Made by a program: the position numbers and the translations under genes
Part shown: piece after piece, positions 1-64,000 of the stretch
Layout: each line of letters starts with the position of its first letter
Position numbering within the stretch: the first letter of the stretch is position 1
Notes under the pieces: generated by a model
Told to the model about the DNA's origin: nothing
The model's database searches: none
What the model saw: the letters and a program-made list of their open reading frames with translations, nothing else
Source of the DNA: Patellaria atrata CBS 101060
Lineage: Eukaryota > Ascomycota > Dothideomycetes > Patellariales > Patellariaceae
Assembly (NCBI GenBank): GCA_010093705.1
Contig: MU006094.1
Location: 1,029,550 to 1,093,549, forward strand
Direction: 5' to 3'
Length of the DNA stretch: 64,000 nucleotides

Positions 1-1144
1 ATTGAAGCGCAGCATTGGTAGCAGATGCTTGAAGTTTGGGCATGATGTAATCTCTAGTCCAAGGGGCAACCTTAGTCGTAGCGGCCATCCAGCGCGCAAG
101 ATAGGCTTTGAAAGAACGTTGATCGACGTCGCATTTGCCGTTGGGTTCGCAGGCTACCTCGAACATAACGTTCGTATTATCCTTGAAGAAAACAGATGTT
201 CCCTCAAGGATTCCCTGCGTCCGCTGGCGCCAGACGTCTGACTCGGTCTGATATTATTAGTAAGGCCCCAGCTTGATTCTCTGTGATAACTTACAATATT
301 CCACATGGTTGCGGCTCCTAGCAAGTACACACCGGCATTGTAGCTCCATTGGATGTGATTGACTCTTGTGCAATTGATTAAATCATCGGATCCGTCGAAG
401 AAATGCCACCGCTCGTTCATCAAACCAACATTCTGAGTCCACTCGAATGCCCTCGTGGCCCATTCCGCATAAGTCTGGTTACCGGTGTATTTGGCTAAAC
501 GAGCGGCCATGTTAAAGAAGCAACCATTAGAAATGGTGTTCTTATAGTTATAACCATTATTGAAAGTGAAGATTTGCCATTTCAGCCCACCACCGCAAGT
601 GCTATTATCCCAACGAGGAATCTGTGTGTGAACAACAGCTTGAGCTAAAGCGAGCCAATCTGGTTGATCGTCCGGAGGTGAAGGGAAGTTGACTTCAGCA
701 GCTTGTAGAGCTGCTAGACCCCAGAATGCTTGATCGTCGTTACCCAAAGTTCGTGACTGATTTGGTGGCATATAATCATTATTAGGCCCAACTTGGAACA
801 ACATAGCTTGTTTAGTGATCTCGTTATAGGTCTCGTCTCCTGTGTAATACCAGTAATCCACCAACGACCCGAACATAGCGCCTGCTTCCCACCAGTAGTA
901 TGGATCCGGGAGATTGCCTGGTACGTCGCCGGTATTGTTTCCAGTGTAGTATTTGACCATGCCATATGCTACCTCGCTCGCTGCTTTCTTGATGGAGTCT
1001 GGACGTAACAAAGGACATTAGAATTGTCTCACCCGGTGTAGAGTTTACTGGGAGGTGCTTACCATCAGACCCTAAGTCTAAGTCGATTCCCTTTACTGCG
1101 GACATGCCCAGCAGGGCCGCCGAGGCTAAACTGCGCAATTTCAT
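1..1144 (-). CDS. DFG5/DCW1-family mannan endo-1,6-alpha-mannosidase (GH76), C-terminus cut by window edge
   Basis: Family role: GH76 enzymes of the Dfg5/Dcw1 type act at the plasma membrane and wall and transfer GPI proteins to the cell-wall glucan. Seen: ATG at 1144, a short hydrophobic signal peptide ([19 protein letters not shown]), then the GH76 core. The paired catalytic aspartates are D115-D116 in GNDDQAFW. The family signatures [15 protein letters not shown] and KAYLARWMA follow in the last exon. Exons are 1063-1144, 295-998 and <1-247. The two introns (999-1062 and 248-294) have GTAAG donors and CAG acceptors, and both junctions restore family sequence. Several N-x-S/T sites fit a secreted glycoprotein. 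The 3' end, where a GPI signal would lie, is outside the window, so GPI anchoring is inferred from the family. It is divergently arranged with the Snc1 gene. I cannot separate Dfg5 from Dcw1 by eye. Confidence 0.93.
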
Positions 1145-2609
1145 GTTCTGACTGTGAAGGTTTGTTTTGTCTCCTTTGAAGAACAAGAATGGAGGTTCCG
1201 CAAGGTTTGGTCAAAGGATATGATCAACGCACAGCGCTGAAAGAATACCGGGTAGTGATTCGAGCGGAGCAATGGCACAACTTGGAGGTTAGGAAGACTA
1301 TTCGAAGATAATACAAATACGCACACTTCAACACAAAACGAAGCGAGGGAAATGAAGGCGCGGGCGGCAAAAGCGACGGTGAGGCTAAACGGAAACCTGG
1401 GAAGCGACCGAAGAGCGACTGTGTCTTTGCGAGTGCAAAAGAAACCCACGATCGCTAAGTTATTAAAGACGTATTCATGTGTCGTAGAAGGATGTTGAAA
1501 GAGTGTAAAAGCAGTGGTATGCTTTGAGTGGAAATGTAAACCTGCTTTCGATCAGGGGCCGGGCCTGGGGTGTGATTATGGATGAACACTATGGGTCTAG
1601 TTTCTTGGCTCCGAGGCTCTGCGCAATGACTACTATAAACAGAAGCACAACTCCCGTCAGTAGCAATAACTGTCACAGCGATGACAGGATACAACTAAGG
1701 GAAGGTATTTCAAGGCGTGTTAAACAGTGTGGACGAAGTGTTCGATATTTTGAGAGAACGATCAGTTGCATTTGAGATTCTAGTTCTAGAGTTGACCACT
1801 TTTTTTTCTTTCTGAAGCGCCAGTTGTTTGGAAAGTGCATCAGCTGGGCAACCAAAACAGATCTCTTGGAAGTCGAAGAAACTCTGCGAAAGGGAAATGT
1901 CACGGGAATTGATTTTCGTTCCACCTACTTGCGTTGATACACCGTTCATTAATTCAAAGAGTCTTTCTGAGGTTCTCGTATCTCAAACCAGGAGGCACAT
2001 GATTATATTATTATCCATACAGTTGCGGGGTACTGTACATTGTCCTCTTATACAGTATAGTACAGTAGATGCGTTAGCATAGGCACAGAAAGCGAATATT
2101 TTAGATAAAGAATGGATGTTGATGTACAATAACTGTGCAGAGTACAAATTATTAAAACAAATTCGAGGCGCCTTCGCAAAGTATTCGCGGCTTTCATGGT
2201 TTGCCACGGGCGTCAACTGCACCGCCTACCAAGATTGCTCAGCTCCGAGTGGTCACGTGATTCGTACTTTGCAGCTGAAGTGAACTGCTGTTATTCTTGG
2301 TCGCTGGCTCACAAATCCTGACAATCTTTATTCAACCTCATCACCATCCTACCAACAAAGCCAGATTTCTACATTTTCCCTTCTCTGTGATACCCATTGA
2401 AGCTCGGCGTCTCCGCTCAGCTTCTTCCATTGTTTACGATCGGTCAGCCACTTCAGAACTAACGTCGACAACGTAATATCTCGCTTCCACAATCTTCCTA
2501 ACGCTCACTCTCCACGCCTTACGAAAGACCACCTCCCATCGGTCGCGCAACTCGACGACCCTTATTTACGAGCCGCGTACATTCAACAACTTAACGAACA
2601 AATCACAAA
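1145..2609. other. Divergent intergenic region between the GH76 and Snc1 genes
   Basis: There is no supported gene here. The last 300 bases before the Snc1 start are rich in C and T, with several CAAC-type stretches, as expected for a fungal promoter and 5' leader. Open frames on both strands are short and unlike any family I know. Confidence 0.6.
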
Positions 2610-3396
2610 ATGGCCGACCGCGAGCAGCCGTACGACCCTTACATTCCAGCTGGAGGAAATCCCGGTGCGGGAGGAAGTCAAGGAACAAATGGCAACCACC
2701 GTACAGCGGCGCTTCAAGCGGTAGGTGATCCCATATTTTCTATAGCAAAGAAGATATCGTAAAATTATTTTGTTCTGCGAACGAGAGATGTTTCATGCAT
2801 CCGAATCCTCCGATGAAAGGAGTTACAGCATGGGATGAAGTTGACATCACGATGACTTATCCTCGAATGATGATCGCATCCGCTTCTACTTTTTGGATAT
2901 GGGAGGATACTGGAATCTATAAGAGCACTTCTGTGTGCCAATATACAAAGCAACTCCGACCTTGAGCTTTTCGCGCGACCATTGATTCCGTTCTCATCAG
3001 TAATACCCTACACACCTCCATTCATACCACTTCTCTTCATGTTTTTCTTGAGAATATGAGAACTAGACTAACACGATATTGTAGGAAATTGACAGCACCG
3101 TCGGTATCATGCGTGATAACATCAACAAAGTATCGGAACGTGGCGAGCGTCTAGATTCCCTCCAAGACAAGACCGACAATCTTGCAGTATCTGCTCAAGG
3201 TTTCCGACGTGGTGCCAACCGTGTTCGCAAGCAGATGTGGTGGAAGGATATGAAGATGCGCATGTGGTTGATATTGGGCATCGTCATTCTCCTCGTCATC
3301 ATTATCGTGCCTTCAGGTAAGATCAAATGCTCATAAGGGAACAACCCTCCCTTGAGGAATATACTAATGATACATGCAGTCGTTGCCACCAGGTAA
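2610..3396 (+). CDS. SNC1: Synaptobrevin / VAMP R-SNARE (Snc1-like), three exons
   Basis: Role from the family: an R-SNARE on secretory vesicles that pairs with plasma-membrane Q-SNAREs in exocytosis, important for hyphal tip growth. Seen: exons 2610-2720, 3085-3316 and 3380-3396 encode 119 aa. The N-terminus is short and rich in Gly, Pro and Asn. The SNARE heptads run from about residue 38 to 95, with the zero-layer arginine at R56 ([10 protein letters not shown]). The juxtamembrane [13 protein letters not shown] follows, then one C-terminal membrane anchor ([15 protein letters not shown]). The last exon is only 17 nt and supplies the end of the anchor (VVATR, stop). Intron 1 is long (364 nt) and intron 2 is 64 nt; both have GT-AG ends. 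The start is the first ATG after a long CT-rich leader and gives the usual family length. Confidence 0.95.
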
Positions 3397-7626
<4,230 letters not shown>

Positions 7627-8632
7627 ATGCTAACCCTTTTTTTCTTTTTTCAGAAAACATGAACCTATCTCTCGGGTACGGCGAGTATGATGGTATCCCG
7701 CTCGATTAGAATTTCGACTTTTTGAACTATCGAACTAGAACTGTTATGCTTAATCCGTTGATACCCGAATCGTATATACACCCACACTTCATTTTTACTT
7801 CACGAAAAGTTATGACATAGAGGAGGTCCTACACTTGGGCTAGGATTTTTGATTTACATTTTTTTAGGTAGAGAGCGAAGGAAGTATGTCAGGGTGATGA
7901 GGAGACGGCGCACCATTTGTAAATGGGATGATGGGAGATTGTCGTTTTGTGCTTAACTTGTATATAGACCTGCACTTCAAAAAGTTTCAAACCCGCCAGA
8001 CCTTTGCGCTCTTTTCTAGCATACCTTATGCGTGATTGTATATGGGTGGCTACCTCATGTTAGAGGCTAGAAATGTTATCAGGAGGTTATAGTAAGGCAG
8101 TAGCGGAGTGTCGTCGTACGTTGAGTTCTTTCATACCTTGGGTTGATTTCGTCACCTCTCTCCCCTCTTTCTCCAATCTCTTAGGTCCTCTCTCTCTCGT
8201 TTCTCGTCTCTCATCCGTCTCTCCTCTCATTCCGTTCAACTTTCTTATCTCGGGGTCTGTTCTAAGACTCATATCACTTCCTTTACCACGGCTGGCACTT
8301 TTCGTTGCTTGTATTCATGCTGCCCATACTCACTGGCGCATATATGATATGGAATATCGATGACTATTTAAGCTACGTATGTGCGCGGTTATAACTTGCA
8401 GGCTATTTGTGCACTTTAGTCCATTGTATACAGCGGAGTTGCAACCCTTTTTAAGAGCATGTTCAAACCTGGCGGAGTTACATACCTTTAGCGGTGATGA
8501 ACCTGCTATTTGAAGCTCATTCATGTTAATTGCTTACCACTGATCTCAAATATCATTGTATTCTGTCTACATATCTCTCCTCCTTTTTCTCCTCTTGTAT
8601 CAGCACAGCTAATATTTCATCATCCCACCATC
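7627..8632. other. Intergenic region 3' of Arg5,6
   Basis: It begins with the likely Arg5,6 3' UTR (T-rich run at about 7637-7652). A strongly pyrimidine-biased stretch on the plus strand follows at about 8150-8240 (CTCTC-rich). No gene seen. Confidence 0.55.
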
Positions 8633-10007
8633 TCAGAATACCATCCTTACACCACGTTGCCACTCGCCGATATCTTCACTGAAGGGCTCCAAAATACCTT
8701 TGAACAAAGTAAGCGCCTCTTTCCATGACATATCCATCCCCATACCTAGTGAGCAAAGATGAAACGTCGCACTCGGCCTGGTCGAATGCAAAACGTGCCA
8801 AATCACTCCCTCCTTTAGTATGTACTTCTTCAGCAAGAAGTTCATCATCTTCACTAACCGCTTTCACGTCATTATAGATATCGCCCATTTTTGCAGTCAC
8901 CAGGGACGGTCCAATCGCCTCATAGGCCGGGACGATACAAGCAAAGCTCCAGTCAATTATCCCAGTAATGTTGAACTCTTCGTCAACGAAAATATGGTCG
9001 CCTTTGTCATCCATGTGCTTAAGGAAGAAAGGACCATTGTTGAGCTCTGGATCGAACGGGTTAAGTCCGTTTATAGCCAGCCGCTCCAGGCGTTTGAATA
9101 TGACGTACGCATTCACCCTGTAGCGCGAAAATAGTTGACCAGAGGAAATAAGGGACAGATACTCTTGCGCCCGGGATGTGTAGTACACCTTTCTATTGTT
9201 GAACAGGCCTAGGTATGCTAAAGTGCCCGTCCGATCACCAACTATAGGTCCAATAGTGGGTTTTCCACGTGGATTCAGCGTCAGGGATCCAATGCGCTCG
9301 AACGGATGCTAGTGAATGGTGTTGAAGATACTAGCCAACTGGCTGTATACCTTCTCCCTCTGCGTCTTCGACCCACCCAACTGGCTAAACGCTCGGCCAG
9401 GCAGCTCATCGATCAGCATAAAAGCAGCACCAACGTCATTACCGGGGCCATTTCGAAGGCCATAATCATGAACCTTGGGTGCAGGGATAACCACAGATTC
9501 CAACCATTTAAGAGGGGGTGCATTCACTTTGAAGGATATCGTTGCTGAGCTTGTCCAAAAAAGAAGTGAAATTCTGACGGAGGAGGCGCGCCAGCCAGAC
9601 TGACCCGTCCACAAACAGAATGCGAAGATGCACATGCATGCCACCCATTCGCGACCTCCCTAAGAAATCTGCCTCGTCCAACTTACATTCGTCGCACTGG
9701 TTGCATTCCGAGGCTCGCCGAAGGAGGTTCTCATCTTTCACTTTGGCACAGAGGCTTTCCAGCGCTTGGGTTAGAGCAGCGTCCCAAGCAGCGTCACTAA
9801 GCGGTTCTTTCTAAAGGAACGTTAACCGGAACCTAAGACGGAAAATTTAGTGTTACGGACGAGACAACAATGAAGGGTGGATAGTGAATGAGTAGCACAA
9901 AAGTGCTGAGTGCAATGTTCGCAGTTGCTTATGTCAATCGCTGCAGGATTCGGGCATTCGAGAATACAACAACTCCAAAAACGATGGTCGTGCGCTTGAT
10001 GAGACAT
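8633..10007 (-). pseudogene. Broken zinc-finger plus aminoglycoside-phosphotransferase-like (APH fold) gene
   Basis: Family: fungal kinase-fold 'phosphotransferase enzyme family' proteins of unknown substrate. Many carry a small AN1-like Cys/His finger at the N-terminus. Seen, reading the minus strand: ATG at 10007, then the finger (CILECPNP, CEHCTQHFC, THSLSTLHCC). A likely small intron joins this to a helix-rich N-lobe (LSDAAWDAALTQALESL). The N-lobe continues with VHLRILFVDGSVWLAR, APKVHDYGLR and LIDELPGRAF, then the C-lobe catalytic signature FVDEEFNITGIIDWSFA. The family sequence is collinear but the frame is not. There is a frame change near 9521, an in-frame TAG near 9314 (after FNTIH) and two further frame changes near 8745-8785 before the C-terminal EALTLFKGILEPF. 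At least four lesions make this a dead gene; introns cannot explain all of them. The finger-N-lobe junction uses a poor donor and is uncertain. Confidence 0.85.
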
Positions 10008-10020
10008 GATGACTGAAATC

Positions 10021-10124
10021 GTAGAATAGTAACTGAATTTTTCTGGTGAGGTAAGCGTTATAAGTGTAAAAAAAGAACTTTAAGCCCTAACCTTCCTAGT
10101 CCTACAATAAAACTACTTGAAATA
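10021..10124 (+). repeat. Diverged direct repeat, copy A (upstream of the APH-like pseudogene)
   Basis: It begins GAATAGTAACTGAA and ends CTACTTGAAATA. It aligns with copy B at 11240-11338 at very roughly 70% by eye. In the better-aligned right half most differences are A here against G in copy B, or T against C. It lies just upstream of the pseudogene start, so it could be that gene's old promoter or leader. Confidence 0.7.
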
Positions 10125-10430
10125 CTAGTTTACTACTGCGTCGGGGAGCAGTGGGGAGACTGGAAAATAGTCCGCGCCTACGTGAAGTAAAATAGCTGCA
10201 TACCCCAGGTCTAGGGACTATATGTATAAACTACCAAGCACCACTCTTATCTCGTAAAGAGTCGAAGACTGTTTTCTTCCAGCTTTGGTACCTCGAAAAC
10301 CCTTCCGTCGAGCGTGAACGTTTGAAGTGAAACCGTCACTTTAAGCAAGTCAAGTCATTCCCCAAGCCCAAAGTACCACAGAGCTGACTCTACACTGTAG
10401 AAATAGAAGACTACCGACGATTCAGTCTCC

Positions 10431-10993
10431 ATGGTGCAGTCCCGCTTCTCCTCCTCCCAATACTTCTCTGACTCCTTCGTCGAAAGTGCCGGGGCCGTCC
10501 TTTTCCGCCTGTCCACCCGCGAAATATGCATCCTCCACCTCCTCTCCCGCGACGAATACGTCCTCCCTAAAGGCCGACGCAACTGCGGGGAGACGAGGCA
10601 GAACGCCGCTGTCCGTGAAGTCCGCGAAGAGACCGGGTACGTGTGCCGCATTCTCCCGGTAAACATATCGACCAGGAACCCTCCTGCGATGGAGACGGAG
10701 CACGTTCCTGATGAGCCGCGTTTGCACGAACACACGCGGGAACCTTTTGCGTTGCAGGTGAGGAGGTTAGGGGATGGGATGAAGGTTGTGTGGTGGTATG
10801 TTGCTGCTGTGAACGAGGAGGAAGGGTTGAATGAGGAAGCTTAGGAGGGGAGAGGTTTTGAGTCGAGTCTCATAGCTATACTGATGTGCTCGACAAATTG
10901 ACGTTCGCAATGGATAGAGTTATGGTTGAGAGGGCTATTGAGCTTGTGGAGGGGACTTACGGGGGTGGGGATACGGTAGCGGAGGGATCGTAG
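10431..10993 (+). pseudogene. Nudix hydrolase gene with intact Nudix box and broken C-terminal part
   Basis: Family: Nudix proteins hydrolyse nucleoside diphosphates linked to another moiety; the substrate here is unknown. Seen: ATG at 10431 opens a 137-codon frame. It has AGAVLFRL at 20-27 and YVLPKG before the box. The Nudix box at residues 48-70 is complete and matches GX5EX7REUXEEXGU exactly (RRNCGETRQ, then REVREETGY). The frame stops at 10842-10844 (TAG). Family-like sequence continues beyond it: GRGFESSL in the same frame, then in another frame VLDKLTFAMDRVMVERAIEL, ending at 10993. The minimum damage is therefore one stop and one frame change. A small intron with a weak GTTGAA donor near 10827 could rescue it, so death is probable, not certain. 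The truncated 137-aa protein might still fold. Confidence 0.75.
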
Positions 10994-11239
10994 AGGTATA
11001 TATGATTGATTGTGTTTGAGAGGGAGGGAGATGGGGTATATGGGAATTATGAATTGTTGTGGTAACGGACTCGGTTTTCTGTTTTGATGTGTAATATGAA
11101 TTAACTGCCTAACCAGATATGAGATCTGCAGATAGAGAGGAAGGTGGTGGTGCTGGTTAAGACTAGATAGGTAACGTAACTGAATAGGGAAGTCAAATAA
11201 CGGTATAGGTTATGTTGGCCCTGCCGGCACCTAGGATTC

Positions 11240-11338
11240 ATGGAATAGTAACTGAAATGTTCTAGAGAGAATAAACAGTAGAAGAAAGGACTTCAAGGCC
11301 TCACCGTTCCGGTCCTGTCGATGAAGCTGCTTGGAATA
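11240..11338 (+). repeat. Diverged direct repeat, copy B
   Basis: Same orientation as copy A, about 1.2 kb away, beginning GGAATAGTAACTGAA and ending GCTGCTTGGAATA. It keeps G or C at many positions where copy A has A or T. There is no recognisable gene directly next to it, unlike copy A. Confidence 0.7.
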
Positions 11339-11560
11339 AAATAAAGGAGGGGAGATTGCGGCCGTACTTTACCATGGGAGATCAAAATCCTACACGAATA
11401 GGGATATATATATATATATTCATCTAAAGCCTCAAGCTTAAAGTCCAAATCCAACCCCTAAAGCCCAACCCTCCAAACCAAACCAAACCAAACGGCCCAG
11501 CGCTAACCGCCTGACAAAGCACAAAATCATCACCGAGGAAGAATGATAATCATGACTGAT

Positions 11561-11586
11561 CTGAACTGAACTGAACTGAACTGAAC
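11561..11586 (+). repeat. CTGAA pentanucleotide repeat
   Basis: About five head-to-tail copies of CTGAA, directly visible. Confidence 0.9.
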
Positions 11587-12123
11587 AGAAAATAGATGGC
11601 CTAATATGATACACGATATACAATACACAATACACGAATCCTTTCCCCCCGGTATACAGCATACTAAATACCCATACTCGACTCCATCGGCTCGAAGCCT
11701 AAGCTCTTAAGTGGAGACCGGAGTAGTGTTCGAGCCTACGGTACCAACGGGGCAGACTGCACCCAACCGATAAACCCGAGCAGCAGTACGGACCGGTGCA
11801 GAATCCATGACAATCGAGCATAAAGACATCGGGGCAGTTTTCAAAACCGCAAGATGCAATTAGCAATCCAGGTCCAGACGTAAGGGTGAAAACGACAAGT
11901 ATGATAAACCTGGAGGCGTGAAGACTATATCGGGATACACGCGTGAAATAACATATCACTTGACATCCTGAAGAGCGCCCAGTGTAACCGAACTTAGATT
12001 TGACCAAATTTCCGTAGTGAATGGCCCTAGGTCTACTCCTAGAGGTCAAAATACGTCTACACCCGGGGGAAGAAGTCTTCAACATCCCCTTCCATTATCT
12101 AAAACGCACGAACACTCTCATCC

Positions 12124-13920
12124 TTACCCCTCCTTCTTCCCCAACATAGCCTTAGGACCATAACAACAACTTGGATCATTAGGATCAACGCTCTGTCTCC
12201 TAACCTCTTCCCTGACGAGACCCTCGATCTCCGCCTTCCGCTCCCCCGCGCCTCTGAAGCTCTTCCTCCCCCTAACGAACCAGTCCACGCCCATGATACA
12301 CACGACGACGAAATACACCGCGGAGACATAGTTCATGGAGCCGGCGGTAGCGGGGTAGGTGTACGGGAAAGAGTACATGATGACTGTAAAAGCGGTCCAG
12401 ACGAGCAGGACGACGTTCGCGACGAGGCCGATGGGTCCGAGCCAGAAGGGGCCGGGGGCGATGTTTTTGCGGCCGCGGATCAGGAGACAGGCGGTCGGGA
12501 CGCTGTAGGAGAGGTAGAGCAGGACGATGCAGGCTGTGATCATGCTATCGGGACGTTGTTAGTGCTGGACTCTGAGGTGCTTTGGTTTGGGGGTTAGGGG
12601 GCACGTACGAGTTGAATGCGGTGTAACTGCCTAAATAGAGACATCCCACACAGGCGACGATGAAGGTGGTGGCTGTATGTGCGTAGAGTGGGACACCGAG
12701 CTGCGGGTGCACTTTTTTAAGGAATTGGTGGCCGGGGAGTCCTTTGTCTCGGGCGAAGCTCCATGCTAGTCTGGATTGCCAGGTATGGCTCGCGACTAAG
12801 CAGCCAAAGCCTGTAGCCAGAATTAGGGATTCCAGAGCGATCGCACCTGCTTTACTGCTGGTAGCGCGGTAGAAGAGTTCGAGGATGGGGACGAGAGTGG
12901 GTGTTGCGACAAGTTCGTTGAAATCGCCGACGATGCTGAAGAACATTGCAATGGAGTAGGTCCAGGAGGTGATGAATCCGATGGCGACTGTGCCGAGGAT
13001 GGCGATTGGGATCATACGTTCAGGACGGTGAACTTCCTCGGCGAGATGGGTCGCACAGTCAAGGCAAGCGAATGACCAATTGGTGTTGATGAGACCCACA
13101 AGGAAGGCGATGCCGGATTGGCTCCATCCAGTGTTGTTGATAAATGTGGCGAAGACGAATTTGGCTTGCTGGTGTGTTGGAGCTACTGACGGAACGGTGA
13201 TTCCAATGATAAGGAAGGAGATAAGAGAGGTGTATAGAGTGATTTGGGCCAGTATTGGGAGATGGCGGTTATAGGTGTTGAAGAAATAGCAAAAGAGATT
13301 GGAAAGCTGGTAAGCTACGAAGACCATCCAGGATTTGATCTCCCTTGAAGAAGTCAGATGTTGGACTCAAAGAAGTAGAATCACACATATCAAAAGGAAT
13401 CAACTCACAAGTCTGGATGTGACAATTGCCAGCAACCGACCAAAGCGCTTCCTAAAGCCAAAGCCACACTAGCAGAGGTAAAGATAGATCCAGCGAGAGC
13501 AAACCATCCAGTTAGGTAACTCGCAAATCTAGCATACTTCTTGGGTGCCAGCTCGTTGGCCCAGAAATACTGACCGCCAGCATTCGGCATAGCACTCGAG
13601 AGTTCGGATAATGTGATACCTACGCATGTTGAAATGCAAGTTATGATGATGATGCCGTAAATGATGAGAAGAGGTCCACCAGAGTTGATACCGGTAACGA
13701 GAGCAGCGGAGATACCGAACCAGGAGTTCGTGAGGGAGAAACCGACACCCAGGACAGCCCAGACAGAGTAATTACGGCGTAGGTCCTGGGTATAACCCAT
13801 CTCGGCGAGTTTGAGGGCATCTTCATCGAGGAGGGCCCTGTTCGGACTATCTCCTGGGGTACGTGAAGTGACACCTACGACCTTCTCCTCCTCCATTGAA
13901 GATATATCTGTTTGAGACAT
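12124..13920 (-). CDS. APC-superfamily amino acid / choline / GABA-type permease, three exons
   Basis: Role from the family: a plasma-membrane or vacuolar symporter for small amines or amino acids. Fungal relatives include the GABA permease Uga4 and the choline carrier Hnm1. Seen: exons 13409-13920, 12609-13343 and 12124-12544 encode 555 aa. The introns are 65 and 64 nt with GTGAGT and GTACGT donors. The cytosolic N-terminus leads into the family entry segment (MGYTQDLRRNYSVWAVLG) and the first membrane helix. SELSSAMPNAGGQYFWANEL is the typical helix-3 region. About 11-12 hydrophobic segments follow, with HLAEEVHRPERMIP after helix 7 and a soluble C-terminal tail. I chose the ATG at 13920 (MSQTDISS), not an in-frame ATG 42 codons upstream, because it gives the usual family N-terminus. 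Substrate cannot be assigned from sequence alone. Confidence 0.93.
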
Positions 13921-14910
13921 GAGTGATCGACTGAAGCTTCGAAGTCTCTTTAAAATCCAACGCTCATATATGGATGTAGTAAGCCAAGGACCCGTGCGTG
14001 AGAGAGACGTGCTCTTTCCCTGAATAGGTGTGGAGAAATAAGCCAAATACCCCAGATAGGTACGACCTTAATGACTGGAATGGGGAAGTGATACAGTCAG
14101 ATGTCCTCGTGTAAGCACCCGACGATATTGAGATCTTGAACTGCCGCGGCGTCGTACAAGTATGCCGTGATGCAGTAAGGTACAATATAACAACACAGTG
14201 AAGTACACGGGACCCCTTAACGATAACAAAGACAACACACAACCGCGAAACCACGAAATAGTTCAGAATAGAGCAGAAGCTGGGAAAAGCTCGAATTCGA
14301 AATGAAACGGACATGATCGGGACGAAGAGCGAGATATATAAACTTACCCAGCAGCAGAGTCAACAGCTACTTTGGAAATCCAGTGGAGCGGATATGCCTA
14401 CCGAATCTGTACGATGTGGTAGGTTCAGATGATCCAATGTCGTTCCTCCAATTCCTGCAAAAAGCTACAAAGTACGAACGGGCATTTTCATCCCGTCCCC
14501 CATCACCTGTGAATCTGGGTCCAACTTTCGTTTGTCAAATACTCGTCGTCCAAAAACGCCTCCACCTGCGCAATTTTACCTACAAAGTTCCCGATCTCTC
14601 GGTATCGCTCGTCCAGGGGGTTGAGCAAAACGTGGATTGGGGCGGCCTTAAAGGTGACCTTCCTTCTGTTCGTTACCCTACCTTAGCTCTATCACCCACC
14701 TGCGAACAGCTGCGGAGGAACATGCCTCGTGTTGATGTCGACGAATGCGGGATGGCAGGAATTCGCTAAACTCCAGACTCCAGAAATCAAGACGACGTGG
14801 AGTTTTCTGTTCACGGCCCGCTGCGTGCTTCGGCCGGGTCAGCTACCTACCATTAAACCATCCCCACCGACTTTAAATAATCAGATATCAAAGTCAACGA
14901 ACACATTCTA
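13921..14910. other. Upstream region of the permease, no supported gene
   Basis: The first 400 bases should be the permease promoter. An open plus frame at 14383-14769 has no family resemblance and no clear start context, so I do not call it. Confidence 0.5.
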
Positions 14911-14913
14911 CAG

Positions 14914-15267
14914 GTCGATATCGCGTCTAAGCAACTTAAGTCCCTCGACCTGGATCTCTTGTCTGCCCTATCCCTCTCGGCCCAAAGCTTGAACTCCTCG
15001 TTGGAACCACGCCGCACCAGTCCTCCACCTGCTATCACCACTATCAACCCGTTATCTACACTACCTTCCAGACTTCCCAACCGCCACCTATCGTTATTAT
15101 TTCAACCCTACCTTACCAAACCCATCCCCAAGCAGGTTCCCCCATGGCGCAAGCCACAAGCCCTTATCAAGCTTTCCCCAAGCTCCATATTCGTCCGTCC
15201 TCTCCCTTCCTCTCTACAAATCCACAACATCACTTCACAAACACCCCAAAACATCAACAGACCTTAA
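14914..15267 (+). other. Possible orphan or decayed exon
   Basis: A TTCTACAG acceptor-like sequence ends at 14913 and is followed by an open frame. The frame begins with a leucine-rich helical stretch (SKQLKSLDLDLLSALSLSAQ) and then turns Pro/Ser-rich. The first 25 codons look protein-like. Downstream another frame looks equally good, which suggests decay. No upstream exon could be identified, and I do not recognise the product. Confidence 0.22.
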
Positions 15268-15591
15268 ATCAAAAACCTAAGTGACTTTACTAACAACGGG
15301 GACATAGCCCATTCGCGCTCCGTCCGCCCCGGTCCCCGCACTCGCGCTCGGTCCTCCTTATCGGGAGCGGTGAGCGACGTCTGCCAGACGAATCACAACC
15401 CGCTGCCGGATGTTCTGCTAATGTTCACCTAGGGCAGTATGGTCGTGTCGTACAAAGATATCATGGGGGCTGTATTCCTTCCACTGTAGAACTATAATCT
15501 CAGAGCTCGGAGATTTGAGGCAGTCTGTCCACTTGTTTCCATCAGCGCCAGAACCTTCTTCTTCTTCTTCCTTTTTTGTTTTTTTTTTTTT
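15268..15591. other. Spacer left of the assembly gap
   Basis: A short GC-rich tract lies at about 15310-15380 (CCGCCCCGG and CGCGCTCGG). A T-rich run at 15559-15591 ends directly at the gap. No gene seen. Confidence 0.5.
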
Positions 15592-15691
15592 NNNNNNNNN
15601 NNNNNNNNNNNNNNNNNNNNNNNNNNNNNNNNNNNNNNNNNNNNNNNNNNNNNNNNNNNNNNNNNNNNNNNNNNNNNNNNNNNNNNNNNNN
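15592..15691. other. Assembly gap (100 N)
   Basis: Exactly 100 N, a conventional placeholder, so the true size is unknown. The left flank is a T homopolymer-like run, a common cause of assembly breaks. Open frames running through it are meaningless. Confidence 0.99.
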
Positions 15692-16607
15692 ATTTCTTCG
15701 CAGATATCCTGAGCGTTCGAGACTGAACTTTTGCCGGAACCAGCCGTCTCGGGCCGAATGGGTTGCGGATGCCTTGAACCCGCCCTTTTCCCAACCCTCT
15801 TTTCCGGAACTACCTTTGAGGTGCCCTATAAGGCCCCTAAACGGTCGAAACTGACAATGACACTACCTTGCTCTTCCAATGCTGACCAGAATATACTATA
15901 CTGTACTCTACCGACGACAGACTCACCGGTTCAGAGTGTGCCTAGTAGGAATGCTCGGGACCATATGATTCCGTGTATAGAGTGTACTTCATAGTGTATA
16001 AAAATTGTATTGTACATATCTCGTGCTGTACATACCCCGTACTGTACATATCTCGTGCTGTACATATCCCGTACTGTACATATCGCGTGCTGTACATATC
16101 CCATCCTAAACAAAACACCCGAATGCAACACTACAGTAAGTACAGTACAATACAGCACTACAAACCCTAGTAGCTGACTGTGCTGTACTGGAGTATCACT
16201 GCGCATGTAGACATCTGGCTGTATCGGAGGACTACGGTACCGTACAGATGGTTGAAGCTTGGATGGTGAAGTGGGTTGTTCCATCGGGTGAGGTATACCC
16301 GACTTATACAGTACACCACCCGTACGCTCCGTAGCTGTATCTTCTGGTTGTCCTACAGAAGGAGCTTTCGATATCAACTCCATGCGTGCGTTACAAATCA
16401 TTGCCATCCCACAGTCACAGCACCTCAAATGTAACAGACTCTACTATGCAAAGAAGGGTATATTTACTATCTAAAGCCCAACGAGTGCGGAAAAGCCAAC
16501 AATCCCATTACCCCAAATGCAGCGCTAAAGACAAGACATGTTACTTTCCATTCAGGAAGTGGCCTAAACGGCGATATAGGAAAATTCATCGATGCATTGC
16601 AGGTCGC
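15692..16607. other. Spacer between the gap and the tetraspanin gene
   Basis: Apart from the 16-bp minisatellite at 16011-16106, nothing gene-like was seen. GTACAG/CTGTAC pieces recur to about 16310. Confidence 0.5.
16011..16106 (+). repeat. 16-bp minisatellite, six units
   Basis: Six head-to-tail 16-mers of the form TGTACATATCNCGTRC. Units ending GTGC and GTAC alternate, so there is also a 32-bp higher-order period. The last unit is slightly degenerate. Confidence 0.95.
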
Positions 16608-17391
16608 TCATAGCCCGCCGATGCCGTTCTTCTCGTCGATGTGCTTGTAGCGTTCGAGTTCCTGGCGGTGCTTGAGCAGCATCGCCGTGCAGAGCAAGAG
16701 CAAGACATCGATACCTGATTATCGATTAGTCATGGGTCTATAAAATAACGAGAATGAAAATTGAAACATACCGACACAGCCGAATAAGGCGGTGAAAACG
16801 ATGTCGAGGAAGCTGTTTGCGTAATCGCTGAAGGGACCAATGCAGCCCTGTCTCTGCGCAGCAACGAGGGAATTACTGCATGTGGAGTCTTGCACAAAGG
16901 GTGGAGAAGTGCTGTTGAGGTAGCCACAGCATTCGAACTAGTCCGGGTTAGTGGCGTTTTCTCACCTCCTCCTATAAGTGGTGACCAACCTTCTGTTGAA
17001 GCAGACTCTGCGCCAATGGTTTTTCCTTCGCCCACATGGATTCTAGGTTACTCCTTGTCTTCAAGGTCTCGAACCAGATTGTCAGGCCGAGGATGAGCGT
17101 GAATAGGGAGCAGAAAACGAGAAGCCAGCCTTGCAACCTCAACCAGGCTTTGTTGGTGGGGATGAATAATGCTGGTAGAGAAACGAGGAAGGTGACGAAG
17201 ATGAATATCGCGTTCACGATTCCTGCGGTCAATGGACATTGACTGAGTAGAAGATGTTGTGCTACGGTATCTGTTGATGGAGCTGCTCGCATTTCCGTCT
17301 CTGACATCAAGGCAAAGGCTAGAATGAGACCTCCGGTTGCGGCAAAGATGAAGTCCATGCTGAGGAACACGAGAGTGAGCTTTTCCACCAT
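16608..17391 (-). CDS. Tetraspanin-like four-pass membrane protein, three exons
   Basis: Family role: tetraspanins organise membrane microdomains; fungal Pls1 is needed for appressorium function. Seen: exons 16990-17391, 16772-16937 and 16608-16714 give 224 aa. The introns are 52 and 57 nt with GTTGGT and GTATGT donors. The start MVEKLTLVFLSMDFIF matches the usual tetraspanin entry into helix 1. Helices 2 and 3 lie at about 60-82 and 95-117. The large outer loop carries the hallmark CCG (C137-C138-G139) and two further cysteines (C154, C166). Helix 4 is split across the last intron (LDIVFTALFGCVGIDVLLLL). The tail is short and polar. The sequence is not close to Pls1; it looks more like the less studied Tsp3 group, which I suggest with low certainty. 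The weak first donor is supported because it joins the frame exactly before FECCG. Confidence 0.88.
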
Positions 17392-19982
17392 CCTGTCGGT
17401 TGTATTTTTGATCTCTTTGAATGCTTCCTTTTGATATTGCAATAATTCCGGACTGAGGCAACTTTTTTATGTCGTGAATTTCGTTCAAAAAGAAAGGTCG
17501 ACCAGCGCTGCAGAAATGAATGGAAACAGACTGGCTGTATGAAGGAGAGACACAGGACGGTCAAGAAGAAGATAAAATAAATGAAAGAATAGTCAAGAGT
17601 TGAACGATCTTGCAGTAAGAGCGCTCGCGTTCTTCACTGCAAAGAATTGGAGGAAAAAAAAAAAAACGCTATAAACAAGAAAGTATACGCACTAAATGGC
17701 GAGAAAGAAACAAAAAGCGCAGAAAAGAGTAGAAGATGGATGGGAGATAGGCAAATATGAGGGCATTGACAGTGATGGTAGCATTGTCAGAGGTCATGAT
17801 GGGCCGGACGTCAAGCGTTTCAGAGGTGTGGCAGACCAGGGGATGGGCGAATCATTCATCGGCCCACAAGGGGATTCTAGGCTCACGGCGACACATGAGG
17901 TGATTCTGGTGTGAGTACGTCTCAAATGCGTCGATACAGATATGTCTTCATATCAATAGCATCATCAGAGTTTCGATGATGGTTGAGATTGTTGTTGTGA
18001 AGTGAGCCGACGTGTGCGAACCGTGGAAGGGAAAATACGTGATTTCCACATCGGAAAATTGTTACGGCGAAGGATATGGTACGCTTACGTGATTGGATGA
18101 AATGAAATCCGCGGATACCGGCAGTGCAGATCTAGCACTAAGCTAAGCGAAAAGGAGGATAGAGAGAACCAATCATTAATCACTGTGAGTGAACATGATG
18201 AAGCATCACGTGCAGACGGTACAGTGCAGCCCAGGGGGTAACAAGCCTCCCTTTTCGTCCTCGAAATCTTGTTCGTCAGGTATGGCTTGGCATGTGTTCT
18301 CCTGGTTGATGGGGTCAAAAATTCGCAACGTTCATTCGTTAATAATCATTATGGTGGACCCTTCAGGCAGGTAATTCAAGGATCCGCAGCGCATCTGATG
18401 AGTGATGAGTGAGGGCGGAATTTGGGGGAGTTGCGGCTTGCTGACAACATGGGTTACGATTCTTCTGTAAGCAAATGTTGCTGACATGGACCGATTTGGA
18501 GCGTATGGTCAGTGAGAGATCTGAATCTAGAATTCAGTTGAAGAGACAATAGAAGATGATGTCGGGTGGTATGACTTTTGGATAGAACTATGTAGAGACG
18601 GATAACCTGAAGGCGGTTGGGTGTAACAAAATACGGTTCGTAACAGCTTCAGATGGGAAGGAGGTCTGAAGTGGGATTTCTCTTCAGAGGTGTCATGGAG
18701 AAAGGAAGCTAGCAAGCCTTCCTAAACTAGCTTTATGATCAGAGGGAAAGTGCAGACGGTGAGCATGACCGTGTGTGATACAGCCAGTAAAAGTGAGTAA
18801 AAGTGAAGCCCCCCACAGATGAAAGTCCGAAATACAGCCCTTTCCCCCTTCCCAAATTCCCCCCTTCCTCTTTTCGAACGTGCTGTCGTTTCACTCGCTC
18901 CCCCATCAAGTCTCACTTTTCCTCAAGGAGAAAAGAAGCACAGCCCTTGAACTGTTCGAGTTACGAGCATCGTTCGTCCATCGTTGGAAGAAAAGGCACA
19001 AGTTCAACGTTCTTTCGAAGCTTTTTTTTTTGACCGTCTCGTTAACCTTTCCTGATCCTATCGAATCATCATACGCACCAAACCTCATTTACTACAAGTA
19101 CGATCCAAGGTCAAGGCTTGGATACAGTTGGTAGTCAAGCGTCAAAACCCGTAACGATCTCCCATCACGGTAGTTGCTACGCTAGGAAAGGAAGAATTAC
19201 AAACCCACAGACCCTTCCTTTCATCTGGGTAATCATCTGTAGATTGTACTGTAAACGTGGGACAAGCGATACGGTTGAGGTGCAAAGAGGGTGGAAAGTT
19301 ACTGTAGGTGGCCAGGTATGGTTACTCCTTTACCTCCTTCGTCGTGCGTGTACGACTTGCGTTGCGGAACCGGGGGTTTTCTTCAGAACCTGAAGGTGGT
19401 AAAGGGTCGGAGTTTTGTTGTACAGGACTGCCCAGAACTGCCCAGCGTAGTTTTGGTGTGGTAACTGTGGTTCTGGTGTGGATGCCCGCCCGCTCGCTCG
19501 CCCCTTCTTTCCTTGCATCCCCCATCCCGCCACCGCATTTCGCAGGGCAATACCGACCCAAACCCAATCCTTCCCTTTTCCTCTTTACAGTTGTCCGCTT
19601 TGCCTGATCAGTCTTTAACAAGCTCTTGTTTTAGAAAATTGACCTCTTAACAACCAGCATTTCAACTATCCAGCATCTGCTGTACCTGCTGAAGACAAAT
19701 TACCATTAACGAACTGCAAAGAGACGAGAATTTGCAGTAAATAAACCCGGAAAAAAAAAAGAAGAGGCATCGGTCGGCATTTCCCAAGTCAGGCGCTTTT
19801 TGCGGTGCGGCAACTGCCCAGGCTGGCTATTAACTGCTCTGTCAAGACAGGTTCCCTCACCACCAAAAAGGCAATCCCTCCCCACACAGTCGCGAAGCAC
19901 CGCAAAGAGTAAGGCCAAACAGTATACCCAAAGCGTCATAGAGCTATCCACCAATTCAAATTTACGTTGCATCGCGACAATC
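17392..19982. other. Long intergenic region between the tetraspanin and MADS genes
   Basis: It holds the tetraspanin promoter and a presumably long MADS-gene promoter and leader. There are A-rich runs (17650-17667, 19748-19761), a C-rich tract at 18837-18870 and CCCGCTCGCTCGCCCC at about 19488. A 72-codon Lys-rich frame at 17696-17914 is not supported as a gene. Confidence 0.5.
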
Positions 19983-20869
19983 ATGGCCAGCGAAATTACT
20001 GATCACGATCAACAACAATCTCCCGGTCACGACGAGGGCAATGGCAACGGAGCTCTCGCATCTGATGCCAATCGAGGCACAAAACGTCCTCGTCCCAGCG
20101 CTGCAGACGACGACGACGACGATGATGCCGCTCCAGGTCGCGAAAGAAGAAAGATTGAAATCAAGTTCATTCAAGACAAGTCGCGAAGGCACATTACCTT
20201 CTCGAAGCGTAAAGCCGGTATCATGAAGAAGGTAAGCACCAGAAACTCCGTACCTCCTCCGCGAACGCGAACGCTCTTGAAGCAGCAACCACCACTTTTT
20301 TCGCGACATCTAGTTCCATGTCGCGTCGCGTCGCACTGCATATATCGCCTCTCCAGATATCGCTCTGACTGACTCACCATCAAGGCATACGAGCTTTCTG
20401 TCCTTACTGGTACCCAAGTCCTACTTTTGGTGGTTTCGGAGACCGGACTGGTCTATACCTTCACAACACCAAAGCTACAGCCTTTGGTCACCAAACCAGA
20501 AGGCAAAAATCTTATTCAAGTAAGATTAATCCTGAATGAATCGAGTAATTGCAGTCGTACTGATAAGTTTAGGCATGCTTGAACGCGCCGGAACCCTCGA
20601 CGGGTAACGAGAATGGAGTCGATGATGGTGGAGTTGACTCGCCAGAGGACAACTCTCATGCACAAGTACAACGACCTGGAGGAATGCCACCCAATGCCGC
20701 CATGCCACAGCAATATGGTGGTATGGGTGCTGGTATGGGTAACGCTGGCATGACCCCAGAGCAAGCACTACACTACCAAACATACCTTCAACAACAACAA
20801 CAGCAAGCCTCAAATCAATACCCAATGCCACCACAAGGCAACTATAAACCTCATCCTCACCAACAATAA
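19983..20869 (+). CDS. MCM1: SRF/Mcm1-type MADS-box transcription factor, three exons
   Basis: Role from the family: a DNA-binding partner for mating-type and cell-cycle regulators that binds CC(A/T)6GG-type P-boxes. In filamentous fungi it is required for sexual development. Seen: exons 19983-20231, 20385-20519 and 20573-20869 encode 226 aa. An acidic stretch (seven Asp at about 42-48) precedes the MADS domain at about 53-112: RRKIEIKFIQDKSRRHITFS, KRKAGIMKK and YELSVLTGTQVLLLVVSE. The SAM-type extension (PLVTKPEGKNLIQACLNAPE) marks the SRF/Mcm1 class, not the MEF2/Rlm1 class. The C-terminus is rich in Gln, Gly, Met and Pro, with a short poly-Gln. Intron 1 (153 nt) and intron 2 (53 nt) have GTAAG donors and leave the frame in phase 0. 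Confidence 0.96.
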
Positions 20870-21509
20870 ATGGTACAACGACACACGCATCCTTGACGAA
20901 GATGAAGGTAATAATGGAACATGGTTAATGTTTGGTCTATAGCTTGGTGGCTACTAGCGGATGGGGGGTTAAACAAGCAACGAAAACAACTTCCCCCTTG
21001 GCTTTGACAGTAGAAAGGAAAGGTTGTTCCATATACACATGTATACCCGAAATACGTGCGCACACATTCAAACCACTGAACTTTTTCGCGGATCCGGTGG
21101 GAATGCTTGAGGTGTTTTGCTACTAATTTGGGGCTGGGCTTTGAAATCGTGGGAGGGAAACTTTTTTTCCAATTCTTCTCTTTTTCGATCGAGGGCTTGG
21201 TGGTGTCCGTGGAGTTCATCCCTTTCTTTTTATCTAATATGCACGGTGAGAGAGTCGGTTTTGATGTTGTCATGTATTGAGTTTTCAGTATCAGAATCTA
21301 TAAAGTTTTCTCGTACCTGTTATCATGCCATTGTTTATCTCACTCAGCTCTTGATATTTATTTTGTTGCTGGAAGATGGAAGATTGGAGGTGGGATTGGA
21401 GGATTTGGGTAAGCAGAATGAAGAGGAAAGGGAATGGAGAATGTTGGTCTCTTTATTATTATCGTCTTTGTTGTATAGTACTAGCCTCCTCTATATCACA
21501 TCTCTCTGT

Positions 21510-21510
<1 letters not shown>

Positions 21511-21555
<45 letters not shown>
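21511..21555 (+). repeat. (CT)n microsatellite
   Basis: About 20 CT dinucleotides with one interruption. Confidence 0.95.
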
Positions 21556-21918
21556 ACTCAATACTTTCAGTCACACTAGGTTTATATGGCATAGTAGCGT
21601 AACTACTTCAAATCAATCAGTCCCTCACTTTCCTAAAAGGGTAGTCCTGATATCCCTTTTCTAGCACCATGCCTACAACCTCATTAAGTTGCAATTTCAC
21701 ATATTTCCAATCATCAAAGGTCCTTATTGTCCCCAAATTCTATTTCATCCACCATCATTCCTAACCAATACATCACAAACCCAGTTGACCTCATCCTTTT
21801 CGATTTCATTCCTCAATCTCGAAGTATGGTTCAACGCTCGTCACTTATTCTCTTGACAAGCGGGCGTCTCATCTTCAGAACTTAGAAGGAGCCTATTCTC
21901 TCACTCAGCCTTACGATC

Positions 21919-21974
21919 TTCTTTTCTTTTCTTTTCTTTTCTTTTTTTCTTTTTTTTTTTTTAAAAAAAAAAAA
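21919..21974 (+). repeat. TTTTC-type low-complexity tract followed by T and A runs
   Basis: TTTTC pentamers merge into a T run and then directly into an A run, leaving a near-perfect T-run/A-run inverted arrangement at about 21950-21974. Confidence 0.9.
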
Positions 21975-23071
21975 GATATAATACACCATCAAAACTCTCC
22001 CATTTCCCAAACATCCTTCCATTTCATCCCGAGTCAGCCGCACCTTTCCCTACCACAAATTTTTTCCCTAAGGTAAGGTGAGGTAAAGGTAACCACGCCG
22101 ACACCCGACACTTTCAACGTATACATCCTAACTTAAGTCCAATCCCATGGAAACCCAAATTGGTTTCCTCCCCGCCTCATTTTGCATACCTCGTACCCCC
22201 GTCAAATCTAAATCTCCACCACACCCAAAGACTCGAACATTCACGTGCCACCTCAATATCACCCCACCTCAATCACCCATCCCATCCCCCTCCTGGATAC
22301 AACACCCCCCTTTCAATCCTGATAAGGGATTGGAAGTGACGTTGATAGATAGACAGCTAAAGGCTATTCGGCTTATCGAGACTTGCGGGGATGGGGATAC
22401 CGTAGAGTGTTGTGCGGTATATGTGACCGTGTGCGTTGATATGGGTATAGGTATGAAAGAATACGAGGGGGACTATAGGGTTTGCCCGATCATACATCAT
22501 TCCTGTTAAGGGGACTGGGTTGGGAGTGGTACGGATTATGAGACTGTTTATATAGTCTGTCCCTTACTAGCTAGTAGCTACCGTGTATTTCGAGTTCGAG
22601 CGGCGTATTTTTGACTCTTTGTCTCAACGGCCGGATTTACATGGAATAGTTCTACGCTCGAGACGGTCTATTCTAGACTAGCTCTACTGATCTCTTCATT
22701 CCGCGGGATTCCTGACCTCACCACCTCCACCCCTATTCCATTTTGTGAAAGGTCACTATGGCTACCTGACCAAACTCTAGAACTAACCGTGCAATAGCCC
22801 CGATCCGAACGCACACCCAAAACCGTTCCCTTTGCTCGGATTCTGAAATCAATGACGAAGGAACGATTCTGTCTTATGATTCGGCTTGTTATCATCAATG
22901 ACCTCCATTCCTATAGAGCCACACACCCTCACCCCCTCCCCAAAAAAAATCCATCAAGTTAAATAGACACAAACAGTAAACCCCTCGCACGAAGTTAATA
23001 AACTCCCCCACACCTCCAACCCAAGTCCGAACCATGGACAGAACTCCACTCTAGGCTCTGTATATACCTCT

Positions 23072-23107
23072 CCCATATCCCATATCCCATATCCTATATC
23101 CCATACC
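23072..23107 (+). repeat. CATATCC short tandem repeat
   Basis: Five imperfect copies of CATATCC or CCTATATC in a row. Confidence 0.85.
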
Positions 23108-23245
23108 TTAAACCCCCCCCTCTCCTTTTACCCCCAACCACCTCACCAGCCCCTGAACACCAAACCCAAAATTCCAACCGCAAGACGCATGGAGAATCGG
23201 AGAAGCGCAGGCCATGGCTATCTAAGTCCCTGAGAGTAAGAAAGT

Positions 23246-23348
23246 GTTGGAGAGAGTTGGAGAGAGTTGGAGAGAGTTGGAGAGAGTTGGAGAGAGTTGG
23301 AGAGAGTTGGAGAGAGTTGGAGAGTTGGAGAGTTAGAGAGTTAGAGAG
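23246..23348 (+). repeat. 10-bp tandem repeat (AGAGAGTTGG)n
   Basis: About eight identical decamers AGAGAGTTGG, then shortened forms (GTTGGAGA, GTTAGAGA) at the right end. The near-identity of units suggests recent expansion. Confidence 0.95.
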
Positions 23349-24424
23349 GGGAGATGTCTTCAGGAACTAGAACGGTAGGGTGGGTGAATGGTATGATATC
23401 CTCATATTCTTAGTTCCAGTTAAAGAAAGCAAGAAAAGATAGGTATGGGATGGGTTGCTATGATTACGATTGTGACTGCGGTTGTGGATCTTTGGGTGTT
23501 TGGGTCTTGTCATCCTACCGAACTAGAACTATTTGGTGGTACAGTAAGGATGTTAACTTTTAGTTCTAAGTATCGACTATCAATTCTTCCTTAAACCTCT
23601 CATCACCCTAATCTCTCATAACCTACCCTAGATCCATTCCCGCTGATGGAAAATCACGGTATAGCACTATATCACACTAGCACTATACCTCAGCTCAATT
23701 TTGTTCTATCTTATTCCACCTTACTCTATGTTAAGCGGGATGATCCGGTATACAGTTCACTGTCGAGTTATGACACAGTATTAAGGTAAATACAGCTGAC
23801 GCATTGGTCGTTGGCTGAAATGATGTAGATCTGGTATATGGGAACCCAAGGTGAAATTTCACACTCGAACGATGAACGGGTAGTTAAACATTCACACTAA
23901 CCGACAATTCCTCTCTTGCATTAACAAACTCGACAATAATAATAAATAATTTCCACAATATGATAGGCTGAATTACACAAAAAGACCGAATGACACAACC
24001 ACCACCTACATTCCATTCCTCCATATGATCCCAAAAAAAAAAACGAACGACTCCTCCTAAAAATCGTGGGTATCAAAGCCAGCCGCCCTCAAAAGTGAAA
24101 GTTAAACTTCCCCTTATATCCTCCGTCCGAATCGAATTCACAAAAAATCCGATGAAATAGAAGGAAGTCGCGAGTAAATAAGTTTGAGCAAAAAAAAAAA
24201 AAAAAACAGATTTATAGAAAATGAAAGCGGAGAGCGCCTAGCTTTTGACACGAAAAAATATGATGTGAATACAGATAAACGAAATGGCTAGAGCGGTGGT
24301 ATGCGGTACGCTCCCTTTTTCTCTCGAGTGCGAGCATTATCAATATAAACGGGATAATAAACAATGAGAAGAGATAGTGGGACTTTTCGGAAAAATATTA
24401 AAATGATAGACAAAAGGATTTGAA

Positions 24425-27400
24425 TCAATTACCCCTCAACAACATCTCTACGGCGCGATCGACTCTCAATCCGTCACCTAAATCCGTCATCCTGAGAGCC
24501 CTTTTCGCGTCCTCGCATGTAAATCCCATCTCGACGATTCTGCGGATTGCCTTCTCGGCCGAGTTCTCAGCGGGATTGTTATCCGCCATCTCGCGCTGCA
24601 GTGGATGCTGAGTTAGCACCATGCGGCGGGGAGTCGCTCGGGAAATCTCCCGTTTAAGGCCGGTATTATAAGAAGGTGATGCTTGGCGCTGTGGTGGAGT
24701 ATAACTGGATGGCGGTGGGGTAATGGAGGGCGGTTGAGGAACTGAGGCGGGTTGAGCGAGGTAGCTTGGTTCGGCGTAAAGGTTTGAGGCACTGGATTCA
24801 GGTCGAGGATTGGGTTGAGTGGGAGAGACTGGACGATCGTACATGGAGGGAACGACGCGAGATGAAGGACGACCTTGGAGCGTGGATTCCCGGAAGGTTG
24901 GTCTTACAACATCCTCAGTATGCATGAAGGAGGTTCGAAATGCGGGTTGGGATAATAATCCTGGAGACAGTGGTACCATCTGGGATTGTCGGAAAGCCGG
25001 GTGGTCGTGAATATTAGGCATAGGAGGGACAGGAACGGTAATGACTTGGCCAGCGTGATAGATCTCTTGTTCAGCGTACGATGACGCCATGGACATTCTT
25101 GGAGTTGGAAGAAGAAGCTGAAGGCCGCGAGGTTGTTTCTGCAGTGGCTCCATTGTCTCCACATTGGCTGGAATTTCAATGGGAGATTCGAGTCTATTCA
25201 TCACACTGCTCCACATACTCATCGGACGTTCCTGGCTCATCCTTACATGAGTACCTCCGCCTGTCGCTTTCTTGAGACGAATCTCCGCTATGTGACCTGC
25301 CATTCTTCTTGAAGTAACCTCACGCATCTCCTGCTTGATGGGAGAGTTTGTACCAAAGATAGCGGCAATTTGTTCTTCGTATACTCGCGATAGCGCTTCT
25401 TTTAAGAACGTGCTACGGCCTCCGTCGAAATCGGGTGCGGGCCAACTCGTCCATTTTTGCTCAGCAGCGAGCATGAAAGCGGTAGGACTAGGGTCGTTGG
25501 CCCAGATGGATAGATCGAGTACAGCTGATAGACCAAGAGTTTTAATCCAGTGACACCATTCCTCTATAGATATTGTTAGAAGAATTAGTAGAACGAACGG
25601 AACAGAGTCTTACCTAGCATGACCTCTTCACCATCAATATCACCACCTTGTACCGCAGTGCAATCAAATAACCCGTAAGCTCTAGCCTGCTCTGTCCGGC
25701 CTTCCATACCTGACACTCCTGAGATAAGAGCACTGAGACAGTTCCATAGTTCGGTCATGTCAAATAGTTGCTCCGCACTCAATCCACCTGGATTGCCTTT
25801 TCCAAAGCATTCAGGTGCACTCATCAACACACTGCTGGACTCCAATTCTGGAGGCTCAACAATGCTGCATGTGCACGTTTGTTGGTGTGCGAGAACACCA
25901 CCTTTCAGCCAATCCATTTGCCCGATAATATCCTCTTCCCTTCCCTTTCCACACCCAAAAGTCTGACAGAAAGTCCAAACTCTCCATGCTGCGTCGTTGA
26001 AACGAGATGCAACCTCAGGATTGATGCTAGTAAGTGATCGGATCGTCTCAGGTCTGAGAAACGTCTTGCACTGCCTGAGTACTATGGATTTAAGACCAGC
26101 AATGACATAAGCATCGCGAAGGTAACAAGCGAAGTAAGATTTGGCGGTGTAGTCCGGCTTGGGTGCAGCACTATTAATCTCAGTTGATTCATTCGGAGTG
26201 CAGATCTCGCGGAATTCCCATGCAGCTAGACTCTGCCGCTTCAGAGTCATGCGCATCAAGCGAAGCTCATTGTCTTTGAAGACTCGATAAAATGCCTTGT
26301 TAAGTACTGCAGTCGCGAAAAGGTCATCAAGGCTGTCAAGATTCTCGAGGATTTTGAGAATAATCGACTCGGCATCGCCGACCGAAATGTTAAGCTCAGG
26401 TTCAGCTTCCCCAGTGGGCTGGGTAGCCTTGGGCTGGGGTTCCTCAAATGAGTAATTTTGTACTACCGGACTTTCAGCCGGATACTGTACTTCATGATGA
26501 TTGAAGGGCATCGAAAGCTTGCCCACATTTTGTTTGAGTTGCCTTATTCGCGAATTCTTATTTTTTCGTGCTCCATCTATCGGGACAGAACTAGTCGTGC
26601 GTCGCACATCGATATTCTGTGCAGCAATATGATTTGGAGATACGCGTATTGAACCCCGCTCGCTGAAATACCCGCTCGGCCTATTTCTGGGAGGAATTGC
26701 TGGAGGTGTCTCTGCAGTTGAGGGGACCATCGCTAAAGGTACTTCTTCCCAATGGAACGGTGACACCTCTGAAAATGCGGTAAGTTGTATTTCAAGATCT
26801 TGCTCAGCCTGACTCCATGTGGGAGTGTCCGTTCTCCTACAGAATGGAGCTTTAGGCATAGGTGCATCGACAATTTCGTATCGTGCCGTTGGCCGGCTAC
26901 GAACTTTAATTGTAGACCGTTTGCTCGCAATCGAGCTTTGCGAACCTCTCCGTCGGCCGGTACTCGAAGCTTGCGAAATCCTGCGTTTGCTAAATGAAGT
27001 TGCCGATGATCGTCTCCTTCCCTTGCTCATGGAGACATAAGAAGGTCGGCGATTAGGACTCCATGCTACTGGGGGATGTGCAGTTGATGCCGCACGGCTG
27101 ACAGCTATTACTTCTGGTGGTGCGGGTTTACCTCGCGCAGGTTTCGGTGGAAGTGGCTTGTTTAAGGAGAGACGACTTTCTCTCCCTGATGGTGAAGGAG
27201 GTATGGCGGTTTCAAGTTGCGGAGATCTCAGTTTCCTTCCTGAAAGGGGAGTTGAAGGGTTAGGTTGATCACCCCGAAGGCTTACTCGGTGTGGAGATTT
27301 GATAGAGTACGTGGCACTACCAGTTTGTCTGTCGAATTTCACTGGCTTCAATATTTCTGGAGCTTGCTCCGCCTCTTGTTCTACGCTTGTCATTGATGAA

Positions 27401-28344
27401 CTTTCGCTATAACTAGAAATTTGCTCTTCTTCTTCTTCGAAAGAGGTATCCGAATCGGAGACATCCGAAGGCCTATGTGGTTCTGGAATGGCATACAAAG
27501 GCATACCGAGAAGCTTTGACGCTTTCTGTCTAGATCGACAAGAACTCGATGCTTGTGAAAGAGGAGATATCATTGATCCGCGGCTTCTAAGAGTTCCATC
27601 TGAACCCGGAGGTGATATTGTGGACATGTTGGTCCCGTTTACAGATTTTGAAGTCCTCTTCGAAGTTGATGGAACCGGTTGCAGAGGTCGACCAGGCTGC
27701 TGTCCAGGAATGACCACTTGAATTCTTGGTCGTTGTTCTTTACTCGAACTAGATGCTCGTTTAGGTGATGCCTGAGAAAAAGTTGAATTTATAGGGCTAG
27801 GATCCGAAAGGAAAGCCTGACTGGCATTAGCAACAAGAGTGACAGGCAAATCTTGGTCCCAACGAGCCTTTCCATCCTTCCAAACCCCAATAATGCTAGC
27901 AGTCGATTGCTTTTTGCTTGCCTTTGGTGATAACGCTGGGCTAGCACTCCTGTGAGAGCTAAATCTGGATGCTGGTCGAATTTCCGGCGTCGGTGATGGA
28001 GTCATACGTCCAATTGCTGAAAGTACCTCATCATTCGGAGATGTTGCCATTGCGATTTCATAGTTCGAGAGTCCCAAAACGTTTGCTGCTTTCGAAGGTA
28101 CAGGTCCACCTTGAGGTACGGCGTGAAGAATGGTTCCATCATAGCTATGGGCCTTCTTGTGACTCTTGCCTAACATCCATCTCTTCGACCTAGGTGACGA
28201 TGACTTGGTGAACTGCATGTTTCGTCTCCCGAACTGCACACTAGGAAACGTCGAGTTTCGTGTAAAGATTGAACCCGAACTCTCATCTGCTTGAAAACCG
28301 TCCTCAGGAATGGGAGGAAACTCGAGATGAGAGTCAGTGGCCAT
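24425..28344 (-). CDS. Large low-complexity protein with a central F-box-like region and a C-terminal UBA domain
   Basis: Seen: exons 25614-28344 and 24425-25563 joined by a 50-nt intron (GTAAGA donor, CTATAG acceptor) encode 1289 aa. The first in-frame ATG is at 28344 in an ideal context (CACCATGGCC). Residues 1 to about 640 are Ser/Pro/Arg-rich and probably disordered. Residues about 655-720 hold an F-box-like helix set (ESIILKILENLDSLDDL, NKAFYRVFKDNEL). A Trp/Cys-containing segment (WRVWTFCQTFGCGKGREEDI) follows. After a second Pro-rich linker the last 45 residues form a UBA-type three-helix domain (AIRRIVEMGFTCEDAKRALR). Family knowledge: proteins of this layout are common in filamentous ascomycetes and usually uncharacterised. 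UBA domains bind ubiquitin and F-boxes bind Skp1, so an adaptor in protein turnover is a reasonable inference. The F-box assignment is by eye and less certain than the UBA. Confidence 0.88.
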
Positions 28345-31300
28345 GGTGGGTATGCGACGTGTATACAAGGGCTGAGTCAAGGTAGCATGAAAGGGCAAAG
28401 TCCGTGAGTGGTGAGCACCAACAGCATTCGCATGCGCACCTCAGAGTCTGGAGCGGCTTTTGCTGTGGTTGCGATCTACAGAAGATATGTATCAAGAATT
28501 AAGATCCGAGTTGGAAGCAATGAGTTGCATGCAGAAGTCGTCCGAACGCACTTTTCTTCTTTTTTTCCCGCGCTCTCACACTCTTACGCTCTGACTGTAA
28601 CACTTGGCTGGGGGCATGACATATATAGAAGAAGAAGTAACATGCCTTTCATCACTGCATACTGCATCCACAGGTCTGCGCCCGGGGCCATATGGTCGGG
28701 TCGTCAGCCCTTGCACAACCGCTGTTGGCTTGAGACGAGGGTGAGGACCAGGGCAATCAGTCCACAAGATGAATTGTCGTTGGTTGATTTTCGCAGTAAG
28801 CATACACCCATCTGGGATGCCTCAAGGCCAAAGTGATGCATCATTACTCCTGTAGGTAACTTGCAATCTATCTGTACGGTTGGCGTTGCAGGGAGGTTGA
28901 ACATTTTCGGAGCCCTACATGGAGATTATTTAGTGAGGGGTATGGAGAAATTTGGAATGACTTGGAGGACTTGGGAGGTAAACAAGCAGGGCAGTAGTGT
29001 ATGGAGAGGTGGTGACATCTTGGGGTGGGTGTAGTTGGACTCCCCTTGGATAGTGGAAGAGAAGGTGCTCTTGGTGGGTAAGTGCCCCCGAAAATAGACC
29101 CCAACGTGGTGGCTGTGGAACGACCTACAGGCTGCAGTAGGCTGATGAATTTACAGCAATAAACCTTACAGCAGCTACGCTTTCCATTCTCACAACCCTT
29201 CCATGACAGCCACCCTCCACTATCCTTATCCCACAAGGGCATAGAGTTATATGCAGTCCAATATCAGTGAATAGCAGTAGTGTTAGCTTCCTAGGGCTTC
29301 CCCCCCCCCTCTCTCTCTTGTCCCTACGGACACTTACCCCCCGGACTACGGATACTTTCTGCGTGTCACATATCTTCATTGCCCTTCTTGATTCTCAAGA
29401 TGAATTTCTATATCTAAGGCCTGCCGCGCTCAGTGCAAAAATTCAAGAATTGTGAACTTTGTGCAGATCTAGACAATAGGAATGGACTACCAGACTTCAT
29501 TTCAAAGTAGAAGCCTTGTCTCAAACCGAAGTATCACATTGTCCCCGTGAGGAGGAAATGTTTTTCAAAGATAATTTCTTGATCGGATACTTTCATTTTC
29601 GGCTTAAGAAATGACCTCTTAGCCGCTCTCCGTTTTGATAGTAGCAAGCCGTCCCCGATACCAGATCGATCGAGGAAGTCGGTTTCTGATCATATCTCCC
29701 CCTTATGAGCGATTTGATAAATTTTGACGCTTGTAGCTCTTGGACTCGGAGTAGGAGCGTGCACTCAATTTCGTCACTGCGCAAGTTTGAGCACAGATAA
29801 CCTTACATCTTATATCTTCTAGGGGTACTTGAACGTCCATGAGGATATTTGGGACACCTGCAGGAAAAGAACCTTTTTACCTTTTGCTCTTTTGCAGACT
29901 GATATCGGCATTTACTAGCATCTTCCTAGATATCGATAGATGGGGTGTCCTAGCTTGTCGGGCTCTCCCCTTTGCGTGACTGTATTCCGGAGCTGGGAAT
30001 TTGACGTGTATCCTACTAACCATCTTTCCAACGTAACGGGAAGGGTGGTAGTAAATCCCCTAGTGCATCGTGACCAATGCGATTGGCAAGGGAACATATT
30101 GAAGCTGAGCTGAGATATTACCCGGTGGCCTTACACATGGCTGCGTTTGTCGAATATGATAATGATGTTGTGTCAAGGACAGGCCACTATCTTCAATTTC
30201 TTTTCCTCTCCAGTTCCCCGTCCTAGGTATAGATTTTGATTGCAATTCCACTGAATTGCGTTATCATGCTAGAGCTTGATAACACCTCAAAGCGAGCAAG
30301 CGAACAACTGTCCAGTTGAAGACGTTACCAACAGATTTCCCTTGTACCAACAACCACAGGTCGAAAGTTGATCTAACAACCCTTGTTTGAAAGTCCTTAG
30401 GCCCACCTCCCACCTCTCCACATCTTCCGGCAGTCGATGGCGTGGATGGATGGATAGGCAGTCGGGGAGACGCGCCGTCCGCGCCTTTCCCGCCGCCCCT
30501 TGTCCGTCTTTAACGTTGATCAGCATGGATATGCACATCACCTTCCTTCCGCACGTGGACTTCCTTCAAAGTTCGCATCCTATTTCCTAAAGATGAATAA
30601 TCTCGAGAAGAGCGCCATTGTGCTCTCCACTACTCACTTTAAACAGTACCACACTCACATCTTCCTGGAGCCGGTGTCCGAGGAGAGGCCGTAGAAGTTC
30701 GACAAAAGTCGCTCAAGTCTTAACTTGTTTGAGAATATAGCCTTGGCCTGTGGCTGTTGGACAATGAGAAACTGCATACACTTCTGTACCAACAGATGAG
30801 AAGATATGTTTTAGTTACACTAACCGACTGTCCGCTCAGAAAGCATCAAGTGATTGGAAAGCTGTGAAGTGGACGTTGATTACGCGTACTACTCGGTTTT
30901 CCGACAAAGCTGATCGTGTAGCGGAAAGACCGTCAACACGAGAAATGACGTTAGCGGACGGACGATCGTATGGACGATCGATGAGGACAACTATAGGGAT
31001 ATCCGCCGTCGCTGAAACTTTCACTTCCTGATTGAGGACTGTCTTAACAGATCAAGATATCATCTCAGACACGAACGTTATGGCTTCGTACTTTGTAAGA
31101 CTTATCGTCAAATTCAGTGCCTCGGTTTCCCATCAGCAAACACCATGCGCCGGTTGGATTCTCTTAAGTCTGACACTGCAGAATTTCCCCTCTTCCGCGC
31201 TACATCGGCGTGTAGGCGGTTAAAGAGATGCATTGCTCCTTGTTTTTGCCTGCTTCTCCTCCTTTCAGACCGGAGTATCAATAACGTTGTACGACATAAT

Positions 31301-32407
31301 TACTTGGGGAGGGGGGTTTGCGTGGGGTATTTACTTCCGTGTAACGAACTCATGGACTAGAAAACTTGCTTCCTAAAAGAATCAAAGGTATGGACTAAAC
31401 TTCTTATTCGCTATAAGAGACGCAATACCCTAAAGGTTCGTTTAGATGGGAGGTATGAGCCCCATACCGTAACACAAGTGAGCTGAAATCGCTTCTGTCG
31501 CCTGATCAATGCGGTGCCACCACAGGATGTGCGGTTATGTGATGCTTTCTGCCTCCTCAAGCAATCCAAGGGAAGAACTTGATTACCGTTATGGAAAACT
31601 GGCCGTTGAATCAATCCATATGGAAACACTGCAGTCAATTGACGTTTCAATATCATTACTCCATGGACTACATCCCCATATAGTATGGATGTATGTCTAT
31701 GCAGGTTCCCTTTCGTACCTTGTCGTGCTTGTCCATCTCCTGCGAGGACGGGACGGGGGATGGACAGTGAGGACGAGGGACATGTTCTTATGCCTACCCT
31801 CCGTTTTGTCTTCTGTGGTGCAAGTGACGATAACGGCATTCCTGAAACAACCATGACACATTCCTCAGGTTACCTAACAAAAGCGTTTTTGAAACGTGTA
31901 ATTCTCGAACGTAACATCGCTTCCAAGGCATTTTCTATGAGACCGCGTAGCGAAGGTCAAGGAAAGTAGATACAGCTCCATAATACCCTGCATGCGATAG
32001 CTGCAGGGCGAAGTATCCGGTCACGAGTGGCTCAGCATCGTGGTTTAAAAAGTACAACTGATAAGTATCCTTTTCGTAGACTTTATTGAGCTTCAATGTT
32101 GGTGGCGGGCCTGGCCTAAGGCCGCCGAAACGGGATCATAAGGTATTATGGCTGATCCATGTATGTGATAATTTGTGATGCTATTGGAAGATTTTGAATA
32201 AAATTGTTAGTTGATATGCCGTGAAATACTGAATTGCGACAATATGAGCGTATGCCGTTGGAAAGAGAGTTGGGATTGAGGAAGTACGCTAGAACGGAAC
32301 AGGGCTGGGACGGAAACTCCAATGCCAAGGCGTAGCTGCCAAACTCACCTCTGGAAAAACAACCTCATCACTCGGGAAAGTCGTGGTATCGTCAACCTGA
32401 TCCAACA
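28345..32407. other. 4-kb gene-free region between the F-box/UBA and Mic19 genes
   Basis: The first few hundred bases should be the promoter of the minus-strand gene. A C run lies at 29299-29310. Several frames of 60-147 codons occur on both strands, but none shows a domain, signal peptide or family pattern I can defend. Confidence 0.5.
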
Positions 32408-33088
32408 ATGGGTGTAGGAGGTTCAAAACCAGAATCAGAGCGGTCGCAACACGTGTTTGAAGCGTATGTTAGCCAATTGTGTTCTTTAAACCCTGAATAA
32501 CTGAAAAGAAGCTAATCTTATGCGAAGGGATACCCCAATCCGATTCTCCCAACAGCTCGTAGATTCTTTACAAGGCAGCCCTCAGGTGAGAGAATTGGCG
32601 TAATGGACTTTTGATTTGATATGCTAACGTGTTGAATATAGTCCGACTCCACTCGTGCTAAAACCCTCGAGCTTCAAATACAAGAACGAGTGACTGCCGA
32701 ACTAGAAAGACTCCGAGCAGAGGAAGATAAGCGGCTAGTCGAGCTATACGATAAGGTATCAGAAGAGTCCGAAACTTCATCCGAGCCCTCTCTTGTTGAA
32801 AAAATTGGGGACAAGTTCAACACCTCCTCTGCTTTATCCGAAAAGGAGAAGCAACGGAATATGAGCAGAGACACTGTCTCGAAGGAGATTACGGAACTGA
32901 AGAAAAAGCTGGATGCGCGAAAGAAACTCGAACAAGCTGATACTGCTGTGCAGAAGGCGAAAGATGATGTGGTGACTTGTTTGAGGATGAACGATAGACG
33001 GCCACTCGATTGCTGGAAGGAGGTTGAGAAATTCAGGAGTGAAGTGAGAATATTAGAAAGGGATTTTGTACAAAAGACATTACAATGA
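32408..33088 (+). CDS. MIC19: MICOS complex subunit Mic19 (CHCH-domain protein), three exons
   Basis: Role from the family: a peripheral inner-membrane subunit of MICOS on the intermembrane-space side that helps hold crista junctions together with Mic60. Seen: exons 32408-32463, 32528-32585 and 32642-33088 encode 186 aa. The start MGVGGSKPE fits an N-myristoylation signal (G2, S6). The family N-terminus continues across both introns (QHVFEADTPIRFSQQLVDSL, then STRAKTLELQIQERVTAELE). A long charged coiled coil follows at about 55-140. The C-terminus has a CX10C motif (C151, C162; CLRMNDRRPLDC) of the CHCH fold. The introns are 64 and 56 nt. Exon 2 is only 58 nt, so gene finders may miss it. 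Confidence 0.95.
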
Positions 33089-34075
33089 GGGACTACCCAT
33101 AATAGAAATAATATAAGGATGGAGTGTAGTATAGGAATGTCTAATCTTTACAGGTAAAGAGAGATTAGGTCCTTTCATTGTCATAAGAAGGGCGTTCCAG
33201 GGTCGCCATACAGGTGCTGTACACATGGCGGCATAGAGATAACTTGATTTCGCCCAAACCCTTGGTATGTACATGTAAGTTGTGGTACCATTGGATTGTA
33301 CTTTACATCGGACTTTTTCTTCTCTTTATACCTAAGTTGCAGCTCTTTTGGATTTATAGACCATACTTTCCTTCCTTCCTAGATTTGGATTCGGCTTCCC
33401 CTTAACTTGCAGGCGTCCTTTCATTGTTCTGCACGACCTAGTAGGAGCTCTTTTTGTTTGGAAAACTCTTGTTTCGTTCATCCCTGGAGCTCACTGCGAG
33501 TGATTTTCGGATCAGAAGCTACTATTTATCTCTATATCCACGTATGTCAGGATCTTCCTCCAATTACAAGGAATAGTTCCGTTTCTCTATACTATTCAGT
33601 CGGTATCCTTCTTATACTGCACCGTATTGTAGTGTAGGAAAATCGTGCCCAAGGACCGAATGATTTTGCCGATCGAATATCTACTCCTAAACATCGTTTG
33701 TACTGCTAGTTCACCTAGATATGAACATCTTCAGGTAGTCAATCTCCAATATTTCTTTACCATGGGTGCTCTTTTTTCGAGTCGCTCCTTTTCTCACTTA
33801 CAGTGATATTTGTTTTGTTCGTTCCCATCTTAAAGAAAGCACACCCCCCTACTTATCGTCTCCCCAACTTTCAAACTTCGCTTATGCCCAATACTATCCC
33901 TCAAAACCAGCTGCTCGCGGTGTTCCAAATCTAGTCTCATATTTTCTCTGTACCTCATCCTCCTTTCAAACCATACATCTACAGCAATGAGCTGAACATC
34001 AGTCTCGCCATTAACTTTGCAACTGCGTCGATATAACGACGACAACTACGATAACGAGAACAACAGCAAGGACTT
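33089..34075. other. Intergenic region 3' of Mic19
   Basis: Nothing gene-like seen. The plus strand is moderately T-rich. Confidence 0.5.
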
Positions 34076-35050
34076 ATGACGTCTCGCACCAGGGTACTCG
34101 AGAAGATCAAGAAACTCGATGAACAATTCCGCATCCTGGTTCCACATCCAGTCATCCACCCACCTTTCGGAACAAAATAGCGAGCTTATTGGGCAGTACA
34201 GAACTGCACATGGGTACAAACTGGCCGTGGAGCGATCATGACGATCACTCAGTATCTCGAAGATGGAACGCTAGTTCCAGTTCCGCCGACATCATAACAT
34301 ATACACATCTTACCATACTGTACAACTCGTACAAAAACTTCTATCATATTCAATTTACCCAGCTTACCTCTTATACAGTACCACCCTCAAAACCTTCTCC
34401 GTACAAATCATAAAACATGCACTGTGCACCTGGGCAACCAGCACACCATAGCACCCCCTCGACACCCGCACCCTGTACACCACCTCTCCACGTCTAGAAG
34501 AGCTCAATGACCTCGAGGTTTCATCAAGTGATGCTGGTACAGATCGTATCCTCATAGGGCCTTTAATCCATGCCGCAACAATACTAAACCCCTGCAAGAG
34601 GATCCTTTAGCGACACCGGGCTCGCCGTAGCATCCGGGACTTTGGGGATGTCAAGGCCTTTTACTAGGTCTCCGATTTCACGTACTCTGGTATGGGGTGG
34701 GTCAAAACCGTGGAGGATAGACGGTGGTAAGCATATCCTTTTATATCCTGATGGTCATAGACATTACATTTGGCCTTACTGCTATCTACCGACGATGCGC
34801 CGCAGGCTTATTTACGATCACAGTGAAAGGCGAACCAGAGGACCACTTCAAACTCGAGCGCTACTAGACTATCCGCTGAACAAGCGCTAACACGAAATGC
34901 GATCACTCTCCTCAGAAGCACATGCAGACGAGGATGCAGACCCAGCGAAAATCGAGGAGTACAGACAATCGCGAAATTCTACCAACACAGTGAGGTCTCA
35001 GGCTATTCAGCAACAACTTCAGCCCCGTGTGAGACGACGTTGAACTAGGC
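34076..35050 (+). pseudogene. Ghost of an unrecognised coding gene
   Basis: Protein-like pieces lie in order in different frames. ATG at 34076 opens a helical piece (MTSRTRVLEKIKKLDEQF, LVPHPVIHPPFG). After a frame change come NSELIGQYRTAHGYKLAVE and ITQYLEDGTLVPVP. Further on are RLEELNDLEVSSSDAGTD and, near 34950, KIEEYRQSRNSTN with a Gln/Arg-rich tail. The pieces have protein-like composition but are interrupted by several stops and frame changes. I do not recognise the family. Chance cannot be ruled out for any single piece; the ordered set on one strand is the argument. Confidence 0.35.
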
Positions 35051-35931
35051 GAGCCCCTCGAGGTAAATGTTCTGGAGAGGGTCTATTGAGAGAAAGAGCA
35101 CGGTAAATCTTCTATGTAGATGTCTAGGGGCTGTGACGAAAAGTCCCGTACGATCGGATCGACCTAATTTTCAACCTCGAGCCACGGCCATTCATCAAAT
35201 TCAATACCCTGTCGGACCAACAGAATAACCTGCAGTCTCAGAAAGATTACTGACCACGCTCCGTATAATCGTTGTCAAGAGAATGACGGTTCTTATACGG
35301 GGGTTTGCCTTCTAGGTACGGACCAAAGGAGAACTTTTATTGTATTTGTACAATGTAGAGCAGCAATGAAGAATTGATGGCGACTGAATTAGCGTCTGAT
35401 ATCGAAACCTATGTGTTCAACTAGGTGTTGGTACATTGTAATATCTTCCTGTGAAGGGAAGGGAGGATTGCAGTTTGGGATGATCTTTCATCAGCAGTCC
35501 TAGGATATACAAAGCTAACTTAGACGTCGAATCTAAACTTCAAGCTCGTTAATGTTGCCCCCTTTCCATCCACTAACTGAAGTCTGCCACAGGCAGCCAG
35601 ATATCAGTAAATCACATGTCCAAGACCTGACATCACCTGCGCATATCTCTTTACAACTTTCTTCACAACTTTTATTCCCCTTCCCACTTGTATCGTCCAC
35701 AATGTTTTTCTCGACGCATGTTTATGATAATCCTCCGCAGGTATATAAACCCATCTCCCGCATCCTAAGTTTTCGAATTTCACTCCTCAACATCAGGGAC
35801 ACTATAGATCCCAGCACCTCACATCATACCATATCTCCATATCTCCATAACTCTGTTCGCCCAGCGGAAATCACCACCCCGTACCATAAAAAAAATCTAC
35901 ACCATACTCAAACCCCGTCTAAACAACAACA
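35051..35931. other. Spacer upstream of the tail-anchored-like gene
   Basis: From about 35540 the plus strand is CT- and CA-rich, as expected for a promoter and leader of the next gene. A 229-codon open frame beginning at 35552 overlaps that gene in another frame, is rich in Pro, Ser, Thr and His, and is judged a shadow. Confidence 0.5.
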
Positions 35932-36936
35932 ATGCCCTTCTCCCCTTTCCGCCGCAGACCCGCACCGCCCCTCTTCCCTCCAACATCCCATCCTAACGCG
36001 CAGGAGGACTCAAACGGCCAAACCCCACAACAACATCATCCCTACCATCCCCCCACAGGTCCCAATCCCACCTAGCTCACAACTCCCCATCCTCAGAACC
36101 AGAGCCAAGACAAAGACAACAACGCAAACGAAATTGACGACCCAAGAACCCTCCTCGCGCTCCCGGACGCAGGATCTCAGCAATCTTCCCCGTCGACAAT
36201 CCGTGCCAGTTCTTCAGGTGCCAAAGTCGAAGTCGATGTAAAAGTCAGGGATGAAGACGAACGCCGAACCGAGTACCGGACTGACGCGATCTTGGAACGG
36301 GAATCCCACCGCACCCGCACCCGGAACCAAAACTATATAGGCGCCAGGGCCTGGAACCTCTCACCGCGCGCGATTGTTCGGACTCCGGATGCGAGTGGGA
36401 TGGGTGGAACGGGGTTGGTGCCGTTGCGGGGAAACGACGTCAAGACGAGGGATTTCGCACTCAACCCAAGCACCCCCTCCAACCAAACCAAAGGAGGCTT
36501 CCCCCTCGGGTTCGAGACGCCTAACGTCGCGGTATCGGACCTCTCCGACCCCAGTAACCGGATGATCGAAAGCGCCTCCGAGCTTCGTAATGTGTCGCGC
36601 GGCCCTTCAGCAGCCAGACTAGCCGAAGATATGGTGGCGGGACGGGCGCTTGTGCTTATACTAGCGAAGTCGATACCGAGGATGGAAGTCCGACGTACGA
36701 ATATGGAGACGGGGACACGGTATATGTATTTATTCTCTTATAGTAAGGTTGTGGGGGTTGAGGGGTCGGTGAGGCGGAGGGGGGTGGGCGTTGGACGGGT
36801 TGAGTTGAGAGATGTTGGAGAGGGAAGGGGAGAAGGGGAGGTGGGTGGATGGACGTGGGGAGATGTCTTCATGCTGCTGTTGAGTGCGTGTTGTGTGTTT
36901 GTTGTTACGATTGTGGTGGTGAAGGTTTTGGGATAG
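35932..36936 (+). pseudogene. Unrecognised protein with a C-terminal membrane anchor; one in-frame TAG
   Basis: From ATG 35932 (MPFSPFRRRPAPPLFPP) one frame runs to 36936 and is interrupted only by a TAG at 36073-36075, codon 48. With it the reading would be 334 residues: a Pro/Gln-rich N-terminus, an acidic/polar part (DDPRTLLALPDA, EVDVKVRDEDERRTEYRTDA) and a more ordered part (SDLSDPSNRMIESASEL, MVAGRALVLILAKSIPRM). The end is a hydrophobic segment (VFMLLLSACCVFVVTIVVV) typical of a tail anchor. Candidate introns that would remove the TAG and keep the frame (36059-36109, 36059-36115) have poor GTCCCA donors and AAG acceptors. It may be a young pseudogene, a sequencing error, a readthrough codon, or a gene starting at a later ATG (36402 is one of several in this frame). 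No known family. Confidence 0.5.
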
Positions 36937-37138
36937 TGTTGTGAGGAAAGGGGGTTGTGTTAATGACTGATGGATGCATGGATGCATGGATAACATAGAC
37001 TTCGGAGTTCTGGGTGTATTAGGGACGATACCCTCTTTCTTGAGTAGCAAGTAATCAAATAGCTCTAAGCCTCAGTCAATAGAACCACTCTATGCAATAA
37101 AATGCCCTCAACTCTATCCAACAAATCCCACAAACCCC

Positions 37139-38248
37139 CTACCTCCCCTCCTCCCTCGCCTTCCCCCCCGTCTCCTTCTCAACAACATCAACAACAAAAG
37201 CCCCGCCCAACAAAATCGCCGGCTCCCTGATATTATTATGCTCATAGCTCAACGTGCCCACGCCCCCCGCCTCGAGTATCAGGCTCGGGTTCTCCGCGAT
37301 ATTCTTCCCGACCCAGCGAGCCGCAAAAGCGCGGAGGATATGTCCGTGCGCGACGATGAGGATGTCCGATGGTGGCGGATTATCGTCCTGCGGGGATTGC
37401 GCGGAGGACGAAGCTTCCGGGTCGTCGGGGTTGAAAGATTTCATGACGGGAGCGTGGTGCCGGGAGCGGAGGTGGTGGATGAAGCGGTCAAGGCGGTGCG
37501 TTATATCTTCTGGGGACCTGGGGGTGTAGTATTAATACACGTCTCACAGCTCATGAAAAACAATAGAGAGCGGAGTGGAGGAAAAGACCAGACTCACTCT
37601 CCCCCCGGACATCCATCTCGCCAAATATCCCACCGCCCCCCTCGTCCTTCTTTCCTCCGCTTTTCTCTTATCTCTGCGCTCCGTAGACCTTCGTAGTCTC
37701 CGTAGTCCCACTCGCGGATGTCGTCCGTGATTTCGATGCGGGCGTGCGTCCGGATCTCCTTGCTTCCGTCTGTGGGTGTGGGTTCGTCGTCGCTGTCGCA
37801 TTCGGAGTGTTCGTTGTCCACGTCTTCTTTGGCTTTGCGCCAGGGGTATTCTTGGTCGCAGCCGAGGTGGAGGAGTTCGAGGGTTCGTTGGGCGCGGTGA
37901 CGGGGGGATACGAAGCTGTCGGCATGGTTAGTCTTGACATGCGAATACCAGCTCCGCTATCGTGAATTGGATTTCTCCTCCTCCATATAGTCGTGAAACT
38001 TTTACTGGCGAAGTTTTATTCCATTGGGAGGACATCCCCCTTGAATCTGAAAAGAATGTAAACACCTACACTCGCCCCAACCGCGCTGGGACGATCAACC
38101 TCTCCCGACCGACCAACGCCCTGCCTGTAGCTCTAATCCTCTTCTCCCCATTGGCCGTGAGAGGCAGCTCAGTGGTGCCCGTATGGCGACCGTTGAGGGA
38201 CCATTCTGTCTCGCCGTGCCGGATGATGAAGACCCTTGGTGTCGTCAT
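37139..38248 (-). CDS. SHB17: Histidine-phosphatase-family sedoheptulose-1,7-bisphosphatase-like protein (Shb17 type), three exons
   Basis: Role from the family: Shb17 dephosphorylates sedoheptulose-1,7-bisphosphate and so feeds ribose-phosphate synthesis in the cytosol. Seen: exons 38070-38248, 37598-37915 and 37139-37517 encode 291 aa. The catalytic RHGE lies at residues 10-13 (nucleophile H11) and is followed by [11 protein letters not shown]. The second signature [14 protein letters not shown] starts exon 2. [19 protein letters not shown] carries the acid/base region. [19 protein letters not shown] in exon 3 holds the second catalytic histidine. The introns are 154 and 79 nt with GTAGGT and GTGAGT donors. 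A Ser/Asp/Pro-rich insert lies before the last motif, and the acidic stretch near 120 is longer than I expect for the yeast protein. It is convergent with the preceding membrane-anchored gene. Another phosphoglycerate-mutase-like activity remains possible. Confidence 0.9.
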
Positions 38249-39060
38249 CGGATAGGCTGGGCAATTGACAATTGAGGGCTTGATGGGATTTGGGAAGAGG
38301 AGTAGAAAGAAGGGGGGGGAAAGGGGGTTTAATATAGGGAAAATGGAAGGAGACTTATGCGACGTAATATATAAGGTAAGGACTTGTCCGTAAATAAAAA
38401 CGAAGATGCGATGAAGGTACCTTGGGATGGCGGGGTGATACAGACGACCCCGCCATCTCCGTGAAGTCCAGTAGACAAATAAAGGGGTTAGTCAATGCTG
38501 CCTGGCATCTGCAAGGTGATGAGTGAGCATTTCTCACAAGACCAAGATGAAATTATAAGCAGAGATGATATATGAGTAAAGAACCTGCATTCACTATCAA
38601 ATCCATTCCGCCCTAATGATACAAACTCGCTTGAAAAACAGCAAACCAAACCACCAATGACCGTTGGTGTAAGAAAGACAATGCTCGCTTGAGTTACAAT
38701 CTCAATGCCCATATGCTAAAGTGACAGAAAGATGCATCATACTGTCGTGAATCGTGAGTCGTGAGATGCAGTGTATGCAATGGAAAGGTTGAGTCGATGA
38801 TGGTTGAAAAGAAAAGCCCTATCCGCAACATCATTGTGTCCGCTATAATGCATGAGGAATTTTCCTACTCCAAGACTGATATGTAGAAATACAAGAGTAG
38901 AAAAGTTTATGCCGACGCTGATGCAAATCGAACCTTGTCGATGTAGTGAAAGAGTCGCGAGTCGCGCCATATCGTCCAGTCGTTAATGTCGATGAGAGTC
39001 TTTATCCAGAATCATAATCTTCATATGAATAAAGTTCAATAAAGGTTGCAGTGGGAAGGT
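38249..39060. other. Intergenic region between Shb17 and the charged low-complexity gene
   Basis: A G-rich run at 38312-38325 and AT-rich 3' flanks. No gene seen. Confidence 0.5.
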
Positions 39061-40077
39061 TCAGTAATTGTCGTAATCCTCCCAACGTCCCTGACCAGAC
39101 TGTTTCTGGTCATGTGAAGGTTTATTGGTAGCACCAGCACCGTATCCTCTTACAGCACCTGCTAACGTGCTGAAGTTGCCACGGCCAGTATCATTACTGG
39201 CTCGATCGCCAGTTAATACATCGGCTGGCCCATTTGGACTGTTGTCGAAGGTATTAGCGAAATGAGTTTTGTCATGTCGTGAAGGGGAGCTTGTACCGCT
39301 ACCGCGGCGACGGGAAGTGTCATAACCGTCGTCATATCTGCGATATGATGCATATGCCTCGTTTGGATAAGTGGTTTTGGTCGCAGAAGGGACGGCACTT
39401 GGAGGAACGTATGTCGAACTGTATGGTGGATTGCTCGGAGGCTGGTATGCCGGTTGATTCACGGGAGATGGAGTATATGAGCTTGGAGGACTATAGCGAC
39501 GGGCAGCGCTAGACGGCTTTTCATTGTTAGTGGAAGATCGTAAATTCAAGATATCAGTGTTACAACTTACCTCCTGAGGATGTGACTGATAAGCTTGATG
39601 ATAGCCCTGAGTAGGATATGCTGATGGATATGAAGGGACTGGTGCCGCAGTCGGTGGTCGTCCGTATTCTGCTGGATTGTATGGTCGAGGTACAGCATAT
39701 GAATCCATGTTTGAAGGTGCGGCACCATATCCCTTGGTATTATGTCTACGCCCACGATCATAATCGGGGGACGAGTCCCTAGCATAGTCTGTCCTATGTC
39801 TCCTACGAGATGATCGCGCATTCAGGTCATCACTTTCGTGTCCAGCGTAATCGTCGTAATCCACTCGAGATGGTGGAACAGAGTTGTATCGTCGTCGATT
39901 GCTCTTATCACCCCTGCGATCTCGTTTGCCATCGCGTTTACGTTCATAGTCTCGCTGTTCCTTGTCACGTCTGTCCTTTTCCTTTGCTTTGAAATAACCG
40001 CCAGGAAGAGCCTCGAAGGCCTTGTCGGGGAGCTTTTCCACTCCGAGGGAGAATGCTTTTAGTACGAGGGCAGCCAT
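39061..40077 (-). CDS. Charged, Tyr/Pro/Ser-rich protein of unknown function, with an in-frame intron-like segment
   Basis: Seen: an open frame of 338 codons from ATG 40077. The N-terminus looks ordered (MAALVLKAFSLGVEKLPDKA, ALPGGYFKAKEKDRRD). Residues about 35-70 are an Arg/Lys/Asp-rich charged stretch. The rest is Tyr/Pro/Ser/Arg-rich and probably disordered, ending GQGRWEDYDNY. A segment at about residues 170-187 (VSCNTDILNLRSS) breaks the composition. On the DNA it starts with a perfect GTAAGT donor, contains a CTAAC branch-like site and ends with AAAAG. It is 54 nt long, so removal keeps the frame. I read it as an intron or an optionally spliced segment. Function unknown; the layout recalls fungal proteins annotated only as hypothetical. 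Confidence 0.72.
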   Translation of the reverse strand: MAALVLKAFSLGVEKLPDKAFEALPGGYFKAKEKDRRDKEQRDYERKRDGKRDRRGDKSNRRRYNSVPPSRVDYDDYAGHESDDLNARSSRRRHRTDYARDSSPDYDRGRRHNTKGYGAAPSNMDSYAVPRPYNPAEYGRPPTAAPVPSYPSAYPTQGYHQAYQSHPQEVSCNTDILNLRSSTNNEKPSSAARRYSPPSSYTPSPVNQPAYQPPSNPPYSSTYVPPSAVPSATKTTYPNEAYASYRRYDDGYDTSRRRGSGTSSPSRHDKTHFANTFDNSPNGPADVLTGDRASNDTGRGNFSTLAGAVRGYGAGATNKPSHDQKQSGQGRWEDYDNY

Positions 40078-43000
40078 ATCGCCATCTAATAATCAAGAGT
40101 CCTTAGTATGGAGCGGGTTGGGATTGAAACCTAGGTGCGTGTGGGATATATGTGTTATCAGTACAGTGGGCTCGGAGAATCTGGTATACAGTGGGTTCGA
40201 AGTTAAATTCGAGGATGGAGTTTTTATAGTATGTTACCTTCCCAAGCTACTTCGACAAAGTTGCGTGCGAATTCTAACATGGACTTTACGAAGTTAGTAA
40301 TCATGTAGCATAAGTTAGGAGGAAGTGAGTGTACGTACTTTGATGAGTGAGACTTGAGAAGAGAAAGGTGGACGTAGAGATGAGTACGAGGATATATAAG
40401 CTTGTGGGTTAGTCGATGATCTCAGCGCACTGGTGTAGCAGTATCGTTAATTGAATATATGAGGAGTGAAATTGTTATTGGTGAGGTTGACGATTCGGGA
40501 CTTGTCGTGGAGGCTCTGAGTACGGTAATGCTCAGAAGGTATTAGCGCATGATCGCAAGTATGCATCATTGGTGGACTTGAAGGCGGTGAATCCCAAGTT
40601 AGGCTCGGCCGAAAACCGGCAGGAACACGGTTGGATGGTTCAGATGTTTAGGGAAGGAAGGACCTGCATCGCCACCGAATAGAGAAGGAGTGAAATGTAC
40701 GGAGAAGTCGTCTGACACTGGAAAACCTTCAATATGACGTAGGTAGGCTAAGGTTTAGGCTTGACCTTACAGTTTCACTACCTTTGGCTACGTACACCGC
40801 CTCCGACATGGAGCCAATGATGAGCCGAGTTAGAATTAGCGAAGATTGCCGCAAGGATTAAGCCTCGTCCATCTTTCTTTCTTATTTGAACCCGACCGTC
40901 ATCATCAAATGGAGAAATGGACGCATCTAGAATTACAACATCATTGTGAGGTGGCATTATTCCCCTGCTAACGTTCTGTACTCTCGAGTATAGAGAACTC
41001 GAAACTGTATAAAAGGGGGCTTGACCGTATTGTGCCAGACACTTGACCATACAAATGTCAAGGAAATCGTTTCTACTGCAGATTAATGCCGCGGACCGTC
41101 CCACCGTCCAGTAAGTAATTGCTCAAAAAATGCACAGCCGGGCGGGTAATGCCATTCGTGATAGCATATAGGATAATACAGATATGTGTTCCCCTACTAT
41201 TGGATATGTCTACTGGCTTCTCTCACTCATCATGAAAACCCCACATTCATCCCATCAATCCCCCACGGCATCCCATTCAAGCGGAAACATCCTCCAGTCT
41301 CCAGTTGACGGATGACATCGTCCTTTGACATTTTGCCTTCGAATCCATAATGTGTTTTAAGGGACGCGTTTATACATGGCCTGCAATACCGTAAACCACA
41401 CCCGATGAGATCAACATTGAATATCTGGCTGTCTGACATATCCCTTCTTCCACTATGGCATTTCCCCTCCTCTTGTTCACTTCGTCTACAAGGCCTGGCC
41501 AGCCCGGCTTGCTTGTACAGGAAAGGAGAGAATGTAAGGGTGACTCTGATAATTGGAAGACCTGAAATTGTTTCAACCCACTACTGTACGCTCACTCTCC
41601 AAATGGAAGGTTCTCTGGCCCTACTGCCCGTAAAAGTCGAGATCGTAGAAGACCTTCCAGCTGTACCAACCACAACGCCATACCGGCCCTAGATATTGTC
41701 GTTACTTCGGGCCTTGCAGTATGCGAGAATCTCTTTAGCAGGCATACAGATGCCGAAGAACTCCATTCTGACAGAGGAGAAAATATTTTAATGATGACGG
41801 CATCTCGTTGGTTATGAATGGACACAGTATGCTACCTCTGTACTTCTCCGTGCAGTAACACCAACGTCAACCTCTCACAGCATGACATCATCATACGGCT
41901 ATATCAGATCTCATAGGACTATTCTTCATTTACCAAACAGCATCTCTAAGTAAAGTGTTATCATAATTCTACCAGTAAAGACTCAAAATTGTCCTAGTGA
42001 GAATGCTACTGGTAATTTGGGATACCCTAAGTCCTCGATTGTATGGTTTCCCTATGGGATGCTTAGGTCAGCTTAGGTCAGTCAGAGTCAGTTACTGGAA
42101 TGAAGTCCACCTATAGCCCTCCCTGCTGCTCCTAATCAACAAGCGGCGATGATAATCCCCCCCATTACAGACTTTTTCTTTCTTCCTTCCTTCCCCTATT
42201 GAAGCTTCCGCAGGCTTCTAAAGCAACACCAGTTCGCCTTTACAATGATGGCGTAAGAACAGTCTAACTACGTCTAGTGCCATAGAGCAGTGCACAGTTC
42301 AAGTCAAAGTGATGAAATTGTATCAGTCATTTGCAAATAAATAGTTTCTATCGGGCAACGGGCTGGGCGCTGGGTTATGTCATTGGAATTTATAAGATCA
42401 CAAGGATATGCACACGAGTGCTACCTACAGTGGGCGAGCTGCAAACAGTCGTCGGGCATTTTCATATGGCTATTTAAACTGATAACCGCCAATGCAAATA
42501 TTTCTTTCAACTATCCGCTTTTCTCCAGTTCGGGAAGATATTCATTTCGCCATTGTGTTGCAAGATGGGGCGTTATAATTATTCGCTTGTTCTTACAACG
42601 TACTATTTAACTTGCTCAATCTCAACGAAAAGTTATTACCTGCGGCTGTTACGTGGAGAGTAGTATCACTATCTAGGTTTGTTGCTATTCATCAACACTG
42701 CGCGTTATCTATCTTCGTAGGTTACGCAAGCTCTACTCATGTGGTCCAAGAAATCGCTCCTAATTTGTCCTGCAAGAACAACAATAAGCTGAGATCGGAA
42801 TCTTGTTACTCGCTTCTTTCGCATTTAGATCCATGCTCCAACTCCAAGGCTTGTAAACTCAAGAAGTAAAGATTCTTTTATATCTAAGATCTGCCCTTTA
42901 GTCACGCAGGCCGGACCATCTGTCAAAGTCAGTTATGCGTTGTCTGTAGTCATCAGAACGGATCATCTGCTGTCTTACCGCTGAGGAGGCTATAATCACC

Positions 43001-44100
43001 TCCTTTTTGTCCAGACTCCCTCCTCTTTGAAATTACTCTCGAGGATACTCTTCAACTACGGGTTTGAAGCATCAGAATTCATATTTTCCATTCCATGTTC
43101 GCACATGATTTGGATCTGAATTGGGCTCGTGTCGGTCCTCATCGCATTTGGGCCTTTGGCTTTGACTATAGGCCACTTGAGAAAATACCCCTTTATGTTC
43201 TCACTCTAACTCTAGTGATGATGGATCGTACCACCATATGCTGCGAATACTCGTCAATATCTCAGTATTGTTCATACTCCTCATTAACTACCAGTGATAA
43301 TGAACTATATCACCGTGCTATCTATCTCTTTCCTCTTCTACTCCATCGCCTTCAAAGTATCCCCAACCCCCCCAAAATAGAAACGGAGCCAGAATACCCC
43401 TGAATCCCGCCATCCTCTCCCATTCGCAAATCCCGTCTTTGAGCGGGGAAAATTTGCAGGACGACGACTGGGCCTCCAATGACACCCTTTTATATCGTGT
43501 AATAGCCAACGAGGTCTTCCTTGCCCTTTGTTAATTCTCGTTTCGAATCTCAGTCGCAAAGTCTCTGGAGGAAGAAAGGGAGGCTGGGTCGAAGGGATGG
43601 TGCTTTAATACTAACATCGCGGTAAGAAATAATCAGGGTGGACGTGTCATCCACAAAGATATCTGATCACTTCCCCTCCAGTTCTGATGCAATGGTGTGA
43701 TCATTCACTTGCCGCCCCAGGGAGGAAGCGGTCTAGACATCGGTATATATATACCTTTCGCTCTCACCTTTGGATTCTCTAGCTTCTCTGTGCAAAATCC
43801 TCATATCGAAGAAGAACAGAGAGATAAAAGAAATATATTGGAATCTGTCGAGCAACGTTCACCGACGAAGGATTCGGCTTGCTTTCGCAGTGGAAACCAC
43901 GACGCTATTGCCTCAGAAGCGGGGAATCGGGCATTGGCGTTCGAGAGCTGGACGCCATTGGTAGGATGTGCGCAATCTCAAATCATTGGGTGATTATGGT
44001 CTTTGTTAAACGCCCCTATTTCAACTTGCTTTAACCTCTGCGGCATGGAGCGCATCGGATACCGGCGCTGATGATGCTCAACACTCAAACAACAATACAA
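40078..44100. other. Left part of the 23-kb gene-poor region
   Basis: It starts with the promoter region of the charged protein gene. GCTTAGGTCA is duplicated at about 42061-42079. A TATATATATA followed by a CT-rich stretch at 43743-43790 looks like a plus-strand promoter, but only a short open frame follows. No supported gene. Confidence 0.5.
41230..41439 (-). other. Weak candidate small exon or decayed coding piece
   Basis: A 69-codon frame with protein-like composition (CRPCINASLKTHYGFEG, KDDVIRQLETGGCFRLNG), four cysteines and a TGA stop. No partner exon was found, and the opposite strand is also open over part of it (41405-41692). I do not recognise it. Confidence 0.2.
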
Positions 44101-44414
44101 TACTCCCCACCATCACCCTAAACTTCCCACCCTCCAAATCCTTTATATCTCCCCTATCCCGAAGCGCCAGGAATATCATAGGTGAGCTAGTGAATGGGGA
44201 AGCGACCACAATCATCTGGTCCAACTCTGGCAGCGCCCGAATAAGGTAGAGTTATTATTGAGGATACCGGCCCCACCCCGAAATAGCGGAGAAGCTTCTT
44301 TTGAAGCTCCGACGGTGGAAAATTGCATTTTGCTGTCTTTGTCCCACTTCTGCATTGAAGTGCAATGTTGCTGGTTCTGAGTTAGGTCTAAGGGGGAGGG
44401 AGGGGAGGGGAGGG

Positions 44415-44423
44415 TTTATATAT
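44415..44423 (-). promoter_or_regulatory. TATA-like element resembling the 46-50 kb array motif
   Basis: On the plus strand GGTTCTGAGTTAGG precedes a purine run and then GGGTTTATATATCCCC. This is the same order as the array units further right, and it may be an outlying unit. Confidence 0.45.
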
Positions 44424-44594
44424 CCCCGCCAATTGCCTTCGTCATCCCCGTCGCTATTCACTTTGCACGTGATGGGGGTGGGGATATCATGAGATAGATC
44501 TGTCTCTCGATCTGTGAGTATGGTAGTCTGATCCCCATTCCCTATGCACGTGGTAGGTGGTGGGGATGTCATGGGGTTATAGCCTATCTCATGT

Positions 44595-44618
44595 TTGGAT
44601 GGATGGATGGATGGATGA
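44595..44618 (+). repeat. GGAT tetranucleotide repeat
   Basis: Five to six copies of GGAT in a row. Confidence 0.92.
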
Positions 44619-45367
44619 TACTCCTATCTCATTGGCGTCGTATAACTTCTCGGATAGTGTAGTGTGCTACCGGATACTGATAATGCTAAGTATTTATAAT
44701 AGCAATGATGATTGTGATCGTGCTGATCATCGCCACAAACTCCCTGTCACGGGTTAAGTGGCTTGGATGATCCAGTGGCTTAGTCATACTGTACTTTAGC
44801 AGAACAGCATATGCTGTCTCAACACTTTCTTTCCTTAAGTTTGAGCTTCAGGTACATATAGCAATATACCTTTCAGCTTCCATCTGAGGTTGAGCCATAA
44901 CACTCCCCACCTGTATCGAGTTGTCTCTTCTCGTTTCTCGTACTCAGAAGGAAGGAATATGGTATGAGAATTGAGATAAGAGACTTGACAATAGTTGTAG
45001 TGTTTGCTTTCGTATCTGGACCGAGGTCTCCTCTATAATATAATCTTTTCGATGCGGTGGACAAGGACAATACCGCGCCGTCTTATTTAGTGTTTTGGCC
45101 TGGGGTGGATGGTTGTTGAGTGGAGGTGGAGAGTATGGGGAGGGAAGGTATAACAGGCTAGAGCCTAGTGGTATGGGTTGCCCTACATCCGAAGATCAGT
45201 CAGTAATATTTCCCTCAAACCTACCCTCAGACTCTTCTCTTCTTCTTCATATTGATTGTAGATAGCATCTGGACTAGATAGTTGGAACACAATTACTAGA
45301 GGCCGCTCACAGAAGGGGGTTATGTTTTTGATACTGGCTGCAGGTTAGGGGTGATGTCATGCTTAAG
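44619..45367. other. Spacer left of the 45-kb minisatellite
   Basis: No gene seen. Confidence 0.5.
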
Positions 45368-45683
45368 CACAAGACAACCATAACACAAGACAGTTACAGC
45401 ACAAGACAGTTATAGCACAAGACAGTTGTAGCACAAGACAGTTGTAGCACAAGACAGTTGTAGCACAAGAGAAGTAGAACACAAGATGTCCGTAATACAA
45501 TCCAACGAGAGCATAAGGCGTCCGTAACACAAGACAGCTATACCAAAACACCTCCTTACCACAAGGCCCCTTAACACAAGACAGTCATAGCACAGCATCT
45601 CCTCACCACAACATCTCCTTACCATGAAACCCCTTCTTACAATACAGCTATACCACAAGACAGTCTTAATACAAGAACGTCAT
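45368..45683 (+). repeat. 16-bp minisatellite, about 20 units with gradient of decay
   Basis: Units of the form CACAAGACAGTTGTAG. The three central-left copies (about 45416-45463) are essentially identical. Outer copies drift (CACAAGATGTCCGTAA, CACAACATCTCCTTAC), and the register slips by 1-2 bases in a few units near the right end. Minus-strand open frames through it simply translate the repeat. Confidence 0.95.
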
Positions 45684-46229
45684 ATCCCGATAGACCTATA
45701 TCGTGAAATCCAAGCGTACAATCCAAAGGGAAAATATCAGTGATGCTCACCATCCCCAACAAGCAACAACACTCCTCATCACCTTCATTCCTATTTCCCA
45801 TCCTCAGTATTCCTTGTTCTCATCTATCCCGCCTCATCCATCGCCTCCCCTCACCTCCCCCCTCAACCCTCTACTATCCGAACAGCACAGCCCCCATCAG
45901 ATCCACGATCCCGAGACCACAATCAACCGATAAACTTAGCGCTTTCAGCCCACCCAGCGAAAAGGGGGGTGCGTGATGATGCTCTCTTTCAACAACTGTT
46001 AGTGGAGGAGTGGTGGGGATCATCGCCTCCCCTAGAGCACCTGGACAATCACACTTGACACTTCCATTTCCTCTCCTACAAGAGAATAATAAATCAAAGA
46101 TGTTCCGGGCAGAGCACCACAATGGACGCCTGTGATGATCTTGGACAAATGTCGGAAGTATTTCATACAGTAACCGCAATGATACTCCTACATGCAAAGC
46201 TTCAATTCGTGCTCGAATGCGAAGGGGAT
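45684..46229. other. Spacer between the minisatellite and the TATA-repeat array
   Basis: The plus strand is C-rich at about 45790-45900. No supported gene. Confidence 0.45.
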
Positions 46230-47032
46230 GATGGGTTTGAGTTGAGTCGAGAGCTGAGAAGGGGGTTATTCATTTAAGGTAGTAGACTAGAAGCTTCCTA
46301 GGGGGGTGGGAACGGGTCAGGAGGTCACTGTATGCATGTTTTTAACGGTCATAAGGGCTCAGGGGGGACTCTGGGAAGGGGAAAGGGTCGTATGTTAGTA
46401 ATGCTGATCATCAGCTAAGGTCATACCGGTCGCCGTTATGGGTTATATATCAAATCAGGGGATTCTTTCTTGTGTTGGAGTTGGAAAACTAACGTAGGTC
46501 AAAGACATGCGCCCCAGAGACCACAGTGCGTGAACCTGATGAATATTTCAGCCGGGAAATAGGTTCGTTCTGCTTCTCTGATCCTAATCAGCTGCTTGCG
46601 TTTGTTCTTCTCGCAATTGAAGTGGATGGCTAGTTTCGAGCTTTGAGTTAAAGGAAGGAGGTTATATACTCATACTCCATCCTTCTTCGAGTCATAAGGC
46701 TACCTGTGGCATGTGATACTGTACAATCGCCGACGGAAAACCGGAAAAGGGGTAATATATTGGTGCGGCCCAGCACCTACGAAAGATGATGGTAGTGATC
46801 ATCATCCTCCATGAATATTCGCACTTCTGTCTTCTTCCTTACAGTACCGAGAAAAGGCATGGACGATACGGGGTCCCCGAGACGACAATGCGTTGCGTGT
46901 ATGTTTTTTGGAGCAACGAACCATCAAGATCTGAACTCCTCAAGCGGTCCAAATCCAAATTAATCGGACTTGTTGCAACATCACTTGGGTATTGAGAGAT
47001 TTTGGTTCTCAGTTCGAAGTGGAAGAGAAGGG

Positions 47033-47040
47033 TTTATATA
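47033..47040 (-). promoter_or_regulatory. Minus-strand TATA-like element of an array unit
   Basis: GGGTATATAAACCC on the minus strand, followed by CTTCTCTTCCACTTC. It is one of the best-preserved units. Confidence 0.5.
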
Positions 47041-47802
47041 CCCCTAAGCTCCCCTTAACTTCCGAATTTGGGGACAATTATGATAGAGTGACGTCACGAC
47101 GTGAGAGCGAATATACACCTGTGATACTCACCATCTACTAAAGATAATGAGGATATTATTTTTCCTTCTCAAACACTCCATCCTCTAGGTTCGCTTCTAA
47201 CTTCCTAAGCCTCCCAATGAGAGTAATGATATTGAATTGGAGCGGCGCTCCAGAGAGCGGAGTGGCTTGTTCTCAGCATCCTCAAAGAAATCCGTCAACG
47301 CTTTTGGTTTTCCAACCCTGAACCGTATTCAGTGAAGTCTTTGTATCTTGCTTATCATGGAGTAAGAAGCAGTAATGTTAGTTTCTCAGTTGAGAGTCAA
47401 AAGGCAAGGGGTTTATACCTAAGTTTTGGACGTCCCTTAGCACTGATGTCATGAAGAGATCATTACACATGATTCAGGGGTATTTTAAAGGGGTAAAAAA
47501 AGGGGGTAAAGGGAACAGACCGTTAGAGTATGGGTGAGATATTGAAGATGCTCAATGTCTGTCGGAGGTAAATATGATGATTATCATCACTCCATTTATT
47601 TAGTTTCCATCTTCGTCCAGGAACAAATCTAATACTTTCCCTCAGGATTTGTTGGTCGAGAGCTCATAAGAGAGTTGATTGGTTTTGGCGTCCGAATCTC
47701 AAACAATAGATTTGATCTTGTATCTCAGGATTCGTGAACTTCACTTCATACACGGAATAGAATACTGGTTTCTGAGTTGGAAGCGGAAGACCGGAGGAAG
47801 GA

Positions 47803-47810
47803 TTTATATA
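47803..47810 (-). promoter_or_regulatory. Minus-strand TATA-like element of an array unit
   Basis: GGTATATAAATCC on the minus strand, preceded by ACGGAAGGGGAAGTTGA and followed by a CT-rich stretch. Confidence 0.5.
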
Positions 47811-48347
47811 CCTCAACTTCCCCTTCCGTTGGCATCACGGTCATATCGGGATATTTCGAACACATAAGACGCGATCCCACAACCAATCCAATGAAACGGT
47901 AGTTGTGCAGGCAATACCAACGCACCAAGCAAGCCCTGGGGGATGTTGTTTCTAAGGTGAACGCCTTACAAAGATGACTTGATATACCCGACATCTCTCT
48001 TCTATTCAATATCACGAGATACTACAGCATGTCGGGCGATAACGATAGGAAAGGGGAACATGCGGCGATGCTGCGCATTTACCTCCAACAGAGACGGTGA
48101 TTACCATCGTTTCAGACTTCTACTTTCAGAATCGCTGCATACCCAAAGCCTCTAACATGGTCTCTCGGAGTGCTTATCTCATCCCATTTCCCACCAATAA
48201 TAACAGGAACGGGGTGAAAGCAGAACGTCAGAATGGCTCTGTAATGTGGAACCAATTCTTCATCGCGACGTTATCTGCGACTTCTTCTTCCCTTTAGATT
48301 GTAATAGAGGATAGGTCTGGGTTTGTTTGAGGTTTAAGGGAAAAGGG

Positions 48348-48356
48348 TTTATATAT
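48348..48356 (-). promoter_or_regulatory. Minus-strand TATA-like element of an array unit
   Basis: GGATATATAAACCC on the minus strand, preceded by GATGAAGGGGGAATG and followed by CTTTTCCC. It matches the units at 47033 and 47803 on both sides. Confidence 0.5.
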
Positions 48357-50290
48357 CCAACATTCCCCCTTCATCGGCATAACTGGACCATTTACGGCAC
48401 GAGGTCTATGAATGCGCAACAGAACCGTGAGAACTGCTAAATCCCAACATCTATTGAAAACGGAGTTAACAGTTATCATCATCCTAGACTTCTCAGTGTC
48501 GCGACCATTTTCATATCCAGAACGCCCATTCAGTCTCCAAGTGCTTATCCCGCCCTTCACACCCAATAGGGTTAGACGTATGATCGTATGAGAAATGGCC
48601 TAGCGTAACAGACTCTTCAAGTGCAGCCAGAATGATCGAGATAGAACTCTAGCATTTGCTCTCGGTATGTTGGAGTAGAAGATGGATTTCTGAATTTGAG
48701 ATTAGGGGAGAAGGGTTCATATATTGATGACCTATGCGGTATTATGCATGGCATCACGAGATATACAGCATATTGATCTATGCCTCGGAATGCGGTAGAA
48801 AGGGGTTTCTCAATGTGGTGATGGTGAGTATCCGCCATTAGAGATTACGGTTGTTATGATTTCCAACTGATCGCTATCAAACCTTTCTTGCATTCACAAG
48901 TCCATAAGACCCCTTATAACGTAAGGATTCATAGGTCGAGCGACCACAATAACCAATACCCTGATACGGGTTCAGACACACGCCGCACACCAGAATACTA
49001 GATGATGATTTTTTTTAAATCCTATCCGTAATCTTTACGTTCCAAGAACATCTTCTCACGGCCGAGGTTGAGGTGGATGCTTTATATTAAACGGAGAAGC
49101 TGTGAGAGAACAGTTTATATATTCAGATCCATTTTCCCCGTAGGTCACGAATTATATGATGTACCCCATGTGGTTAACCCCTGAGCGTCCAGCAGTCACA
49201 TGATCGTTATTCCTTCTATCTTGCAGCTATAACAGAGATCTCCTTCTAAGGTTGAACATTTCCCATCTACTCAATTCACGAACCTTCAGCAGGGTTAAAA
49301 GGTAGAACACCAACAAGGCCCCTCTTATTTCGCGATTCTTAACTTCGATTTGGGTGGAACAGAAAAAAGGGATTAGCTTATTCGGCCGACTTGACCCAAC
49401 CAACATTGGCTTCTTTGAAATCTATGGATAGATGTTCCATAAACTATCCCAATGACCGGGGAGTACCACTACCACCTGAAGATAATCAACGCCATCACTA
49501 TAATCCCACAAATACGCAGTCAGGGAAAACATTTTTATTCTGAAATTCAACTGAGAGAAATTCCCAACGGTGAATGTTCCATAAATTCTTCATGTAGTGC
49601 CAAACAGCCAATTAAGGAAAGGTGCTTGAGCATGACCAATTGACTGGCTCGAGTATAGGTTAACCTCTCTCACAAGGTCGAAACAACTTGAAATGAAGTT
49701 GGAAGGAAGCTAAGGGATGAAGCTATATACCCTATCCTTACCGCAGTTGACCGCCTCATGCACCCACCCTTTCCCGTCATAAGATCCCAACCCAGACTGC
49801 CAGAGTGCAAGTGATACAGTTGGACTTCTATTTAAGTAGTTCTTCCTTCTGATATTCAATTCATTCGAAGTTCTATCCACCACTTTGCTCTACTTGGGAT
49901 TTCCGATAACGGATACGTTTCGCCTATTGGAGACCTTAAACGGCGCTGAGCTGATGACAGAGAGACACATGCATAGTACAGCAACGCAGTAGTATAGACT
50001 CAAGGTAGCTATCATCATCTTCCACTGAGTATTCTATCCGGCGACTCATATTGCCTGGCTAAACTTGGAACCTCAAGTGTGTAGGATATTGGCTCCACGC
50101 CTCACAATCTCGTCATTTCATGGTTCCGATTTTCCTACATATGATTTCCAAAAAAAAAAACGAATTGATCGCTTGTCAGATGCTTCCAATCTCATCTGAG
50201 TCTTGTTGGTTTCCCAGTTCTAGAGGAAAACCAAAAAAAGAAAAAAAAAAAAAAAGTGAAGAGGTGGTTATCTATACCCCTACCAAGCCC

Positions 50291-53200
50291 CTTACAAGCT
50301 GTCTAACGAGCGCAGAACATCAAGTGATATCCATCCCACGGCGCTGTACGCTTATACGTCATGGAGGTAATGACGACTAAGTTATCTAGGTCAGCTGGAT
50401 GGAAACTTTGGTAATAAAACCCTCTTCCATTAACCTTTAGCTCTGTTTAACTGCAACTGGAATGCTTCGTGAATTGCGTACAGCCGCCGAGAGATCAATT
50501 CCGAGCTCTTAACCCAACAACTATATCAATTGGGAGGAAGGTTCTGCTCTGTCTAACTTAGACGTGTTGGTTTTATGGCAGAACCTCTCCCTAGTCTTCC
50601 AGAAAAGGGGATGGTGACCATCTACTCTTGGTAGGATTGAGTGCGCTCACCACGGATTGACGGTGATCTCCCCTAGTACTCAAGCGAAACGCTTATGAAT
50701 TAAGTTTGGTACGAATGATAAAGGGTGAAATCAAAGTCGCTCTAACCCGGATATTATATTCATAAATCACTGCAAGCAACAACGAGCCCACAATGTGGCA
50801 TGTACAATGACGATTAACAAAGCACCCCCGGAGACTGTTCGATATGTAGTTGCAGCAGTCGTCGTAGAGGAGAAAGAGGAGGGATTTAAGTAAACCAAAA
50901 TCCTGCTCACAAACTACCTGCTCACCCATAGGAACTGACCTCGCTCCTATGACGTGCTCAAGCGATCATCTTCTGCCTAAATCTTATCATACGCATCTTC
51001 AAGCGTAGTAGTAGATAGTATTTAAGACCTTTCAACCGGAGACCACTTCATCTGTTCAACAACAAAGCACTCGGGAAAGATTGCATATCTGATAGGTTCT
51101 ATGGAAAATTTGGCCGGTTGGAACCGTAGAATAACCAGGAAAGAAGATTGTTCTCCGCGGGTGTCCAGAAAACACCTTCATTTGGAGAGGGTTTACCGTT
51201 TATCGTGACCATAGAACATGTGATAGAAGTTCAATCGAGGATTGATGATCAAAAAGACCAGCGAGTATTGATGGTCAACAGTACCAGCTTGGAGTGATGA
51301 TAACTTCCACGCTTCCGTCTTTTTAGACCTTATGGTCTAGAGTGATACGCCAGACCTGCACGGACCTGCCTGGCCATCTTATGAGAAATATTGGAGCCTC
51401 CAGAGCATCAGAATGGAGTACCATTTCAATCAAGCATCTGGCAGGTTTATTCATATCCTCCAAGAGCAACAACGAACGAATAACTGTTCTCCTAGATAGA
51501 TATTACTTCCCATCTTGGAAGTAAGTCCACTGGAGAAGAAAAGGACAGCAAAGAACAAGAGAACGGTGGGTTTTTACCCCTATCCGCAATTTTGAATAGA
51601 CTACGCGCCCTGTACCCCCCCAGTAGGACTCATTCACCGGTCATACATTTCATGGGCAATTCCCGGAAACGTCAAGAGTCACGTTTGCGTCCGTAGACTC
51701 CCGCAACGAGAATATAAGTCAAACTTCTTCCTCTTCCTCTCTTCCAAATCAAGTCCAAGTCCCTCCTTTTAAGTTCAACTCCCAGTAATCACTCTTCCGT
51801 TCCCCCGTTGCGTAATTGGTCAATGTCCGCTATTTCCTTTGTCGGCTATCCTATTCAAATTTCCTTACCAGTCTATGTTCGAATCCTATCAACACCAAAC
51901 TTCTACGCGGCGGCGAAACCCTTTTTCTTTTTTTCTTTTTCCTCTAAGATTTTATTATTTTTAAGTATTTTTATTTTTTGATAAGGGGAGAGCCGGATTT
52001 CATGAGATGTTGTTAGTTAGGGTTAGGTCTTTTGTATAGTGGCGTGTTCTATGAACACTCCCTTTTCCTTTTTATACTCTATATATTCCTGTACAATAAA
52101 TCCCCGCTACCATGGGTATCGGAAGATAATTATCACACGCAAGGGATGTAGGACGGTTTGTTCGACCCCCCTGCTCGAGTACAGTACAATTGCACGGTAC
52201 GTTCCACCAGGAGTGGGATAAGTGAGGTATGTGATATGGATGGACAAGATATTAATCCCCTTACCGCCTTAGACGAATCCGAAGATACGTCACCTTCTGC
52301 ATATCTAAGCGTTTCTCAACTGTACTGCTGTAGCGACTGAGATTTTGTTACAGCTCTTAGTTGTGGAGCGCGGAGATGAGATCCGCGTAATCGAGATATT
52401 GGATCATGGTATTCTCTTGTGTAAGAATGCGTCTTTTCCTTGATTTGGAGAGACTTGTTCATCTCTTCTATTTCCCAAGTCTTGGGAAAATTGTTGATGC
52501 TGATAGCTGATATTATCGAACGCTGGAGATGGTGACTATCTTTTGCCGCAATTGATTAGCGGAAACGTTATGAGATAGCCAAGGCTAATATCATTGAGAT
52601 AAATGGGTCGAGGCGCAAGGATCCTTTTGGCCTTACAAGGAGCTATTGACACTAAAAAAGAAACGCGAATCTGATAGTTTCTAGTTGCCTAATAGCGCTC
52701 TTTCCGAGATGGAATTAGACCGGATCGGAAATTGTCTTCTCAAGATGGACTTTCAAAGTCTAATGTGAGGAGATCTTATAGCTCTAGATATCCCTGAGCA
52801 CAACCCGCTACCACACTCAAAAGTCATTTGACATCGCCAGTCCCTTAGGGACTCGCTGCTCACCTACAACCATGCATTAGTATCATCATAACCTTAGCCA
52901 GGGGGTATAAAGCCCCTCCGTCTACAGCATCAATCCCATTACAGAAAGCCAGAAACGTTTCAGTAGTCCGGCCTTCGTACGTGTTCACAACCATGGATGT
53001 GACGCTGACTCACTGTGCCGTTCTACCCAGATGGAGAAAATGACTAAAATAGGGCAGTGTCTTTCACTTATTGCTTTTTTTGGTGTGGAGCGGAGCCCGA
53101 AGTACATGAATTAGGGAGGGCAGTTGAAGGAGTGTGACTGGGTTTTTGTTCGTGGACTGGATATTTTTCTGTTATGCGCTGGTGGGTATGAAAGACCTTA

Positions 53201-56200
53201 TCTGAACAGTCAAAACAATGATGATGATGATGACGATGACGATCTCAGAGTAGTAAAAACAATCATTGTCTACATCCATATATGGCGAATATAAGTGGCG
53301 AGACCTACGGTATATCGACTAGCGGACTCCGTTACCAGAAAGAATAGTCGTGACCTCGCCCGGAACAGACAACCACTCTATGCGGTTCACTTAGGACGAG
53401 GAGAATCGAGGAACTCGCTCAGTTTGGTCAAAGGCCCTCCACCTTTGAAAGAATCATAAGTATAATGATGTTCGGCTTTGGAAAGTTCTAGACCTACGGC
53501 AAGAGAACCTGGCTGCGCGGGGTTGCGTAAGGATAAGGAGCTATGGCTACATGCGATTTCATGTATGGCCTCTACTGACGGTCATCATAACAACTAGCCC
53601 CTACTGTAAGATCATAATAGGCCTCGATCCGGTCAGGTATACGATTGCTTACGTATCGCGTTCTCAGTCGATTATAATAGTAGGGGGGGCTAATGCTTAA
53701 GTTCCCCAATATCGGCATCCTGAGTGCAGTTATGTGATGGCGAAGGGGATTTCTGCAGAATCGTGCATCCACAACCTCGGGGTATAGTGGAATGGAGTCG
53801 AAATTCCATTGTCCGAAGCGCCTTCTAGAAAACCACAAGCGAAGTGATAAAAATAATGGATGAAGCCATAGATGCCATCACCGATTTTGTAAGGTCTAAG
53901 CTAAGCTGTGCGAGGTGGATAATGGCCTGACAATAATCTGTTTCATAAATAGATTGATTAAGGACGTAAGGAAGGACATCTACTTCTAGAAAAAAGGGTC
54001 CTGGATCTGAAAGGAGGATTATATCAACGAATCAATTGTATCGAGTCGGTCTGATGGAACTCATCTAGCGATTAGTGGAACCATTGTAAAATAGAGTATC
54101 GGACGACGGTAATGTGAGATAATGCCTGGTGCTCAGCGCCTAGTTCTTTCATTGTCACAGCATTGCTCACTTACTATACATTCTAAGGTAGTATTTGACT
54201 CCCCCGAATAACATAGTAGAAAATATGAGAATGGGGCCAAACCGAACATATTGTTAGACCGTGAAGATAGTCAAAGTTAGTTGATAGTCGGACTTATCAG
54301 CGGTTGTTCGACACGTGTAAAGAGACTGAGTAGTGTCAGCCTTGACGAGTGAGGATGGACACACTTCCAGTTGTTGAGTACTCAAATGAGTTATCTCAGT
54401 TCGTTGGACTCCGCTTCAATTATGTTACTTGATTATCTGTTACAAATCAAACCTTGTAAAGGCTTCGAAGCTGCACCGCATATCTAGCCGAACCGGTGAA
54501 AGTACATGCGTAGGTTGGATTGTGGTAGGATTTTTTGAGAGCATTAGAAGCTCGTACCATTGAATTGATAATGGTCAAAGATATCATCGACGATTGCAAC
54601 ATTGTTCATAATGGCTGTAAGAGGGATAATTGAAGTATCACATAGATTTGCTGTGCAGACGATCGTGGCATACCTGCATTACCCTGAAATCACTCACTGC
54701 GATAAGGTTTACTCTCTTGCAATTTACAAACCACAAGTTATTCTTTATTCTTCCCGATTTTCAGAATGGTGGGAGAAGTCTGGTACTCGTAGAGTGACCG
54801 CTCTTCTCGATCTCAATGTCAGTACTGACCATTACGGTCTTCGTCGTATTGCGAGAGTGTATCGTATTGTAGATTATCCGGAAGACAATTTTGAGGGCGG
54901 GAAGACGAGCAACCGAGAAATATGAACACTTTGTCCTGCATGTATTCCGTAATACATGGTCGTATATGTATGAGAAAGAAGTCAGTATTTACAATAAGAC
55001 TACTAGATTAATCGACCTTTAAGCTGGGGGATGTTGGCCTTAACCACGTTTCAACAGCTGCTCAGCGTAGATCTCAACCGCCAAATTGTTGACTCGAGCT
55101 CCATCCGCATGCTTGAGGATCGGGTGATATCATCCTTGAAAAAGCATAAATCCAAACGTCGTCATATGCGGCTGATTAACGTCCTCTAGAACCAACGAAA
55201 ATCGCCATGCTGTGCATGCGAGGGCACTGGGATCATAGAATGGATACTAAATCAGGGCCACAAACTGTTGACCTGATAGTTAGAGGCTTCGGGGAATTGT
55301 TGCTGCAGCATCCTGTCCGTATGCAGCGGACTGATAGCGGTGACGTGAAACTCGGTGCTACTGGTTAAGCTCGTGGCGAATTACTCCGGGACTGGCGCGG
55401 AGGCAGCATGTTACAGTGCGCAAGTGATCATTGGTTTCTTAGTCGCGGTGACGAGGCGGAGCATGTAAGCAGACTGATCTGGACTGAGTAGTATTTCATG
55501 AGACTTTCGGTAGAACTATGGAGTGTACCCGTGGTTTCAGGAGAAGTATAGGAATTTTGAGATTGGTTTGTGACCCTAGAAGAACCCCAAAATCTCTAGT
55601 TACATGGAGACTGAAGGGTAGATCCTTGCCTTGTGTGCTTCAATTGCCACATACACGGTTTTCAATGCGTAGTCGTCGCATTTTCCTACGTCAGTTCGGA
55701 AGTATATTGGCCGCAGATTGAAGATGCAGCGGCAAACTTGTGCCACATGCAACCGGGGTCCTTTTGTCTGGTAGTTATGGACAGCATTGTTCAGTCGTAA
55801 TGAATTTGAGTGTCTCAATTTCCCATGCTAGGATATCTGTACGGTGTTGTCCGTTATGTAGACTATGATCCACGGTTAATTCTAGATAGGATGGGGTTGT
55901 ACAGAATAACCACTACGTGAAAGAATGGAGTTTTGCACAAGAGGACAGTAGCAAGGTTGGAAAGACTTCACTCCTCCTACATAAGTCTAGGATTCGGGAC
56001 GCGCAGTACTCGTCGATCAGAACCGGGGTAAAGATGAATCTCCGGTTTGCAGATGAGCATTAGACGCTGCTGCTAGATAAGCTACAAGCATGCGAGGGGT
56101 TCTCGAATAAACTTGCGAGCGGCGGGTCGAAATTGAGAGAAATTGCTTGAGTTGCATACTTAAACAGCGGTCTGCAAGTCACAATTAGCTATAGGGGTAG

Positions 56201-59200
56201 GGCCTGACAGAATGTTCAGTTCCTTTGGGTACACATCCTTTCTACCTACCTAGAGATTGTTGATGAATTAAAGTTTATGCTGAAACAGAGTACGATGCAG
56301 TCTGTACGTCTAAGGGACCTGTAGACATATGGTAGCAACAATGCCTGTCTGCGGAGGTTCCGATGATGATTATGGGTCCTTGTATACATTCAGGCGGATA
56401 TGATTAGATTAGTCTTGAAGTCTGGGTTTAGTTTCTGAAACATACCCAATGATTTTGCAGACCAGGTGTTCAGTTCTGACAACCACCGTTTTTGACGTCA
56501 GGATGCCAACCCTTGGCCCTGGAAAGAATCTGTTTGGATGATTTTGTGAAATAAACGTAAGTAAATTATCTGTGGAGTGGCATCCCTCACATTCGTGGGA
56601 TGGACAAGGGGCCCTGAGAAGATCCACTGCAGCTGTTTTTACGAAAATCTCAGCAGCATGGGTTTGATATGTATCGGCATCCAACCGATGGGCCGAATGG
56701 CGATCGATAAGGGAGCATTTATTGAGCGTGCTATAGTAGTATTCTGTACAAGTCCTCACTACCGTAGTTCTACTCTAGCTTGTCTTGCCGTAGTTGAAGC
56801 AAGAGCCTGGGTACGCATGTGCACTATTGATGCAGAGTGAAGCTCGAACTGCGAAGGTCACCGTCGGCCGAAAGCTCAAAATCACGACTCAAGAGAATTA
56901 TTGTCTGTGTAGGGTTAATCACCAAACTGAAATCGTTGAAACTAGTTGACTTTGAGCAACACACCGAGGACCAGGATGCGATGCGCCACGTTCTTCTTTC
57001 TCTGAAGCGCAAGCAGATGAGCTTTTTGTCTTCGTGAGGCTAGCACGGCCAGGAAATGTGACTCCGTAAGATCTGGGGCTTGGCAAAAGATAATAATGGG
57101 AGTGAGATCGGTTGGAATTGCTTGCTGATGCTGATGAGATCTACATATCAGGCCATGTATTTGGACTGTCTTTGACGCATAATATTCCCTTCGGAGTATT
57201 GACTGTAAAGGGAAGCCGCCTAAAGGTCGGTAGGCATTTTGCTGAAGCCTCGTGGGAAGAGCGTAGGGATTGCTGCCCGTTTACGAGTGCCGCTCCCGCC
57301 GTTGAAACTTGGGGGATAACCGTTTGGGACTTGTCATGACCGTTTTAGGGAAGGACCCCTGTTGGCGATGAAACCCATCCTTGTTTTCGATGTGCGCGCA
57401 TCCCGCGAATAAGTGACAATGATGCAGAGAGGGCTGCATCTCGGAAAGTCAGTGTGATCCAACGGAGTGGAAGAAGATTTACATCCTAGAGTCATATTAC
57501 CCTTCAATTGGGCCGCTCACAGACCAAATGCATTTTATCCAGGGCAAAATCCTTTTCATGGTTTCGTAGAGGATTTGAGTTTGCTTTGACTAGAGTCACA
57601 GGACAGAGGCGTAAACGGAAATGAAAAAGATACACGCCTTCAACAGGTGAACTGCATGATTAGCACGTCAGTAACTGTTATAGGATCCCGTGGCCTATGG
57701 TCCTTCTGAGCTCAACCGTGGGACGGATATCAGAGACGGCGAGACGCATGATTATCTTCATCTTGCGTCTATCCTGAGGTTGGAACCCGTTAGGGTGAAT
57801 ACGTAAATACGGGAACAAATGAATTGCGTGCAACGCATCAAGCTTAAAGCTTCGGTGAGGTGAGCTAGGATAAAAGATAGTAGAGGCCGATATATCGAAA
57901 GTCACTATTGGAATTTCCAATTATTGTACAAGCGCGTACGTGTATGTATTGTACGATCACTGGTCGATAGATGATGTGATTGATGAGGAAGGCCTAGCCG
58001 TGCTAAAGAACGGTAACAAACGGCATAGAAGCTTCATGGAAATGATAAAGTTCATGTGTGCTGTAACTCGTCTATAAGTCTATAACAGAGATGATATGCT
58101 GCGAGGATAGCCTGCTAGTGCGGTAATATCTAGAAATCCTTCTGTTGTTACTTGCGCAGTTGCGATCAGCTCTGAAAGACTCTTTATCAATGAAACATTC
58201 CGATTGCAGATTTGAAGGCAAGAATAATTGATAGTTCCGCAGTTCGATGCTCTCAAGAAAGAAAGTGCTTAACGTCGTAAGGAGGATTCCGTCGAGCCAT
58301 GGTAGCCGTGATTTGAATATATTGCGACCTCGTCATCCTCAGATTGGTGCTATTGCAGGTCTGTGTGTTGAGGATAATATTGCCTGCTCCCGGGCCACAC
58401 AAGGAGATTAACCGCACCCAATAGGTGAGACTACCGGCCTCACCTACAAAGAATAATAACCCAGGAAACCAGTACTGTTTGAAAGGCTGAATACGGTGAT
58501 CACAAGGAGGAATGCTGCAAAGATGGAAGCGCAAGGAGTTTGAAGAGCGCACAGACACCACGGACAGATATCAGATTGATATGAAAACAACCAATTCCAA
58601 TAATGAATTCTTCAACATGGGGATATTGAACAAATGTTGTATTTTTCTCACATACAAAAGTCTAGACCTTGGGAAAATGAAGAGAACAGGACGACTAAAG
58701 ACGAAATGACGGCAGGTCGGATCGTGAGCTCGGAGAATTTTGGCATCCACTGATTTGCTAGCAATATCATATAACGAACATTTGCTCGTTTATGATAATC
58801 GATAGATTGTTGCCGGTGGAAGTTTTGTACCGACACCCAGTGACGGTTTAATGGTGATTGTTACACCACCACAGGAGAGAGTACGCTCTTACGTTGTATC
58901 AGCGTACAACATCTCTGTTACATGAAGACCTATGCCAGATGATTACTTCCGATGATGTGCTGACAAGGCATGCGAGGCATGTAAGATTCCCTTTCACGTG
59001 AAGACGATGCCATAGACCAAGCGTGGGATTGGAGCATCGATTTTCCAAACCGCGAGACTGGAAACCAATTTGCAAGCACACCAATCAAAAAAATAGATAG
59101 TGCATAATCTGCAGATCAGCCTACAGAGCCCTGGGTAATAATGAGCTCAGTAGCCTGCATTTAACACGTCGAGGGTGTAAGATTGTCGCAGGACTCTAGA

Positions 59201-59456
59201 TTGTAGGAAGAGAAATGGCGATACATGAAAGAAAAGTTAGGAAGCGGCTACCGATAGCCTAGGAAAGAAATTGTCCGTAGTGAATACTGTACGTCGAAAA
59301 GTAACTGTGTATATCCATGAATTTCATGAATCGATTATTAACATTCATGAGAGGTGTTGGCATGAAGAAGGAGGCCCATGAAATGAACCTAGAAAGATGA
59401 AGGAAAGTATGATGATTGAGCTAACGAGATAGCGGTCCCACTTGAGGATTATCATT
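50291..59456. other. 9-kb stretch without recognisable genes
   Basis: The longest open frames are about 116 codons and have no family features. An A-rich run (50233-50255) lies just before this stretch. A TATAAG element with a CT-rich leader sits at 51712-51750. GGGGGTATAAAGCCCC at 52911-52926 on the plus strand resembles an inverted array unit. A GAT-type microsatellite lies at 53218-53245. I see no terminal repeats, transposase or reverse-transcriptase motifs. Confidence 0.5.
53218..53245 (+). repeat. GAT/GAC trinucleotide repeat
   Basis: About eight GAT triplets with two GAC variants. Confidence 0.9.
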
Positions 59457-59810
59457 TCAAATTATCCTATGGAAGAAAGGGATTTCTAGGATTCTAGGGA
59501 GTCTTGCGGGCGGGTGATGCCAGGTGGAAGGGAACCGTGGCAAGCGTGGGAGGAGACGCATAATGGTGAGGGTTAGGGAAGTCAGGATGAGGGTAAAGTA
59601 GTAAGGGGAGATGATGAGAGGAAGCTTAGGAAAAATGGCTCCTCTAATCCTCTTGGGGGTTTTCTTGGGCTTCTTCGAAGTTTCTAGACGCTTTTCTTGC
59701 GGGACCTGCTCTAACCGAGAATGATCGGCAGCGTGATCTACACCGCGGTCTTTCCCGCGCTCGTGTTCCGTTGTGTGAGAACTAGTTGAGCTTGACCCGA
59801 GTTCTATCAT
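59457..59810 (-). CDS. Small hypothetical protein, basic with one hydrophobic segment
   Basis: A 117-codon frame from ATG 59810. The first 45 residues are polar and His/Glu/Arg-rich. A basic block (KKPKKTPKRIRG) is followed by a hydrophobic stretch (LPLIISPYYFTLILTSLTL) and a Pro/Arg/His-rich end. If real it could be a single-pass membrane peptide, but the composition is also what an A/G-biased strand can give by chance. No family recognised, and it stands alone in a gene-free region. Confidence 0.28.
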   Translation of the reverse strand: MIELGSSSTSSHTTEHERGKDRGVDHAADHSRLEQVPQEKRLETSKKPKKTPKRIRGAIFPKLPLIISPYYFTLILTSLTLTIMRLLPRLPRFPSTWHHPPARLPRILEIPFFHRII

Positions 59811-62800
59811 GGATGAGCCTTGAAAGCTCTCCCGGACTGGCTAAGCACACGAGCAATCCGACACGATATCCGTTACCTTGGGCCAACGCGCACTAATAAT
59901 TACCGTGAGTTGACTTTTAGGTTGTTATTAAGGTAACGTATTCAACGTGATTGATCGTCTCTTTGTGTACCTCCATGGGATAGATTCTCCTTAGTCCATA
60001 CTCCATAGTTCTACGTCGCCGACTATGTTATCATGTAACTCCCATTTTGGTAAAATCGTCGCTTTACCTCATCCATACAATATGATATGCGCTTCCCAAA
60101 ACGGCTTTACCATTGTTATTGCTTGCGACAACGAACGAAAAGAGAGTATTGATTTGACCTTTTCTGGTCTACCCAGTGCCACGGTCTGTTTCGCGTACCG
60201 ATCCTCAAGCCTCGTGCAAAATGGTCTAACAAGTGGCGGGATCGGTTAGAGGACTTCTCATCTCCACCGTCGCAGACTGACGTCCAACGTGCCGGATCGC
60301 TATCTCATCCAAGTTTATTCCCACTGTGACCTGAGACTGCGCAGCCAATCCAAAAATATTCATATTATTTGACACTGCGCTTTTAAGAGAAATAATAGAT
60401 CTTACTTATAATATGCAATACATGCCTGCTGGAGTGGGGCATGCTCCTGCAGAGCGGACGAGTCTTGACGAAAACTTGAAATGTCCGAAACAGAACAGTG
60501 ATGCGATGCCTCATAAATGCAAATTTTACCGCCGATTTCATCATTGTACTGGATTGAGAGTACTGTGCTGTATGTATGTACAACTTATTGAAGGGCCTTA
60601 ACTGCTCAACGCCTCTCAACAACTAGATAGTGCAGCTAATATGGATTGGTCTAGTCAATGACATTGAAAGCAAATGGAAGTGTACAGTACTGCCCTTGAC
60701 CCATCCGCGGGGGAGATATGCTCTAGCCCATCTCATAGGCTGACGAATGCAGCATGATCTGCAAAGGAAATAACCCTTTTTGTTCTCCGCAAAACTGTAT
60801 GTATGGTAACTTGGCTGTAACTTGCTGTAACTTTGGGAGACCTCTAGACGGCTCGGTTACATGACACAGGAAAAAGCCGTAATGATTCCCTTGATCGAAG
60901 AGCGTCAGCGCGTGGGGCACCAGTATCAGGTGGAGCTCTTCGCGCGTTGATGATCGACCCGCCATAGGACAGGCTAGTTTGTTGCGCAAAGAGTTCGACT
61001 TAAGGGGCTTAAAGTTATACGTGTAGGAGCAAATCTATCTGGACATCTACGGATTGGCTTCATACCGAAACCCTCTTAGCGGACTGGCGACGCAACGAAC
61101 TACGTACCACTAAGCGTTAAGTTCTGGGACGGAGAAAATCCCAGATTGGTGAATTTGTCGTTTCCCGCGCTTGCCTATTAGTTAGTGTCAGAAAGAAAGG
61201 TGTTGTCCAAATATATACCACCTACTATCGTGGTATCATCGCATGGTGGGTGTTAAATTAGGAGGCGAGTAAGGGAACCCTAAGACAACCTGTAGATCGA
61301 CCAGTTCATCATCGTTATATGATCATCCACCCCTCTCCCTTCGTTTCTTCGACGAGTCATAGGCTCAAGATGGTCTGGGAGTTATGAGCTGTACTGTTAG
61401 TGCGATTCTTTGGTCAGCCGCGGCCCTGAGGATCCGATGGCAAAGGTGTGTGGTGTCACTGGTGTGTGAGATGTGAATGGACTGCTAGAGCTAGACAGCG
61501 AGAGGAGTAGAGAGACTAGAAAGTAAGCCCGATACCTAAACCACACCCAATTTCAAGCCATGCGGATCATCAACGCCGCCAGAGCCATGTCCATCGGAGG
61601 ATTCGCTTGTGATTTCTACGCTATCAAAGTTGAGAATGATTACTGGCCCCTCCCTACATTCGTGTACATACACACCGTCGTTTGCGAGCTTACTAAAATA
61701 GACGGTGGTGTATGTGTTTGCCCTATCTTCAAAAATGCTGTCGACTTGACGGATCAAAATCTGCTACCAGTACAATCTTGTGCTATGGTTTGCGGTGTCA
61801 CTGAAGCTGACCTCGACGAGTGCTTTCTCCACATCGGTCTAAGAATTGTGAGAATGACAAAGGAGGCGTAGGCAGGGGTGCTTAAAGGATGCCTCCACCG
61901 TTTGTTATGACCCTCGTCGTACTTCTCCTGTACTGTACCTGGTCATTTTCATCAAGTGGATGTGCTCTTTTCTCACGCCTCTTACTTCTGCGGCCCCCCT
62001 TTGACTTTGTGCGTCCAAAAAATCCCACGAGGTCCGGGATCGAGTGCCTTTATTTCACATCAGCCCTGCGGACATAAGCTGCGGCCAAGGATAAAGAAAT
62101 CACACGAACGGGGACTTCGATATTGCTATATTGTAACTCTACGACACCACCGAGTAACAGGTAGCTTTAAAGTTATCTCAGCACTTTAAAAATTGCCAGC
62201 TTCTTCTGCGCCGTCGATCGATCTTGATAGATATTCCCGCAAAGTGCGAATCTCACCGTCACACAGATCTCTTCAATAGTGTACAGATAGCTCCCCGAGC
62301 CCCGTCCTTTACGTTCTTTTTTTATTTTTTCCTAATTCACCTTTTTCAGTTTCATTATCAAGGAGGGCCGGTGCCACCTTGCGCTCTTTTGGTGCGATTA
62401 TCGAATCGTGGTGCAGTTACTTTGCCGAGATCGGGGAAGTGCTATTTCTCACTAAAAGGCTTCCTACGCTTTAGAAAAAAAAGCAAAAGCAAAGGTCCAA
62501 AAACAGTATTGGAGCAAGGCCGTGACGCCTCACGGTCTATCATTGTTGCTGTTGTGCACTTGTGTGCCTCTCTAACCGAGGAATTTAACCGTCACACTGG
62601 ACTCGTGAGAGTCTCGTGGGGCCCGTGGGAAAGTCTCCCTTTCTTCACCCCGGTTGGATCTGCAGCGCATCATTGCCCCGTCCACCCTTACCCTGTAACG
62701 CCTCATTCCTCGAACGGTTGGATAGCCGGCGCTGTATAGATTGACAGGACCAGGCATCTTTGGCGGATCTCCGTCCCTGCTCCCTTGCCCGACCACGCCG

Positions 62801-63298
62801 ACTACTCAAGATAGACAAGACTCCTAGCAAAGAGTAAAACCGTTCAAGGGCCGCTCAAGGGCGCATATGACCAACTTCTCCCTTTACAGTAACATCTGCA
62901 CTGCCGTTGAGGGGACAAGTGTGGGCACGGCTCCTCCCAGATAATAACGGTTCGCTTCCTCCAAACGTCGACCCATCACCGCCGCCCAGGCCATCGTTGT
63001 CTGATCCGTGCTACTGGTGACGGCGACGTCTAACTCCCTGATCTTTACCTTTCACAGATCGTATACCTACAGTACTTGTACAAGAACACTCCTGCGGGCC
63101 CAAGCCTCTTTTCTCGCTTCTTAATAGCCTCCTCTTGTTTGGCCTCAAGTCCTGTTCGTTAACCTCAGCTATCATTCCTTCAACTGCTTTCGCTAGCCGT
63201 TGTTGTAACTTGAACTTTTCTATCTCTGCCTTCTTGTTGCAGAGTGGGCTTGTTGCTCGAGTATTGCTTTTGGTTAACGTTGCTGTTCTCTATGAGAT
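59811..63298. other. Gene-poor stretch and promoter/leader of the right-edge gene
   Basis: No supported gene. Open frames at 61560-61871 and 62224-62739 lack family features. From about 62720 the plus strand becomes C/T-rich and is probably the promoter and long leader of the next gene. Confidence 0.5.
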
Positions 63299-64000
63299 AT
63301 GCATTTGTCGAGTATGGTACAGAACGGGAGGGATGAACGTCGTGAGGCGCACGATCCCATTCACCAACGACAACTTCATTATTATTCTCAAACTCAAAAC
63401 AAACCGCTTCATTCGCAACACGACATCGTTTCTGCACTTGCTTCGAATCAGTTTGCATCCCAACAGCAGTTGGAATATTCATACCACCAGCGCACCCCTC
63501 AGTCCCCTCCTTCGCCACCCGTAGAAGAGGTTAACAAGCCCTCACTACCTTCGATTTCGAGTCTGCTCGGAATAGCGGATGGTGACCGAGCGAACGGTGA
63601 GAGTGGTATGTAGACGAGAGTATATTCTCGAGAAACTTTTATTAACATCTGTTAGGGCAAAATCAACAACAACACTCTGCAGTGTCACAAAACGTGGTAG
63701 CGGCTGGACAGACACAGGAAACTCGACCTGATCAAACTCCTCAATCTTTTGGCCACACGATCGTGAGCAACCCCAGAATGACTTTACCGCCAACTCCTCC
63801 TATGCAGCCGGATTCCGTCGTTGACGGCAATCAGTCTCCTTCCGCCACCTCGCAGTCGTCAATATCTGCGGCTCCTTATTATCTCGGTTCCTCTCTCAAC
63901 AACATGGAACCACACCAGCAGCGCCAAAATGTACCGACCGTATCAGATACCAAGCGACACCATTCAATGACCATTCATTCGGGTGTTTCTCCTTATAGTA
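63299..64000 (+). CDS. N-terminal part of a probable transcription regulator, continues beyond the window
   Basis: Exon 1 runs from ATG 63299 (a second in-frame ATG is at 63314) to 63605. A 50-nt intron with a GTATGT donor and GTTAG acceptor follows, then an exon from 63656 that is still open at the window end. The protein is Gln/Ser/Pro/His-rich. It has a short conserved-looking block (KPSLPSISSLLGIADGD) and another (MTLPPTPPMQPDSVVDGNQ, SPSATSQSSISAAPYYL). Such blocks are typical of the disordered activation regions of fungal zinc-finger regulators. No DNA-binding domain lies inside the window, so the class is not determined; C2H2 is a guess. The joined frame stays open for 115 codons across exon 2, which supports the splice. 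Confidence 0.75.

Follow-up and report, generated by a model that had tools for sequence, protein, structure and literature searches.

Promoters in rDNA spacers are served by RNA polymerase I, and in the roadblock termination of yeast a transcript is ended by a DNA-bound factor (Reb1 and similar) that sits between it and the next promoter. In the upstream region of fbp1 in fission yeast, several noncoding RNA polymerase II (Pol II) starts face one direction and initiation opens the chromatin over ~290 bp, according to the passages on this cascade in PMC6342983; the mlon-box, the initiation element of the fbp1-type cascade, has a published consensus (PMC7935937). Subrepeats with duplicated core promoters, which enhance rDNA transcription, are described for the rDNA intergenic spacers of Drosophila and others (PMC1215480).

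Here we describe an array of promoter-like units in a 64,000-nucleotide stretch of the Patellaria atrata genome, the whole of which is called the window. Like the fbp1 mlonRNAs as portrayed in those passages, the array would have serial starts in one direction, and an opening of ~290 bp would span its core-to-box distance. In contrast, fbp1 has three lncRNAs, whereas transcripts of the array are predicted, and neither tandem duplication nor a repeated downstream palindrome is described for fbp1 in the cascade passages of PMC6342983. The Atf1/CRE site TGACGTCA (at most one mismatch) is not enriched: its 6 hits all fall at 44-48 kb, none at 48-52 kb, versus 5.0 in shuffles of those 8 kb. The proposed factor on a box between a transcript and the next promoter would resemble a Reb1 roadblock, the palindromic box presumably differing in sequence from Reb1-type sites. 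With the rDNA spacer promoters described in PMC1215480 the array shares repeats bearing duplicated core promoters; unlike them, its units are strongly diverged, its cores are of Pol II type, and it does not lie between rRNA genes, the window holding no match to rRNA or any other Rfam family at gathering score.

Results

The core profile recognises ten cores with a TATA box and CT-rich start region in the window, all on the minus strand: the outlying one at 44375-44439 and the nine of the array between 46616 and 50298 (E 3.6e-13 to 3.7e-7 for the ten), the profile having been built from those same ten sequences. Its next match lies on the plus strand at 35740 (18.3 bits), and the remainder have E-values of 0.35 or worse. 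The array cores are located at 46616-46688 (unit 1, TATA at 46663, 39.3 bits), 46995-47058 (unit 2, TATA at 47035, 38.7 bits), 47365-47438 (unit 3, TATA at 47413, 26.0 bits), 47752-47831 (unit 4, TATA at 47805, 44.9 bits), 48298-48377 (unit 5, TATA at 48350, 36.9 bits), 48669-48742 (unit 6, TATA at 48720, 37.9 bits), 49066-49139 (unit 7, TATA at 49118, 30.9 bits), 49677-49747 (unit 8, TATA at 49724, 29.5 bits) and 50217-50298 (unit 9, TATA at 50272, 34.7 bits). The outlying core at 44.4 kb (32.7 bits) stands apart from the other nine on their downstream side, 2.25 kb to the left of the array, and is followed by a 47-codon ORF. A possible decayed core on the same strand (47971-48006; 8.5 bits, E 0.088) is found 369 bp from the next core and matches 48340-48375 at 21 of 36 positions.

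An earlier note had described ten or more such units every 370-400 bp, repeating one order of elements and read on the minus strand as a TATA box with a CT-rich start region. The array is real and the start regions are borne out, but the stretch in question holds nine strong cores. Their spacings are 372, 378, 392, 545, 370, 398, 606 and 548 bp, i.e., 370-398 bp in five of the eight intervals and 545-606 bp in the other three, and the TTTCTGAGTTSGAAG element of the repeated order is recognisable (at most three mismatches) in three units only. The box 223-292 bp left of every array core, the tenth core at 44.4 kb and the like arrays elsewhere in the genome go beyond that note.

A sensitive self-alignment, one of two tests that the earlier note had set for the array, gives a clear off-diagonal signal: gap-free self-matches over 46.2-50.3 kb reach 68 at a lag of ~375 (z 20) and 45 at ~775 (z 13) relative to dinucleotide shuffles. 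In seven further segments of 4.1 kb from the window no value above 11 occurs at lags 360-400, although two of them peak at other lags (34 at 768 and 27 at 111). In the second test the regularity exceeds that of shuffled sequence, with 19 matching stretches at lags 340-414 versus 4.2 +/- 2.4 in 20 shuffles (maximum 10); for nine of the 19, both copies fall outside the cores (0.120 per lag versus 0.043 at lags 420-699). The lag of ~375 and the matches outside the cores support an old tandem duplication of a ~370-bp segment, as one of the earlier readings had it. No excess of gap-free matches extends the array into 50-60 kb (63 versus 63-71 in shuffles). Tandem Repeats Finder, with no period above 48 bp in the window, and a gap-free repeat search were too insensitive for these units and gave nothing but short pieces: four copies of the core and two or three copies of box fragments.

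Strong similarity in pairwise alignments of the units is confined to the core. This core similarity is partly a matter of ascertainment because the units were chosen by their cores; the similarity of the box is unaffected. Leave-one-out profiles score above shuffles for the upstream piece, where the neighbour's box lies, in three of nine units; for the downstream piece, which ended at 195 bp, short of the box, they do so in none of the nine. The bodies between core and box are nearly unrecognisable between units, with weak similarity within the window (z 4.0), and the upstream arms are similar as well (z 4.0 and 5.8 within arrays, 2.4 between arrays). A GAGACCACAATG-like island lies left of core 1 at 46517-46528 (at most two mismatches), and others, all likewise on the plus strand, at 44202, 45913, 46879, 48940 and 50784; at this tolerance 44-52 kb holds 6 sites where shuffles hold 1.0; the remainder of the window has 3, and 50 kb taken from outside it has 5.

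A palindromic box, GATGRTNAYCATC-like or of the GATGATNATCATC type, is present 223-292 bp downstream of the TATA, on the predicted transcribed side, at all nine array cores. It is exact in unit 4 (47576-47588, 223 bp from the TATA) and has one mismatch in unit 5 (48096-48108, 248 bp), two in units 1 (46400-46412, 257 bp), 2 (46788-46800, 241 bp), 3 (47123-47135, 284 bp), 7 (48820-48832, 292 bp) and 8 (49478-49490, 240 bp), and three in units 6 (48468-48480, 246 bp) and 9 (50004-50016, 262 bp). The mean minimum mismatch over these cores is 1.89, versus 4.39 +/- 0.26 in 300 shuffles and 4.23 over 366 shifted placements, none of which is as low, the box tests leaving out the 44.4-kb core. De novo motif search in the nine window units alone returns GGATGATGATCACT (z 6.4), placed at +216 to +282 in seven of them. 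With an SD of ~21 bp, the box spacing may be within what neutral indels would permit.

Boxes also occur apart from the listed cores. An exact one at 50610-50622 may belong to a decayed unit with a core near 50887, whose score at the distance predicted from the box is matched by 1.7% of background windows; a weaker candidate pairs the box at 46012-46024 with a core near 46269 (10.5% of background windows score as high). Among the 17 boxes at 40-63 kb lacking a listed core, only that at 50610 points to a core under the 5% threshold. Box-like sites are enriched at 52-60 kb as well, a region without strong minus-strand cores, and the genome holds 2553 sites per strand with at most two mismatches versus 1121 for the backward control. 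Hairpin formation in RNA at the box hardly exceeds chance in the window (z 2.0) and does not do so elsewhere (z 0.5); the box as an RNA hairpin feature is thus unsupported outside the window.

The nine units share no reading frame, as previously stated, which speaks against a tandem small-protein gene family. Their first-ATG ORFs have 2-28 codons and are no longer than in shuffles (mean 18). The 47-codon ORF (44212-44355, minus strand) begins at +62 after the 44.4-kb core; its peptide has no other match better than E 0.31 in the window and none elsewhere in the genome. Neither a shared Rfam family nor a tRNA nor a folded RNA was found among the units, and RNA structure over the array has a mean z near 0, with two of ten predicted transcribed parts below -2 (48350: -2.3; 50272: -3.8). 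A known ncRNA gene cluster, C/D snoRNA or other, was dismissed since no described RNA family reaches its gathering score; one sub-threshold C/D match falls outside the nine units at 45735-45786 (20.7 bits, cut-off 42, E 0.39).

The surrounding ~23 kb, from ~40.1 kb to near the right end of the window, contain no recognisable genes. Near that end lies a C2H2 transcription-factor gene (zf-C2H2, E 2e-7), from which the cores point away. The array is without any tRNA or Pfam match, the Pfam scan having taken 14 of the 60 listed ORFs of at least 75 codons at 40-64 kb and given two sub-cut-off matches. In a genome search the 4.2-kb array matches itself only and is thus unique in sequence; together with the result of Tandem Repeats Finder, this speaks against satellite DNA in the sense of many similar tandem units. 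A repeat decayed by RIP was rejected because the dinucleotide indices are unshifted in the array (TA/AT 0.76, (CA+TG)/(AC+GT) 1.17, both inside the span of values seen in the other parts of the window). A centromere was considered for the gene-poor stretch, but two candidate loci, the window array and L013/L065, share one contig ~95 kb apart.

A second array, L068, was found on contig C4 (C4:1423001-1433000), with 8 same-strand cores scoring at least 11 in 4.7 kb. Positions at this score number 9 in the 100 kb of strand covered by five arbitrary 10-kb pieces, and ~16 in the ~110 kb of strand that the window has outside 44-53 kb. Ten TATA positions were read by eye in L068, a further possible core (~5870) being omitted. 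Four further candidate loci show the core-plus-box architecture more weakly. L006, L007 (inside L068), L013 and L021 were reached via the TATA pattern, and L060, L062 and L065 via the exact box. Other loci with at least three same-strand cores scoring at least 9 were not counted as arrays. Of these, L012 and L023 carry cores on both strands and lack a long ORF, long ORFs are present in L019, L058 and L059, and L047 and L048 are 10-kb pieces; their cores scoring at least 11 were kept in the control set.

De novo search in 21 of the 22 non-window units (L060_1274, without a clear TATA, was dropped) returned GATGATAATCATCA (z 4.6), which is the box of the window, at +208 to +305 in 17 of them. 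Two samples of 21 from 55 control promoters, treated alike, gave nothing (z 0.8 and 0.0); the motif nulls had fewer starting points than the real sets, so that z is somewhat raised. For upstream motifs the units did not surpass one of the two control samples. The mean box mismatch is 3.14 in the 22 other-array units versus 4.28 at 64 control cores (p 2.6e-4), which, unlike the 55 motif-search controls, include some plus-strand cores of the array region. At most two mismatches occur in 6/22 units versus 4/64 controls and at most three in 13/22 versus 13/64, the fit being poor in part of the other arrays. Between the two arrays the core is similar (z 20), as is the box (z 4.4), and the body is not (z 0.2), these values being rough with six shuffles each; conservation was judged from copies within one genome. 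Across the genome a TATA-to-AACTSAGAA pattern has 22 matches, four of them in the window array, versus 23 for the backward control, and a TATA-to-box pattern has 8 rows (six distinct places, two in the window array) versus 3 control rows.

Discussion

We consider the chances about evenly balanced that the locus consists of short noncoding Pol II units that multiplied in tandem long ago and run leftward, promoter and downstream box being kept as the body drifts. The promoter-like sequence suggests that the units are transcribed. An array of short noncoding RNA genes was among the earlier readings and is the best supported of them, with core and box shared and the body hardly or not, on two contigs, although its basis is sequence. 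Because the copies share core and box without a recognisable gene, and a similar array occurs on another contig, the ~ten tandem promoter-like copies and their counterpart may represent a little-known kind of noncoding transcription array. More tentatively, we propose a dispersed genomic class of such arrays, composed of TATA-driven short Pol II units closed by one shared palindromic box ~250 bp past the TATA, with no shared product sequence, and acting as relay or insulation through transcription itself, not through the RNAs.

In such an array, selection would keep core and box because each unit is used to start transcription, and what matters would be the transcribing itself, not its product. 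With initiation ~50 bp past the TATA, start and box would be ~170-240 bp apart. The box could serve as terminator or insulator, a DNA-binding protein on it ending each short transcript ahead of the next promoter. Alternatively, it could be an activator site opened by transcription of the preceding unit, with initiation stepping along the array in the manner of the fission-yeast fbp1 lncRNA cascade. The array may control chromatin across the gene-poor ~23 kb next to the C2H2 gene, or it may feed the 44.4-kb core, which lies in the same direction.

The main rival, which we regard as rather unlikely, is a dead relic: an old tandem duplication of a segment with a promoter, or what was once a small-gene family or satellite, now functionless, in which cores and boxes stand out merely as the parts still recognisable. 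The strong divergence of the units, the decayed appearance of positions 47980 and 50887, the lack of a shared ORF, RNA family or structure, and surroundings without recognisable genes all fit this reading. Even decay, however, is not expected to leave two islands around a hardly recognisable stretch, and both islands recur at equal distance in units on other contigs when the window sequences are excluded. The decayed satellite suggested earlier may likewise have been the origin, but a satellite decaying evenly should not keep two islands and lose the middle.

Unlikely in our view, and overlapping with the preferred noncoding array, is a cis-regulatory array of the C2H2 gene or the 44.4-kb unit, in which repeated binding sites with promoters work like an enhancer and RNA is a by-product; the two differ in where function lies. 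Duplicated promoters in rDNA spacers work that way (PMC1215480), and the stretch that holds the array and lacks recognisable genes reaches from ~40.1 kb to the C2H2 gene, yet the array faces away from that gene. Tandem genes for tiny peptides, or their remains, with each core driving a short mRNA, are improbable: the 47-codon ORF after the 44.4-kb core is the one element in favour, but its peptide has no relative in the genome, and the array itself, with its short first-ATG ORFs and no common frame, lends no support to the peptide relics of the earlier note. That unrelated TATA promoters are evenly spaced by accident is scarcely credible, for although TATA plus CT-rich cores are present elsewhere in the genome, periodic similarity outside the cores and a box at one distance in nine of nine units contradict it at the sequence level.

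The copies separate the kept parts, core and box, from the freely drifting body. If the units are transcribed, their natural replication, about tenfold at one locus with similar units at others, would make them a test bed for asking whether noncoding initiation acts by position and timing rather than by RNA sequence, and they would point to a protein on the palindromic box.

Results

The gene-poor setting

The window corresponds to C6:1029550-1093549. About 23 kb of it (40100-63300) contain no recognisable gene, within a compact 28-Mb genome (28.3 Mb, 46 contigs). The genes of the window include a GH76 gene, a fused N-acetylglutamate kinase / semialdehyde dehydrogenase, an amino-acid permease and an SRF-type factor, a set that suggests an ascomycete fungus. 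The gene-poor stretch holds 60 ORFs of at least 75 codons; none of the 14 scanned against Pfam reached the cut-off, and two had matches below it. Across 40-58 kb, a single 2-kb bin at 44 kb apart, codon scores equal or come close to those of shuffled sequence, and at 50-60 kb the coding signal is slight and no gap-free repeats rise above chance. At the right end of the window lies a rightward C2H2 zinc-finger gene (63646 onwards; 195-983 of the fetched piece L047; zf-C2H2, E 2e-7), which we presume to resemble Aspergillus MtfA; an upstream exon at 63296-63613 is conjectural. A plus-strand stop-to-stop frame at 61527-61871 (114 codons, internal MRIINAARAM start, several cysteines) has no Pfam match and is possibly a small protein gene.

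An old tandem array

A core profile search returned ten minus-strand cores, each a TATA box with a CT-rich start region: one at 44375-44439 and nine spanning 46616-50298. As the profile was built from its own ten matches, it shows the extent of the array and is not an independent discovery. The consensus on the minus strand is GGGTATATAAACCC, a CT-rich run and then AACTCAGAAAC. Successive TATA boxes are 2246, 372, 378, 392, 545, 370, 398, 606 and 548 bp apart; the regular spacing of 370-400 bp described in the earlier note thus holds for the intervals of 372, 378, 392, 370 and 398 bp and fails for those of 545, 606 and 548 bp.

The old tandem duplication that the same note had considered is supported. 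Independently of core positions, lag analysis of 46.2-50.3 kb gave peaks at about 375 (68, z 20) and about 775 (z 13), with at most 11 at lags 360-400 in seven other window segments, and 19 matching stretches at lags 340-414 vs. 4.2 +/- 2.4 in shuffles. Nine of the lag-matched stretches fall outside the cores in each of the two copies, at a rate of 0.120 per lag for 340-414 vs. 0.043 for 420-699; among them are GAGACCACAATG-like and box stretches. A further match pairs a possible decayed TATA at 47980 with the core at 48350. Because of this periodicity and the matches outside the cores the array is, judged by its sequence, a genuine tandem duplication of old date whose copies have become barely recognisable. 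No DNA similar to its 4.2 kb occurs elsewhere in the genome, and its dinucleotide indices give no sign of RIP.

A 16-bp minisatellite (AGCACAAGACAGTTAT, 45366-45470, decaying to about 45700) separates the 44.4-kb core from the array. On the plus strand, promoter-like TATA / CT-rich sites occur at 52900-53000 and 51700-51760 (core scores of at least 11 near 52909 and 51718), neither followed by a long ORF.

A palindromic box downstream of each core

All nine cores of the array have a palindromic GATGRTNAYCATC-like box 223-292 bp to their left, which is downstream for the minus strand. These boxes carry 0-3 mismatches, with a mean of 1.89. None of 300 shuffled arrays (4.39 +/- 0.26) and none of 366 rigid displacements of the nine anchors through adjoining DNA (4.23) scored as low. 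Where the interval is long (three cases), the box keeps its distance to the right-hand core (248, 240 and 262 bp), and its distance to the left-hand strong core varies (about 290-370 bp); in one of the three the latter distance would be restored by the possible decayed core at 47980. The core-box spacing has an SD of about 21 bp, by rough estimate near what neutral indels might leave, and is in itself no proof of constraint.

Boxes with at most two mismatches number 10 in 45.7-50.7 kb vs. 20 in the remaining 59 kb of the window; before merging, 52-60 kb also shows an excess of sites (13), some of them within a GAT run at 53.2 kb. The case for further decayed units is weak, since of 17 merged boxes (at most two mismatches, 40-63 kb) lacking a listed core only one predicts a core below the 5% level (50887, 1.7%); four (50887, 52775, 46021 and 46269) score at or below 10.5%.

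Related arrays in the genome

Other loci, reached via one TATA pattern or an exact box, revealed more series of cores that share a strand and lack long ORFs. The clearest is a second array, L068 (C4:1423001-1433000), with 11 plus-strand cores scoring at least 9. Eight of these score at least 11 and fall within 4.7 kb, and interior ORFs of the array do not exceed 139 codons. Its ten TATA positions, picked by eye, are spaced 423, 380, 580, 672, 905, 458, 396, 841 and 966 bp. Weaker candidates, whose choice over L012 and L023 was a matter of judgement, lie at C4:1.298 Mb (L006; longest ORF 130 codons), C6:1.173 Mb (L013/L065; 119/138), C17:0.491 Mb (L021; 123) and C3:1.609 Mb (L060; 219).

The box search at 21 cores of five other loci gave 4.00 vs. 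4.48 +/- 0.19 in shuffles (0/100). Compared with 4.28 at 64 control cores drawn from this genome, the box score is 3.14 for 22 units of other arrays (p 2.6e-4) and 1.89 for the nine window units (p 4.6e-6). De novo motif search excluding the window units recovered GATGATAATCATCA (239.4 vs. 215.9 +/- 5.1; at +208 to +305 in 17/21), and from the window's nine units on their own GGATGATGATCACT (z 6.4; at +216 to +282 in 7/9); all 31 units together gave 370.8 vs. 297.5 +/- 6.0, and two samples of 21 from 55 control promoters yielded no motif (z 0.8 and 0.0). An upstream CRE-like motif found with all 31 units is not claimed, because it was not recovered from the other loci alone, and one of the two control samples scored about as high (3.4) as they did (z 3.7).

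A dispersed repeat of about 148 bp has a copy at 44755-44902; among 95 candidate places, the 40 that were scored show 89-95% identity, self excluded. Further copies lie inside array loci at C4:1427935 (L068) and C3:1608992 (L060). The copy at C4:1531134 has a TATA-to-box match some 2 kb away, at C4:1533348; the repeat may prefer such gene-poor stretches. An inverted pair (L068:4315-4487 and 4910-5082; 173 nt, 90% complementary) occurs in the second array, whose 580- and 672-bp intervals contain one copy each and shrink to about 407 and 499 bp on subtraction.

Conservation within the unit

With z values each derived from six shuffles, cores are similar within the window (z 18), within L068 (31) and between them (20), as are boxes (7.1, 9.5 and 4.4) and, to a smaller degree, upstream arms (4.0, 5.8 and 2.4). 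The body between core and box (+60 to +220) shows weak similarity among window units (4.0) and none within L068 (-1.1) or between arrays (0.2). First-ATG ORFs of the nine window units span 2-28 codons vs. a shuffled mean of 18; the 44.4-kb core alone has a longer one (47 codons, at +62), with no relative elsewhere in the genome. There is no tRNA and no Rfam match at gathering score (one below threshold, E 0.39), and folding predicted across the array does not differ from chance; of ten presumably transcribed parts, two fall below z -2. As the body is not conserved, the comparison suggests that the RNA sequence of the units does not matter.

Discussion

Two arrays share duplication, core, box and core-box distance, and four further loci show them more weakly. 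In open-licence literature on tandem promoter and noncoding arrays, mostly fungal, titles and abstract openings describe no such array, and titles matching the box letters concern unrelated subjects only. As far as the excerpted sources go, serial noncoding promoters (fbp1) and duplicated promoters (in rDNA spacers; PMC1215480) are already known in principle.

We infer that the cores start transcripts and that selection maintains both core and box. It is possible that the array is a dead relic without present function, as the copies all come from one genome; such decay does not readily account for the recurrence of both islands, equally spaced, on other contigs. Initiation about 50 bp past the TATA box would place the box some 170-240 bp past the start, ahead of the promoter of the next unit. 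Two presumed roles of the box are both compatible with this layout. A protein bound to it could end the transcript there and shield the next promoter; alternatively, the next unit could use the box as its activator site, which transcription arriving there would open. At fission-yeast fbp1, noncoding initiation opens chromatin across about 290 bp according to the excerpted report (PMC6342983), and the likeness to that relay of noncoding initiation (PMC6342983, PMC7935937; both in excerpt) applies only under the activator-site role, which would turn the array into a comparable relay.
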